This document shows positions 1-64,000 of a stretch of DNA of 64,000 nucleotides, one piece after another. Source of the stretch: Dromiciops gliroides (taxonomy: Eukaryota > Chordata > Mammalia > Microbiotheria > Microbiotheriidae); assembly GCF_019393635.1 (NCBI RefSeq), contig NC_057861.1:657475724-657539723 (forward strand), written 5' to 3'. The first letter of the stretch is position 1; every line of letters begins with the position of its first letter. The position numbers and the translations under genes are program-made. Under the pieces are notes generated by a model. That model ran no database searches. It worked only from the letters and a program-made list of their open reading frames with translations, and was not told the origin of the DNA.

Positions 1-820
1 GGTGTTCCTCTTCTTTTGCAAATCTGACCCCTGCTCCTACTCTTTAGACCCACTTCCATTCATCCCCTCAGTAATATTTTTCCATATACTAATCCCACTC
101 CTTTTCTTCTTCAATCTTTCCCTCTCTGTTGGCCTCTTTCCCACATAAGTAAAGATTTCCCCTACCCCTAAAAGCACCACCACCACCGTTACCACCATCA
201 CTAACAACAACAACAGCAGTGTGAATGCTAGTTTTCTTGATTCCTACTGATCATGATCATAAGGGCGAGAACTGCATGGGTTGTCAGAAATAACTCCAAG
301 CTCCTCATGTTACTGATGATGGAGCTGAAGGCCAGAGAGGTTAAATAACTTGTTCCAAGTTCACACAGAGCAGAGATTCAGGTCCACATTGTGACTCAAA
401 ATCCAGTTTTCTTTTCCATATACCACAAGGCCATTAACACTGTTTTCACGCTTTTCTTTTTCTCTAGGCTGCCAAATGCTTACGAAGAGTGATCTACACT
501 CATTATCTCTACTGATTATCTACCCATTCCTGCCATAGGCTTGAGCAATCTGGCTTCCATCTCCACCACTCTACTGCAACTTTTCTCTGTTAAGTCAGCA
601 ATTACTAAATCCAGTGTCCCTTGAAAAATTCCTCATCTTCCATGACTTCTCTGGCACTTTGATTGTGTTACCCACCCCTCCCTTTTAAAAAAATAAAACC
701 TATCCTGGCTTCTGTGGTACTCTTTTTACTGAATTTTTAATCACTCAGATCAACCAATCTGAGAACTTAGTTCAAATACCAATTTTGCTCCTTATCACTT
801 GTGTGACAAGCCACATGATT
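1..820. other. Low-information intergenic DNA, short CAC/AAC repeat
   Basis: No coding potential seen. A short CAC/AAC triplet run lies at 174-218. Positions 295-445 look like an antisense MIR (GGAGCTGAAGGCCAGAGAGG, AACTTGTTCCAAGTTCACAC). The rest is unrecognised. Confidence 0.4.
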
Positions 821-1060
821 AATTAGCCAATCAAACAACAAGCAGTTATTAAGTACTTAGTCTTTCCACTGTGTTAGGCACTGGGAATATCCATATAAAA
901 GTGAGACAAACCCTTTGCTCATTGAGTTTGTATTATACTAGGGTTCGAGAAAATGTTCACAGAAAATATAGGATGCATACAAAAAATAAACAATGGAAGG
1001 CACTTAAAATTGGTGGGATCAGGAAAAACCTTGAGGAATGTGACCCTTGAACTATGAACC
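820..1060 (+). repeat. Fragment of an unclassified mid-age repeat
   Basis: Contains the motif order AAGTACTTAG..GTTAGGCACTGGGAATA, then TTGTATTATACTAGGG and GGAAGGCACTT..GGTGGGATCAGGAAAAACCTT, the same order as at 13010-13260 and 29240-29600. Confidence 0.4.
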
Positions 1061-1599
1061 TTGGGACTCTAGTCAGTGGTTCCTAGAAGCAAAGTGTTGA
1101 GGGTTGAGAGCATTCAAAAAATTAATATTTTTGACCAATGCTTTATTTTCTTTGTTTGCTTACATTTGTCCTCTATATCTGTGGACATTTTCCAATTCTC
1201 TTATACATGAGGTCTCTTTTTTTCTATCTCTAGACTCTCTTCATTGGTGATTTTTTAATGTTACTTACCACTTTTATGCTGATAACTCTGAAATTTATTT
1301 CTCTACCCCCAACTTAACCTGAGATCCTAGAAGATGCCAGGTGCATTTCTCTACTTTGGTGTTCTGTTGGTTTTTAGACTAATGATTTCTGAAGACAAAC
1401 AACACCATCTGAGACAAACTGCCTAATAGCACCACTATCTTCTCCCTCACTCAGGCTTGAAACATAAGGAGTCTTCTTGAGCTTTTTATTCTTCTTCTTC
1501 CAATATCTAATCAGTTGGAAAGTCCTCTCAATTCTATATACGCAACATTTTTCATTTTAGTCTTCTTCTCATCACACCTACTGTACAATCTTAGTCCAG

Positions 1600-1830
1600 A
1601 CCTTTATCACCTAAATCCTAAAAATAGCCACCTAACATAAATATAATCTTACTAAGGCACATGTCTACTATATCACTCCTCCTTTCAAAAACTTTCTGTG
1701 GCTCCCTACTGGCTAGTGAATAAAATACAAACTCCTCATCCAGGCATTAAAAGTCACCCACAGTCTGGCTCCAACATGTCTTTGCAGTTTCCACTCCCTT
1801 TTATATGAAGACATTGCAGCTAAAGTAGAC
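1600..1830 (+). mobile_element. L2 LINE fragment
   Basis: Contains the L2-like series ATATCACTCCTCCTTTCAAA, CTTTCTGTGGCTCCCTACTG and AATAAAATACAAACTCCTCA. Stops in all frames. Confidence 0.5.
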
Positions 1831-1857
1831 TATTTTTCACATCTCATTTTAAATATA

Positions 1858-2040
1858 GAGGTAGGTTTCACCTCTGATGTATACTGGCAGTGAGAGTAGG
1901 AGCAGATCACTTAACCTCTCAATTATGTAAGCAACTCACCAAGACGCTAAGTTGTAGAGAAGGCTCAAACCTGCATAAGGAGAGAGAGTTTCCTAATATG
2001 AGAATTCCCTATATTATTGAAATCTCAGGTCCAGTACTTG
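1858..2040 (+). mobile_element. Old tRNA-derived SINE (THER-like)
   Basis: Shares GATCACTTAACCTCTCAATT, AAGACGCTAAGTTGTAGAGAAGG and the CCTGCATAAGGAG...GAGTTTCC series with the diverged copy at 18085-18290. CORE-SINE of the mammalian THER group, exact family unsure. Confidence 0.45.
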
Positions 2041-2104
2041 TGCTTATGCTAGTATCAAGGTGAGTCAAAACCACTTCATCCCATTTTAGTTCTGATACCT
2101 TAAC

Positions 2105-2340
2105 TTGATGATGATATGTTTATTTTTTTATTTTTAACTTTTATTTATTTATTTATTTATTTATTTATTCATTCATTTATTTATTTTTGCTGAGCAATGA
2201 GGGTTAAGTTACTTGCCCAGGGTCACAAGGCTCGAAAGTGTCAAGTGTCTGAGGCCAGATTTGAACTCAGGTCCTTCTGAATCCATGGCTGGTGCTTTAT
2301 CCACTGTGCCACCTAGCTTCCCCCTTGATGATGATATGTT
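2105..2340 (-). mobile_element. CORE-SINE with 16-bp target duplication
   Basis: Complete minus-strand SINE (body about 2188-2324) with a (TTTA)n-type tail at 2121-2187, between perfect duplications TTGATGATGATATGTT at 2105-2120 and 2325-2340. A useful reference copy for the family. Confidence 0.92.
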
Positions 2341-3300
2341 ACAATCAGTTAATCAAAAGACCTTATACTATGTGCAAAAAGGCCTTTGAACTAGAATGAA
2401 ATTGCATAAGAATCATGTCCAGATAGACTGAGGAAACTTGACCATGGCCCAAGGATCACTCATAAATAATCAAGTTGAGAGGGGTGAACTTCTAGAAATT
2501 GGGGCATGTGGCTTTTTATCATCCTACTGAGAAGGGATAACTTCTTGGAGGGAAGGAGAGGATATGGTTTTGGCCAAATCTCCTTCCCTTTTGCCTTTAC
2601 CTTACACTCTTCCTTTGACCCAAGGAGGATCTTATATTTTTCAAGGATCCAGAGAAAGTTAGATATCTTCTTTCAAGGATCCAGAGGAAGTTCCCCTTTT
2701 CCCATTATTCTAGCATTTTATCTCCTGGGAAGAGCAAAGGATCCCATTTTCCAAATGGGGTCCCAGACAGCATCCATGGATCATCTGAAGGTAGTCTCTT
2801 CATCTTCAGGAGTCAAGAACAGACTCAGCTCTAAGAGGAGCCCAGTAAAGAGATTCCACTACGCTTAAAGCCATCCCAAGCCTTCCATAAATGGGGGAAA
2901 AGAACTAACCAGGAACTGTGAATTACCTCCAGGTCACATGTGCTCTCTAATTTTGAGCCCACTTTCCTTTGAACAGTGTGGGAGGGTGTCACAGATTTTG
3001 AGGGAATGTTTTACACCCACTGCTCTTATTATACTACTTTAGTTAAATATCCTCTTCTAAAAGCTACTTAAGGATGGTTAACTAAATAATTCTCAGCTGC
3101 TCATCTTCAGGGTAAGTATATTGGTGGTGGCTTAGGCCATTGTATTAGAGAACACCCCTGGTTCTTCAGAGGTGGTCCTAGAACTTTGAGGGGAAGATAT
3201 AGTAAATTAAGTTATGGGAACCCAACTTTTCAATGAGACTGAAGGTTGGGATAAATATTAAGGTGCTTACATGAGATCCCCCTATATGCATATTTATATA
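2341..3300. other. Unrecognised intergenic sequence
   Basis: Includes a 120-codon + strand open frame (2506-2868) with no recognisable domain, no splice context and biased, low-similarity composition. I read it as chance. No repeat family recognised. Confidence 0.3.
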
Positions 3301-3470
3301 TTTATATCTATATAGATACATATCCTTCCATCTATCTATCTATCTGTTTGTCTGTCTATCATCTCTCTAGTTAGCTAGCTAGCTAAGCACACACATATGT
3401 ATGTATGTGTATATGCATGCATGCATGTATGTGTGTATGTATGTATGTATGTATGTATGTATTTCCCAAA
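3280..3470. repeat. Compound TATC / GTAT / TGCA microsatellite
   Basis: ATCT units around 3328-3365, TAGC units at 3369-3385, then TATG/TGCA units to 3462. The run is imperfect. Confidence 0.85.
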
Positions 3471-3552
3471 TCCTTCTTAGGGATCAGGAGTTTACTACAA
3501 TAGCCTAAGCCCCCACCAATATATTTCCCCTGAAGATGATCAGCTTAAAACC

Positions 3553-3731
3553 AGTCAGGCAGGGGCACCTAGGTGGCATAGTGGATAGAGCACTGGCCCT
3601 GGAGTCAGGAGGACCTGAGTTCAACTCTGGCCTCAGACACTTAACACTTACTAGCTGTGTGACCCTGGGCAAGTCACTTAACCCCAATTGCCTCACTAAA
3701 AAAAAAAATTAAAAAAAAATAAGTCAGGCAG
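3553..3731 (+). mobile_element. CORE-SINE
   Basis: Full-length + strand copy (body 3563-3700), A-rich tail to 3721, between AGTCAGGCAG duplications at 3553-3562 and 3722-3731. Confidence 0.92.
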
Positions 3732-3779
3732 CCTTACATAGCTTTTAAAAAAGTACTTTTAACTAAAGTTGTATAAGAG

Positions 3780-4010
3780 CAGCTGGTATATATTTTTATA
3801 TGAATATATACTATATATGTGTGAATACATCTATATATGGGCACATGTGCATATATTATAGAATACACATGTATAAGCATGCACACACATGTAATTATAT
3901 ATGCATATGTACATGCATGGAAGTATGCATGTATACATGAGTATATAGAAATATGAATATAAATAAATGCATATATCATATTTATGTATATCTCTATATA
4001 TTGTCATCTA
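3780..4010. repeat. AT-rich TATA/CATG imperfect repeat
   Basis: Alternating TA/TG/CA-rich sequence. The open frames it yields are low complexity. Confidence 0.7.
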
Positions 4011-4260
4011 TCTGCCTCCTCTACCATACTTCTTTGTCTTCTTTCAGAACCCAGCTCGGATGTCACTTTCTGCATGAGACCATTTCTGATCTTGTACCCT
4101 ATGTAGTTTTTTCTCCTTGAAATTATTTTGTACTCCATTGTATTTACTAAATTGTTTTCTTTCCCAGTAGAAAGTAAGTTTCTTGCAAACAGGGGCAGTT
4201 TGTGTCTTCCCCCAAACCTTGTATAGTGACACCTACCTAGAAGGCATTTAATATATGTTA
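4005..4260 (+). mobile_element. L2 LINE 3' end
   Basis: Matches the L2 terminus in order: TCCTTGAAATTATTTTGTA, TTTACTAAATTG, CAGTAGAAAGTAAGTTTCTTG, AGGGGCAGTTTGTGTC, AGAAGGCATTTAATATATG. Confidence 0.6.
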
Positions 4261-4420
4261 TTTATATATGTACATGTGTTTGCATATACACATATGTACA
4301 TACATATGCGTGTGTATATGTATATGTGTGTGCACAATACACATATATTATACACATTTCTATATATACACATCTACATCTACATCTACACACATACATA
4401 CATAGTATACTCTGGCTACC
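4255..4420. repeat. TATG/ACAT compound microsatellite
   Basis: Imperfect TATATG and ACATAC units, adjoining the L2 end. Confidence 0.75.
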
Positions 4421-4479
4421 CTATTTTTTATATGTTGAAATCTTTAACTGTCTAATCACGGTGGTACTGAGTTCACTCC

Positions 4480-5280
4480 TTCAGTAGCAAAGATTGATTT
4501 CTCCTTTGAGAAGCCATGCTCCACAGAAGTATCCTTTCCAGTTGCATTTTGAAAGTCATCAGACATGCTGTTATAAATGATCACTGAAGATTACTGGAGA
4601 TGCTGCAAAATAATAGTGAACCAAGTAGCATCTGTAATTTTCAGGGATGGCTTGCAATCATCAGTCAAAATGAACCCTATCTGAGTGCTGGACTAAAGTT
4701 ACCCCTGCCCCCACCCCTTCTCTCTCTTCCTTTTACTACTTTATAACATAGTTGAAATAGATACTATGCTTCATGAATTTTTATGCAAAACATTAAGTTG
4801 CAGTCCACCCCTGTAAAAGTGTCCTCTCCTAGTAGAAATCAGTGTTAATCTCTTCAGTTTGGTATATTAAATCCATTGGTCGAAAGACTGTTTAAATGCA
4901 AATAGAGGGGAATAAAAAGGATCTAGGCCCATTTAATGCCTCTCCTCTTTTCTGACCATTCCACCAGAAGGCCTTTTAAAATGTCCTTTGGTTGTTATGT
5001 TGGTTTGGAGTCCTCTCTGTTTTCCAAAGAAAACAGATGTTTGATTGTAGAGATATAGATACAGCTTCTCAATGGTCAGAGGCCAAGAGTCTATTTAAAC
5101 AAATATAGAATAAAGTTTGACAAAGGAGTCAAAAGTAAAGCATTTCCATGAGAACAATTGCATTTGTTTCTAGTTCATACCAGGCCATTTGAATCAATCT
5201 ACTTCTTTTTAAAACTTTGCATAAACTCTTGTATACTTTCCACCCTTAATTGCGAGTTAGAAAAGAATACTTTGTCTATT
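4480..5280. other. Low-repeat AT-rich block, candidate conserved non-coding DNA
   Basis: About 800 bp in which I recognise no repeat. Rich in homeodomain/POU-like words, including a perfect octamer ATGCAAAT (4896-4903), TTTGACAAAGG (about 5116) and several TTTAAA words. No coding frame of note. Enhancer function is a guess from composition only. Confidence 0.3.
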
Positions 5281-5304
5281 ATACAGAGAAGTTAATTGAA
5301 TCTT

Positions 5305-5470
5305 ATATTTCAAAGAGTTATCTAGTCTAACCCCCTGGCCAGTGCAGGAATTGTCTCTATAACATACTTGATACATGATCATCCGACTTCAAGTTGAACA
5401 CTTTTATTGATAGGAACCTAATTACCTCACAAGGCAGTGAGTTACCTGTCTGAGTGGATCTGAATGCTAG
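5305..5470 (-). mobile_element. CR1/L3 LINE fragment (3' part)
   Basis: Plus strand shows the antisense CR1/L3 series CTAGTCTAACCCCCTGGC, TGATCATCCGACTTCAAGTTG, GGAACCTAATTACCTCACAAGGCAG. Confidence 0.5.
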
Positions 5471-5617
5471 CTAGAAGATCCCTTGACTTGGAACAGAGTT
5501 AAAATCTACCTTACTGATAGGGTCAAAGAAAGTACCATTTTGTTACATTATATTTCAGTACGGACATTTGTATGAAAGTCTGGATAAATAGGAAGTCTAG
5601 TGGGAGTTATAAGACTT

Positions 5618-5760
5618 GGATTCATCAATTGTGATGCCACTTACTACCTGTGTGACCTTAGACAAATTACTTCATCTCTCTGAGCCTTAGTTTCAGTTTT
5701 CTCATTTGTAAAATGAATGAGTTGGGCTAAATGATCTTCAAGGTCCTACTTCCCCTAAAT
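5618..5760 (+). mobile_element. MIR SINE
   Basis: CACTTACTACCTGTGTGACC, CTCTCTGAGCCTTAGTTTCA and TCATTTGTAAAATGAATGAG in order. Confidence 0.75.
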
Positions 5761-5859
5761 ATTATGAAGGACAAGGAGGGGCTGGGAAAGGATTTTGGGA
5801 TCTATCACATAACTCTTCTTATTTTTCCCCGTACAAGGAGATCTGCTCTTTGTTACCTA

Positions 5860-6200
5860 TCTCCAGCTACTGTGTCTGCTTAGAAAAGAGCTACTCTTTG
5901 CTTCACTGTGCCCTTTGAGTAATTTGTTATACATTAGAAATGTTTGACTTGAAATGGAGGTTTTCCTTGGTTATTTCCTGAGATCTGCTTGCTCTTTTTG
6001 ACCTTTGTTTGTCCTTTAAAAGTCTTTTCGGCTAGGCTGGAGCCAAATAAATTGGGCTTCTTAATTGTAGCTGAGGCAGCATCCATGATAATGATGTGTT
6101 GGGTTCTGTTTTCCATGAATCGGAACAATTTAAAGCCCTGGACTTATTTCTGTTAATCTTCCCTGGAAAATAATTCACCAGGGTGTGGTTTCCTGGTAAG
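5860..6200. other. Low-repeat block, candidate conserved non-coding DNA
   Basis: Unique-looking sequence with CTTAATTGTAGCTGAGGCAG and CCATGATAATGATG words. The short minus-strand frame 5934-6128 is not recognisable as protein. No repeat identified. Confidence 0.3.
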
Positions 6201-6589
6201 ATCTACCAAAGTAAAAATGTTATGGCTTATATGGCTGAGAGGACATGCCAAAAAAAAAAAAAAAACCAACCCACAAAACTCCAATCCAGAGAGAAACACT
6301 CCCCAGATTCAGTGTTATATATTATCTAAGTTTAAAAAAAAATCAAATAAACTTCATGATGAATACACTGAACTAACAAGTCCTTTAAATGGTTCTGTAA
6401 TGAGATGACTCTTTTGTATGAATTTTTGAAGTTCAATGTTGCCATGGATCAATAAATCTTGCACCACTGGAGTTGTTTTTTTTTCTTTTAAATGCAAGTC
6501 ACTGAAGAGGGGAGAAAAATTCTATAGATTTGAAAGCTTGTTATAGTTCTTGAAATACAAAGGTCAGATATTATAGCAATGTGTCTAAA

Positions 6590-6760
6590 GAGTTCTTACC
6601 CTTCTCCTCACTCAGGTTTCCTTTCCCTTCCCTTTTTCTCTCTTTATCCTTTTCCCTTTCCTTTCTTTCTTCCTTCTTTATCTTCCTTCCTTCCTTCCTT
6701 CCTTCCTTGTCTCCCTGCCTCCCTCTCTCATCCCCCTCCCCTCCTCTTTCTGCATTGTAA
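6590..6760. repeat. Pyrimidine-rich (CCTT)n tract
   Basis: Imperfect CT-rich sequence with a purer CCTT run at 6684-6718. Confidence 0.85.
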
Positions 6761-6769
6761 ACTTTTGCA

Positions 6770-7490
6770 TGTTTAAAAGTCTCGTCTTATAGCCCACTTC
6801 TTAAAGTGATTCTTTGGTCCAATCAAGACTATTCCTCAAACAACTGGTACACAATTCTAGGACAATACTTAAAGCCCTTCCAGCCTGTTAAGGTCTGCCA
6901 GAGCATATACTCCAGTGCTGAATAGCCTTGGAGAATCCAAAGTCATCTCCACAATGTGAATGTGGAAAATTTTGGAGTTAGGATCTGGAGATAGACATCT
7001 TGATAAATTCCAGATCTGACATCATTGAAGCTCTGTCAATGTCACTCTTGAATTGCTTGTTTTTCCCCCTGGTTTTATACTGCTTTCTATCTCTCACACT
7101 GCCCCCACTAACACATCACTACTGTTCCAGCACAGTGTCAAAGATTTGGGTTGTAAATACCTCGCATTGTTCCATTCCTCCATTGGGGAAGTGGATGTTG
7201 GGCTCAGCCCCAGCCATATTGTTTTTCAAGCTTGATTTGTGACACCCCCCCTTACCCATTCTATGCTAATGTTGGCATTGATAGAGAACTTTTCAGATAC
7301 AGAATTAGAGAGCATCTTATTTGGGAGGCAACACAGGCCAACCCATACCTCACCAAGAATGCCCTTGACAATGTGTCTGACAAGATTTGCTTCAAGACCC
7401 CTAATGAGGGGGTAATCACAACTTCTTGATGCACTCCATTACACTTTTAGCTAACTCTCAGTGCTAGTAACCTGCCCCCCCACCCCTGCC
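6770..7490. other. Unrecognised intergenic sequence
   Basis: Overlapping 60-80 codon frames (7000-7242, 7053-7235, 7232-7429) show no domain and no shared reading frame. I see no known repeat. Confidence 0.3.
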
Positions 7491-7499
7491 ATATCAAGC

Positions 7500-8510
7500 T
7501 AGTATCTGTCTCTATAATTTCCACACATTGCTATTATTTTTCCTTGGAAGCCAAGCAGAGTAGATATAATCCCTATTGCTTGTGATAATCCTTCAAGCAC
7601 TTGAAGATAGTCATGACATATCCCAATTTAAACTCTCTAGGTTAAAGTTCAACTGATTTTTATTGGTATGAACACTTAAGGCCCTTTACCTTCCTCATTG
7701 TCCTTTGGACCCTTGCAGCTTATGATAGGATCATTCATCTGGATCTGAAAGGAACCTTAAAAACCATCAAGTTTAAACCCCCTACCCCCATTTATGGATA
7801 AGAAAACTGAGGCTCAGTGAAATGAAATAACTTGCCTGGGTTTACATGGGCAATAAAAGTCAGACGTGGGTTTTAAATACAGCCTTCCTGGCTCAAGGCC
7901 AACACTTTCTCCACTTTCTTCAGAACCAAACACAGTACCTTAGATTTAATTTGACCAGGGCACATCCTTTCCCTAGTGCTGGATACTCTCTTAATGTGGT
8001 AGATGATTTCCTTAGCTCCCTTGGCTTCCATATCACACTTTTGACTCATATATTGACATTGCAATCTATTAAAAGCCACAGGTCTTTTTCAGATGAACTT
8101 CTGTCTAGTCATAGCACTTTGTATTTCCCATTTCATTTTTCTGGGTCTCAACTTCCTCATTTATAAAATGAGGGTGTTTGACTTAGATGATCTCTAAAGT
8201 GCCTTACAATTAGTTCTACTTATATGATACTGAATTGTTCTCTTGAATTCAAAGATATGACTTTACATTTAACACAATTAAAGTTCCTCTTATTCTATTC
8301 AATGTTCTAGTCTTCCAAACACTTTCTGAACCCTGACTATAACTTAGTATGTTAGCTAGTCCTCCCAGTTTTGTGTTATCTGCAAATTTGATAAGTATGC
8401 CATCAATGGCTTTACCAAAATCATCAATAAAAATATTAAATAGCATAGGATTTGGCACATATTCCTGAAGCATTTCACTAGAGGCAACCTTATGATTTGA
8501 CATCTAACCA
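7500..8510 (-). pseudogene. CR1/L3 LINE remnant with reverse-transcriptase piece
   Basis: Minus-strand CR1/L3 covering the end of the RT domain through the 3' region. The frame 8503-8249 reads LFNIFIDDFGKAIDG followed by FADNTKLGG, where CR1 RTs have a FADDTKLGG-type catalytic motif, so one catalytic aspartate is changed to Asn. Positions 7910-8100 and 7500-7735 carry the downstream antisense CR1 phrases. Interrupted by a MIR at about 7738-7905. Inactive. Confidence 0.75.
7738..7905 (-). mobile_element. MIR SINE in the CR1/L3 remnant
   Basis: Antisense MIR series: TTTATGGATAAGAAAACTGAGG, AATAACTTGCCTGGGTTTAC. Confidence 0.6.
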
Positions 8511-8524
8511 TTAATGATGATTCT

Positions 8525-8645
8525 TTTTTAAAAAGTAATAAACATTTTTATTTAAAGTTTGGGGTTCCAATTTTTATCCCTCCTTCCCTCCCTCCCTGAG
8601 GTGGTAAGCAATCAGATATCAAGGTATGGTCATTGAATCAGCTCA
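8525..8645 (-). mobile_element. L1 3' terminal fragment
   Basis: Plus strand has the antisense end of marsupial L1: AATAAACATTTTTATTTAAAG, GTTCCAATTTTTATCCCTCC, GGTGGTAAGCAATCAGATAT. Confidence 0.5.
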
Positions 8646-8819
8646 AAAGTCACCTAAATGAGCTATCATTTTGGCCACATCTTGACGTCTTTTCTAAAAG
8701 AATACATGCTTTGGCAAGACAGTCTTTGGTATAGTGGGATTGATGAGATTTGACTAAAATTATTTATTTAATAATTTAAATGCTAGGGTTAAGTACCTGG
8801 TTTGAAGTCAGTTTTTAAT

Positions 8820-8935
8820 GCTTGCTACCAGATTGCTGACTTTGAGAAGACCGCTTAATTCCTGGACCTCAGTTTTCTCATCTGTAAAGTGAAAGAGTAA
8901 AACTAGATCTATATCTCTGATACTATGAGAAATCA
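8820..8935 (+). mobile_element. MIR SINE
   Basis: CTGGACCTCAGTTTTCTCAT, CTGTAAAGTGAAAGAGTAAA and the diverged 5' part. Confidence 0.5.
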
Positions 8936-9199
8936 GATCCCCCTCCATGCCATAATCAGACAATAGGAAATATTGTCAGTGGAGAATTCTTTTATTAATT
9001 TTGGTACATTATTACATAGTTTTATTTTACAGTAATAATAATTACCATTTTATGCCCATTCCTCATTGAAGTTTTTGCACTTTTCCCTTTTTGATGTGTC
9101 TACCTTCAATCTCTTTGGTTTTTTTGTTTTGGTTTTTGCCAAGCATTAGAACAAAATTCTCTTTTGGGTCAACAATAGGGATAGACGATTATTATTTTT

Positions 9200-9367
9200 A
9201 AAAAGTTTGGGGGGCAGGTAGGTGGTGCAGTGGATAGAGCACCGGCCCTGGAGTCAGGAGTACCTGAGTTCAAATCCGGCCTCAGACACTTAACACTTAC
9301 TAGCTGTGTGACCCTGGGCAAGTCACTTAACCCCCAATTGCCTCACTAAAAAAAAAAAAGTTTGGGG
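9200..9367 (+). mobile_element. CORE-SINE
   Basis: Full-length + strand copy with A tail, between AAAAAGTTTGGGG duplications (about 9200-9212 and 9355-9367). Confidence 0.92.
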
Positions 9368-9369
9368 GG

Positions 9370-10260
9370 ATAGACAATAATTAAGTCTAACCCTTTCAGA
9401 AACTAGATAACCTTTCTGAAAGTTACAAATCAGTAAAGTGTGACACATAGAGAAGTTGATGTTCTCAAAGCCACACAGAAGATCAGAGGCCAAAGCCAAA
9501 TAAAGCAGCCATTTATTGTTCCCATGTTGTCTTTCCTCTTGAGATTTGCTCTGTTGTACCCTCCTCAGAACTGTGGGCGCTGAGAATGCCTGGCCATTAT
9601 TTGCTTTCAGTGCATTCCTGACCCATTTTGGTTTATGAGTAAGGAGGGCCCTTGGGCACCTCTACTCTTTCCACTCTGAATTAGGTTTAAGGCTTATTGA
9701 TGTAGGATCAGGGTGGAAGTCACATGTATTTGCTGTTAGAGTTGGAGCCATTCAGAGATGAAATAAAAAACAACAGCAACAAACTTTGTTCTATAGGTCC
9801 ATAATGTTGGCCCCTGATCCTAGCAGTAAAACCATTTTATAAGGGAGACAAGACAACTCAATCATGCAATCTTTCTCTTTTGGGAGGTGCTATTTCTCTT
9901 GTATTGCTATCCAGTACAATTTCATATTACCTGCAGACTTGAAAAGTCTCCCAAGTTCTGCAAATTGTCCTCCAGATCCTGCCTATAAACAATTAGCCAG
10001 CATGACCCCAGCATTTATTCCCCTTGTTACTCTGATGGTACTATCTTGTTTCCCACCTTAAAAATGATATTTACAGGTTCCTGGTGGGTTATGTCCTGAA
10101 GTCAATTTTCACTTGGCAACTTTTCTTGTGTTCCAATTCTGGGCTCCTTGGGTCATTAACCTCTAGGGCAAAACTTTTTGTCAGCTCCTTTGGAAAACTG
10201 GAGCCATCTTCTGCTCTGTCTGCCTGACCCAGTAGTAGTAGAGCCCTCCCTAAGACTTCC
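9370..10260. other. Unrecognised intergenic sequence with MIR-like traces
   Basis: AACCTTTCTGAAAGTTACAAA...CACACAGAAGATCAGAGGC (about 9400-9500) is MIR-like. The rest, including the short frames 9864-10061 and 10089-10304, carries no recognisable domain. Confidence 0.3.
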
Positions 10261-10289
10261 AGCTGCTTCTTAAAATATGCCTTATGGTG

Positions 10290-10440
10290 GAGGGGAAAGA
10301 GCATTGATTGGATTTGGAATCAGGAGTGCTTTGAATCCTGTTTCTCAGTATGACTAGGAGTGAGTTGATTTCTGTTTCAGGGCTGCACTTTCCTCACCTG
10401 TATAAAGAGAACTTTGAGCTATATGATCTCTAAGGCAATT
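10290..10440 (+). mobile_element. MIR-type SINE, diverged
   Basis: GGAATCAGGAGTGCTTTGAATCC, CTTTCCTCACCTGTATAAAG and ATGATCTCTAAGGCA. Confidence 0.45.
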
Positions 10441-10579
10441 AGGTGGTGAAATGAACGGCAAGAATGCTGAGCCCTGAGGCAGGAAGATCTGAATTCAAAT
10501 CTCAGTCTCTTACTAGGAAGAAGGAAAGGAAAGGGAAAGAAAGGGAAGGGAAGGGAGCAGAATAGATGGGAAGGGAAGG

Positions 10580-10955
10580 GAAGAGAAGGAAGTTAATAAA
10601 TGTTTATGTATCACTCACTACATGCCAGACAATGTGCTAAACACTACAAAAATTATCTCATTTGATCCTCACAATGACTTTGTGAAGTACATGGTTATTA
10701 TCCTAATTTTATAGTTGATGAAATGGAAGCAAAAAAGGTGAAGTGACTTGCCCAAGGTCATGCAACTGGTTAAGTGTCTAAGGCCTGATTAGAATTTAAG
10801 TCTCCTTTGTCTGCCTCAGTTTTTTCAACTATAAAATGGGGATAATAATAGAACTTACTTCCCATGATTACTGTGAGAATCATGTGAAATAATATCTGTA
10901 AAATACTTAGCCCAGTACCTGGAATATAGTAGATACTTCATAAATACTCGAATCA
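10580..10955. mobile_element. Two abutting MIR-type SINEs, opposite orientations
   Basis: 10580-10790 reads as antisense MIR (ATCTCATTTGATCCTCACAA, GACTTGCCCAAGGTCATGCA). 10810-10955 reads sense (CTGCCTCAGTTTTTTCAACT, AAAATGGGGATAATAATAG, TAGCCCAGTACCTGGAATAT). Confidence 0.65.
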
Positions 10956-10957
10956 AT

Positions 10958-11255
10958 CCTTCCTTCCTTCCTTCCTTCCTTCCTTCCTTCCTTCCTTCCT
11001 TCCTTCCTTCCTTCCTTCCTTCCTTCCTTCCTTCTTTCCTTCCTTCACTTTCCCTCCCTTCCTTCTTTCCTTCTTCTCTTCATCCCTTATTCCCTCCCTC
11101 CCTTCCTGTCTCCCTCTTCAATTACATCCTTTTGTCCTTTCTTTTTTCATGTTTTTTTCTCTTCCTCCCTCCCTCCCTCCCTTCCTTCCTTCCTTCCTTC
11201 CTTCCTTCCTTCCTTCCTTCCTTCCTTCCTTCCTTCCTTCCTTCCTTCATTCCTG
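10958..11255. repeat. (CCTT)n arrays, two blocks
   Basis: Nearly pure CCTT at 10958-11046 and 11161-11248, joined by degenerate CT-rich sequence. Frames across it encode only low-complexity peptide. Confidence 0.95.
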
Positions 11256-11309
11256 CCTTATCTAACACAATGTTGTATAAATATGACTGGTCACAGATGA
11301 TAATCCATA

Positions 11310-11450
11310 GTTTGTATAAATTCAACAAATGTTTAAGCAGTTGCAATATTCAAGACACTATGCTAAGCATTGGGTATATGAACACAAAAGTTAAATGGTC
11401 TCTGCCCTTAAGGACCTTTTATTCGCATGGGAGTATACATACAGAATATC
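11310..11450 (+). repeat. Unclassified mid-age repeat, 5' part
   Basis: Series CACTATGCTAAGCATTGGGT, CTCTGCCCTTAAGGACC, as in other copies of the family. Confidence 0.4.
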
Positions 11451-11515
11451 CCCAAAGTGCAGCTTTAGGCTTTAATAGTTTAAATTTGCACTAAAACTTT
11501 TGGAATACCTTGTCT
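11447..11515. mobile_element. Possible mariner-type MITE
   Basis: About 70 bp, roughly palindromic: AATATCCCCAAAG... against CTTTTGGAATACC, with TAGTTTAAATTTGCACTAAAA. A similar half lies at 12620-12665. Confidence 0.35.
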
Positions 11516-11599
11516 TAACAGAGAAGTGAATACAAAATAATTTTAGTGGAGAAAGTAGTACTGAGGAGAGAGGCAATTAGGAAAGGATTCAAATCTGTG

Positions 11600-11741
11600 G
11601 GGTTTTTTTGGGGGGGGGACATTAAGGGTTAAGTGATTTGCCCAGGGTCACACAGCTAGTAAGTATCAAGTGTCTGAGGCCAGATTTGAATTCCTGAATC
11701 CAGGGCCAGTGCTTTATCCACTGTGCCACCTAGATGCCCCC
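11600..11741 (-). mobile_element. CORE-SINE with small internal deletion
   Basis: Minus-strand copy; the usual CAGGTCCTC segment is deleted before CTGAATCCAGG. Confidence 0.88.
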
Positions 11742-12253
11742 TGTGCTTTCTTTTTCTAAACACTATGCCTACCTCTATGGGTGCTCCTTGAAAGCAAGGA
11801 TTATTTGTTTTTTGCTTTCTCTGAAACTCCAGGGCTTTGGATTTTTGTTATGATTATTGTAGTTCAAGTGCATAAAATGGCTATATACATAGTACATACT
11901 TGTTGGATTGTATTGGAAGAACAACATTAAAGGACTCGGGCTGGGGTAATAATACTCCACCCCTTTCAAATAGCTCATCAAAGATTTTTTTTGAATATTT
12001 TACTTATTTGTAGTTATATTTTTAAATTTTTCCTAAGTTCACCTTTAGACTTATTTGTTGGAGATCATTTAGGCTTTGAAACCAGGAAATAAGTTAACAG
12101 AAATGACAAAGAAACAACTGTATGTCAGTGCTACATTGTCCACTGGTTTTGTTTTAATAAACTATAAGATGACATACATAGAGACACTACTAAGTAGTGA
12201 TAGCCATGTAATTTAGTGGGCAGCAAAACATGAAGCAGAGAAAAAATGCTTTA

Positions 12254-12305
12254 AAGAGAGAGGGGAGAGAGGGGAGAGAGGGGAGAGAGAGAGGGGAGGG
12301 AGGAA
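12254..12305. repeat. (GAGAGGGGA)n purine tract
   Basis: Short tandem AGAGGGG/AGAG units. Confidence 0.8.
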
Positions 12306-12364
12306 AGACACTGGATTCGGTGATAGAAGACCTTGTTTAAGTTTCAATTCCTCTACAATTTCAA

Positions 12365-12605
12365 ACCACTTTACCACTCAAAGCTAAATTTTCACAAAAT
12401 TCCAGAGGTTAGAAGGGACTTCAGAATACTTAGAATCTAGGCCACAGTTGAATAGAAATCCATTCTACAATGCCCCAACAAATGGCCAACCAACCACCAC
12501 TTGATGACTAATGAAAGACTGGTACTGCCTCCAAAAGCAGCCCATTTCATTTTTTGATAGCACTAATTGTTAGGAAGTTTTTCTTTATATCAAATCAAAA
12601 TTCTG
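12365..12605 (-). mobile_element. CR1/L3 LINE fragment
   Basis: Antisense series TTAGAAGGGACTTCAGAAT, ACCACCACTTGATGACTAATG, GCACTAATTGTTAGGAAGTTTTTC. Confidence 0.55.
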
Positions 12606-12773
12606 CTTTTTTTTTTTTTTACAACTTTTACTAGTTTAAAATTGCACTAAAATGTTTGGAACACTTTTTGATTGTACTACTTGTTAGTAAATTAACTAAA
12701 AGAGAAATGCAGGATATTACATCTATATTACTGAATTTTCTTTGGGGAAATAGGAGATGTAATCAAAGATATT

Positions 12774-12951
12774 AGAAGAGTTGTTTGTTTTTGTTTTTTT
12801 TGGCGGGGCAATGAGGGTTAAGTGATTTGCCCAGGGCCACTCAGCTAATAAGTGTCAAGTGTCTGAGGCCAGATTTGAACTGAGATCTTCCTGAATCCAG
12901 GGCTGGTGCTTTATCTATTGTGCCACCTAGCTGCCTCCAAGAAGAGTTGTT
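12774..12951 (-). mobile_element. CORE-SINE
   Basis: Minus-strand copy between AGAAGAGTTGTT duplications at 12774-12785 and 12940-12951. Confidence 0.92.
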
Positions 12952-13009
12952 AATGTTGCCAAAGTGAAGTTTATCTCCTTCCTCTAAGACTAGATCAGAG
13001 GTGGAGAGA

Positions 13010-14240
13010 ATGAAGTCAGTCAGTCAGTCAGCAAGCATTTATTAATTTCCTAGTTTGTATTTGGCACTCCTCTAAGTAGTGGAGATATAAAGAAAGCCCT
13101 GCCACCAAGGAGTTCATATTCTAATTGTGGAGATGTATATATAACGAGATACATGTAACATATATGCAGAGTAGATGGAAGGCTATCTCAGAAGGGAAGG
13201 TACCAATAGCTGCGGGGAGAACTGGGAAAGGCTTTCTTTAGAGAGTGAGATTTTAGCTGAATATTTAAGAAAGCCAGAGGAGTTTAGAGGTGGAGGTGTG
13301 GTACAGTGGATTAAAGCAAATGAAGGGCCTCACAACAGATGGCTTCAATTTTCTCAGTTAAAAAAAAAAGGAAGCAAAATAATTTGCTGAGGGAAGGAGC
13401 CATGTGGGTGGTCTTTTGGGTTTTAGGAGATAGGAGAAGGTTTGAAATAGTCAATGCAGGGAGTGTGGTAGAAAGAAAGTCAATCAAGGTAAAATAAAAG
13501 GGTTGCTATGCAGGAGTAAGGGCCTAGCTGAGATTAGATAACATATTATTTGTAGTGGAACCAATTTGCATGGTTATATGACTTTCTCCAGGGTTCAGCA
13601 GCCTGGGAATAGTGAGGGAGAAAGCAGATACTGGGTGTGTCTAGGGTTAAGGATTGGCAGGGCATAAACAGTTGAAAGACAAGGGAGCAAGGGACTCCAT
13701 CACAGAAGACAGTGTAAAGTTGAAATAGTTAACTATATCAGGAAAACTGAAGGGGGCAAAATGAGGTCAGAGCAGGGATGACGGACTGGGAGAAAAGGAA
13801 AGGAAGAGGTCAGAGTGAGGACAAAAGATCTGGTGAAGAGTGTGATAGAGGAATAGATGTAAAAATAAGTACTTTGATCAGAGAAAGGCATTTCAAAGTT
13901 CAGGGTCATGGAAATATTATAGTCTGAGGGTGATAGTAAGGTCTAACAGGGTACCATTTCTATGTGTAGTTGAGATATAGTTGAGATGTTGTCTGGAGAG
14001 GAGAGTTGAGGAGACAGTTGATGAAGGGGGCAATCAGGGTGTTCAAAGTGATCTCCATGTGAATGTTGAATTCCCGAAATATAAAGGCAGATGTTGGGAT
14101 GGTAGCACCATGATTTTTGGAGAACAGCAGATGGCAGTAGCAAGGCTCTAGACAGGCACTGCAAGAAAATGGAATGACCCTCAAAGGAGAGGTTGCAGAG
14201 AATGGAGGTGGTAGAGGGAGTGTTTGAAAGTGGTAGTGGA
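13010..14240 (+). repeat. Unclassified interspersed repeat, about 1.2 kb
   Basis: Shares an ordered set of segments with 60960-61270 (AGGGCCTA..TGAGATTA.ATAACAT, AACAGTTGAAAGA.AAGG-like, AGTGTA.AGTTGAA) and, at its start, with 29240-29600 and 46850 on. AG-rich on this strand. No intact frame, no termini recognised. Continues past the SINE at 14242. Confidence 0.5.
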
Positions 14241-14405
14241 GGGCAGCTAGGTGGCACAGTGGATAAAGTACCGGCCCTGGATTCAGGAGGACCTGAGTTC
14301 AAATCCAGCCTCAGACATGACAGCTGTGTGACCCTGGGCAAGTCACTTAACCTTCATTGCCCTGGAAAACAAAAAGAAAAAAAAGAAATGAAAGTGGTAG
14401 TGGAG
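14225..14405 (+). mobile_element. CORE-SINE
   Basis: Copy missing ACTTACTAG-type sequence in its middle, between perfect TGAAAGTGGTAGTGGAG duplications (14225-14241, 14389-14405). Confidence 0.93.
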
Positions 14406-14531
14406 TCTGAGGAGTAGGCCATCTTGTCCCAGCCTACCTGTGTATCAGGGAGCAAGAGAAAAGGCACAAAACGGGAACTGGAGGGTGTGGCAAAGCATGA
14501 AGTGGCTTCCATAGAGAGCCATATTTCTATG

Positions 14532-14742
14532 AAAATAAGAGTTGTGGGGGCAGCTAGGTGACACAGTGGATAGAGTACCGGCCCTGGATTCAGTAGGATC
14601 TGAGTTCAAATCTGGCCTCAAACACTTGACACTTACTAGCTGTGTGACCCTGGGCAAGTCACTTAACCCCAATTGCCTCACACACAAAAAAACACCAAAC
14701 CAAAACAAAACAAAAAACAAAAAAACAAAAATAAGAGTTGTG
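14532..14742 (+). mobile_element. CORE-SINE
   Basis: Full-length, long A/AC-rich tail, between AAAATAAGAGTTGTG duplications (14532-14546, 14728-14742). Confidence 0.93.
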
Positions 14743-15094
14743 AAATATATAAGAAGAGTTCTAGAATGAAGGTGAGTTTGTTGATGATCAAGGGCTTTGG
14801 GAGCTCAACAGAGAAGGATAGTGATTAAGCAGGAGATAAAGCTGAGCTTGAAGAGATGAAAGGTGACGAAGTGACAAGAGAGGGAGGAGTTTTGATGTTG
14901 ACAGATGGTGACTGAATTACAAGATTAGAGGAGCGAATGAGGAGATTTTTTTTTTTTTGCTAGAAAAACCAAGGGAAATACCAGTTGGTCAGATCATTTA
15001 GTTAATCAAAGCAGACAGTCAGTGGGAATGGTGGTGGGAAAGGTCATGTGGGGAAGGATAAGTATGCCATTATTCATGGGTACCATGAAGAAGG

Positions 15095-15275
15095 ATCATA
15101 GATTTAGAACTGAAAGGGATCTTAGAGGTCTTGTTTCATGGATGCAGAAACTGGGCCACAGAGAGGGTAAAGTGCCTTTTCCAGAGTCACACTGTAAGTA
15201 TCTAAATATCTAAGTAAGAAACCCAGGTGGGAAATGAAACCAAGTCTATCCGTTATGCCACATTGCCTCTTGAGG
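15095..15275 (-). mobile_element. MIR SINE
   Basis: ATTTAGAACTGAAAGGGATC, GATGCAGAAACTGGGCCACAG and the TTATGCCACATTGCCTCTTG end in order. Confidence 0.55.
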
Positions 15276-15479
15276 CCATCATGTTAATATTTTGAAGATC
15301 AGTATTAGTGATGACCAGTGGGAGGTGTCATGTGGTGAAGGAGCCCTATAATTTTGGGCAGCACATGGTTGTGTTGCCCCACCACCATGTCAGTGATGTG
15401 CTGGGGTTGAGTCCAAGTTTGCATTAATAGTGTTGACTTGAACTTGAGTCCTGGGGTAATTACTGAGCAGACACACACA

Positions 15480-15660
15480 CATGCATTTATGTATGTATGA
15501 TTTGAATAGAAGGGAATCTCAGAGGAAAGGTCCTAGAATGAGTTTGCTAAAAGTCTCTTGAAGAAGGTACAACTCAAGCTAAGTCTTTAAGAAAGCCAGG
15601 GAAGCCAGGAGGGGAAGGCAAGAAGGGAGAATATTCCAGACATGAGGGACCAGTACTAGT
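15480..15660 (+). repeat. Fragment of the unclassified mid-age repeat
   Basis: AAGTCTTTAAGAAAGCCAGGGA and GAATATTCCAGACATGAGGGA match the order at 13270-13290 and 46896-46920. Confidence 0.45.
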
Positions 15661-15815
15661 GAGCAGAGGAGAAACCTACTAGTTATTTGTGTGACCTTAG
15701 GCAGGTCTCTTCCCTTGGTAGAACTCAGTTTCTTCATGTGTAAAATGAGGAGGTTGGAGTAGGTGATCTCTAAGGTCCTTTTTAGCTCTAATATTCTGTG
15801 ATTCTGAAACAGAGT
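15660..15815 (+). mobile_element. MIR SINE
   Basis: ACCTACTAGTTATTTGTGTGACC, ATGTGTAAAATGAGGAGGTT, TGATCTCTAAGGTCC. Confidence 0.65.
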
Positions 15816-16029
15816 TAATATGATCAGAGTTGGAATTTCATGGGGGTGAATGGAGCTGTCTTGACATCAGGTCCTCAACATATGAACCTTTCTCCCCATG
15901 CTACTTTCTATTCTTCTGCCTCATCTGATGTTCCTTTGTTGGCCTACCCCACAGGACTCTATGACTAGACAACCTCCCATCATAATAATAATCATAATAA
16001 TCATAATAATAATAACTGGAAATATAGCA

Positions 16030-16285
16030 AAATTAAATAACATTTATGTGGTGCTTTAAGGTTTGCAAAGTGCTACATAGATAGCTTATTTATCCTCCCA
16101 ACAACCCTGGGAGGTGGGTGCCATTATTAGCTCCAATTTACAGATGGGGAAACTGAGGCCAACAGTGGCTAACTGACTTGCCCAGGGTCACACAGCTAGT
16201 AAGTATCTTCAGCAGCATTTGAACTCAGTTCTTCTTTGACTTCACATCTAGCATTCTAACCACTGTGTCACCTATCTGATCATCT
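16030..16285 (-). mobile_element. MIR-type CORE-SINE
   Basis: Antisense series GTGGTGCTTTAAGGTTTGCAAAG, ACAGATGGGGAAACTGAGGCC, TGACTTGCCCAGGGTCACAC, ATTCTAACCACTGTGTCACC. The CORE-SINE-like end is well kept. Confidence 0.65.
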
Positions 16286-16289
16286 CAGC

Positions 16290-18080
16290 CCTTCCTGACC
16301 TCTAGAGGCCTCTCACTCCCATGCTTCTTACATGGGGCCTGTCTACCCCAGTGAGGATCCTATTTCCTCTTTGTCATCTGCTGCCAGGAGTCAGATTGTC
16401 CTCTGCATGGTCAGATTGTCCTCTGTATGGCTACCTTCCTCCAACTGTATTCACCCTAGGTGAAAATAGTCCTAGTCATGGCTCTGATTGTTATTATTCT
16501 CATTATTACACCAGTAGGTGAGAGAAAAGTGAAGGGCACAGTATGCATTTGGCCTATGGAGCTACATGGCTTCACAGGCTTATTATCATCAATTCAAAGG
16601 GGGAAAACATGCAAAGTGCTTATTTGGCAATGTTGTTGTATAGACAAAACAATCTAGGTGACAGACTGGATTTTTCACTTTACAATTGCCTTTACCCTTG
16701 TATAGGTGCAACTGAGCTCTCTGCTCCTGTTTTCACACAAGTATGCTGTGCATAATTGTAATATTTATTCCTGCTTGTCTGCAAATCACTTGGAGCTTCT
16801 TAGAGGGTGGTTCTATCTAAATAGAAGATTGTACGTTTACAGTCTGGTAGTAAACTGCCTTCCGAAATGCATACATTATGTCTGAGTAGCTTAGCAAATA
16901 AGGACAAACATTTACCAACCCATGGAAAAACCATTTACCAACCTAATTTTCCTTCCCAACGGTACACGGGCACTGGGGTGAATGAAGTCAGCACTCTTTA
17001 TAACTTTCCCAGCATAAATCACTCCCCATTTTGGCGAGAGGCTATTTGCAAAGCTGCTTAAGAGCCATATACCATGACATCATTCCCAATGCCCTCAACC
17101 CTGTATGAGGGACTGCTTGAAAAGCCAGGCCATCATCAAGAGCAAGAGCCAGGCTTGCCACTCACTGCTGTGCTAACTGAGTCTGAATGGTATTAAATGA
17201 GATGGGATCCATCCAAGTCAGGGAGCCAAAAGCCAAGCCACCTACCCAAGTGGGGCCTGTTTCGTCTCTTGCTCCGTGAGCTATGGAGCAGATCCCAGTG
17301 AGGAGCTTCTGCTGATTTCAAAGGCAATTCTGGCCTCAAATCAGCTCCCCCTGGGTCCTGAGCAAGCTGAGAAATAGGGCCCCACAAGAGAAGCCATTTG
17401 AAGCCAAGGTCAGCTGCTCCTGCTGCCCTGTTCTCTCCATGAATGCTGACAACTCATGGGGAAGGATAAATGATGAATCCAGCCTTTTGTGTGTGGGAGA
17501 TAGCCCTCTGGAGTAGCCAACTGTCTCTAATTGTATGTCATCACCAGAAATATGGCCTTGAGAAGGCAGGGAGCTTGGGCTGGCGGTGTGCTGCCTGGGA
17601 GCCAAAGTTTCCTGGGCTCTGAAGCCCTTCTTCAAAGGTTTGGCGAGGCCAACTGGAGCCACAGACTGCTGGATCCTCCTACTGCCCCTGCATCGCGCCA
17701 TCCGGGAAGTGTTGTGCCATTCGTCACTGTGCCTTGAGAGTCAGCTGGTAGATGCCAGCTGGGCTGCTTTGATGGCTTCCATGCCATCCCAAATGCAACC
17801 CCCTGGGGTCCTCAAAGTGGATTTCCCCACATTTGAATATGGGAATCTGGGCCTGGACTCAGGATTCTATTCCTGCTTAGAAAGCATGTTCTGGTTTGTT
17901 GAGGTCCTGTGACCTTTAGCTACCGGGGTCATTTGACCTCTCACCTCTTGCATAAGTATAGCCAAGAGACTAGGCAAGGGCTTAGTAGATGAAGGAACCA
18001 CTGACCTGTGACATAGCATTGCTCTTCTCTAGGCTTAGGAATCTTATCATGCCTTAAGAATTATAGCATTAGCAGGATGG
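16290..18080. other. Longest low-repeat, GC-richer block; candidate regulatory DNA
   Basis: About 1.8 kb with no recognised transposon and higher GC than its surroundings, especially 17100-17950. Overlapping frames on both strands (17336-17701 minus, 17586-17912 plus, 108-121 codons) have no recognisable domain. In GC-richer DNA such frames arise by chance. A lineage-specific exon or a conserved non-coding element are both possible; the sequence alone does not decide. Confidence 0.35.
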
Positions 18081-18084
18081 TGTA

Positions 18085-18290
18085 GTGGACTGAAAGCCAG
18101 TAATAGAATTAGGAAGACGTGGGTACGAGGTATCTCTCTGACACACGATGGTTTATTTGATGGGACCCTCAGCAAATTCCTTAACCTTTCAGTGTTGTGG
18201 GCAACTACCTAAGGCTCTAAATTATGCAGCAGGTGTCATCTTCATTGGTAGAAGGTGTTTATTTATTGGGGATTCCTGGTGTCAGTGAAA
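18085..18290 (+). mobile_element. Old tRNA-derived SINE (THER-like)
   Basis: GGATGGTGTAGTGGACTGAAAG, CTTAACCTTTCAGTGTTGTGG and CATTGGTAGAAGGTGTTTAT in the order seen in marsupial THER-like SINEs; compare 1858-2040. Confidence 0.5.
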
Positions 18291-18369
18291 TTAGGCAGGG
18301 ACTTTCTTTTGCCTCTTTTATTTCCTTAGCATTTAACACAATGCCTGGTACATAGTTATTCTTGTGGTT

Positions 18370-18602
18370 GATCAGTCATTCAGTTGTATCTGACCTTTAT
18401 GACTCCATGGACCATACTGTCCATGGGGTTTTCTTGGTAAAGATATTGGAATGTTTTGCCATTCCCTTCTCTAATGGATTATGGCAAATGTAAGTGACTT
18501 GCCCAGAGTCTCCTAACTTGTAAGTGTCTGAGGGCACATTTGACTCAGGACTTCCTGACTCCAGGCCAGGTGCTTTATCCACTGAACCAACTAGCTGCCT
18601 CC
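18370..18602 (-). mobile_element. Longer Mar1-type CORE-SINE
   Basis: Antisense copy with the extra central segment GTTTTCTTGGTAAAGATATTGGAATGTTTTGCCATTCCCTTCTC (written here as its + strand landmarks at 18428-18471), then the common GACTTGCCCAGAG end. Confidence 0.75.
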
Positions 18603-18610
18603 TAGGCCTA

Positions 18611-18763
18611 CTTTTTTTCTTCCCCCTGGTGGTGCAATGAGGGTTAAGTGACTTGCCCAGGGTCACACAGCTAGTAAGTGTCAAGTGTCTGAGGTTGGAT
18701 TTGAACTCAGGTCCTCCTTAATCTAGGGCCAGTGCTTTGTCTACTGTGCCACCTAGCTGCCCC
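18611..18763 (-). mobile_element. CORE-SINE
   Basis: Minus-strand full-length copy directly after the Mar1-type SINE. Confidence 0.9.
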
Positions 18764-18779
18764 TGATGATTGATTTTTT

Positions 18780-19560
18780 ACTAGGATTCTTAGCAACTTA
18801 TAGTGTAAGCCTATTATAACCTAGGACAAGGAAAGTTACTCAAGAAATTAGCCTCCCCAGAGCTGTCCAAATCTGTCAAAGAGAGATGTCACCCAGCTCT
18901 CCTGCTTTCATGTTTGTCTCTAGGATCAGGTCTGGAGAATGAAGATTAATATAGAAATACAAGGTGAGAAATCTGGGTTAGGTGTGCATTGATAGAATGG
19001 CAATAGGCAGCCTCAGATGGGAAGAGAGCTTGGTTCTCTCATCAGAGTAACTGGCTAGAGCTGTTGCCTTCTTGACCTACAGATCAATAGCCTGTCTTCC
19101 TGATTAACACTAGCAAAAATCTCTAAATGGTGACTAGATTCTTTCCCAATACTGGCCTTTCTCTTCCTCTTCACTGTCCATGCCTTCTGTGTGAATAACA
19201 CAAGAAAGGCAGAGGCCTTTCTGTATTTGTGGGTTGTTGTAGCTATTGTGTTTTTCCTCATTTCTAAAACCCAAATTAAGTAAGTGATTTGCAGCAATAA
19301 ATGCAGCAAAGACCTCAAGGGAGAGGCAGAAGCCCACTAGCAATCAAAGGGAAGAAATGGTGTCTACAGTGGTCACTTTCATCTCACTGTTCTACAAAGT
19401 TAAGGGAATATTCTTCTGAGTCTTGAGCTCCTAGAAGAAGGTCTGTGGTGGTCCTTGGAGCACATAACACCATGCCTTTCCCATAAGTAGGTATTCAATA
19501 AATATTTATTCAACTATTAGACTGCATTATTGAATTGAATTATTTATTTGCTGTCCATCT
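18780..19560. other. Unrecognised intergenic sequence
   Basis: Contains two overlapping minus-strand frames (19055-19318, 19134-19343) without domains and an L2-like tail near 19470-19525 (CACCATGCCTTTCCCATAAG, TATTCAATAAATATTTATTC). Confidence 0.3.
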
Positions 19561-19568
19561 CTCTTTCC

Positions 19569-19763
19569 AAAGCAAGTCATTTCTTTCTGTCTTTCTTTTT
19601 CTTTTTTTTTTTTGGTGAGGCAATAAGTATTTAGTGACTTGCCCAAGGTCAGCTAGTCAATGTCAAGTGTCTGAGACTGGATTTAGACTCAGGTCCTCCT
19701 GACTCCAAGGCCAATGCTCTATCCACTGCACCACCAAGCTGTCCCCCAAAACAAGTCATTTCT
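19569..19763 (-). mobile_element. CORE-SINE, diverged
   Basis: Minus-strand copy between AAAGCAAGTCATTTCT (19569-19584) and AAAACAAGTCATTTCT (19748-19763). Confidence 0.9.
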
Positions 19764-19849
19764 AATTAGGAATTACATTTTATTCTTCTGTTTATGAAAA
19801 AATTACTCACTAATTATCTAGTAAATCATCATTGTAATTATCTGGGCCC

Positions 19850-20080
19850 ATGTTTATGTAGTAATTTATAGTTTTATAAGATGCTTTCCTTGCAATAGCT
19901 CTGTGACCTAAATAGTGCAGGTATTCTTAGCATTCCCATTTTATAAATGAGAACACTGAGGATCAGAGAAGTTAACTGATTCTATGCCTTAGGGTTTTTA
20001 AATTTTAAAAAATGGCATACCTTGAACTTGAGTCTTCTGACTTGAATTCAGCATCCTTACTATAATACATAATTTCTCAA
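19850..20080 (-). mobile_element. MIR-type SINE
   Basis: Antisense series CATTTTATAAATGAGAACACTGAGG, GAGAAGTTAACTGATTC, CTTGAACTTGAGTCTTCTGA. Confidence 0.55.
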
Positions 20081-20089
20081 AATGATCTG

Positions 20090-20970
20090 CTCACAGAAAT
20101 GAGGCTTGTACTGAGAATTCTTTGGCTTAGAGGGCCAGTGTCATAACCATCAGGATGATATTTGCTTATATATTGCCATTTGCTATCCCAAATAATTTGT
20201 GTGTGCATGTTCACTTCTCGTTACAGACTTACTTTCTTAAGAAGGCACAGAGACCTGTAGATGCACAGACATAGATCATCAGAAGATAAAATTAATACTT
20301 TTAGAAACAGAGTAAATTATTTACAATAAAAAAATCAAATATATTTTGGGACCATTTTAGGGGGAGGTTGAAATCTGTGATTTTTATGAGTGACAGGAGC
20401 TGACACTGATCAGCATTTCCTCTGTAAATTACATATAGTTTTTAAGAGTTTGTACAAGGCTCTACCATTTAAGGTGGTAGCCCTGGAAACTATTATGTTT
20501 ATTATGGACTGAACAGAATTGAATCCACAGAATTTCCTAGAAATGGTTTGGTGGAATCACTTATTCACAAACTTGATTCTTAGTAGAGAGATTTCTCCTC
20601 ACTGAAAAAAAAAAATTCCCCCTGAGAATAAAAGAAATTTTAAGGCAAGAACTGTTTCTTTTTTGTCCTTCTATCTCCAGTACCCAAACCAGTGCATGGT
20701 ACATAGTAGGAACTTCATAAAATTTATTTCTAAGTCTTAGAGCATCTCCTTCACCTTCTCACCTTACCTAAACATATAGAATATCTTTTTGGGGTGAGTG
20801 TGACTGGAGTAATTTCATGGACTGGGAAGGAGATGTAGAAACAGAAACAGTCTAATTTAAATGGTATCTTCTCTATGAAGCATTCTTTGATACCAACTTT
20901 TCCCCTTCCCCAGTGAAAATGATCTCTACTTCCTCAGGTTACTCATAGAAGATATGACCCATGATTTCTA
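20090..20970. other. Unrecognised AT-rich sequence
   Basis: An L2-like terminus at 20655-20725 (CCAGTGCATGGTACATAGTAGG). Otherwise no repeat or coding signal recognised. Confidence 0.3.
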
Positions 20971-22049
20971 CTGTTACTTACTGTTCCATTAAAAAATTTT
21001 CATAAGTCCTTCTGATAGCATTCTGCTCATCATTTCTTACAGCACAATAGTGTTCCTTCCATCTTAATCTCATTCCACAATTTGTTCAGCCACTCCCCAA
21101 TTTATGGGCATGACCCCAATTTTGAATTCAACGTTTTAAAAATATCTCTTTTAGGATACCAACGTAGTAGTGGTATTGCTAGGTCAAAGAGTATGCATGG
21201 TTTTATAGCCCTTTGGCCATAGTTCCAAATTGCTCTACAGAATGTTTGAATCAGTTTATAACTTTACCAAGAATGTATTAATGTCTCATTTTCCCTATAT
21301 CCCCCACAACAATTGTCATTTTTCCCTGCTGTCCCATTATCTAATCCAATAGTTATGAGGTAGTACCCAGAATTGTTTTGACCTGAATCCATCCAATCAG
21401 TAGTGAGTTAGAGCATTTTTCTTTTCATATGGCTATAGGTGTCTTTGATTATTTCATCTGAAAACTTCATGCCTTTAAAAACAAAACAAAAAAAATCCCC
21501 CCCAAAACCAACAAAACAAAACTTCATGCCGTTTAATCATCTATCAATTGGGGAATGGATCTAATTTTAAGAAATTTAACTCAGTTTTCCATGTGTTTGA
21601 GAACTGAGGCCTATCAGACAAATGCTTCAACTTTTTTTTCACAGTTATGATTGCTAATTGGATTACCCTCCCTCCTATTAGCTCCCCTTGATATTTACTC
21701 TATTTTCCATCTTCTTTCACCCTATCCCTCCTTTAAAAGTGTTTTGCTTCTAACTGCCCTTCCCCCAATCTGCCCTCCCTTCCTTCACCTCTCTCCCCTT
21801 AATTCCTTCCCCTCCCACTTTGCCACAGGGCAAAATATATTACTATACCAAATTGAGTGTGTATGTTATTCCATTTTTGAGCCAATTATGATGAGAGTAA
21901 GGCTCACTCACTCCCTTGCACCTGCCCCTCTTCCCCTTCACTCCATATACTTTTTCTTGCTTCTTTTATGTGAGATACTTTACCCCATTCCATTTCTCCC
22001 TTTCCCTTTCTCCCAGTGCATTCCTTTCCTCTCTAAATTTTATTTTTAA

Positions 22050-22229
22050 AAAGATATCAACATGGGGCAGTTGGGTGGCACAATAGACAAAGCACCAGCC
22101 CTGAACCTGGGAGGACCTGAGCCCAAATCCGCCCTCAGGCACCCAACACCCATCAGCTACATGACCCTGGGCAAGCAACCCAACACTGACTGCCCCACAA
22201 AAAAAAATTAAAAATGCTTTAAAGATATC
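22050..22229 (+). mobile_element. Diverged CORE-SINE inside the HAL1-like element
   Basis: Plus-strand SINE with many transitions (GAGCCCAAATCC, CAGGCACCCAACACC). AAAGATATC flanks it at 22050-22058 and 22221-22229. A SINE with the same GAGCCCAAAT variant sits at the equivalent place in the second HAL1-like copy (45379-45500), so it was probably part of the master element. Confidence 0.75.
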
Positions 22230-22344
22230 CATTCATATTCAACTCATACCTGTGCCCTCTGTCTAAGTATACTCCATTCAGCTGCTCTAATAATGAGAAA
22301 ATTCTTATGAGTTAGAAGTATCACCTTCCCATGTAAGAATATAA

Positions 22345-22522
22345 ACAGTTTAACCTTTTTTTTTTTTTTTTAGTGAGACAATTGGGGTTAAGTGACTTGC
22401 CCAGGGTAACACAGTTAGTAAGTGTTAAGTGTCTGAGGCCGGATTTAAACTCAGGTACTCCTGACTCCAGGGCCGGTGCTCTATCCATTGCACCACCTAG
22501 CTGCCCCACAGTTTAACCTTTT
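22345..22522 (-). mobile_element. CORE-SINE in the HAL1-like element
   Basis: Minus-strand copy between ACAGTTTAACCTTTT duplications (22345-22359, 22508-22522). Absent from the second HAL1-like copy, where AACAGTTTAACC is uninterrupted (about 45628), so it is a later insertion. Confidence 0.93.
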
Positions 22523-22676
22523 AATATCCTGCATGATTTATTTTTCCTATTTACCGTTTTATGTTTCTCCAGGGTCATGTATTTGAAAGTCAAATTTTTT
22601 ATTCAGTTCAGGTTTTTCATCATGAATGCCTGAAAGGCCTATCTTTCATTGAATTCCCATTTTTTCCACTGAAAGA

Positions 22677-23036
22677 TTATACTAAATTTTGCTGGTAGGT
22701 GATGTTTGTTTGTAATCCCAGTTCCTTTGCCCTCTGGAATATCATATTCCATGCCCTCCGACCCTTCAATGTAGAAGCTGCTAGATCGTGTGCTATCCTG
22801 ACTGTGGCTCCACAATACTTGAATTCTTTCTTTCTGGCTGCTTGTAATATTTTTTCCTTGACCTGGGAGCTCTGGAATTTGGCTAAAATATTCCTGGAAG
22901 TTTTCATTTTGGGATCTCTTTCAGGAAGTGATTGGTGGATTCTTTTCATTTCTATTTTACCTTCTGTTTCTAGAATATCAGGGCAATTTTCCCTGACTAT
23001 TTTTGGAGGATGATGTCTAAGCTCTTTTTTGATCAT
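22677..23036 (-). pseudogene. L1 ORF1p-like C-terminal domain of the HAL1-like element
   Basis: A 119-residue open stretch containing KEKILQAARKK, a basic stretch, then DLAASTLKGRRAW and a final GLQTNITYQQ, closely matching the RNA-binding/C-terminal part of L1 ORF1p, an RNA chaperone that coats L1 RNA. The N-terminal coiled coil upstream is broken by stops. The same region is recognisable but more decayed at 45840-46150. Confidence 0.7.
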
Positions 23037-23204
23037 GATTTTCAGTTAGTCCAATTATTTTCAAATTATCTCTCTTGGATCTATTTTCCAGGTCAGCTGT
23101 TTTTCCAAGAAGATATTTCCCTCTATTTTTCATTCATTTGGATTTGCTTTATTGTGTCTTGATTTCTCATAAAGTCATTAGCTTTATTTGTTCAATCCTA
23201 ATTC

Positions 23205-23353
23205 TTTTTTTTTTTTTGCAGGGCTTTGGAGGTTAAGTGACTTGCCCAGGGTCACACAGCTAGTAAGTGTCAAGTGTCTGAGGTCAGATTTGAACTCAGG
23301 TCCTCCTGAATCCAGGGCTGGTGCTTTACCCACTGCGCCACCTAGCTGCCCCC
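23205..23353 (-). mobile_element. CORE-SINE in the HAL1-like element
   Basis: Minus-strand full-length copy with T-run at 23208-23219. Confidence 0.9.
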
Positions 23354-24217
23354 TCTTACTTTATTTTTAAAGTCCTTTTTGAGCGCTTCTATGGCCTGAG
23401 TCTAATTCATATTTTTCTTGGAAGTTTTGGATGTAGTATCTTTGACTGTGTTATCTTCTTCTGAGGATATATTTTTATCTTCCTTGTCATCAAAAAACTT
23501 TCTAGGGTCAGTGTTTTTTTCTGTCTGCTCATTTTCCTATCCTATTGCTTGACTTTTAATAATGCCTTCTTAAAGTGGGACACTGTTTCCAGGATGCACT
23601 GTCCCTAGCTTCAGGGGGTTTAAGGTGGTAAAACTTAAGGAGAGGCATGTTTTACACTCCCCTGGCCTGTGCTCTGGTCTGTAAGCAACCACAGAATTCT
23701 GTTTCACTATGGTTGCAAGCTCTGGTGTGTCTACTCCCCTTCCCCACCTAGGCCCCAACTCAAGACTGCTTCCTGGTTCCAAGCATGGGTAAGACAACAG
23801 AGTTCCACCTTCGTGCCAGAAGAGACCCCTGCAATCTCCTCCTGGCCAACTGCTCAACACCCTCACCAGTCTATGAGCTGAGTTCCAGAAGTGGCCACCA
23901 CTGAAGCCAATTCAGAGGCTCTGGAGGCCTATTTCTCAGGTGCAGCCTTCCTGGGTCTGGATCTGTGCTGGCATGGCCTGGGTCTGGGCTCCACTCTCAC
24001 TCGGGTACAACAGACCTTTCCTGCTAACCTCGTAAGACATGTTTGGCTGGAGAATGATCTCACGCCATCCTTTTGTGGGTTCTTGTGCTCCAGAAATTCT
24101 TATGGCATTATTTGAAGGAATTTGGGGGGATTATGTGGAGAGCTCCAGGAAGTTTTTGCCTTTCCTCTGCCATCTTGGCTCTGCCCTCCTGGTGACAACT
24201 TTCCATTACTTACTGTT

Positions 24218-27200
24218 TTAACTTGTGCTCACCATTATAGAAAAATCACAATTTCAAAGAAAACATTAATATAATTTAGAGGGTTCTTCATACATTCTTC
24301 ATATAATTTCTCTACTTTATCCTCTCTGAAAATATTTCAGTATTCCTGTTTTTCGTAGAAGTTCTTGTCAAATTAGAAGTTTCTTCCCCAAGTGTTCAGT
24401 GTTCATGAAGTTATAAACACTAGTTCCTTGTGCTCATATGTTTTGGGTCTTATTGAATGTGCTCTGTGTGATATGTGACCCTGGGCAAGTCCCTTAACCC
24501 AGTTTGTCTTAGTTTCCTTAGAATTTGAGAAGGAATTGGCAAACCACTCTAGTATCTTTGCCAAGAAAACCTCCAAATGGGATCTTGAAGAGTGAGACAA
24601 AACTGAACAACAACATTGATTTTTTTATATATATTTTGATATTATTGAAAAAGATGACCCACCGCTAATGATTTTTTGTTAGATTTTTATACATCTTTCC
24701 TGATTTTTTCAAAACTAAGACAACCTTTATCTCTTCTCTAATCCTATATTATTCTCTTCTGTCATGATTTTTTATATCACTGACAGTGATTCAGGAATTA
24801 CACCTATCTATTCTATTAGTACTTGGTCAGGATATTGTTCATTTGAGCCAGATGACTTGAATTCATCTAGGGAAACTAGATACCTTTTCAATATCTATTG
24901 ATTTGTCTTTGGCATAAAGTCCTTCTTAGCAATTTCTGTTCTATCATTTCCTGTGGAAAGTTCATTCTCCTTTCTGGAGAGAAGAGAAGCTAAACAAGAA
25001 TTTAGCATTTTGCTTTCTCTGCTTGTCAACTCTAATTATTTCATTCACCCAAAGTTATAGTTCTATATCCTTGACCCTCCTGTTACTCAATATCACTTTA
25101 AAACTCAATTCTTATTATTCTTAGTTTTCTTTGTCAGGTTTAGCTCATTCTGAGATTTAGCAGTCTTTACACTTTTTTTTAACTAGATCATGCCATCCTC
25201 TTATGCTCTTTTTCTATTGTGTGCCCTTACTTTCATCTTCGAGTATATCTTTACAAAAATTTTAAGTTGGTTGTTGAGTTCACTATGCATCCACAATGGC
25301 CTCTTCAGACAATTCACCTTTCTTGCTCATCAGAATTATTTCACTTTGTGTTTTCAGCATTTATTTTGTGACTTTTCCATTCCTCTTGGGTTGACTTCTT
25401 GTAGAATTTTAATTCATGAAACTACTCATCTTCCCTCTAAAGTCTTTGAAATATAATTTCTAAAACATATGAGAGACATATCTTACTATACCTGTTTTTT
25501 CTCCTTTATTACAAAATTGTGGAAAAGTGGTCTTGTTTGCCCTAGGTACCCAACATTTCTATAACAAAAAGAAATTTCCTATCATTAAGGAGAATGATAT
25601 AAATAATATAATTTCCCTTTTCTAGTTCCCATGTCTTGTGAAGGATGGAATGTTCATTAAAGAACATTAAAGTCTACAAGTTTTTAACTGCTCTTAGTAG
25701 AGACCTTTATCTATTAACTGCATAGATGAAATCATCTATAATTGCTTTTCATGATTTAATGCCATTCTGGAGATTTTTATTTTCCTTTATTGATTATTTT
25801 TTTCATTTTGGTCTGGAAATATTTTAAAAACCTATATGAATTTCTGATTGAAGTATGCTCTAGAATAGGATTACTTTTTGTCATCAATGTGAAGCTAAGA
25901 AATGTGTTTATTCTTGAATATTTTCATTCAGAAATAACCATAGGCTTATTCAATTTAAATTTTTGTAACAGTCTGTTCAACTCTATGGTTTCAATTTTAT
26001 CTTTCCACTGAACCTATCTAGTTCCAATAGAGTAATATTCGTTTCCTAAGATTTTGTTATTATTAATACCTTTTACAATCCAGCTACCTTTCCCATATAG
26101 GGTTATACTATTCCATTTGTTTTAGGCATATTTAATAATGGTATTATTTCAATATTCATAATGTCCTCAAGAGTAATGCATGTTCCCTGTTGATCTCTTC
26201 TTAACTTTATTGATTTATAGTGTTATTTTACATAAAAAATCACAACTACCACTAATTTATAATTGTTTGAAGCATAATGAAATTTATTCTAACTACTCAT
26301 TTTTACTCTCAACATATCTATATGTATCAAATGTGTTTGTTACATGCAAGAAACTTTTAGATTTTGTCTTATTTATATAATAGTATCTTTCATTTGTATT
26401 GGTTATGTTAAATCCATTAACACTTAGACTTCAGTTAAATAATCAACAATATACACTAAGCTTGTTCCAGTCAGTGTTCTAGGGCTAGGCTTGCAAAAAT
26501 AAAAGTGATAATTGAGTTTAGAGTCTAGTCCAAGGAGACATTATGAGTGTTATACATATATACAAAATAAGTACAAGATGATTTGCAAAGACTAATTGAA
26601 TTTCTAGAATGTTAATTTTTGTCTTATTTCATTAAATTATTTTATGTTTATTCTATTTTTCTTTTAAATTAATGCCTAGTCTCTTGTTTTTTTCTTATAT
26701 CAAATTGTAATCAGGCTCCTTCCACTTTCTGTTTGGTTCCTTTCCCTGTTGCTCTAAGTCAAAGGTTTTAGAGTTTACTTTTATTGTCATTTTCTTTTGA
26801 CTCTTACCTTTCCTAGACCAGAAGTAATGCTCTTATTTAATTTATAATACCAATCTATAATATAACAATATAGCATTTATTTCAATTATTAAATGACAAT
26901 GTAATAATTCAGATTATTTAATTTATAATATAATTTTAAACACTATGACTCTGAATCATTTCTTTTTGAATTCTAAATGATATCATAGTCAAGCTTTTTT
27001 TAATGTTTTCATTATGCTTTTGAGTTATTCTCTTCTGGAATCACAAAAATCCTTTATTTTATTTATTATTTAATTCTTTCTCTTTTTCAGTGCTAAAGCC
27101 CTGCTCTTCTCTTGGGATATAGTGTTTTATAGAGTTCCTCTATCATTCATCCTAACTTCTTTACTCTTATTTATTTTATTGATTTCATCCTTAAGAATTC

Positions 27201-27220
27201 TTATTTCCTTTCTAACTTAA
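24218..27220. other. AT-rich stretch, mostly unrecognised, old LINE-like
   Basis: Only 24466-24615 is assigned (Mar1-type SINE). T-rich + strand with many short frames of hydrophobic, low-similarity composition resembles the antisense strand of a very old LINE, but I recognise no motif. No gene signal. Confidence 0.3.
24466..24615 (+). mobile_element. Mar1-type CORE-SINE, 3' half
   Basis: TGTGACCCTGGGCAAGTCCC, AGGAATTGGCAAACCACTC, AGTATCTTTGCCAAGAAAAC and the AACTGAACAACAAC tail. Confidence 0.75.
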
Positions 27221-27224
27221 GGAA

Positions 27225-27355
27225 GAATGATATAGAGGAAAGAGTTCTTGATTTGGAGTCAGAAGACCTGGTTCAAAGACAAACTCGACCACTTATTACA
27301 TGTATGTCCTTGGGAGACACACTTAATCTTTGTGTCTAAGTTGCCTCATATTTAT
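27225..27355 (+). mobile_element. MIR SINE
   Basis: GGAGTCAGAAGACCTGGTTC, CACTTATTACATGTATGTCC, TTGCCTCATATTTATAAAAA. Confidence 0.6.
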
Positions 27356-27359
27356 AAAA

Positions 27360-28070
27360 AATGAGTTATATTTATTGAATTCCATCTATGATTCTATTAT
27401 TTTATCCTTAATTCATCTTTTATATCTTGTTTTACTCTTCAGAATAATTTTTAATTTTTGGAAATTTTTGTATTATCATTTCTGGGAGGACTGTAGAATT
27501 TTTAATAATACTTTCCCCTTCCTCAGAGGTTTTTTTTTTTAATTGATTTCTTTCCTTACAAAGTGCTATCCATTTTATTGGCTACTTTCCTACATTGTTT
27601 ATATCATTGTTCCTCTTTTGTGAAGGGAATTCTGTTAAGAAGGTCAATGATTTCTCCTTTGTCTTTATCTTTACAAAAAAAATTAGATTGATAAGTAATT
27701 ATAAAAAAGCAGATTGATAAAAATTTCTAATAAAGATTGGTAAAGAACAAGTGAGAATTAATCACATAAGAACACAAGTGGAAAGCAGGAACCAAAAGGG
27801 CCTTCAGAATGATCCAGTGTTTTTTAGGGAAACAGTATGAACCAGGGAGTGAGCAAATAGATGCTTGGGAATTTTGATCCACTTAGATTATTTCCCACTG
27901 CTACTTTTGTTGAAGCTAAGCATGGTTGTACTTTTTAGACAGTTTCTCCCCCCATTTCTTTTGCCTCACTCACACCTAAGGGGAAAAGAACTGTGAACAT
28001 GAATCTTCATGGTCATAATCTATCATTCAAGCACATTACTGCCAGCCTTTGTTGATCTTTGAGAAACTGT
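27360..28070. other. AT-rich unrecognised sequence
   Basis: No repeat family or coding potential recognised. Confidence 0.3.
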
Positions 28071-28071
28071 G

Positions 28072-28275
28072 TGGTGTGATGGTATTTAGGCTAGACCAGG
28101 GTTAAAATCTTACCTCCCATACTTAGTAACCATGAAACATGGAAGAACCAATCTTTTGTGCCTCAGTTCCTCATCTGTAAAGTGTAAATTATCATGTTTT
28201 TACTATTAATGTGACAAGGTTGTTGTGAAGAAAAAAATTCTAGACCTTGAGGCATTCCAAAAATGTGAATTGTCA
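28072..28275 (+). mobile_element. MIR-type SINE
   Basis: CCTCAGTTCCTCATCTGTAAAGTG and the ACAAGGTTGTTGTGAAGAAA region in order. Confidence 0.55.
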
Positions 28276-28279
28276 TGAT

Positions 28280-29230
28280 TTTATATGGTTCATGTACATC
28301 ATACCTTTTTGAGAAAGAGGGACAGAAAGATGACTTTTTATTTCTGTATTCTGTCTTGTAGTTCCCAAGAATCTCTGCTTAAGAGTCTGTTTGCTAAGCT
28401 ATTGACACTGCCTGGGTTCATTCTTGGCATGGTTAGAATGCTGTATGGAGAATCTGTTGCCTTCTTATTTTCCAAAGCCTTTTAATACCACTTCTCATAT
28501 TATCTGTATATATCTGCAAACCCCAATCTTTTTTTTCTAGAAACCTGACTCTTGCTAGTTCTCAGTATCTACTTTCTTCATTTATAATCACAGATGCAAA
28601 ACAGCCTTGCAGCATGTCTTTTGTCTCCTTATCCCTTGGACTCTGGTTACTTATCACCATTTATGAGGAAGTAAATGTCTTTTCTCCTTATTTCTTTTCT
28701 ATTTCTATGCCCATGAAGGTCATGGGATATCATGTCATTTCTCACGCTTTTCATTTTCATTCCTAATCTTTTATTTGCTTCAGTTATCTCCTACAATGAA
28801 CTCAATTTTGCCTTTTTTGATTTTGTTTTTATTCTGACACTTTTTGCTCTTCTCTTCTGTCATCTCCTGCCTCCTGTCAGTTTTATTTTTCTCAAAGTAA
28901 AACCTAAATCCAATAGAAGTATGATCAATGCAATAGGTAAGTATTAAGTAAAGGCTTCCTTCAGATCATGGAATACATTAATAACCCTTAGCCAGGAATT
29001 TAAAGCATTCCATGTTCTCAGATCAAACTATCTTCCCTTTTTCAGTTTTATATTACACCATTCCCTTAAGTGTACTCCAAGTTAAAAAAACAAACAAATA
29101 AAAAAAAAACCACTCTACTTATTGCTTTTCCCCAAAATTGTTTTAGCTTTGCCATCTTCACATCTTTGATTGTCCAACTCCACCTACTGAAATTCTATCA
29201 TTAAAAACTACCTATTCAGAAATAAAAGCT
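28280..29230. other. AT/T-rich unrecognised sequence
   Basis: Short frames 28285-28485 and 28732-28947 are T-rich and hydrophobic, without domains. Probably an old LINE antisense strand. Confidence 0.25.
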
Positions 29231-29239
29231 CAAATGCCA

Positions 29240-29430
29240 CCTCCTTAAATCAATCAACAATTGTTTATTAAGTGCCTACTATGTGCTAGGCACTGTGTAT
29301 TATACTGAGAATATAAGGACAAAGGATGACACAACCCCTATTTATAAGAAGTCTATATTCCAGTGGGGAAGACAAGTACATTAAATAATAAATATGCAGC
29401 ATATAGACATATACAATGAAAACATATATT

Positions 29431-29462
<32 letters not shown>

Positions 29463-29610
29463 CACATTATATGTATAGTGAATAAATGCATATATTTACA
29501 AAATGGTCAAATACAAGAACTCTGGGAGGGAGAGTCTCTAGTAATTGGAGGAACCTGGAAAGACTTTATAGAGAATATGGCAATTTAAACTGGATATTTT
29601 TTTGTGAGAA
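29240..29610 (+). repeat. Unclassified mid-age repeat with internal TG/TA microsatellite
   Basis: AAGTGCCTACTATGTGCTAGGCACTG, then GTGGGGAAGACAAGTAC, then GGAACCTGGAAAGACTTTATAGAG. The (TG/TA)n at 29431-29463 lies within. Confidence 0.5.
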
Positions 29611-30404
29611 ATCAAGTATTTTAGAATATTTTATATTTTTCTAATTACATGTAAAAATGTTTAACATTTATTTGAAAAATTTTCAATTTCAAATTCTTTC
29701 CCCCTCATCATGAAAGCAAAAAATTTTATATAGGTTATACATGTGCAGTCATGAAAAAACATATTTCCATATTAGTCATGTGAAAGAAAACACAGACCAA
29801 AAAAAAAAAAGAAAAACTAAGAAAAAAATTTAAGAAGCAAAAAGTTGCATTAATCAACATTCAGACGCCTCCCATTTTTTCCCCTGGATGTAGATGGCAT
29901 TTTTGATCATGGGTTCTTTGAAAATGTCTTAGATCCTTGTATTGCTGAGAACAGCTAAGTCATTCACAATTAATTATTGTACAGTGTTTCTTTTTCTGTG
30001 TATGATGTTCTCTTGGTTATGCTCACTTCACTTTGTATCAGTTCATGTAAGTCTTTCTAGGATTTTCTGAGAGCATCCTACTTGTCGTTTCTTATAGCAT
30101 AATAGTATTCCATTACAATCACATACCACAACTTGTTCAGCTAGTCCCCAAATGATGGACATCCCCTCAAATCCACCAATGGTGCATTACTGTCTTAGTT
30201 TTTCCACATCCCTTCCAACATTTCTCATATTCTCTTTTCTGTCATATTAGCCAATCTACAAGGTATGATGTAGTACCTCATAGTTGATTTAATTTGCATT
30301 TCTCTAATCAATGGTGAATTAGAACATTTTTTCCATATGACTGTAGATGGATTTGATTTTTCATCTGAAAATCACCTATTCATATTGTGGCATTTAAAAT
30401 TATA

Positions 30405-31555
30405 TGTGGTCACCTTATTTCTGTCCCAAATTTTAGGGAAACATAGCTGAGGTTCCTAATATAGTGCTATTTATAAATTAGAGGCTTTAGCACCAGTTTT
30501 GGGGCATTAAGCACTTATTAAAGTATATTAAATATTAGTAAAGAAAGAGGGCACATGGCTCAGAAAGCTCAGAAGCCCTACATACCTATGATAGAAGAGT
30601 GAGAGAGCAAGACGCCATTGTCTCCTCTGAGTCTCAGGCCAAGAGGAAGCGTCTCTGCCTCTGTGAGTTGAAGCTTCCTGTGGGTCCAGAGGAGAGGCAG
30701 CCCTTATACACTGCTTCAGGCTAATTGGCTAGCAATATTCAAATTTACTGGACTTGACAGTGGTCCATTGGCAGAACATGCTGAGGTCAGAGTTCAGAGA
30801 ACACATCCTCTGAGGGCCAGGCTTTCAAATAGATGTGGTTTTAATTAAATTAACTTTAAGTGAGTTAATCAGCAAAGTGAATCCAATCAATCTTTTGTTT
30901 TATTTTGTTTTGTTTTTTGCAGGCAATGGGGATTAAGTGACTTGCCCAGGGTCACACAGCTAGTAAGTGTCAAGTGTCTGAGGCCGGATTTGAACTCAGG
31001 TACTCCTGAATTCAGGGCCAGTGCTTTAACCACTGCGCCATCTAGCTGCCCCCCAATCAATCTTAATATTACTTCCCTCCCACTCCTCAACAGGGGCCTC
31101 TGGCCATCCCAAAACCCATTATTTTTCTCACTAACCTCCCTGTGCTTCGTTAAGAAACATGGTTTCCGTAAATGAAGCAACAATATTACAGATACTTATA
31201 AAGGGTTCTATGATAACTAACAATGTAAAGGGGAATGTAAAGAGAAGAAAATTTGAGAAACGCATTGACAAAAAACTAAAGGGAGCAGTCCCCTTTAGGA
31301 GGTGGATACTACAAATAGTATATGCAATAGGAAAAGGAAAACAGGAAAATGTCCATTTAAGTCTTTGGAAGTCTTTTCTCAGATGATTTTTGGGATGTCA
31401 TCTGGGTGTAGCTCTGGATTATGGGTATGGTCTTGAGTGTGGTTGTAGAGAAGCCTCTCAGGTGTTTAGATGCTGATGATCAGCTAGAAAGTCTCAGCTG
31501 GAAAGTTTTGGGTGTGGGTGTAGAGAAGTCTCTCTGGTGTTTTAGATGCTGATGA
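30405..31555 (-). mobile_element. Related, older ERV fragment (LTR plus 3' internal part) in an L1
   Basis: The L1 3' region breaks off near 30400 and resumes at about 31556. The insert holds an LTR-like block (about 30440-31136, with a SINE at 30895-31052) whose U5/R side matches the CTR1-bearing provirus in layout (TTTAGCA..., ATTAAGCACTTATTAAAG, CCTACAT). It also holds about 400 bp (31137-31545) aligning to 34839-35220, including the shared GTCTTTTCTCAGATG. Next to the LTR end, GTGGTCACC (about 30417) matches the core of the primer-site complement. Strongly diverged and truncated, with no coding capacity. Confidence 0.6.
30883..31064 (-). mobile_element. CORE-SINE in the ERV fragment
   Basis: Minus-strand copy between CCAATCAATCTT duplications (30883-30894, 31053-31064). 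Confidence 0.93.
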
Positions 31556-31571
31556 CCATTTGTCAATTGGG

Positions 31572-31740
31572 GAATGTCTTGTATTTTTTTGGGGGGGGGT
31601 GAGACAATGAGGGGTAAGTGACTTGCCCAGGGTCACACAGTTAGTGTCAAGTGTCTGAGGTCAGATTTGAACTCAGGTCCTCCTGAATCCAGGGCTGGTG
31701 CTTTATCCACTGCGCCACCTAGCTGCCCTGAGTGTCTTGT
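31572..31740 (-). mobile_element. CORE-SINE in L1
   Basis: Minus-strand copy; AATGTCTTGT (31573-31582) and AGTGTCTTGT (31731-31740) flank it. Confidence 0.9.
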
Positions 31741-32263
31741 GTTCTTAAAAAAAAATTTGACTCCATTTTCTATGTATGTGAGAAATGGAGTCTTTGTCAG
31801 AGAAACTTATAAATAAATGCCTCCAGTTTTCTACTTTCCTTCTAATCTTGGCTGCATTAGTTTTGTTTGTACATATCTTTTTAAATTTAATGTAATCAAA
31901 ATTATCCATTTTACATTTTGTAATGTTCTCTATCTCTTGTTTGTTCATAAATTCTTGCCTAATTCATAGATATGATAGGTAAACTATTTCATGCTCCCTT
32001 AATTTGCTTATGTTATGTTATATTATGTCATGTTATGTCAATGTTAATGTTGCTTTATGTCCAAATCATATACCCATTTTGACCTCATCTTGGTATATGG
32101 TGTGAGATGTTGCTTTATATAATTTCTGCCAAATTGCTTTCCGGTTTTTTCAGCCATTTTTTCAAGTAATGAGTTCTTATCTGAAATGCTTGAATATTTG
32201 GGTTTGTCAAAAATTGGGATTATTATGGTCATTTACTACTGTGTGCTTAATCTATTCCACTGA

Positions 32264-32431
32264 TCCATGATTATTTTTTTTTTGCAGGGCAATGAGGGTT
32301 AAGTGACTTGCCCACAGTCATGCAGCTAGTAAGTATTAAGTGTCTGAGGATGGATTTGAACTTAGGTACTCCTAAATCCAGAGTTGGTTCTTTATCCACT
32401 GTAGCACCTAGCTGCCCCTCCATGATTATTT
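32264..32431 (-). mobile_element. CORE-SINE in L1 ORF2
   Basis: Minus-strand copy between TCCATGATTATTT duplications (32264-32276, 32419-32431). Confidence 0.93.
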
Positions 32432-33189
32432 CTTAACCAGTGCAAGATTATTTTGATGAGTATTATTTTCAAATTTGAAATCTAGTATGGCTAAGCCACC
32501 TTGCTCACATTTTTTCACTGATTCTCTTCATGTTCTTGACCTCTTGCTTTTCTAGTTGAATTTTGTTATTATTTTTTCTAGCTCTATAAAATAATTTTTT
32601 ATAGTTTGATCGTTAAGGGAATGAATAAGCAAATTAATTTAGAAAGATTTGTCATTTTTCTTTTATTGCCTTGCCATATCCGTGAGCAATAAATATTTTT
32701 TTTCCAATACTTTAGATCATTATTTTTTGTGAAAATGTCTTGCAATTGTGTCCATAAGGTTCCTGGGTTTTTCTTAGCTCAAAGAACCCAGTCACCACCA
32801 AATATTTTCTATCATCTGCAGTTATTTTAAATGGAATTTCTTTTTTATCCCTTGTTGCTGGACTTTGTTGGTAATGTATATAAATTCTAATTTATGTGGG
32901 TTTATTTTATATCCTGCAACTTTGCTGGGGTTAATCATTTCAACTAGTTTTTTAGTTAATGCTCTAAGATTCTCCAAGTATACCATTATATCATCTTCAA
33001 AGATGGATAGTTTTACATTCACATTGCCCATTTTAATTCCTTCAACTTATTTTTGTTGTCTTATTGCTCTAGATAGCATTTCTATTACAACATTGAATGA
33101 TAGTGGTGATAATGAGTATCCTTGCTTCACCCTTGTTACTGGAAATGCTTCTAGCTTATCCCGGATAGACAATGCTTGCTGATTGCTTT

Positions 33190-33197
33190 AGATAGAT

Positions 33198-33266
<69 letters not shown>

Positions 33267-33268
33267 GA
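33190..33268. repeat. (GATA)n microsatellite
   Basis: About 19 near-perfect units inside the antisense L1. Confidence 0.97.
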
Positions 33269-33979
33269 TACTTAGATGGCTTTTGATATATACTACTTAT
33301 TTTAAGGAAAGCTTTATTTATTCCTATGTTTTCTAGTGTTTTCTATAGAAATGAATGTTGTATTTTGTCAAAAGCTTTTTCTTTATCAATTACGGGAATC
33401 ACATGATTTTTGTTGTTTTTTTTAAAATGATATAATAAGTTTTACTGATAGTTTTTTAAATATTAAACCAGCCTACATTCCAGGCATAAATACCACCTGG
33501 TTGTACTGTATCATCTTTGTGATATTGCTATAATACTTTTGCTAGTATATTATATACATTTTTGCAGCAATATCAATTAGGGGAATAGGTCTGTAGTTTT
33601 ATTTCTCTGTTTTTGCTCTTCATGGTTTCGGTATCAGCATCATATTTTTGTTATAAAAGAAATTTGGTAGGATTCTTTCTTTGCTTCTTTTCCCAACTGG
33701 TTTACATAGTTTTGGAAATAATATTCTTTAAATGTTTGATAGAATTCACTTGTGAATCCATCTGGCTCTGGCAATATTTTCTTAGGGAGTTCATTGATGG
33801 CTTGTTCAATTCCTTTTTCTAAAATACAGTTATTTAAGAACTCTATTTCCTTTTCTGTTAATCTGTACAATTTATATTTTTGTAGATATTAATCTGTTTC
33901 ACTTAGGTCATTGGATTTATTTGTATATAATTGAACAAATAAGTCCTAATAATTGCTTTGATTTAATCTTAATTCATGG

Positions 33980-34312
33980 CAAATTCACTCTTTTCATTTT
34001 TGATAGAGGTAACTTGGCATTCTCTTGCTTGGACTATTGTAAAACCCTCCTCATTTGTCTCCATTCTTTGAACCTTTCTCTTCTCCAATCTGTCCTCCAA
34101 ACAACTGCCAAAATGATATTCTTAAAACAGGGATATGACCATGATAGTCTGCCCAAAGATCTGATAATTCCCTCTTGCCTCTAGGATAAAATGCAAACCT
34201 TTAAGTTTGAAATTTTAAACCTTTCATTATCAGGCTCTAGAATCTCTCTCCAAGCTGATTAGACATTGTTTGCCTAGATACACTCTGCATTCCAACCAAA
34301 CTAAACAAATAG
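33980..34312 (+). mobile_element. L2 LINE 3' region, first part
   Basis: Recognised by the L2 phrases around TTGGACTATTGTAA, ATCTGTCCTCCA, GATATGACCATGATAG and AGGATAAAATGCAAACC. It continues at 39211 after the nested SINE/provirus, so it predates both. Confidence 0.7.
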
Positions 34313-34369
34313 GAGGCAGGTAGGTGGCACAGTGAATAAAGCACCAGTCCTGGATTCAGGAGGGCCTGA
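34297..34369 (+). mobile_element. CORE-SINE, 5' half, split by the provirus
   Basis: Head of a WSINE/Mar1-type SINE ending at GAGTTC where the provirus begins; the consensus continues with CAAATCC at 39093. The SINE's own target duplication is CAAACTAAACAAATAG (34297-34312) and CAAACTAACCAAATAG (39211-39226), which places the SINE inside an L2 copy. Confidence 0.9.
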
Positions 34370-34373
34370 GTTC

Positions 34374-34838
34374 TGTTAAGGGCTAAAATTCTAGCTAGTC
34401 TGTCTAAAATATCTAATGAGTGGTTGCCAATAAATTATAAGCTTTAGCAAGAGTTAGGCTTTTAAGCATTTATTAAGGAGAATAAGAATTTGGTAAAGAT
34501 AGAGAGAAAGGCCTACATTCATCTATCTATTAAAGGGAGAGCACATTTCTAGCTCCCCTCTCCACCAGAGTCCCCTGGAAAGAGCCCCAGTCAGAGCGCC
34601 AGGCTCCTCCCTTCTTCCTCCCACAAGCAGTTGTCACTTCCTGATGCCAAAGAAAAGACTCCTGGTCTTGCCCTCAAAGACCTTCACTTCATGGCAGAGC
34701 TTTTCTACAGCAAGTAAGCAGATGTCACTTCCTGACGCCAAAGAAAAGACTCCTGGTCTTGCCCTCAAAGACCTTCACTTCATGGCGGAGCTTTTCTACA
34801 GTAAGTCTCCAGCAGTTGGCGTCATTCCAATCGTTACA
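34374..34838 (-). repeat. 3' LTR of the provirus (465 bp)
   Basis: The longer LTR. On the minus strand U3 comes first (34838 downward) with a tandem 91-bp duplication. An AATAAA (minus strand, complement of TTTATT near 34463) is placed as expected for the R-region polyadenylation signal, followed by a short U5 ending CTTAACA. The outer end abuts the GTTC duplication. Confidence 0.88.
34625..34806. repeat. Two tandem 91-bp units in U3 of the 3' LTR
   Basis: Unit 1 is 34625-34715 and unit 2 is 34716-34806; both begin AAGCAG and contain CCAAAGAAAAGACTCCTGG, with only a few differences. The other LTR has a single unit. U3 tandem repeats are a familiar enhancer arrangement in gammaretroviruses. 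Here it is either an ancestral pair lost in the 5' LTR or a later duplication. Confidence 0.85.
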
Positions 34839-34858
34839 GTTCCCTGCTTTGTTTCTTC
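34839..34858 (-). promoter_or_regulatory. Polypurine tract before the 3' LTR
   Basis: Minus strand reads GAAGAAACAAAGCAGGGAAC directly before the LTR start TGTAACG. It is purine except for three C residues. Plus-strand DNA synthesis in retroviruses is primed from such a tract at this position. Confidence 0.65.
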
Positions 34859-36340
34859 AAGAAACGGGGCATTTCCTTGATGAAACAGTCAAAAATAACA
34901 GAATATAATAATCTATGCTAATTAACAATATGTTAATAACAATATAGAAAAGGGAGAGAGGAAAGTTTTGTCTAGAGGGGCGGGTTTTTTTGTCCTCATG
35001 AACTGGCACTTTGACATTGGTCTTGCAAAGGAAGGGCCTCTGCAGAGAGTACATGTTACAGATGGTGTATATTATAACAGAAAAATAAAAGAAACAACAA
35101 CAACAACAACAACAAAACAAAACTGTTCATTTAAAGTCTCTGAAAGTCTTTTCTCAGATGTCCTCTAGGTGTTGTCATGGAATGGAAGTCTTTTCAGGGG
35201 TTGATGTGTGGATGCTGGTAATCAGACAGGAACATTTCCTACAAAATTGAGCTTAACACAACTTTAAAATAGCTTTGTCAATAATCAAATCAAACAATGA
35301 AAGTTCTCAAAAACATGTCTAAGGGAATTCAGAATCTTAGTTGTTACACATGAAACATATAATAAAACAAAAATTGAAACATTGTTTAAAATTAATATTA
35401 CTATAGTCCCCCCTTATGGAGGGTAAGTTGAGAAGACAATTGCTGTGATGTTAATTTTTTAAAATAATTTTTATCTTTGTTTCATCACTTTTTGCATCAT
35501 CTTCCTAATTATCCTCATGCCATTATGAGAAATTAAAAAATCTAATATAATTGGTAACAGGTGTCAAGGCCAAATTCAACACTGTATGTATCATGACACC
35601 TGAGATAATTATGGGGATTACCATAAAAGAACAGAGAAATGATGGGATATGAGCATTCCCACACTTGAGCAATATATACTGCCCATGCAGTATGCCAGGC
35701 TTAAAATAGGTGGATGGAATATATGTCCATGCCACCGAACATATTGGGGGAAACTGAGTCAGACTTAATCAGATTCATGGGATTGAGATGTCCATGGCAT
35801 CAGGCATATAGGAAGGGGCATAGAAGCCAGATGAAGAATGAGATGGGTGGGATCAAGACTTCCAGCCATCTGTACAGCATTGTGGGGAAAAATAAAATAA
35901 AATATTAAACCAAGAGAATCTAACCTCAACATTTGTCAAAAGCCGTTCCCTTGGCCATACCTCTACTTCATGCATGTCTCCTCTCATGTGACAGTTCAAT
36001 GTCTGCTCTTGCATGTATTCCTCTTGTGATTGGATGGCATCTTGGCCAACTGGCATCTGATAACTCAGAATAAAGGCAATTAATGTCTTAAATGATAAGT
36101 TCCCATAATCCAAGTCTCATATGGATTTAAAAATTGAGGATAATAAATGAACTCAAAAAACGTGAACACACCTTGACTCAGAATATAATATACAATTATG
36201 CAACAATTTCAAATAATACCTCTTCTTTTTACTTAGTATACAATTACTTTTGTGAAAAATCAGAACATATTTAAATACAAGATAAAGCACAACACAGTCT
36301 CAAAGCAAACTTTTTTTTTTTTTGGAATAAAAGAAAACTT
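34859..36340 (-). pseudogene. 3' part of the provirus, possible decayed env end plus 3' non-coding
   Basis: Minus strand, AT-rich, frames repeatedly broken. Around 35735-35440 a hydrophobic stretch followed by a short basic tail, separated by a frameshift, is laid out like the membrane anchor and cytoplasmic end of a retroviral envelope; the similarity is weak. The part 34859-35220 is clearly homologous to 31137-31545 of a second ERV fragment, so it is genuine proviral sequence. An AAC triplet run lies at 35095-35116. No intact viral protein is present. Confidence 0.4.
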
Positions 36341-36510
36341 TTACCGAGTAGCTTTTGGTGGCATTTGGATCTCTCAGAGGTTTTATCCTGGAAGAAGCTG
36401 ACTGAGCCAGGTGTTTCTGAGATCAATTCAGGTGAAAGAAACCAGCTAAAAGTACCCAACTGCCAAATTATTATCTGAGAGGAGTTCACTGTTTCACCTT
36501 TCCTAGCAAG
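36341..36510 (+). other. Probable mRNA-derived 5' leader of the CTR1 retrocopy
   Basis: About 170 bp of mixed-composition sequence directly before the CTR1 ATG, ending in AGCAAGATGA, a usable start context (A at -3 and after the ATG). The sharp change at about 36340 from AT-rich proviral sequence with a 13-T run (about 36310-36322) suggests the cDNA begins here. I cannot confirm it as CTR1 5'UTR without the parental gene. No promoter motif is evident. Confidence 0.45.
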
Positions 36511-37074
36511 ATGAACCACGAACACCATCACGGAATGCACCATATGGAAGAAACTACCACTATGATGCCCCACCATCATTCACCTACAGACTCTCATGCT
36601 CATGGTGGGGGAGGAGGAGGACACATGATGATGCCTATGACCTATTTTGGATATAAGAATGTAGAAGTGTTGTTTTCTGGATTAGTGATCAATACACCTG
36701 GGGAAATGGCTGGGGCATTTGTGGCTATCTTTTTGTTAGCCATGTTCTATGAAGGCCTCAAGATAGTCCAGGAAAGCTTGCTGCGTAAGTCCCAGGTCAG
36801 CATTCGTTACAACTCCATGCCAGTCCCAGGGCCAAATGGAACCATCCTTATGCAAACACACAAAACTGTTGGGCAACAGATGCTAAGTTTACCTCACTTT
36901 CTGCAGACAGTACTACATGTTATCCAGGTGGTCATCAGCTACTTCCTTATGCTTATCTTTATGACCTACAATGCATACCTCTGCATCACAGTAGCAGCAG
37001 GAGCTGAAACTGGCTACTTTCTCTTTAGCTGGAAGAAGGCAGTAGTAGTGGACATAACAGAGCACTGCCATTAA
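36511..37074 (+). CDS. SLC31A1: Intronless SLC31A1 (CTR1) copper transporter retrocopy, ORF intact
   Basis: High-affinity copper importer of the CTR family, which works as a homotrimer in the plasma membrane and endosomes and passes Cu(I) inward. The 187-residue frame runs from ATG to TAA without introns or stops; mammalian CTR1 is about 190 residues. Seen in order: a His/Met-rich extracellular N-terminus (residues 1-43, with MMMPM at 39-43), TM1 about 58-80, a cytosolic loop with the well-conserved stretch 88-117, TM2 about 130-152 with the selectivity motif MxxxM (M147, M151), TM3 about 155-174 with GxxxG (G164, G168), and the C-terminal HCH metal-binding tail (185-187). Compared with human CTR1 as I remember it, one aromatic residue before TM1 is missing, E166 replaces a glycine inside GxxxG, and the N-terminal N-glycosylation sequon is absent. 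Lack of introns marks a retrocopy. It lies antisense inside a provirus. Identity is near certain; expression is unknown. Confidence 0.93.
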
Positions 37075-38498
37075 TGCCAGACTCTAGAATGTGGCCTTAT
37101 TTACCACAATGGGAAGCAGCTGGGGACTGGGAGCAAATTTTTAAGTTCTCCCTTTGAACCCTCCATGACCCCCTGCCTCCCAACACTTGCAAATCAAGGA
37201 GGTTTGCCTACTAACCTCCAAGCTGGATGGTGCCCTCCCCAAAATGTTGATTTCTGCTATTAGGCTGAGATCCTCAGTTCTCCTAATCAAAGTAACCTTT
37301 TGTTGTAATTTCTTGATCACATACTTCCCTTTTTAATCTCTTGTTTTGTTATAATTTTGTGGATTGTAAATTCTGGGTCCTAGGTGGTCGTGGGAAACTC
37401 CTACCCACCAATAACACTAGAACATCTCCCAGTTTTTGGACTGAGTGGGGAAATAGGGTGTGCCTTTGCCAAGGTGTGTGATGTGATACATGGCGTTCTG
37501 AGAATCTGAAGGATGTACAAGTTGAATAAAGGTGCAACAGCATAAAGATGTATTCCCTTGAATAGCAACAGTCCACATCAGAAGCTTCTGCTTTATCTCA
37601 CCAATCACACTTGACAATCAATTGACAATTTAGGAAATATTTCCAAATAAAACCACTGGCTTTTTGTCTTGGCTCCCTTAGTTGTGATCATAGCTTTGTG
37701 AAGTAAAATTTCTTGTCTCATAGCTTATAGTGGTGATTCTTAGAAGGGACCTGCAGGTAAAGAGAATCCATCCCTTCCCACCACCTCCCTCCTACAGCCT
37801 GTTCTGTCACCAACTTCAGTGAGTGTCAGTCCTGGACAGTAGGGCAGTGTGGAACGTGATCCGCTTTTGTCCTGGGACATCCTTTAGCTCAGCCTCCACC
37901 TAGACGGTTTCATCTGAAGACTTGATTTGCTTCTGACCTAAAAGAATAGCCATTGTGATAGATTCCTTCCCCAACCTTTTCTCATAGGGTGTCATGTTTA
38001 ACTGTTCATCCTTGCTGTTGAGCTTACTTTGTTTTGTAAAGTCCAAACTACCTCTATAAAGTGACTCTTCCTGAGATGGCCTAATCCTGTCCCACTCCAT
38101 GGTGTTTGATAATCTCATTGTGGCCTAAGGCAGAAGAACATCTGCTCTGGTGGTTTTTAAGTCTATGCTCTTCCTAGAAAGTGCTGCACCCTTTTATGGT
38201 TGTGGGAATTCACTGGGCTTCATGACAAGGGAGGAGTAGAATGTGGGGTCTGGAGAGGAGGGGAGGGACCAGGGCAATTTGAATAAGACTTGATTTTGAA
38301 CTCAGGCCTGAATTCCCTTTCCCCACTTCCTCCACTGCTTCTAGGGGTTGGGTTGTTGCCTCCAGGCATGCAAAATTAGAGAATCTCTCAGCATTGGAAT
38401 TTGAAAAAAATGCAGGAGGCCTAGGTTTCCCTGAAAAAGTATGGCTGGGAGAGGGGGAGATATTCCCTTGTGTGAGCACCTTGCTGGCTCTTCTAACA
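37075..38498 (+). other. Probable CTR1 3'UTR of the retrocopy, with polyadenylation signals
   Basis: Non-coding on the + strand after the CTR1 stop. AATAAA occurs at 37525-37530 and 37646-37651, and the block ends in an A-rich run (38499-38518, AAAAAT repeats) that could be a decayed poly(A) tail. This would give a cDNA of roughly 2.2 kb. Alternatively the cDNA ends near 37670 and the remainder (37670-38498) is separate sequence carrying a minus-strand open frame. I see no gag or pol similarity here. Confidence 0.4.
37816..38118 (-). other. Minus-strand open frame of unknown origin with one internal stop
   Basis: From an ATG in good context (GCCACAATGA, at 38118) the minus strand is open for 72 codons to a TAG (37900-37902), then stays in the same frame for 27 codons to TGA at 37816-37818. 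The composition is protein-like (charged, hydrophilic, no low complexity). About 75 bp upstream on the same strand is CATAAAAGGG, a TATA-like box. It is antisense to the presumed CTR1 3'UTR but sense to the provirus. I do not recognise the product. It could be chance, an overlapping antisense gene copied with the CTR1 3'UTR, or a second captured transcript. Confidence 0.2.
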
Positions 38499-38518
38499 AA
38501 AATAAAAATAAAAATAGA

Positions 38519-38735
38519 AAATCCACAAAAACAAAGCATTAACATGATCTTATCTCCCATTTGTCTAGTTAAATGGACTAAAATAAAAAATAGGGTAATT
38601 AGGGAGTTTAAAAGGTCCATTTGAAAAAATTTAAAGGGAAAACACCCAACAATTCAGCAGTACTTCAGATTTAAAGGGACAGGGTAGGGGAAATTTCTTA
38701 CCCAACCAGAAGGTCAGAAGAGTGAGGTTCAGCTT
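38519..38735 (-). other. Proviral leader with splice-donor-like site and a gag-like start
   Basis: Between the primer site and the cDNA junction. On the minus strand GGGTAAG (about 38697-38703) resembles the major splice donor, and an ATG at 38560 begins a frame with Met-Gly, the myristoylation context of Gag. The frame has no further similarity that I can see and runs into the A/T-rich junction at about 38500-38520, so gag, if this is its start, was cut off after a few codons. Confidence 0.4.
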
Positions 38736-38753
38736 ATCCCTTCGTGGTCACCA
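38736..38753 (-). promoter_or_regulatory. Primer-binding site, tRNA-Arg type
   Basis: Minus strand reads TGGTGACCACGAAGGGAT, two bases after the LTR end CA. It matches the complement of the 3' end of mammalian tRNA-Arg(CCG), as I recall it, at 16 of 18 positions, both mismatches being C-to-T. Position and the TGG start are diagnostic of an 18-nt retroviral primer site and prove the minus orientation. Confidence 0.75.
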
Positions 38754-38755
38754 TT

Positions 38756-39089
38756 TGTTAAGGGCTAAAATTCTAGCTAGTCTGTTTAAAATATCTAATG
38801 AGTGGTCGCCAATAAATTATAAGCTTTAGCAAGAGTAAAGAGAGAGAGAAAGGCCTACATTCCTCTATCTATTAAAGGGAGAGCACATTTCTAGCTCCCC
38901 TCTCCACCAGAGTCCCCCGGAAAGAGCCTCAGTCAGAGCACCAGGCTCCTCCCTTCTTCCTCCCACAAGGAGATGTCGCTTCCTGACGCCAAAGAAAAGA
39001 CTCCTGGTCTTGCCCTCAAAGACCTTCACTTCATGGCGGAGCTTTTCTACAGTAAGTCTCCAGCAGGTGGCATCATTCCGATCGTTACA
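38756..39089 (-). repeat. 5' LTR of the provirus (334 bp)
   Basis: On the minus strand it starts TGTAACGATCGGAATGATGC and ends GAATTTTAGCCCTTAACA. Relative to the other LTR it lacks one copy of a 91-bp U3 unit and about 40 bp near the R region that holds the AATAAA signal. Both LTRs are copied from one template at integration, so at least one changed afterwards. Confidence 0.88.
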
Positions 39090-39226
39090 GTTCAAATCCA
39101 GCCTCAGACACTTGACACTTACTAGCTGTGTGACCCTGGGTAAGTCACTTAACCCTCATTGCCTAATAAAAACAATAATAATAACAATAATGATGATAAT
39201 AGTAATATAACAAACTAACCAAATAG
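39090..39226 (+). mobile_element. CORE-SINE, 3' half, split by the provirus
   Basis: Continues the SINE interrupted at 34369: AAATCCAGCCTCAGACACTT through AGTCACTTAACC, then an A-rich tail with AAT/GAT units (39166-39210) and the second target duplication (39211-39226). Confidence 0.9.
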
Positions 39227-39570
39227 CTGTTTCTCACATGTGACTTTCTATCTTCCATCTCTCTAACTTTCTGCAAGGCAGTCATCTCCCATACCTGGAT
39301 TCCTCTCTCTCATCACCACTGATTCTTAGAAATTTTAACTTTCTCCAAGGTCTAACTCTTGTTTTGTCTCTTTAAGTAGGTCTTTCTTGACCCACAAACC
39401 TGTTGCAAGTGTGTACTCCACATCATTTTGTATATGGTTTGTATTTACTCATATTCTGTATATGTTGCTTCTCCCAAAAGAATCCAATCTACTTGGAGGT
39501 ATGGACTATTTATTTCTTCTGAAATCTTGGCACCTGGCATACTTTAGTTGCTTGATAAATGATTACTGAA
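39211..39570 (+). mobile_element. L2 LINE 3' end, second part
   Basis: Resumes the L2 copy of 33980-34312 and ends in the typical L2 tail (GGAGGTATGGACT..., CTTGGCACCTGGCATACTTT, TTGCTTGATAAATGATTACTGAA). Confidence 0.7.
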
Positions 39571-39654
39571 CACATGTATAAGTATAGTAATGGTATGAAA
39601 ACAAACTAGGCCACCTTTTTCCTCAATTCTTACCTAGCATATACTTAGTGAATG

Positions 39655-39910
39655 GGCTTTGCCTCACACAAATTAAGACCTGGGAAAGACCTTAACTTAA
39701 AAAGGCCAAGGTCTCCCACTGCATCTGGGGCCATTGCTAGTTGTCCTGTCCTGTGTCTTGCCAATGACTCTGGAGGAGAGTATTAGGCTGATGACTCTGC
39801 ACAGGTCTGCCTCAGTTAAATTCAATTTACTTGCAACTCAAGACATCACCCTCCTGATTGTCTTTGGTCCTCTTCAAGATTGAAGGAAAAACAATAACAA
39901 AACACAATAA
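39655..39910 (+). mobile_element. RTE-mobilised marsupial SINE
   Basis: GGGGCCATTGCTAGTTGTCC, CTTGCCAATGACTCTGGAGG, AACTCAAGACATCACC, CCTCTTCAAGATTGAAGG and the ACAATAACAAAACAC tail; same family as 43675-44205. Confidence 0.6.
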
Positions 39911-39914
39911 TTAC

Positions 39915-40870
39915 TTGTATCTTTTTGTTACTTCTCTTTTAAAAATTTATTATACATAAGAGCACAACGGCCTTTTATTTATCTTTTTACTCCAGGGCCT
40001 AGCAAGGGCACTCAGCAAATGTCTAAATAATTACATGAATGAATGAATGAGAAGAAGCAAAGATTAGAAGAAGGATCTCAGTCAGAATTAGAATCATAAC
40101 TCATATTTTTTTGCAAACTGGGGTAAGCATCACTCCTGATGAAATTGATAAGAAAAAAATCTGTTATCAAATCAGCAAAATATTTCCCTTTAAAAGAAGT
40201 GTTGGTCACTTCCCCATAGTGGGAAGATGGGAACCATTGAATATCATGGTTACTGCTTGTGGAAAGTCAGCTAAAGAAAGGAATAAGGGATTTTTTAAGA
40301 GTAGCTCATCCCAGTGTCCCCAAGGGATTACTAGTGCTATCAGCATTCTCTAAATTAGGCAACCTCTAAATCTGGTGCCCTGAGGCAATCCTGGTCTCAC
40401 TGACCTAGTTAGAGTTCTGTTCCCAGTCATCCTGATACCTGACTATATTTCTGTAAAGTTACATGAAAAAAGCTTAACAAAAATTTTGAAAATAAATTTA
40501 TTGAAAGCCTACTATGTGCAAAGCATGTGCTAGGTCTGTTGGAGACCCATGAAACAAATTACAGGTCCCAACTTGCAAACTCATTTTTATTGACTCGTTT
40601 TGTTATTCTAGTTAATATTCTGCAAAAGTGTTGTCTCTACTATACTCAAGGCCTCATGGAAATATGGATATTAATAATACTGGTTCCTGACTTCATGGAG
40701 CTCTTATTGCAGGAAGGGATATAAGATCCCAAGCAGATAACTAGAATAATTATAATGAAATGCAGAATATGGAAGGTAGGATAAGAGCTGTAATGCTAGT
40801 CATTATATGTGTGTATTATTTATATATATACACAAAGGAGTACATATACAAATATCTATATTTATCAAAC
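39915..40870. other. Unrecognised sequence with L2/MIR-like traces
   Basis: 39990-40050 resembles an L2 end (CTCCAGGGCCTAGCAAGGGC, AATGAATGAATGA). 40490-40760 resembles the mid-age repeat (GCCTACTATGTGCAAAGC). No coding signal. Confidence 0.35.
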
Positions 40871-40918
40871 ACATAGAGGGTGTATATATATATCTATATA
40901 TCTATATATATACATATG

Positions 40919-40967
<49 letters not shown>

Positions 40968-40970
40968 TTT
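40795..40970. repeat. TATC/TA and (CA)n compound microsatellite
   Basis: TA/TC units from about 40879, pure CA at 40922-40956, then TA to 40967. Confidence 0.93.
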
Positions 40971-40974
40971 GGCT

Positions 40975-42195
40975 CTTTGGCAGTCCCTGTGGTAGAGAGT
41001 GGGGTGAAGTGGGTTAGTCAGAGCACATTGACTGAGAGGGGTGGGGAAATATTTTGTACATACACTAATACATGATATGTTGTTCTTTGTATTATTATAA
41101 TCAATTTATTCTTGTGTGAAAAAAAAAGAGATGACTTAGGTTAAGTGAATTGCCCAGGGTCACTGATGCAGTCTAAAATATGCAGAAACAGAAGAATAAT
41201 ATAGATAATGATGACAATAATATAAATGAGATTACCAAAAGGAAATCACATTCTGAACAATTGTAACAAATGGTCTTGTTTCCAGAGAATAGAAAATGGA
41301 ACATTTTTACCTCTTTTGGCAGGGAAGCAGGGGGCTCTGGGATCAGAATTCAGCATATATTTCTAGAAAGTGTTCCTGTAGCGATTGTTTCATCCCCCCT
41401 CCAACCATCAAAGGGCCCCATCTCTGCACATAGACCATTGTTCATCCTGGGGCCTGAACTGACCCCAAAGATGAAGGCCAAAACTTCTCTCCATCTATTC
41501 CTGTTGCCCCTACTTGGAATAGCTTTAGGGAAATCTTTAAAACAAAGCTAAGGTATGGTTTATGTCTTGGGTCTTTCTGAAATGTGAGTAACAGAGTCGG
41601 GTCAGTTCTAGAAAAGGAACTCACTGCATGATGTAGAAATTTGGCATAGGGCAGTTTATTTCCTCCACCACAAAAAATATTTAAGATGAAAGATTGAGAC
41701 ATACACGCAACAAATGAGAGAACATGAAACATCATAAATGTTATATTATAGTCACTATATTCATTCTGAGAGCCAAAGGGCTTTTTGTGAGAATGCTAAA
41801 TTGATATTCTGGTAAACCTGCCAAGCAACTCACAAGGTATAGATTTCATGGATGTCCAAAAATTGGCTCTTTAGCTACTGTATGATCTGGCAGTGGTCAT
41901 TTACCCTCTGAAACATGGTGTACTTTTAAGGAAATAACTATTTTCTGAGCATCCTGCTCCTCATTCAGGACTTCAGAAATTCTTGAATTTCTCAGCTCTT
42001 AGCCAAAGCTGTTAATGGTTCATTGCTTAGCATTGTTGGTCTTTAATCTGTGCTCAGGAAAGAAAACATCAGAGCAGAAGAAGCAGGCAGTTGGAGCCCA
42101 GGATCACTTATGCATGAATATGCCCCTGTTCCCCTGTGATTATTGACATCATAACATCTGGAAGTGGAGGATAGTGTGGAGGAAGATAGAGAGAT
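40975..42195. other. Low-repeat sequence, nothing recognised
   Basis: No transposon family identified apart from a short MIR-like scrap near 41130-41170. The frames 41270-41551 (+) and 41442-41735 (-) overlap and show no domain. Confidence 0.3.
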
Positions 42196-42197
42196 AC

Positions 42198-42395
42198 CAC
42201 CCCCTCCCTTCTTTTTTTTTTGTTTTTGTTTGTTTGTTTGTTTGTTTTGGTGGGCAATGAGGATTAAGTGACTTGCCCAGGGTCACACAGCTAGTGTCAA
42301 TTGTTTGAGACCAGATATGAACTCAGTTCCTCCTGAATCCAGGGCTGGTGCTTTATCCACTGCGCCACCTAGCTGCCCCCACCCCCTCACTTCTT
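42198..42395 (-). mobile_element. CORE-SINE with GTTT tail
   Basis: Minus-strand copy, tail (TTTG)n at about 42220-42248, between CACCCCCTCCCTTCTT (42198-42213) and CACCCCCTCACTTCTT (42380-42395). Confidence 0.92.
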
Positions 42396-43390
42396 ACTGG
42401 AAATCTAGGGGAAGGTAGTATGTATCACAAAAGAATTTTTTGAGAGAAGGAGTCCCAAAGAAGCCATAGGTTAATCCAACTAAAGTACATCTTTCTGATT
42501 TAAGAAGAGCCGCTCTTCCTGATTCTTCATGAACAATGATTTTCAATGCAACTTCTGTTCTTGGGGAGAAATAAGGAGTATTGTGGCATGCCAATGAATT
42601 GCATGTGCCTTACATGAAGCTAGAGCATGTCAATATGCTCCATGAGAAATCTTTCAGTTGAACAGATGAAAACTTCCCCTGGCTGTCCCTACCATATAAT
42701 GGAAGGATTGATTCTGGAGGATGGGAATAATAGACAATGGGGGAAATAACAGACCACAATTATATCTAGGGTGCCTTGCCAATCTGCTATAACTCTGTTG
42801 TTCATTATTGTCCAATACAGCTAGGCTTTTGTTGGTGTAGGCTCTCCATCAATGCAGATAACACCTCCATATTCATCCCTTCCTTGGAAGTAATGGTGCC
42901 TTTCTTGCATATGGTCAGCCCATGTATTAGCTTTGGTGAGCCTTAGACTAGATTTCAAAGTTCTAGCTGTCTCTTCTACTTTGATTTTCTTTCCCCAGCA
43001 AAGGTGACAGAAAAGTCATCCTGAAACAGACTTTTTCAGTCATGGAGGCAACTCATGAATTCAAGAGGTTGGGGGCTCTTGAGTCCTTAATCAGTGCCAG
43101 ATTTACTTTAAAAAGAACCCCTGACTTGCCAGAAGACAGGGACCTGGAAGGAATTGTTTGTACAGTGAAGGTGAAGGTGAAATGCTGATTCAGCTGTCTC
43201 ACAAAATAGTTTATGTTTTGAAGGTTTTTTTTTAAGTATTAACCTCCTGGGAGAATGTCACATGAATTATAAGTTACTGCTGCTTGTTTGTTTCTGTTTT
43301 TGTTTTAGGTCAATGCAGTCTTATGTGTCTTTTGTGGTTTTAGCATTTCTTTTCTTTTCTTTTTTTTTTTTTTGTGGTGTAGAGGAAACT
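42396..43390. other. Low-repeat sequence, nothing recognised
   Basis: About 1 kb without a family I can name and without a coding frame. Could be unique intergenic DNA or a very old repeat. Confidence 0.3.
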
Positions 43391-43391
43391 A

Positions 43392-43620
43392 TGTCTCACA
43401 GTGAATAGAGAAGTTAGCCTGGAGTCAAGAAGACCTAAGTTTGAATCTAACTTCAGGCACTTACTAGTTATATGACCCTGAGTAAATAGCTAAACCTCTG
43501 ACTACCTCAGTTTCCTCAACTGTAGCTTGTGAATAATAATAGTATCTACCTACCCAGGTTGTTTTGAGGATCAAATGAGATAGTATTTGTAAAGTACTTA
43601 GCACAGTACCTTACTCAATC
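43392..43620 (+). mobile_element. MIR SINE, nearly full length
   Basis: GGAGTCAAGAAGACCTAAGT, GGCACTTACTAGTTATATGACC, CCTCAGTTTCCTCAACTGTAG, CCAGGTTGTTTTGAGGATCAAATGAG, AAAGTACTTAGCACAGTACC. Confidence 0.85.
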
Positions 43621-43674
43621 TTATTCTCATTCCCTTTCTCTTAGAGGAAATAAATAGCTGTGCTATACCTGATC

Positions 43675-44205
43675 CATGTGGTGTATGGGATGTTCAAAGA
43701 GGACTAGTACCTTTGTGTGAGGGTTTGCTGAGCCCTTTTCAGGGCTAATCATCTACTTTTGGTGTCTGCCTGAAACTCAACTCTCATTTATGGCTCCAAG
43801 AAGCTATAGTACCCATAGCAGCCAAACCCTAGTAATCTATCTCAACAGATGGGCTAAACCAAATTAAGGGCAACAGACAAGCCTCAAACCCATGGTTGAA
43901 TAAGAGGATATCTACCCCAAACATCTGAAGACTTCCACTGGTGTAATGAACTGATGAAAATAATTTGTTCCAACACCATGAAGGCGGCTGAATCAGGTGC
44001 TGTAGAGCTTGGTCAGATATTCAAGACACCAAAGTCATTAACTGCATCCCAGGCCATTGACAGTCATAGTGACTTTTTTCTTGCCAATGGACTTTGATGA
44101 ATCTGGAAGAGAGATTTTGTGCAACTCTACCTAACTTAAATAAAATTCATGCATTACACAAGATATCTGTCATTGCAACTCTTCAAAATAACGGACAAAC
44201 AGCTA
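43675..44205 (+). mobile_element. RTE-mobilised marsupial SINE, long copy
   Basis: TGGGATGTTCAAAGAGGAC, CCCAGGCCATTGACAGTCAT, CTTGCCAATGGACTTTGATGA, TGTGCAACTCTACCTAACTT. Same 3' end as 39655-39910, with a longer 5' part. Confidence 0.55.
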
Positions 44206-44509
44206 CATTGTACAGTGATTATCTTTCTATTTCACCTTTTTATGAATTCCTAGACATTAATTAAATGTAAAATTTAATTAATTTCTTTTAGAGCTCTAAA
44301 GTTAGGATATAACGATCTGAAAAGTTTGAGAAAGAGCTTTATCCTTCTCCCTTTAGACAACAGACTCCCACATAACTATACTTGATCCACAAGAATCATT
44401 CAAAAATAGAGAGGTGTCCCTTTAGTGGAGACAAAGATAGGGAGTGTCACAGTCACCTGGAGACCAGCAGTTGTATGTGTATAGTTGTATGACTATACAA
44501 TGTCAACTA

Positions 44510-44695
44510 ATTTTTAATCAGTCACTATTAAGTACCCTTTCCGTGCCAGGCACTGTACTAAATGCTAGAGATGCAAAAAGAGACAAAAAACAGTTTCTAC
44601 TCATAACAAATTGCAAACAAATTTATATAAAGCAAGATATATATATATATGTGTGTGTGTGTATATATATATATATATTATATATATATAAAATC
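44510..44695 (+). repeat. Mid-age repeat start plus TA/TG microsatellite
   Basis: CCGTGCCAGGCACTGTACTAAATGC, then ATGCAAAAAGAGACAAAAAAC; (TA/TG)n at 44637-44690. Confidence 0.55.
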
Positions 44696-44719
44696 ATTAA
44701 CAGAGAAAAGACACTAAAT

Positions 44720-45357
44720 TAAGAGGGGTTACATGTATATGAAAAGATTTATAGCTGCTCTTTTTGTGGTGGCAAAGAATTGGAAATTGAGGGAATGCTC
44801 ATCAACTGGGGAATGACTGAACAAGTTGTGGTATATGAATGTAATGGAATACTATTGTGTTGTAAGAAATGATGTGCAGACAGATTTCAGAAAAACCTGG
44901 AAAGATTTACATGAAGTCATGTTGAGTGAAGGTAGCAGAACCAAGAGAACATTGTACACAGCAACAGCAATATTGTGTGATGATCAACTGTGATATACTT
45001 AGCTCTTCTTAGCAATACAATAATCCAAGACAATTCCAAAAACTCATGGAAAAAGCTCTCCACATGCAGAAAAAAAAAAACAACTATGGAGTCTGAACGT
45101 AGATCAAAGAATACTAGTTTCACTTTTGTTGTTGTTGTTTTTTTTCTTTCTTGTGGTTTTCCCTTTTGTTTTGATTTTTCTCACAACATGACTAATTTGG
45201 AAATATATTTGATTGTAATATATAACTCAGATTTTTTGCTGGCTTTGGGAAGGGGGAAGGAAACAAGAGAGAAAATATGGAACTAAGAATCTTACAAAAA
45301 TGAATGTTGAAAACTCTCTTCATGTGTAATTGGCAAAAAATAAAATGCTATTAAAAT
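44720..45357 (+). mobile_element. L1 LINE 3'UTR end
   Basis: Sense-strand marsupial L1 end: GCTCTTTTTGTGGTGGCAAAG, TCAACTGGGGAATGACTGAAC, GTGGTATATGAATGTAATGG, TACATGAAGTCATGTTGAGTG, ending AATAAAATGCTATTAAAATTAAT. Confidence 0.8.
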
Positions 45358-45378
45358 TAATAGAGGTGTCATCATAGG

Positions 45379-46745
45379 TCTGCCAGGTGGCACAGTGGAC
45401 AAAGTACCAGCCCTGGATCCTGAAGGCCCTGAGCCCAAATCTAGCCCCACACATAAGTCACCTCATCCTGGCTGCACCACAAAAAACAAAGACAAATACT
45501 TTACAGATATCATCCCTTCATATTCAATTCACACCTGTGCCCTCTGTCTATGTATATTCCTTTCAGCTGCCCTAATACTGAGAAAGATCTTATGACTTGG
45601 AAGTATTATCTTTTCAAGTAAGAATGTAAACAGTTTAACCTTTTAATGTCCCTCATTATTTCTTTTTCCTGTTTACCTTTTTATATCTCTCTCTAGGGTC
45701 TTGTATTTGAAAGTAAAATTTTCTATTCAGTTCAGGTCTTTTCATCATAAATGCCTGGAATTCCTCTTTTTCATTGGAGTCCCAGTTTTTCCTCTGAAAT
45801 ATTATATTCAGTTTTGCTGGGTAGGTTATAGTCCCAGTTCCTTTGCCCTCCAGAATATCATATTCCATGCCCTCCAGTCCTTTAATGTAGAAGCTGCTAA
45901 ATCCTGTGTTTTCCTGGTTGTGGCTCCACAGTATTTGAATTTCTTTTTTCTAGCTGTTTATAATATTTTTTCCTTGACCTGGGATCTCTGGAATGTGGCT
46001 ATAATATTCCTGGAAACTTTCCTTTTGGGATCTCTTTCAGGAGGTGATCGGTGGATTCTTTCAATTTCTATTTTACCTTCTACTTCTAGAATATCAGGGC
46101 AATTTTCCCTTATAATTTATTGGAAGATGATGTCTAGGCTTTTATTTTGGTCATAGTTTTCAGGTAGACCAATGATTTTCAAATTATCATTCCTGGATCT
46201 ATTTTCCAGGTCAGCTGTTTTTCCAAGGAGATATTTCATATTGCTTCCATTTGTTTAATCCTAATTCTTAGGCAATTATTTTCTTCAGAGAGCTTTTCTA
46301 TCTTCTTTCCTATTTGACTTTTCAAGCTGTTGACTTTTTCTCATGATTCTCCTGCATTGATCTTATTTCTCTTTCCTTTCCTTTCTCCCTCTCTCTAAAT
46401 CTTCCTTCTATCCTTCTACTTTCTCCTCAAAGTCCCTTTTTTTTTTTGGGTGAGGCAATTGGGGTTATGTGAATTGCCTAGGGTCACACAGCTAGTAAGT
46501 GTTAAGTGTCTGAGGTCAGATTTGAACTCAGGTCCTCCTGACTCTAGGGCTGGTGCTCTATCCATTGTACCACCTAGTTGCCCCTTCAAAGTCCCTTTTG
46601 AGGGCTTCTGAGGCATGAGACCAATTTATATTTTTTTGGAAGCTTTGGATGTTGGAGCTTTGACTTTGTTATTATTTTCTTCTGAGGGTTTATTCTGGTT
46701 TATCTTTATCCCAAAGAAGCTGTCTATTGTCTATTTGGTGTAGCA
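45379..46745 (-). mobile_element. Second HAL1-like copy, 5'-truncated
   Basis: Aligns along its length with 22059-23510 (for example AATATCATATTCCATGCCCTCC and TTGACCTGGGATCTCTGGAAT), including the ORF1-like region (about 46150-45790) now broken by stops. It begins with a SINE carrying the same variant and position as at 22059-22220. A SINE at 46441-46585 is private to this copy. Confidence 0.65.
46427..46599 (-). mobile_element. CORE-SINE in the second HAL1-like copy
   Basis: Minus-strand copy between TCAAAGTCCCTTTT duplications (46427-46440, 46586-46599). Confidence 0.93.
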
Positions 46746-46844
46746 AAAAGCAAAACACTTTTGAGGAGAGATAGGGTGAAAGAAGATAGAAAATGGAGTA
46801 AATATTAAGGGGAGGGAATAGGGTGGAGGGTATCGTCCTGTGGG

Positions 46845-48330
46845 ATATTCATGAGGAGTGAAAGGAAGTTAGGTCACTGATCAAAGCAGGTGAGGGAGAC
46901 ATTCCAGGCATGGGGGACAACCAGAGAAAATGCCCAGAGATAAGTGTTTTGTTCATGGAATAGCCAAGAGGCCAGTATCACTGGATTGAACAGTATGCAG
47001 CAGAGAGTAAGGTGTAAGAAGAATGGAAATGTAGAAAAAGGCTCGGTTATTAAGGGCTTTGAATGCCAAATGGAACATTCCTTTTGTATTTGTTCTTGGA
47101 GGTAATAGGAAGACACATGAGTTTATTGACCAGGGTGGTGAGATGATTGGATTTGAATTTTTAGGAAAATCACTTTGGTAACTGACTAGAGGATAAATTA
47201 TTCAGTGGGGAGAGATTTGAGGTAGGCAGAGTCACTGGCAGGAGATTGCAATAGTCCAGGTGTGAGGTGATGGGCCTTGCACCAGAGTGGTGTCATTGTC
47301 AGAGGAGAGGAATAGGTGTATTTGAAAGATGATGCAAATTTGAAACAAATTTTTTAGAGTGAGGACTTCTAATGCTTGGGAAGCTCAAGGAAAATCTCTT
47401 AAAGGAGTTTGTATCTGAGCTGAGCCTTGAAGGGAGCTTTCAATTCCCAAAGGTAATGAGGAAAAAACACCTTCTTGACTTGGGGGACAGCTTGGGTAAA
47501 GGTGGGAGATAGGATTTTATGAATGGGAGCAGCAAGCAGGACAGTTTGAGTGGAATTTAGTGTCCAATATTTTTAGCATAATGCTTGGAACATAGTAGGC
47601 ACTTAGGAAATAAATGTTGATTGATTGATTGACATGAGAACAAGTAATTTATAATATACTTGGAAAAGAACTGAAGACTGATTAGAAAAGGTTTTTAAAT
47701 ACTATGCTGAGGAATTTGTATTTAGTCTTTATCTTATAGGTAATAGACAACCACAGCAACTTCTTGAGAAGCAGAGAAATATAGTCAGAGTTTTGTTTTC
47801 ATGAAAAGTATTTTGGCAGCTGAGTGGTGAATGAATTGGAGAGGGGAGAGACTGGAGACCAATTAGGAGGTTATTATAATAATACAGGAGAAAGGTGATG
47901 ACTACCTGAACTGGAGTATTTGTTGTGTGAATAGTGGGAAGAGGATGAATATGAGAATATTGCAGAGGTACAATTGACAAAACTTAGCAATTGATTATAT
48001 ATGGGGTTGGGGGGAGTTAGAGAGAGGAAAGAGTAGAAGAGAATTTTGAGCTTTAAAAACAGTGGTGCCTTAGAGAGAAATAGGGAAGTTGAGAAGAGGG
48101 GGAGATTTAGGGGGAAAGATAATGAGTTCTGTTTTGGACATGTCAAATTTGAGATGTCTCTGTGACATCTCATGGGATATGTCCAGCAGGCAGTTTGAGA
48201 TGCAGGACAGAACTCAGGAGAGAGATGAGGGCTAGATATGCAGATTTAGGAATCATATGTATAGAGATGATAATTGAACCCTTGGGAGCTGGTGAGATCA
48301 CTGAGAGAAGGGAACAGGCAGTCTTTTGCA
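46845..48330 (+). repeat. Unclassified mid-age repeat, two overlapping copies
   Basis: First copy about 46845-47345 (CATTCCAGGCATGGGGGACA, AAGGTGTAAGAAGAATGGAA, AGGGCTTTGAATGCCAAATG, TTGCAATAGTCCAGGTGTGAGG); second about 47345-48330 restarts with the same upstream segments and continues (GATAATGAGTTCTGTTTTGG, CATGTCAAATTTGAGATGTC, AGATGATAATTGAACCCTTGGGAG). AG-rich, no intact frame. Family name unknown to me. Confidence 0.55.
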
Positions 48331-48639
48331 AATAATATTCCATAGTAAGCCACATATTTATCATCACACAATTGATTGAAAGACTTAGACAATACAAGAT
48401 AATGCTGTGCCTGTTTTTTTTAAAATATTAAAAGTATCTCATTGGGCAGGTTAAATTCTTACCTTAAAGGCTATCCTCTTCTATGAACATATTAAAATTA
48501 TATAAGATTATTTGGAAAATATAACAAAAGAGATAATCTTATGATCGGAACTATTATCTAGTAAGGAATAAAATAGAGATCTGTGCTTGCAGAAGTGTAG
48601 CACTCCTATAAAGGAGATAAAGCACAAATTTTGAGTAAA

Positions 48640-48883
48640 AATGGAATTCTTTATACTTGGTGAGTTCTCCTAGATGCCCCCATTTGTTGATGATAATAAA
48701 TTAAATACATTGTGTTTCAGAATATTTCTGAATCTCTTAAAATAAGACTCATAATCATTCTAAAGAGTGTGGCCTAACTATCCATATAGGTAAAACTAAG
48801 TGGATGAAGACTGCCTACTGTCTAAGTGATGACATGCGGTTGGATAGACAATCCATAGTATCTATCATTATGTGTGTGTATCG

Positions 48884-48918
<35 letters not shown>

Positions 48919-49370
48919 ATAAATGACAAATAGAAAGTAATTTGGGCCCAGAACTGAAAAGGAGAAAGAGAATCTGGACTTGAATTATCTTTGGGAAATT
49001 GCAAAGTATAATTAAGTTTCCCAAGTTTCTGCCTGAAAGAAAAATTGTCTTTTAATTATCAGTATTCTTCTTGTGATAGAGAATGCTAAAATCTTTGAAA
49101 AACTGCAGTTGAGGATTACCCACCAGAGGGTGATGGAGAGGCTCATTGTGGGCATAAACTCAGGGATTTCATGCATCAAAGAGGCAGTATGGTCACATGT
49201 TGAGAGTAAAGCATAAACCATTGGAAAATCCACATGTTTCATTGTATCCTCATTGAGTCAAAAGAATTCAATGAATGACCAAACACATTGGGTAGGTCCA
49301 CTGTGGCAAACTTATGGGCAGACATTGGGAAAAAGTTGCATGTAATGGGTAGGCATGAATAAATTTAAGC
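48640..49370 (+). pseudogene. RTE-type LINE remnant
   Basis: Broken frames read an RTE-like end of the reverse transcriptase (around 48770-48840: GKTKWMKTAYCLSDD) and then the downstream conserved part (around 49120-49250: MERLIVGIN). A (TG)n at 48885-48916 interrupts it. RTE elements supply the 3' ends of the RTE-mobilised SINEs seen elsewhere in this window. Confidence 0.55.
48885..48916. repeat. (TG)n microsatellite
   Basis: About 14-16 units. Confidence 0.95.
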
Positions 49371-49800
49371 ATGTATCCTTGAAGGGAATACCCTTATGAA
49401 TAAGGTCACAGACCTACTGATATATGAAAGCACCAGAGTATACATTTCCTGGATATATTTTATGCTATTTTGCATGACATACAGTAGTTATATATGCCTA
49501 ATGCACAATGCCCTTTAGCTCACCCACAGTTGTATTTCTTTGGAGATTGTTGTAATGTTCCACGATTCACAGTTGTATATCACCACTAAGAAAATTTGAT
49601 GATGAAAAGATGAGTTTTTGTGATGGAGAATAGTCTGAAATCATGGGAAGGTATTAATATATTTCCCATTTATTAATTTATTTAATTAAAATTATTTTTC
49701 AACCTGTATATCATCTATAGATAACAATTCACCTAGTATACTATATTGCCCCTACTCATGGTGGTAGCACTAATATGTATGTGTGTTTTTCCCACCAGTA
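49371..49800. other. Unrecognised AT-rich sequence
   Basis: No repeat or coding potential recognised. Confidence 0.3.
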
Positions 49801-49802
49801 AT

Positions 49803-49995
49803 GTAATAGAACAAGGAGTCATGGACTTGGAATATGAAGGAACCAGAGTTTGAATCCTTGTTGTGGTACCTAAAGGTTGTGTGACACAGGGCAAATCACT
49901 TACCATCCCTTGGCCTCAGTTTTTAAATCTATAAAATGGAAATAATAATACTTGTTTTCTCTTCCTCATGGAGTTGTGAGGAAAGTTACACAAAT
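49803..49995 (+). mobile_element. MIR SINE
   Basis: AACCAGAGTTTGAATCCTTG, GGTTGTGTGACACAGGGCAA, GGCCTCAGTTTTTAAATC, GGAGTTGTGAGGAAAG. Confidence 0.75.
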
Positions 49996-49999
49996 AATT

Positions 50000-50870
50000 G
50001 CTGTAAGATAAGTTCTTATGTTTGGTACATTAATCTTAGGAGCATAAATTTTTCAAAAAAGATAATAAATGTTTTGAAATATTTTTCATCTATATTACAT
50101 AATTTTGAATTTAAAGAATCAACCTTCGGATTTTTTGACAACTTATGAGCTGTAGTTAAAAAATAAACTCAAAAAGAAAATATCGACTTTATAGTTAAGC
50201 AAAAAAGTTGAAATGTTTCCTAAACTGAGAGTCCCCCATCATGTGAAACAGATATGGAAAAGACTAATTTCAACAGAGACTAAAAGCCAACAAACAACCC
50301 TACTTTCATGATAGATATTATTTCACATGAAATGTAATCAAATCAAGACCATTTTCTAAGCTCTCCCCATCAGCAGTTTCTGCTTCTTCTGAATGCTTCA
50401 TTCCCCGCACCCCCCATGTTCACTAGCTTTTGCAAGCTGAAATTGAGATAAACTTCTGTATTCTCCCATGTGTTAGATTTACTTATTTTTGTTTGTTTGG
50501 GAGTGAAGGTTCTTCATATGGATCAGAGTATTTCTTTTTCTATAAGTTCTAGAAAATTGAGAAATCAGAGTCAGGCAAGAAGGGAAAGGCCTTCTAAGTG
50601 TCACACAAAAATCTTTCCTCTGAATTGTAGGAGGGATAAGTTTGAGAGAAAATCCAAGACCACAATTCTCATCCAAATAATTGTAGATGTTCTACTTTGA
50701 GTAACACTGGACAGTCCCTTTCTAACATGAAGTCTTACATGTTATCTCCTTCTTTCCTTTTTACTGTATCTTTATGTAGAGATATACTTATATTTTCAAA
50801 ACAAATAGGTTTTTTTCCAGGTCACTTGGTTAGGGATAACTGACAAAAGCACTTTGATTAAGATTATGGT
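50000..50870. other. AT-rich sequence, nothing recognised
   Basis: Overlapping opposite frames at 50470-50700 and 50479-50676 show no domain. Confidence 0.3.
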
Positions 50871-50876
50871 TTCTTT

Positions 50877-51130
50877 TCTCCTCCTCCTCCTCCTCCTCCT
50901 CCTCCTCCTCCTCCTCCTCCTCCTCCTCCTCCTTCTTCTCCTTCTCCTCCTCCTCCTCCTTTTCCTCCTTTTCTTCCTCCTTCTCCTTCTTCTGCTTCCT
51001 TCTTCTTCCTCCTCCTCCTTCCTTCTCCTCATTCTTATTCCTCCCACTCCTTCCTCCTCTTCCTTCCTCTTCCTTATTCTTCCTCTTCCTTCTTCCTCCT
51101 CCTCCTTTTCTTCCTTCTTCTTCTTCTTTT
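50877..51130. repeat. 250-bp pyrimidine tract, (CTC)n and (CTT)n
   Basis: Nearly uninterrupted C/T on the + strand, pure CTC at 50878-50932, then mixed CTT/CTC. All long frames here are artefacts (poly-Leu, poly-Glu/Arg/Lys). Confidence 0.95.
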
Positions 51131-52565
51131 GACATTTATATTCATTTTTATTGCATTTTAAGTTCAAAGTTGTCTCCTTCCCTCCCAACCCTGCATTAGA
51201 AAAGTCCAACATTTGAAATATTTGGAACCATATGGTACATATTTCTACGTATCAGTTCTTTTTCTGGAGGTGGATAGCATCTTCCCTCATAAGTCCTTTT
51301 TAGTTGACATGAATGTTCAAATTACTCAGAATAGCTCAGTCACTCAATTGATCCTCGAACAATATTGCTATTACTATGTATAACATTCTCTTCATTCTGC
51401 TCATTTCACTCTGCATTATTTTATGCAAGTCTTTCAATATTTTTCTAAAACCGTTCTGTTTGGGGGGCAGCTAGGTGGTGCAGTGGATAAAGCACGAGCC
51501 CTGGATTCAGAAGGACCTGAGTTCAAATTTGGCCTCAGATACTTGACACTTACTAGCTGTGTGACCCTGGGCAAATCACTTAACCCTCATTGCCTCACTA
51601 AAAACCCCAAACAAAACAAAACAAAAACCCACCAACCTGTTCATCATTTCTTATAGCACAGTAGTATTTCATCACAATCATATGTCACAACTTATTTAAT
51701 CATTCCCCAATTGATGAGAATCACTTCGATTTCCAATTCTTTGCCACCACAAAGAGAGCTGCTATAAATATTTTAAAACATATAGATTCTTTTCCTTTTT
51801 CCCTGATCACCTTAGGAAACAGACCCAATAGTGGTATTGTTGGGTCACAGGGTATACATGGTTTTATAACTCTTCAGAATGAGTCAAAATTATTTTCCAA
51901 AATGACTGAATAAGTTTATAATTCCAACAAAAATGTAATAGTATCCTAATTTGTTCATATCCCCTCCAACATTTGTCATTTCCACTTCTATCATTTCAGC
52001 CAATCTGACAGTATCTCAGAGTTGTTTCAATTTGCATTTCTATAATCAATAATGAGAACATTTTTCATATGATTATATTAGATTTGATTCCTTCATCCAA
52101 AAACTACCTATTCATATCCTCTGACCATTTATCAGTTAGGGAATAGCTTATATTCTCATATATTTGATAAACTTCTCTATATACTTGAAATACCTTTATC
52201 AGAAAAAACTGTCTATAATCTTTTTTTGACCAATTTTTTTTGCTGTACTTCTAATATTGGCTACCTTGGTTTTATTTATACAACTTTTAAAAGTAAATGT
52301 ATTTAAAATTATCCATTTTACATACTATAATTATCTCTATCTCTTGTTTATTCATAGATTCTTCTTTTATCCATAAACCTGATAAGTACTATGTTCCTTG
52401 CTCTTCTAATTTACTCAGGATATCTCTTTTTTGTCTAAATCATGTACCCATTTTGACCTTAACTTGATATGTGGTATGAGGTGTTGTTCTATTCCAAGTT
52501 TCTGCCAGATTGCTTTCCAGTTTCCTCAGCAGTTTTTACCAAAAGCTACAGTTGCCTCTTAGAGA
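51131..52565 (-). mobile_element. Antisense L1 LINE 3' region
   Basis: Plus strand reads the antisense 3'UTR: CTTATAGCACAGTAGTATTTC, CATTCCCCAATTGATGAGAA, CAATTCTTTGCCACCACAAAGAG, GGTATTGTTGGGTCACAGGG, TTTGCATTTCTATAATCAATA, then CCATTTTGACCTTAACTTG of the ORF2 end. A SINE interrupts at 51462-51637. Confidence 0.8.
51462..51637 (+). mobile_element. CORE-SINE in L1
   Basis: Full-length + strand copy with A/AC tail; the L1 sequence resumes with TTCATCATTTCTTATAGC. Confidence 0.92.
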
Positions 52566-52566
52566 A

Positions 52567-52712
52567 TTTTTTTTTTTTTGCAGTGCAATGAGGGTTAAGT
52601 GACTTGCCCAGGGTCACAAAGCTAGTAAGTGTCAAGTGTCTGAGGTTGGATTTGAACACAGGTTCTCCTGAATCCATGACTGGTGCTCTATCTGCGCCAC
52701 TTAGCTGCCCCC
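52567..52712 (-). mobile_element. CORE-SINE
   Basis: Minus-strand copy with a short deletion (TCTATCTGCGCCAC); AGGAATTTTTTT follows, matching AGAGAATTTTTTT before it. Confidence 0.88.
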
Positions 52713-53035
52713 AGGAATTTTTTTAAAAAAATGCTTGAAGTGTATTACAGTCCGGCCCATTAACTTTTACTATCACATTTTCTCTGTCATTGGCATTAGG
52801 CAAAAGGCTTTTAAGCCCTTTGTGTCTCATTTTCCACATTTACAAAATGGAAATAACTTCCTTCACTAAAGATTACATTTGTTGCCTTATTGTGGTCTAG
52901 AAGGTCTTACCAATGTGGAAAGTTTGTTTACTATCAAATTTGAGCATAATTCTGTGACGGTTTTCTGAGGACATGACTAGCTAAGTATAAAGACATTTGA
53001 CACAAAGAATACAGCTTCCTGGTACTGAATAGGTT
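52713..53035. other. Unrecognised sequence
   Basis: No repeat or coding potential recognised. Confidence 0.3.
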
Positions 53036-53036
53036 T

Positions 53037-53072
53037 TTTGTTTTGTTTTGTTTTGTTTTGTTTTGTTTTGTT
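53037..53072. repeat. (TTTTG)n microsatellite
   Basis: Seven units. Confidence 0.95.
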
Positions 53073-53374
53073 GGATCGAAAGGCACAACTCATCAAATTT
53101 AATCAATTAAGCAAGGCAGAAGGAGGCTTGAATCTATATCCTAGCAAGGCATTTCCACACAGATCAAACCATGGACCATGTTAAGTATGAAGAAATATCT
53201 ACCTTATCTATAATATGAATAGAATAAGATAATGCCTGGTGTAGTGCTTTGTGGGGGTGTGGGGTTTTGAAGGCATAGTGGTGGGATTTTGTTAACCAGG
53301 GTAAGGTAGTAAGAATGACGAATGGATGCGTACTTGGTCCAAAGGCAGGAAGGCTGACATTCCAAGTGAATGGC

Positions 53375-53571
53375 GTGTTACTCTTTTTTTTTTTTTTTTT
53401 CACGAGGCAATGGGGGTTAAGTGACTTGCCCAGGGTCACACAGCTAGTAAGTGTCAAGTGTCTGAGGCCGTATTTGAACTCAGGTCCTCCTGAATCCAGG
53501 GCCAGTGCTTTATCCATTGCATCACCTAGCCACCTAGCCACCCTCCCCCCCCCCCCCCGTGTGTTACTCTT
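53375..53571 (-). mobile_element. CORE-SINE with poly-C head
   Basis: Minus-strand copy between GTGTTACTCTT duplications (53375-53385, 53561-53571). The SINE head is altered: CACCTAGC is repeated (53523-53540) and followed by a C run at about 53545-53558. Confidence 0.93.
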
Positions 53572-53574
53572 AAT

Positions 53575-54425
53575 CCTAAATTCCTTGTATTTATTGTTCG
53601 CTACTTGTTAGCTTTTTTTCCCTCGAAGTCAAGAACAGAGGAATCTCTACCCTTCTGAGAATTTGAATGCATCCTAAACTCTATAGTTTATTTATTTGCA
53701 TTTCATTTCAGAAGAGTAGGTAGTTCATGGATGATTAGGGAATAACATATTCTGTATGAATAAGAATTAAGCTAGCAAACAGGAAAAGTTCATGGAAGAT
53801 CCAGAGGTGTGCCATTTTGCCTACACAGAATTAGGTCTCTCAGTGGCAATAGACTGTCAAATAATCCAGGCATATATTGGCTCATATTTTGGCTTGATTG
53901 GCTAATTACCTGCATAATCATTCCAATGTCATGATAATTTGATACAATTTTTTTTTTAGTGGAGGAATCATTGTGGAGAGAGGGTCTATTTTCCTTACTA
54001 TTACCCCAAACAACTACCACAAATAGTCAGATGGGTGTAGGAACCCAGGGAGTCCAGCCTTCCATAGACCACCAGACCTGCTTCCAGCCCGGACCTCACA
54101 GCCATCACCTAGGGGAGCAACTCCTGTGAAAAATGAGTCAGTCATTCCCACCAATAGCCAACTAGCTGATGCTCACGGAACAGACAAAGCACCCTAGGGG
54201 AGAGACAGGAGGCATTATGTACCAGGACAGTCAAGTCACTACCACTAACTGAATCACCATCTTCCCTCAGATCCTGAACCCAAGAACTTTGGCAATGGCA
54301 ATGCTTATAGCTTAGTTCCCTCAGCCATCATCCTGGGAAGTACTCATTGTGGAGATGTGGTCTGGCAACTGCTCCTGCTGCTACTATAGTAATTGCTATT
54401 GAAGATTCAGAAAAAGAATGAGAAC
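53575..54425. other. Mostly unrecognised, partly GC-rich
   Basis: 54030-54400 is GC-richer than its surroundings and could be the 5' region of an old element or unique sequence. No coding frame recognised. Confidence 0.3.
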
Positions 54426-54427
54426 AG

Positions 54428-54690
54428 GGACTGGCAGCTATGTGGTACAGTAAATAGAGCATAGGGCCTACTATCAGGAAGACCTGAGTTCAAATCTAAG
54501 CTCAGAGCCTTACTAGCTGTGTGACCCTGGGCAAGTCATTTAACCCTGTTAGCCTCAGTTCCTCACCTGTGAAATGAACTAGAGAAACAAAATGGCAAAG
54601 TACTTTAGTATCTTTGCCCAGAAAACCCCCAATAGGGCAATGAAGAATCAGATAGGACAAAAAATGACTGAACAATAATAACAATTGTTT
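54428..54690 (+). mobile_element. Mar1-type CORE-SINE
   Basis: GGCAGCTATGTGGTACAGTA, TACTAGCTGTGTGACCCTGG, GAAATGAACTAGAGAAACAA, TATCTTTGCCCAGAAAACCC, TGACTGAACAATAATAAC. Confidence 0.85.
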
Positions 54691-55094
54691 TACATTTCTA
54701 TTTGTATCCCTAGCTCTTGACACAATATTTTGAACATAGTAGGCATTTAATAAATGCTTCATTAATTTATTCCTTAATGGGAAAAGACATATAAAGATAG
54801 TTTTGAAAAAATATTATGTTTTTAGTTATTTTCTACCCTCCCTTGCATCATTTATAATTGATCATCTGTGAGAGGGAGAAGAGGGAGTTTGTTCTGGGCT
54901 GATACAGAAAGGAGAACTAGGATCATTGGGTGGAAGGAACAAGGAGGCAGATTTCTGCTGCATGTATGCAGCTTTGTGAACCATATAATGTTCTACAAAT
55001 GTAAGCTATTATCATTATTATTATCATCATCATTATCATTATTTCCCCCCAAAGAGAATATCTCCCTTGGAAACATCCCAGAATTTCTTCCACT

Positions 55095-55905
55095 CATATC
55101 AATCACATCTCAATGTGTGCTTATCAGATTTTTATATGACAGAAAGCTGGAAAGAATAACTAATATATCAAATGACAGAAATGAGATCCACAAAGAAAAA
55201 AAATAGGTCTATAGAGTCCTACATTTAGGGCTGTCTAAATACAAGATTGAAGGTAGCTGACTTGGAAGGTCTAGTGAAAAAGACTTGGGGGTTTCAGTTG
55301 ACCATAAGCTCAATCTGAGCCAGCAGTGATGTAATTGCTAACAAAATAAAAATTGATGTAATAGTAGTCTGCCTAAAAAAAGCATACAGATACAGAGAGG
55401 TGATGGGTCCACTTTATTTGGAAGGGTTAGTCTATAATTGAAGATTTCTGTGATACAATTTCCTTATTTTAAAAGTGAGAATAAGGTATATATTAGTTCT
55501 ATGTGTCATTTTTCAGGAGGACTCTTGACTAACTTGGATATATTTAGAGGAAGACTGCCAGGATAGTGAGTGGTCTGGAAATCTTGTAAGTGAAGTAATT
55601 GAAGGCAGTGGAAATATTTAATCTAGAGGAAAGATTAGTTGGGAGGACAGGGGACATATAAATGAAAGCTTCTAACTGACAAATATTCTTATTTTGAATT
55701 GCTTAAAAATTCAGAATCAGGTCTTACAGGTGGAAGTTGAAAAAAGATGAATTCTGTTCAGTTTACAATGAACTTTCTAATAAATAGAGCCACTTTTTTA
55801 AAATGGAAGAAGCTGCTATATGATTGAGGTTCTTGTTACTGAAAATGTTTGAGCGGAGGTTGGATGACCACTTGTCAATGATGTTCTATAGGGGATTCAT
55901 GCTTT
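55095..55905 (+). pseudogene. CR1/L3 LINE 3' region
   Basis: Sense CR1/L3 order: CTTGGGGGTTTCAGTTGACC, AATCTGAGCCAGCAGTG, GAAGACTGCCAGGATAGTG, TCTAGAGGAAAGATTAGTTG, GCGGAGGTTGGATGACCAC. Frames are broken. Confidence 0.7.
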
Positions 55906-55969
55906 GTGTATTGGTGTTCTGTGAACTCTCCTGTCTCAGAGTTGGGAGATAGGACAAATAGCACCCACA

Positions 55970-56170
55970 GATTGTAATATTTAGAATCAAAGGGACCTTA
56001 GAAATCTTTTGGATCTCCTCCTATAACATATATGAAGCAAATAGTACCTAGAAAAGTGAATTCCTTTTGCTCAGGGCCACAAAGATAATAAGGAGAGCTT
56101 GGATTCAAACCAAAGTTCTCTGATTATAGATCCAATTCTCTTTTCATTATGCCATACTGCTTTCTGGTCT
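55970..56170 (-). mobile_element. MIR-type SINE
   Basis: AGAATCAAAGGGACCTTAGA, TGCTCAGGGCCACAAAGATAAT, ATTATGCCATACTGC. Confidence 0.5.
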
Positions 56171-56174
56171 GGCA

Positions 56175-56855
56175 TTGTAAAAGTAAATCTAAGCCAGGAG
56201 AGATGAAAGGTTCTTAAGATAGAAATTCTGAAGATGCAATCACAAATGATTCCAATGAGAAAGAAAATAATGAAGGGTCTAAAAAGACGAATAAGATTTC
56301 CCAGAGAGCTCATTAATGAGCTTAGATTACAAAGGGCATTAAGAGAGATGGAAGTAAGGACAGGTAATTGAAGATGATTAAAAAAATGTCATTGCCCTCT
56401 AAAAATAGTGTTAGGAAGACTAAAACTGAGTAATAACTCAGACTTGTGATAAATGTTATGGGAATAAAAAAAGGAGGGAGTTGAGTAGTTCTACCTTCTC
56501 TATCATTTATCATTGTCTCATCTACTCTAAACAGGGGGTCTTATCCTATGCTTGATCTTCCTCTTGCCCCAAACATTGCTAAAAATATCTTGTTTTATTT
56601 CTGTTTACTCCACCAAAGAGAATGATGTTCAGATGGGAAAGAATAGAGCAAAAATGCTTAGCAGGAAATTGAAACCCAAAGATAAGGGAAGATATAGATG
56701 GTAAGATCATAGCTGTCCTCAATGAGTCCAAGTTATCAAACCTAGATGAATTGCATCATCTCAGGGTACTAAAAACCTTGGATGTGATTGCTGGACTGCT
56801 ATTAGTAATTTTTAAGGAACTGTGAAGAACAAGAGCCATACTGCTGGACTAGAGA
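56175..56855. other. Unrecognised AT-rich sequence
   Basis: Short minus-strand hydrophobic frames (56071-56313, 56322-56513) without domains. No repeat family named. Confidence 0.3.
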
Positions 56856-56857
56856 GA

Positions 56858-56965
56858 AATCTCTCTCTCTCTCTCTTTCTCCTCTCTCTGTTTTTCTGTC
56901 TCTCCACACATACTCATGTGTACACACACACACACACACACACACACATGCATATATATATATAA
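56858..56965. repeat. (CT)n and (CA)n microsatellites
   Basis: CT at about 56861-56890, CA at 56921-56949, TA after. Confidence 0.92.
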
Positions 56966-57044
56966 ACATGTACATATATGTTCTTTTAATTGGTATGTTT
57001 GATAAAGACCTATCATTACTGTGAGTGACAATATAACAAACTGG

Positions 57045-57185
57045 AGAGAGAGACAGACTTGTAGGAAAGGAAAACCAGATTTAATTCCTAGCTCTGACAC
57101 TTATTAGTTGTGTGATCTCTAGGAAACCTCTTAACCTCTGAGACAAAATTTCCACATGTTTAAAGTGGAAATAATAATTTTCTAT
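57045..57185 (+). mobile_element. MIR SINE
   Basis: TAGCTCTGACACTTATTAGTTG, CTTAACCTCTGAGACAAAAT, TTAAAGTGGAAATAATAAT. Confidence 0.6.
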
Positions 57186-57360
57186 ATACTAAATTTCTAT
57201 ATATTACTTACAGCAAAGGGTCATCATAAAAATTATTTGTGAATTAAAAAAAACATATCTAGAGAGGATTATTTATCTTGTTGAAATTCTAAAACAGATT
57301 ATTTACGGTACAATTTCTGCCAACTTGCAAAATAACAAGGGAACTCCAAAGAGCTAGCAT

Positions 57361-57645
57361 GGCTTCATTAAAAACATATCATTGTGGCAAATATAACAAA
57401 AATGGAAAATATTTGATGTTGGAGGGGATGTGGGAAAACTGGGATGCCAATCCACTGTTGGTGGAGTTGTGAAAAGATCCAACCATTCTGGAGAACAGTT
57501 TGGAACTATGCCCAAAGGGCTATAAAACTGTACATACCTTTTGATCCAGCAATACCAATGCTAGGTTTATATCCCAAAGACTTCCCCCAAAAGAGGAAAA
57601 GACATACCTATGGAGGAAGTGATGGGGAAACAGTTATCCCATGAA
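57361..57645 (+). mobile_element. L1 3'UTR fragment
   Basis: GATGTTGGAGGGGATGTGGG, CACTGTTGGTGGAGTTGTGA, ATCCAACCATTCTGGAGAAC, GCCCAAAGGGCTATAAAACTG. Confidence 0.8.
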
Positions 57646-57949
57646 CTTTGCTTTCGTTTGAATAGGATAAAAATATTGAACACAATTATGTCACAGACAT
57701 ACGCAGAAATTTTGAAGAATAAAAACATTAAACTGTAAAGGGAAATAATTTGGGTCAGGAACAAGAGAGGTAAAGAGGGATCTATAAAGGAGGATAGGAT
57801 AGGAAAGAGAATAGTCATATGCAATGCTGTAGATAAGAATGTGAAGGAAGCATTTAAAAGAAAAGGAGGAAAGAGTATATAATCGATATCAAAGGTAGGG
57901 AAAGGAGACAAAAAGAACTGGAGCAGAGTGGAAACAGAAGATAGAAATA

Positions 57950-59518
57950 ACTAATTAATGTATTAGGTATTCATTTAAAAAAATTGAACAATATATACAA
58001 ATCTCCAACTAAATAACAAAGTAGAAGTTATAAAAATTAAAGAAGAATTTAAAATGAATAAAAGTAGATAAATGAAACTAAGAGCTATTTTTTAAACCAA
58101 CAAAATGGATATGCACTTAATTTAACCTGATTCAGAGAAAGAAAGAGGAAAACAAAATTGTTCTTATAAAAACATAAAAAAAAACTTACAATAAGGGAAG
58201 AGGAAATTAATGGACTTTATTAAAATGTTTTGCCCAATTATATTCTAACAAAATGAATGAATTAAAAATAGATGAAACTTAAAAAATATAAAGTACTTAT
58301 ATTGACAAAAGAAGAAAAAAGACTATTTAGGTTATTACCTAAGATCAGAAAGAAAGAACAACCCATAAGTAAATTACCAAAGGGGAAAAATACCTCCAGG
58401 ATCAGATGGATTTAAAAGTTAATTCTAAAATACCAGGAATCAGGGTTGAATCAGTATGAAGATAATTATAAATAAATTGAACTATAGGAATCATAGGGTT
58501 AAATGTATATTTCCTTTATAGAGTAAATATTATTTATTGAAATCCAAGAGCAAACATTATTAATAGAGAAGAGTTAGAGGCCTTTCCAATACATTCTTGG
58601 GTAAAGCTAGGGCACTCATAATCACCACCACTGTTTAATATAGTGTTAAAAATGTAGGCTACGATGAAAATAGAAAGAATTTGAGGGAATAAGAATAGGC
58701 ACCCCCAAATATTATTGCTTTTTGAAGATGATATGATAGCATACTTAAAGAATGTTAGAGAATCAACTAAAATTAATTAAAATATCTTCAGCAAAGTTAT
58801 GATATAAGATAAATCTACATAAATCATTAGAATTTTCATATTTAACCAACAAAACATAGCATGAAGAGTCATAAAGAGAAATTCTATCCACAATAAACCA
58901 GAGAAGCTTTAAAATATTTGAGAGTGTATCTAACCAGTTTCACCCAGGGATTATATGAGTCTAACTACAAGACATTTTTTACAGAAATAACAAATTAATA
59001 ATTGGAGAAACATTAATTGCTCATGGATAGGTTGTCAATATAATAAAAATAATGATGCTTCCTAAATTTATTTATCCAGTGCTATAACCATCTAAGTCCC
59101 AAAAGAATATTTTATACAGCTATAAAAAAGAACAATGAAATTCCTATGGAGGAACACAAAGATAAGAATATTAAATGTAATAATAAAAAAGTGGGAATTA
59201 AAAGGGTATTTCAGTATCAGTACTCGAATGTATTACAAAGCAGAAATCATTAACATAATTTGTTACTAATTAAAACACAGTACCACAATATTATATGTAC
59301 CCAAATACCTTAATTACTGGGGAAAGGATTCACTATTTGACAAAATAATATTAGGAAAATTGGTTAGCAGTCTGGTAGAAACTGTTTTTAGACCAACAAT
59401 TCATACCACACAACAGGCTGAGAAGAATCCACATTTAGAAAAAAAATTTATAATCCATGTTTTCATAATAGCAAAAATTGAAAACCAAGAGGTTGTCTTA
59501 TTGGGAAATGGATAAATC

Positions 59519-59549
<31 letters not shown>

Positions 59550-59740
59550 TGTAAAATAAATATATATGAATATTGCTGTATTTCATTATATATCATAAGA
59601 AAAATTAAATGTACAATTATAGAGAAATCTAGAAAGATCTTTATGAACTTTGTTGGGAGTGAAATGATTAATTCTAGGAAAACAATTATACAATGTTCGC
59701 ATTATAGAGAAAAACAAGTTTGAAAGTATTTAGAGCTCTG
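57950..59740 (+). pseudogene. Strongly decayed L1 ORF2 and 3' end
   Basis: AT-rich and full of stops, but the RT landmarks recur in order: CTCCAGGATCAGATGGATTT (58395), the CACCACTGTTTAATATAGTG box (58625), the GAAGATGATATGATAGCATA catalytic region (58724), then the tail around 59330-59520. Interrupted by (TA)n at 59520-59551. Confidence 0.65.
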
Positions 59741-59904
59741 ATCAACACAATGATACATCACAAGTCTAAAGAAGGTGAAATAGACCACTCATATCCTGTC
59801 AGAGAGGTGATGAACTTAAAATATAGAGATATGTATTTCTATACATGGGTAATGTGGGAATTTGATTTGCTTGACTATGCATGTACATATGAATTAAGGA
59901 GTTT

Positions 59905-59995
59905 TCCTTGCTTGCTTGCTTCCTCCCTTCCTCCCTTCTTCCCTTCTTCCCTTCCTCCCTCCTTCCTTCCTTCCTTCTTTTTTTCTTTCCTACCT
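59905..59995. repeat. Pyrimidine-rich (CTTCC)n tract
   Basis: Imperfect CTTCC units. Confidence 0.88.
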
Positions 59996-59999
59996 TCTC

Positions 60000-60600
60000 T
60001 GTTTTCTCAACAGTTGGGGTAAGGGTTGTAGGTAGTAGAAGGAACAGATAAATAAAAATACTTTTTACTTGAAAAACAAAACAAAACTTTAAAAAAGAGA
60101 TTATTAATAATTTTAGAACAGATTCATATGAGTGAGGTTGCATATCAGATTGCACTGAATTGAGAAGTGAGAAGAAAAAACAAAAGTAAAGTAGCAAGTA
60201 TAGTTTTTTCTAAGAGATTGTGAAAAGGAAGAGAGATATAAGTGGATGTCTTGAAGACATAACAGGGTCTAGTGATGGATTTTAAACACACCAAGACTTG
60301 GGTGTGTTCATAGAAAGTAAAAAAGGACATAGTAGACAAAGATGGATTGAAAGTGATGATAATTGTTGGGGCAATCCACGGAGAAGATGAGAAGGGATGA
60401 GATTAAGGGCACATGTATAGTGGTAACTTTGTCCAGAAGAAGGACCAGTTCTTATCAAGTCCTTGGCAAAAGTTGGAGAGAAAGTGACATGATATTCATC
60501 CCAGGCTTTTCCTGACTCTCATAGGTGAGTGTTTTGTCTTACTGTACTGTGCGAATCAGGCCTTCAAGCAACTTCTTGCAGTCTACTCCACATCTCACCA
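60000..60600. other. Unrecognised sequence
   Basis: AG-rich + strand, without coding potential; possibly another piece of the mid-age repeat, but not alignable by eye. Confidence 0.25.
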
Positions 60601-60604
60601 CATG

Positions 60605-60780
60605 GACATCCTCTCCTCCCCCTTCTCCCTTCTACCCCAAATTCATGGAATCCCTTTTATGTTGTCTTTCCAATTAGAACATAACATCTTTGAGAGCAGG
60701 GGCAGTCTTGTTTGCTTCTATCTGTATCCTCAGCAATTAAGACAATGACTAACATGTATTAAACAATAGTCATCTATCCA
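60605..60780 (+). mobile_element. L2 LINE 3' end
   Basis: TTAGAACATAACATCTTTGAG, GCAGGGGCAGTCTTGTTTGC, TGTATCCTCAGCAATTAAGAC. Confidence 0.55.
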
Positions 60781-60899
60781 TGCATTTACCTGCCTGCCTA
60801 CCTCCCTATCTATATATCTACAATATATTTATATACCATGGGGTTTTGAGTTGTACAGGAGGAACAAAGAGGGACCTCATGGGAAAAGGCTTAAATTTT

Positions 60900-61380
60900 C
60901 TCAGAAAGGAATGATGCAGGGTGCTCTATTAAAAGGGAGAAGAATTATTGGGGGGTTAAAAGAGAGAAAGACTAGAATAGCCTCTGTGGAGAGTGAAATG
61001 CAGAATCAATTAAGGAGGGGGTAAAGGACTACTTTGCTGTAATGAGGGCCTATTTGAGATTAAATAACATAAATTTGTAGCACATATAATTAAGAGGGTT
61101 TTAGGACTTCTAGCTCAAAAGGGAGAGGTAGATTATGGGACCAATCCTGGGTTGGGATTTTAACAAGGCATGAACAATAGTAACATAAGAAGGCAAAGGG
61201 ATTAAAGAATAGAAAATAGTGTAGAGTTGAACTGGTTAATTCGAGATTTAATAATGAAGAAAGTAAAATACATGCAAGGATGATAGTCTGAGAAAGTCCT
61301 GAGGATTTTAGGGGGTGGGAGCTCTACTGAGAAGGAAAACTATTTAGGAGGGGTAGGGCATAGGGAGAGATGGTTTTCAA
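60900..61380 (+). repeat. Unclassified mid-age repeat
   Basis: Aligns in order with 13440-13760: TAATGAGGGCCTATTTGAGATTAAATAACAT against TAAGGGCCTAGCTGAGATTAGATAACAT (61040 and 13520), then AGTGTAGAGTTGAACTGGTTAA against AGTGTAAAGTTGAAATAGTTAA (61218 and 13710). Confidence 0.6.
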
Positions 61381-61384
61381 TCAC

Positions 61385-61685
61385 TTCTGCTAAAAATATC
61401 TAAATATTTTCTACATGTAAAATAGAATGCCACACTGTTCCAAGCTATATACCTACTGTGTGCCAGGCAACTATAACTAAATGTTGTCTGAATTTCTCCT
61501 GCTGTCCCCTATGTAAATACTCTGGGGAATACAGATAGATAAGTAGCAGAAATGTGAAGGAAAATATTAAATGGAGCCAGATGTTAGTTGTTCAATATGA
61601 TGTGGGGGAAAAAAGAGCACTGGTATTTTACATTCCTTGGAATTTTTATTTGAATTCTCCTCCTTTCCTCTCTCCCATATTTTGC
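61385..61685. other. Unrecognised sequence
   Basis: No repeat or coding signal. Confidence 0.3.
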
Positions 61686-61689
61686 TGCT

Positions 61690-61885
61690 TTGAAAGTGAC
61701 TGGCAACAGAGTACAATGGAAAGAATGCAGCTCTTGCAGTCAGAAAACCTGGATTCACATCCAGCCCAGGCCCTCACTATTTCTGTAACTTTGGGAAAGT
61801 CCCTTTATCTCTGCAACTCTCAATTTCCTTACCTGTAAAAATGAAGGAATTTGACAGCATGATCTCTTAAAGGTCCTTCTAGTTA
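61690..61885 (+). mobile_element. MIR SINE
   Basis: CAGTCAGAAAACCTGGATTC, GGCCCTCACTATTTCTGTAAC, CAATTTCCTTACCTGTAAAA, ATGATCTCTTAAAGGTCC. Confidence 0.75.
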
Positions 61886-61889
61886 AAAT

Positions 61890-62355
61890 AGCATATGAGG
61901 ATATAAGCAGATCGAGATGTACTCTGCTACATCCAACATAGCATTTGTCTTGCTCTGGGGAGGAAGCAGGCAATGGACATATTGATCTATTGGAATATCT
62001 CTAGGGACAACTGGAACAGTCATGGTTAATCTTGGGGACACTGTAAATCTAAATAAAAACACTGAGAGCAAACTGTGTCAGGCTCTCACTCCAGCAGATA
62101 ACAAATTACTCCATCTCTGTCAGGAGGTGTGCTTGCCAACTATTTTATATGGTAACACTGGATTTGCAACATAGAACACTGGTGTTATCTAAGGGTGTAA
62201 CTAGCAATTTGAAATTGGTACGCACAGCAGTTGACCGATTGCTCCCCATCCCCATCATCCCCCAAAGTAGACATGCCATTATACACACTGTGATCTCCAG
62301 TTCAGCAAGAGCAGCTGTCTCCACACTACTGTAAGTTTGAAAATGTCCAAAGAAC
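61890..62355. other. Low-repeat sequence
   Basis: Nothing recognised. Opposing short frames at 62145-62384 and 62149-62334 are without domains. Confidence 0.3.
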
Positions 62356-62359
62356 TGTC

Positions 62360-62767
62360 TCTGTTTCTGTCTGTCTGTCTGCATTCCTCTTCTCCACCCC
62401 TCCCTCCCTCCCTCTCTTCCCTCCTCTCCTCTCCTCTTCTTTCCTCTATCCTCTCCTCTCTTTTCCCTCCCATCTCTTTCCTTTCTTTTCTTCTTTTTTC
62501 TTTCCCTCCCTCTTCTCTGTCTTCTTTCTTTGTCTCTATCTTTCTCTATCTTTGTCTCTCACCTCCTTCAGTGGCTACTTCTTTCTGTGTTGATTTCTCA
62601 CTCTTTTCTTTTTTCCACATTTCACTCTTTTCTTTGTTTTTCTTCCCCTTCCATTGCTCTTTACACATCTCTATCTCCTTCTCTCTCCATTTTCTCTCTC
62701 CTTCCCTTCCTCCCACCCCCTTCTCTATCTCTCCCCAAAAAGGTCACCTGTACATACTGGCATGAGC

Positions 62768-62817
<50 letters not shown>
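62360..62817. repeat. Pyrimidine-rich tract ending in (CA)n
   Basis: Imperfect CT-rich sequence for about 380 bp, then pure CA at 62771-62817. Long frames here are low complexity. Confidence 0.93.
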
Positions 62818-62819
<2 letters not shown>

Positions 62820-63293
62820 TTTACATGAAGCTGCTTTTGAGATAATGGAGCTTCTCATATTCCAGCAAATATGGGGAGAAGGCAGGATTTTGCAGTACCT
62901 TGCTTGCAGTGTGAAATATGTATTTTTTCCATGACCAAGTGATTACACTCTATGTTGGTACATAATGGTTTTCCATCTAGAATAGAGCTAAAGAGGGCTT
63001 AAGAATTGCCTTTCTCCAAGTTAAGGGGGAAGAATGAAATGTTCCATTATTAAAAAAAAAAGGAAAAAACGACTTAAATGCCCAAACAATAAAAACCCAA
63101 ACAAGTGAATCTTAAGAGGTAGCAGGAAATTAGCACTTGTATCACTAGATTGGAAGTAACAAAAGAAGAGTAAAAGGAAGAATTATTGACTACTTGGAAC
63201 AAAGCACAGATATGGGGTTCCTCCTGAAGAGAAGGGAACTGGATACTCTGAAAAAGATGCCTTTGTTTTACAGCTCATGAATGATGATGAAAG

Positions 63294-63331
<38 letters not shown>

Positions 63332-63435
63332 ATTCACACATTTTAGGCTCAGTGAGCTTGACATAAGTTCTTACCATAAGTCTTCAATATAGTATTAAAT
63401 TGATGGCCAATGGACATCTAGAAAAGAAAAAAAAA
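62818..63435. other. Unrecognised sequence with (TG)n
   Basis: (TG)n at 63297-63330. The remainder shows no gene or repeat that I can name. Confidence 0.4.
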
Positions 63436-63439
63436 TCAC

Positions 63440-63850
63440 AAAAAGCCAGTTGAGATTCACCTAGAAGATTTCATATCAGACTAACCTTGTTTCCATAAAA
63501 AAATTAAGATTATTAACTCAGGTAAATTAGAGGAATGCTCTAGATATAATTGACCTAGATTTTAGCAAAGCATTTCATAGAGTCTTATGCTATTTTTGTT
63601 GTTGAAATTGAGATGAGGGTCATAGAACAGTATAGTGGTAGGAGGCTTCTGAACTGTTTAGTATCTGGATCAAAAGAATAGTCAGGAATGGTTCCATACC
63701 AACTTGGAAGGCCCTTAGGGAATTTGTCCTTAACTCTGTATTATTTAATATTTTTCTCAATGAGTTGTATAAAGACATAGATGGTTCACTTGAAAGATGT
63801 GCAGGTAACACAAAGCTGAGAGGAATATTTAAAATGTGAGATCAATGGTG
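63440..63850 (+). pseudogene. CR1/L3 LINE, RT fragment
   Basis: Sense strand. The frame around 63540-63580 reads the DLDFSKAF-type box in decayed form, and 63735-63830 reads LFNIFLNELYKDIDG then an altered NTKL box where FADDTKL is expected. Continues towards the window end, where AT-rich sequence follows. Confidence 0.6.
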
Positions 63851-64000
63851 TCAAATTCAATTAAAAACAAGAGCCACTAAACCATACAAAAAGATCCTTG
63901 AAGGCCACATATTATAAAACCACATATTAACTTACAAAACCACATATTAATATTATATATCTTCTATTGTGTTTCTTATTTTGCTACTTATTTCTTTTTA

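Follow-up and report, generated by a model that had tools for sequence, protein, structure and literature searches.

A reversed CTR1 cDNA between the LTRs of an endogenous retrovirus in a marsupial genome, probably acquired by template switching

The genome of Dromiciops gliroides, a small South American marsupial, contains the remnant of an old retrovirus that carries a reversed copy of the copper importer gene CTR1 (SLC31A1). Within the 64,000-nt stretch of DNA analysed here (the window), the CTR1-derived DNA spans positions 36345-38234 on the plus strand, antisense to the endogenous retrovirus (ERV), and an LTR pair, a primer binding site and a short target duplication enclose this host cDNA. 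The ERV, which belongs to an apparently non-autonomous family, probably acquired the CTR1 mRNA through double template switching of a retroviral reverse transcriptase (RT), before or at integration.

The provirus is nested in a SINE. The SINE is bordered by a 15-bp target duplication (AAACTAAACAAATAG at 34298-34312 on the left and AAACTAACCAAATAG at 39212-39226 on the right), the copies of which differ by one mismatch, and its left half (34313-34373, plus strand) terminates in GTTC (34370-34373), the duplication of the provirus, which recurs at 39090-39093 in front of the right half (together 39090-39211, plus strand). Intact copies of this type of SINE, present elsewhere in the window, reveal its empty-site structure. 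The provirus is oriented along the minus strand, with a 3′ LTR at 34374-34838 that contains a 91-bp internal tandem duplication (34625-34806) and a 5′ LTR at 38756-39089 in which ~40 bp of the other LTR are missing; the two LTRs differ at 12 of 334 aligned sites. The primer binding site (TGGTGACCACGAAGGGA; 38737-38753, minus strand) presumably fits tRNA-Arg. These LTRs, the GTTC duplication and the primer site had all been proposed in an initial annotation of the window, together with target duplications at two levels, and the sequence confirms each of them.

The retroviral interior consists of a 3′ part (34839-36344), present in sibling copies with 88-94% identity over the matched internal pieces, and a 5′ part including the leader (38235-38736), continuous in all six siblings fetched; both lie on the minus strand. 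No Pfam domain was found in ten reading frames of the ERV parts, and a PDB search with one such frame and an Rfam search returned no match. Scans of viral contigs for CTR1 and for an LTR word found nothing, and the ORF that spans the right joint, most of which is ERV, gave no yield in a protein search.

The CTR1 block, all on the plus strand, begins with the 5′ UTR (36345-36510), in which exons 1 and 2 are joined at 36379/36380, continues with an intact frame of 187 aa (36511-37074; Pfam Ctr, E = 3.4e-29) and ends with a truncated, tailless 3′ UTR of a long mRNA form (37075-38234), which matches the parent gene up to 38234. Its 5′ end falls 12-15 nt short of the start in three other retrocopies (L030, L033 and L018). 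Comparison of the exon joins with the parent gene at C2:393.36 Mb, which has introns, confirms that the intact frame is intronless, as first annotated. There is no poly(A) tail; instead, CTR1 passes into the ERV at GGGAGG. An A-rich tract at 38497-38510 was rejected as a degenerate tail, as it is present in the siblings, and a T-run at 36310-36323 was rejected as a transduction scar, as the siblings have shorter T-runs there. No direct repeat scoring at least 11 was found between 34839-36510 and 37080-38755; repeats below 11 bp are at chance level and thus not diagnostic. This also applies to a candidate target duplication (AATAAAA, CAAAGCA) between 36310-36340 and 38490-38560, the right-hand tract of which is proviral according to the siblings.

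The branch leading to the window copy carries eight synonymous and eight nonsynonymous changes. The window frame contains a G-to-E replacement in the presumed third membrane helix. A protein-level count of window-private changes was dropped, several N-terminal residues being parental according to the DNA of the parent gene. In simulations with substitutions only, at the LTR rate and without indels, 76% of frames stayed stop-free. Being antisense to the LTR, the window CTR1 is probably not functional, and chance could explain the survival of its frame.

Six of the 21 listed sibling proviruses were fetched and examined. All six are CTR1-free, carry the same ERV sequence on both sides of their middle, and agree with the window structure on both sides of CTR1. 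Between these flanks they keep a middle of their own (616-943 bp in five, 1101 bp in the sixth), and CTR1 therefore replaces a proviral segment. The right joint (CTR1/ERV, 38229-38234) consists of the shared 6-bp word GGGAGG, and an overlap of at least 6 bp has a chance probability of 0.0017. The left joint (ERV/CTR1, 36344-36345), placed by alignment with five siblings and five CTR1 retrocopies, has a 1-bp overlap, which counts against the double-switch reading. A CTR1 junction had originally been put near 38500; CTR1 actually stops at 38229-38234, and 38211-38755 is proviral in six of six siblings fetched. Likewise, the description of CTR1 as a substitute for gag, pol and most of env went too far: in the six siblings, the joints are 0.6-1.1 kb apart and the interior totals ~3 kb, so gag-pol-env could not fit. 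A Gag zinc-knuckle-like remnant can be read by eye in one sibling (L021).

The initial annotation had reasoned that other loci sharing both joints would reveal a cargo that moved with the element. Among the loci listed (40 candidates scored out of 1953), neither joint was found at any of the 17 others with CTR1 or the 21 others with the ERV segment, and CTR1 in the window therefore looks like a one-off capture rather than a spreading cargo. A locus sharing the joints would be expected near the top of the candidate ranking. With the joints at a single listed locus, mobility does not prove that capture preceded integration. The search instead revealed two further joins between ERV and CTR1 sequence, L017 and L019.

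How these joins differ from ordinary retrocopies becomes apparent when the other CTR1 copies are considered. With the same repeat scoring, 12 of 16 other copies (L011, a tandem duplicate of L010, was left out) contain a direct repeat scoring at least 11, one of them of low complexity; thus, the repeat test works. Tails and target duplications are both present in L029, L030, L031, L032, L033, L018 and L020, while L016 is tailless, lies outside ERVs and gave a repeat score of 12, and L009 is tailed and lacks a repeat of 11. The CTR1 pieces that have neither tail nor duplication are the window copy, L017 and L019, and all three lie within ERV sequence, L017 and L019 in sense orientation and the window copy in antisense. 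L019 is a 323-bp CTR1 piece inside pol, where it replaces ~1.48 kb of pol found in siblings, with joints of 0-1 bp. Its flanking repeat CATTGCATA was rejected as a target duplication: both siblings read have 8 of its 9 bases at each position, and the TTT preceding the right copy corresponds to the siblings' own bases. For L017, the upstream sequence was identified as ERV by reading, with a weak match to Gag (E = 0.067). Near this locus, splicing joined a viral leader to CTR1 in messages from which retrocopies were made, and one pair within this leader-CTR1 lineage (L014 and L017) looks to be under selection. No second LTR was recognised at L017 or L019 in the stretches examined. As a control, 204,124 bp comprising the rest of the window and the CTR1 loci, a non-random sample, were searched with the ERV probes (E 1e-8). 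These matched LTR pieces only (~90 bp in L028 and ~30474-30744 in the window), besides the leader in chimeric CTR1 copies, and no other ERV internal sequence was found in the control. Together, the three ERV-CTR1 joins suggest that the gene's message was picked up during reverse transcription rather than by L1-type pasting.

In our preferred explanation, the antisense orientation of the window copy would place the event in plus-strand DNA synthesis, with a switch onto an RNA template. With plus-strand synthesis under way, the template polarity would be that of the window plus strand, and hence of the CTR1 mRNA. The enzyme, presumably a retroviral RT, would leave the ERV minus-strand DNA at GGGAGG, copy the spliced CTR1 mRNA from inside its 3′ UTR nearly to its 5′ end, and return to the ERV template further along, skipping ~0.9 kb of ERV. 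The product would then integrate in the SINE, generating the 4-bp duplication. The antisense orientation had initially been taken to argue against capture; it probably argues only against capture during minus-strand synthesis.

The main rival, which we regard as unlikely, is repair after integration: the provirus, integrated whole, would later have broken and lost ~0.9 kb, the gap being patched by a CTR1 cDNA via microhomology. Such repair allows either orientation, and the missing tail and target duplication, the 6-bp overlap, the deletion at the site and joints known from one listed locus are all compatible with it. Against it stands the finding of all three tailless, duplication-less CTR1 pieces in ERVs, with no other ERV internals in the non-random control. 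The ages of the parts also bear on repair. The CTR1 branch carries 40 changes in 1309 sites versus 12 in 668 lineage-sites for the LTRs, a figure that LTR gene conversion could depress (p = 0.10). Outside CpG, defined differently in each data set, the counts are 36/1293 and 6/632 (p = 0.008), and comparing the 3′ UTR distance to the parent with the LTR distance gives p = 0.54 (non-CpG, p = 0.06 and 0.03). CTR1 divergence thus appears to be no lower than LTR divergence, and a late insertion is not favoured. None of the all-site comparisons is significant, which is compatible with repair, and the timing evidence is weak overall.

A classical L1 retrocopy inserted in a deleted provirus, which the initial annotation weighed against capture as the main alternative, is highly improbable, and capture is favoured over it. 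L1 has often copied CTR1 mRNA in this genome (the seven copies with a tail and a target duplication), but the window copy lacks a poly(A) tail, ends within the 3′ UTR at the 6-bp shared word and replaces the segment kept by siblings. It also has no direct repeat scoring at least 11 across CTR1, whereas 12 of the 16 other copies tested do, so that pasting by L1 is unlikely at this locus. Short target duplications rarely accompany 5′-truncated mRNA retrocopies, according to PMC2912911. Equally improbable is a mobile cargo, i.e. an ERV lineage that took CTR1 to several loci, this one among them: earlier residence in an ERV would be compatible with a CTR1 branch that exceeds the LTR branch in length, but neither joint recurs at any of the other loci listed.

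A wider reading is possible, and we put it forward tentatively. Here, ERV RT would have taken up CTR1 mRNA on at least three independent occasions and on both strands (antisense in the window, sense in L017 and L019), and L017 would be a transduced gene, one that a viral promoter expressed as a spliced message, that was recopied to other chromosomes and that evolved under purifying selection. This would amount to natural germline transduction by a retrovirus, with a host metal transporter as cargo.

Host-gene capture by ERVs is held to be rare. Our literature searches found no paper on SLC31A1 together with a retrocopy or processed pseudogene and, by title and abstract start, no paper on the window locus. 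In one genome, a single host mRNA is represented by L1 retrocopies with tails and duplications on the one hand and by tailless ERV joins with replaced viral sequence on the other, and these side-by-side CTR1 copies make the L1 and ERV signatures directly testable. Antisense capture, if true, would point to plus-strand switching. A captured gene, as the leader-CTR1 lineage shows, can acquire a new poly(A) signal along with a promoter and a splice form, and go on to give rise to further copies.

Several known systems resemble this case in part. Retroviruses transduce host genes, for example in oncogene capture, and here too, a host coding sequence replaces the viral interior between the leader and the 3′ part, with L017 showing a viral leader spliced to sense CTR1. 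Unlike transduced genes, the window cargo is antisense and absent from the other listed loci. Endonuclease-independent insertions, in which a cDNA patches a break, are another known class. PMC2912911 cites Sen et al. on this subject. Repair insertions share with the window copy the lack of a target duplication, a truncated 3′ end, overlapping bases at a joint and loss of sequence from the target site, but three falls inside ERVs are not expected of them. L1 processed retrocopies are typically intronless, with a 3′ poly-A and target duplications (PMC7692494). The window CTR1 shares the missing introns and the near-complete 5′ end, and differs in having no tail, no duplication found and a replaced target segment. 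Finally, LTR-mediated retroposition via template switching is described in PMC5408686, citing Tan and coworkers. The route as set out in that section does not yield antisense cargo, unlike the window, and our case is mammalian, where retrocopies are, by the same account, mostly L1-made. With LTR-mediated retroposition, as presented there, the window copy nevertheless has in common that a spliced host cDNA is enclosed by LTRs, that one joint falls on bases present in both sequences, that the mRNA is partial and that the element made its own short duplication.

The CTR1 block in the window probably represents a one-off antisense capture of CTR1 mRNA by an endogenous retrovirus (ERV). The provirus lies on the minus strand between LTRs at 34374-34838 and 38756-39089, is flanked by a GTTC duplication and splits a SINE that has a 15-bp target duplication. 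Its primer site reads TGGTGACCACGAAGGGA, which we take to be of the tRNA-Arg type. Between the LTRs, an intact 187-aa frame for the copper transporter CTR1 (SLC31A1) lies on the plus strand, within CTR1 homology extending from 36345 to 38234. This homology starts 12-15 nt inside the 5' end inferred from three CTR1 retrocopies (L030, L033 and L018) and runs past the poly(A) site at ~37665 where several ordinary copies stop, so that a long mRNA form was copied. One LTR contains a 91-bp tandem duplication (34625-34806) that is missing from the other, which has itself lost ~40 bp at 38834-38835 and, with them, an AATAAA of the ERV strand. Elsewhere in the window are an L1 ORF1 fragment at 22677-23036 (Pfam Transposase_22, E 8.3e-05) and, at ~30474-30744, short LTR-like matches to the ERV families of two other CTR1 loci (L019 and L010).

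The 3.3-Gb assembly, in which the window occupies C1:657475724-657539723, was searched with 36300-38500, and the best 40 of 1953 candidates were scored. These contain an intron-bearing CTR1 gene at C2:393.36 Mb, at least 17 CTR1 loci besides that gene and the window, and at least 21 further loci that are copies of proviral segment 38204-38500. In the parent gene as assembled (L028, ~635-943), splicing at the exon ends would leave a single Met codon in the place of the ATGATGATG of the inspected CTR1 copies; this difference may reflect a recent deletion, an allelic variant or an error of assembly.

Six sibling proviruses without CTR1 (L021-L026, among at least 21 loci) define the joints, with outer pieces (LTR plus 3' internal sequence) fetched for all except L023. 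The right joint, put near 38500 in the initial annotation, lies at 38229-38234. In all six siblings, 38203/38211-38760 is unbroken ERV at 88-93%, and the window crosses between parental 3' UTR and ERV in a GGGAGG common to both (the chance of an overlap of at least 6 bp at random breakpoints is 0.0017). At the left joint, the five aligned siblings read ...AAAGAAAACTTTTA(C/T) and diverge thereafter, CTR1 retrocopies read ...CTCCGAGTAGC or CTCCAAGTAGC, and the window passes from ERV to CTR1 with 1 bp in common. Between the two joints, the siblings carry DNA of their own (916, 943, 616, 940 and 930 bp, and 1101 bp in L024), with a zinc-knuckle-like remnant spotted by eye in L021; CTR1 thus replaces part of the provirus. 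Comparison of 34839-36510 with 37080-38755 yielded no direct repeat with a score of at least 11.

Identical repeat scoring was applied to 16 other CTR1 copies, leaving out L011 (a tandem duplicate of L010). Repeats of at least 11 occur in 12 of them (L029, L030, L031, L032, L033, L018, L020, L010, L012, L013, L014 and L016), that of L014 being of low complexity. No repeat reaches 11 at L009, none was found at L017, and the sole repeat at L015 is a SINE match. A 9-bp repeat at L019 was rejected as a target duplication, because 8 of its bases are present at both places in siblings. Downstream of 12 of these 16 copies the sequence is A-rich; L015 has just a short TAAAA ahead of a CA repeat, and no A-rich sequence follows L016, L017 or L019. 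L016 is possibly a tailless copy outside ERVs and as such weakens the rule that tailless copies lie in ERV sequence.

On the window branch, 40 of 1309 CTR1 sites have changed versus 12 of 668 lineage-sites in the LTRs (p 0.10), or 36 of 1293 versus 6 of 632 without CpG (p 0.008). Plain distances between the 3' UTR and the parent, set against the LTR pair, give p 0.54 at all sites and 0.06 without CpG, and p 0.03 for both UTRs without CpG. Five comparisons of sibling LTR pairs give differences of 3.5-5.3%, and one more (L024/L040b, 13.9%) is probably wrongly paired. Judged from these sequences, the divergence does not suggest late insertion, nor does it firmly date the capture. As to a possible function of the window frame, its CTR1 branch has 8 synonymous and 8 nonsynonymous changes, and in simulations at the LTR rate (substitutions, without indels) 76% of frames stay free of stops.

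Two further CTR1 pieces stand in ERV sequence. At L019 (C5:52392400-52402300; C5:52.4 Mb), 323 bp of sense CTR1 lie in the pol region, preceded by Gag_p30 and RNase H remnants and followed by an MLV-type integrase C-terminus. At least 39 siblings match on the left, 38 of these reaching the last or last-but-one base before the joint, and at least 39 match on the right from the joint onward, one beginning 3 nt later. In five siblings matching both sides, coordinate subtraction places these 1470, 1479, 1479, 1479 and 2068 bp apart, so ~1.48 kb of pol was replaced. The joints overlap by 0-1 bp, and the piece differs from the parent by just 0.6% (2 of 323 sites), which points to a recent event. This ERV family has 4144 first-look candidates in the genome.

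L017 (C1:591587500-591597400; C1:591.6 Mb) encodes an intact 197-aa frame, in sense, behind a leader resembling viral R-U5 and primer-site sequence. Its Gag_p30 match is weak (E 0.067), and no LTR pair was recognised at the locus. The CTR1 part, 11.2% different from the parent, has a 5' joint that coincides with the exon 1/2 boundary or lies close to it, and is followed, without a tail, by a repeated 3' region that also matches the window's own ERV in part. Main matches of this region to other scored loci are at 68-86%; many matches start 20-55 nt past the CTR1 end and others near 130. Two copies, L012 and L014, carry the L017 leader with CTTCTGG joined to TAAGATG. In L017 itself, these two words flank 2,238 bp that have gtaag...cctag as their borders; L013 is joined likewise, apart from one base change at the join and another just after. 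With tails and repeats in the control scoring, these three are, by their sequences, retrocopies; their source was a spliced leader-CTR1 message ending past an AATAAA that the window lacks. At C3:40.48-40.50 Mb, the leader of a short ERV remnant is spliced to a downstream CTR1 copy: L010 is a retrocopy of such a leader-CTR1 message and lies below a remnant whose paired LTRs are 81% identical, the intron there being 1,181 bp long, and its tandem copy L011 is alike. L009 (C2:544.19 Mb) has both parts joined, as the spliced product of this arrangement. L014 (C1:557814200-557824100; intact 199-aa frame) and L017, both with intact frames, differ by 14 synonymous and 9 nonsynonymous changes (dN/dS 0.16; P 0.0007 for the synonymous share against an assumed 27%). 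This pair was chosen after the fact from seven that were compared in the lineage; the other six give 0.63, 0.78, 0.79, 0.51, 0.96 and 2.65. The L017/L014 lineage may be a retrovirus-derived gene that has been retained. This wider set of ERV-CTR1 joins in the Dromiciops genome is more interesting than the window capture alone.

The main rival for the window, in which a broken provirus was repaired with CTR1 cDNA, seems to us rather unlikely. Antisense capture may have come about during plus-strand synthesis, for which retroviruses use minus-strand DNA as template; in the window ERV, this DNA has the polarity of the window plus strand and of CTR1 mRNA. Synthesis would switch onto the CTR1 mRNA near its 3' end and return to the ERV template after its 5' end, which would be expected to yield an antisense, tailless, near-5'-complete insert in place of ERV sequence. 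The strand inferred for the window is not covered in section 2.2 of PMC5408686, but template switching guided by microsimilarity is described there for LTR elements.
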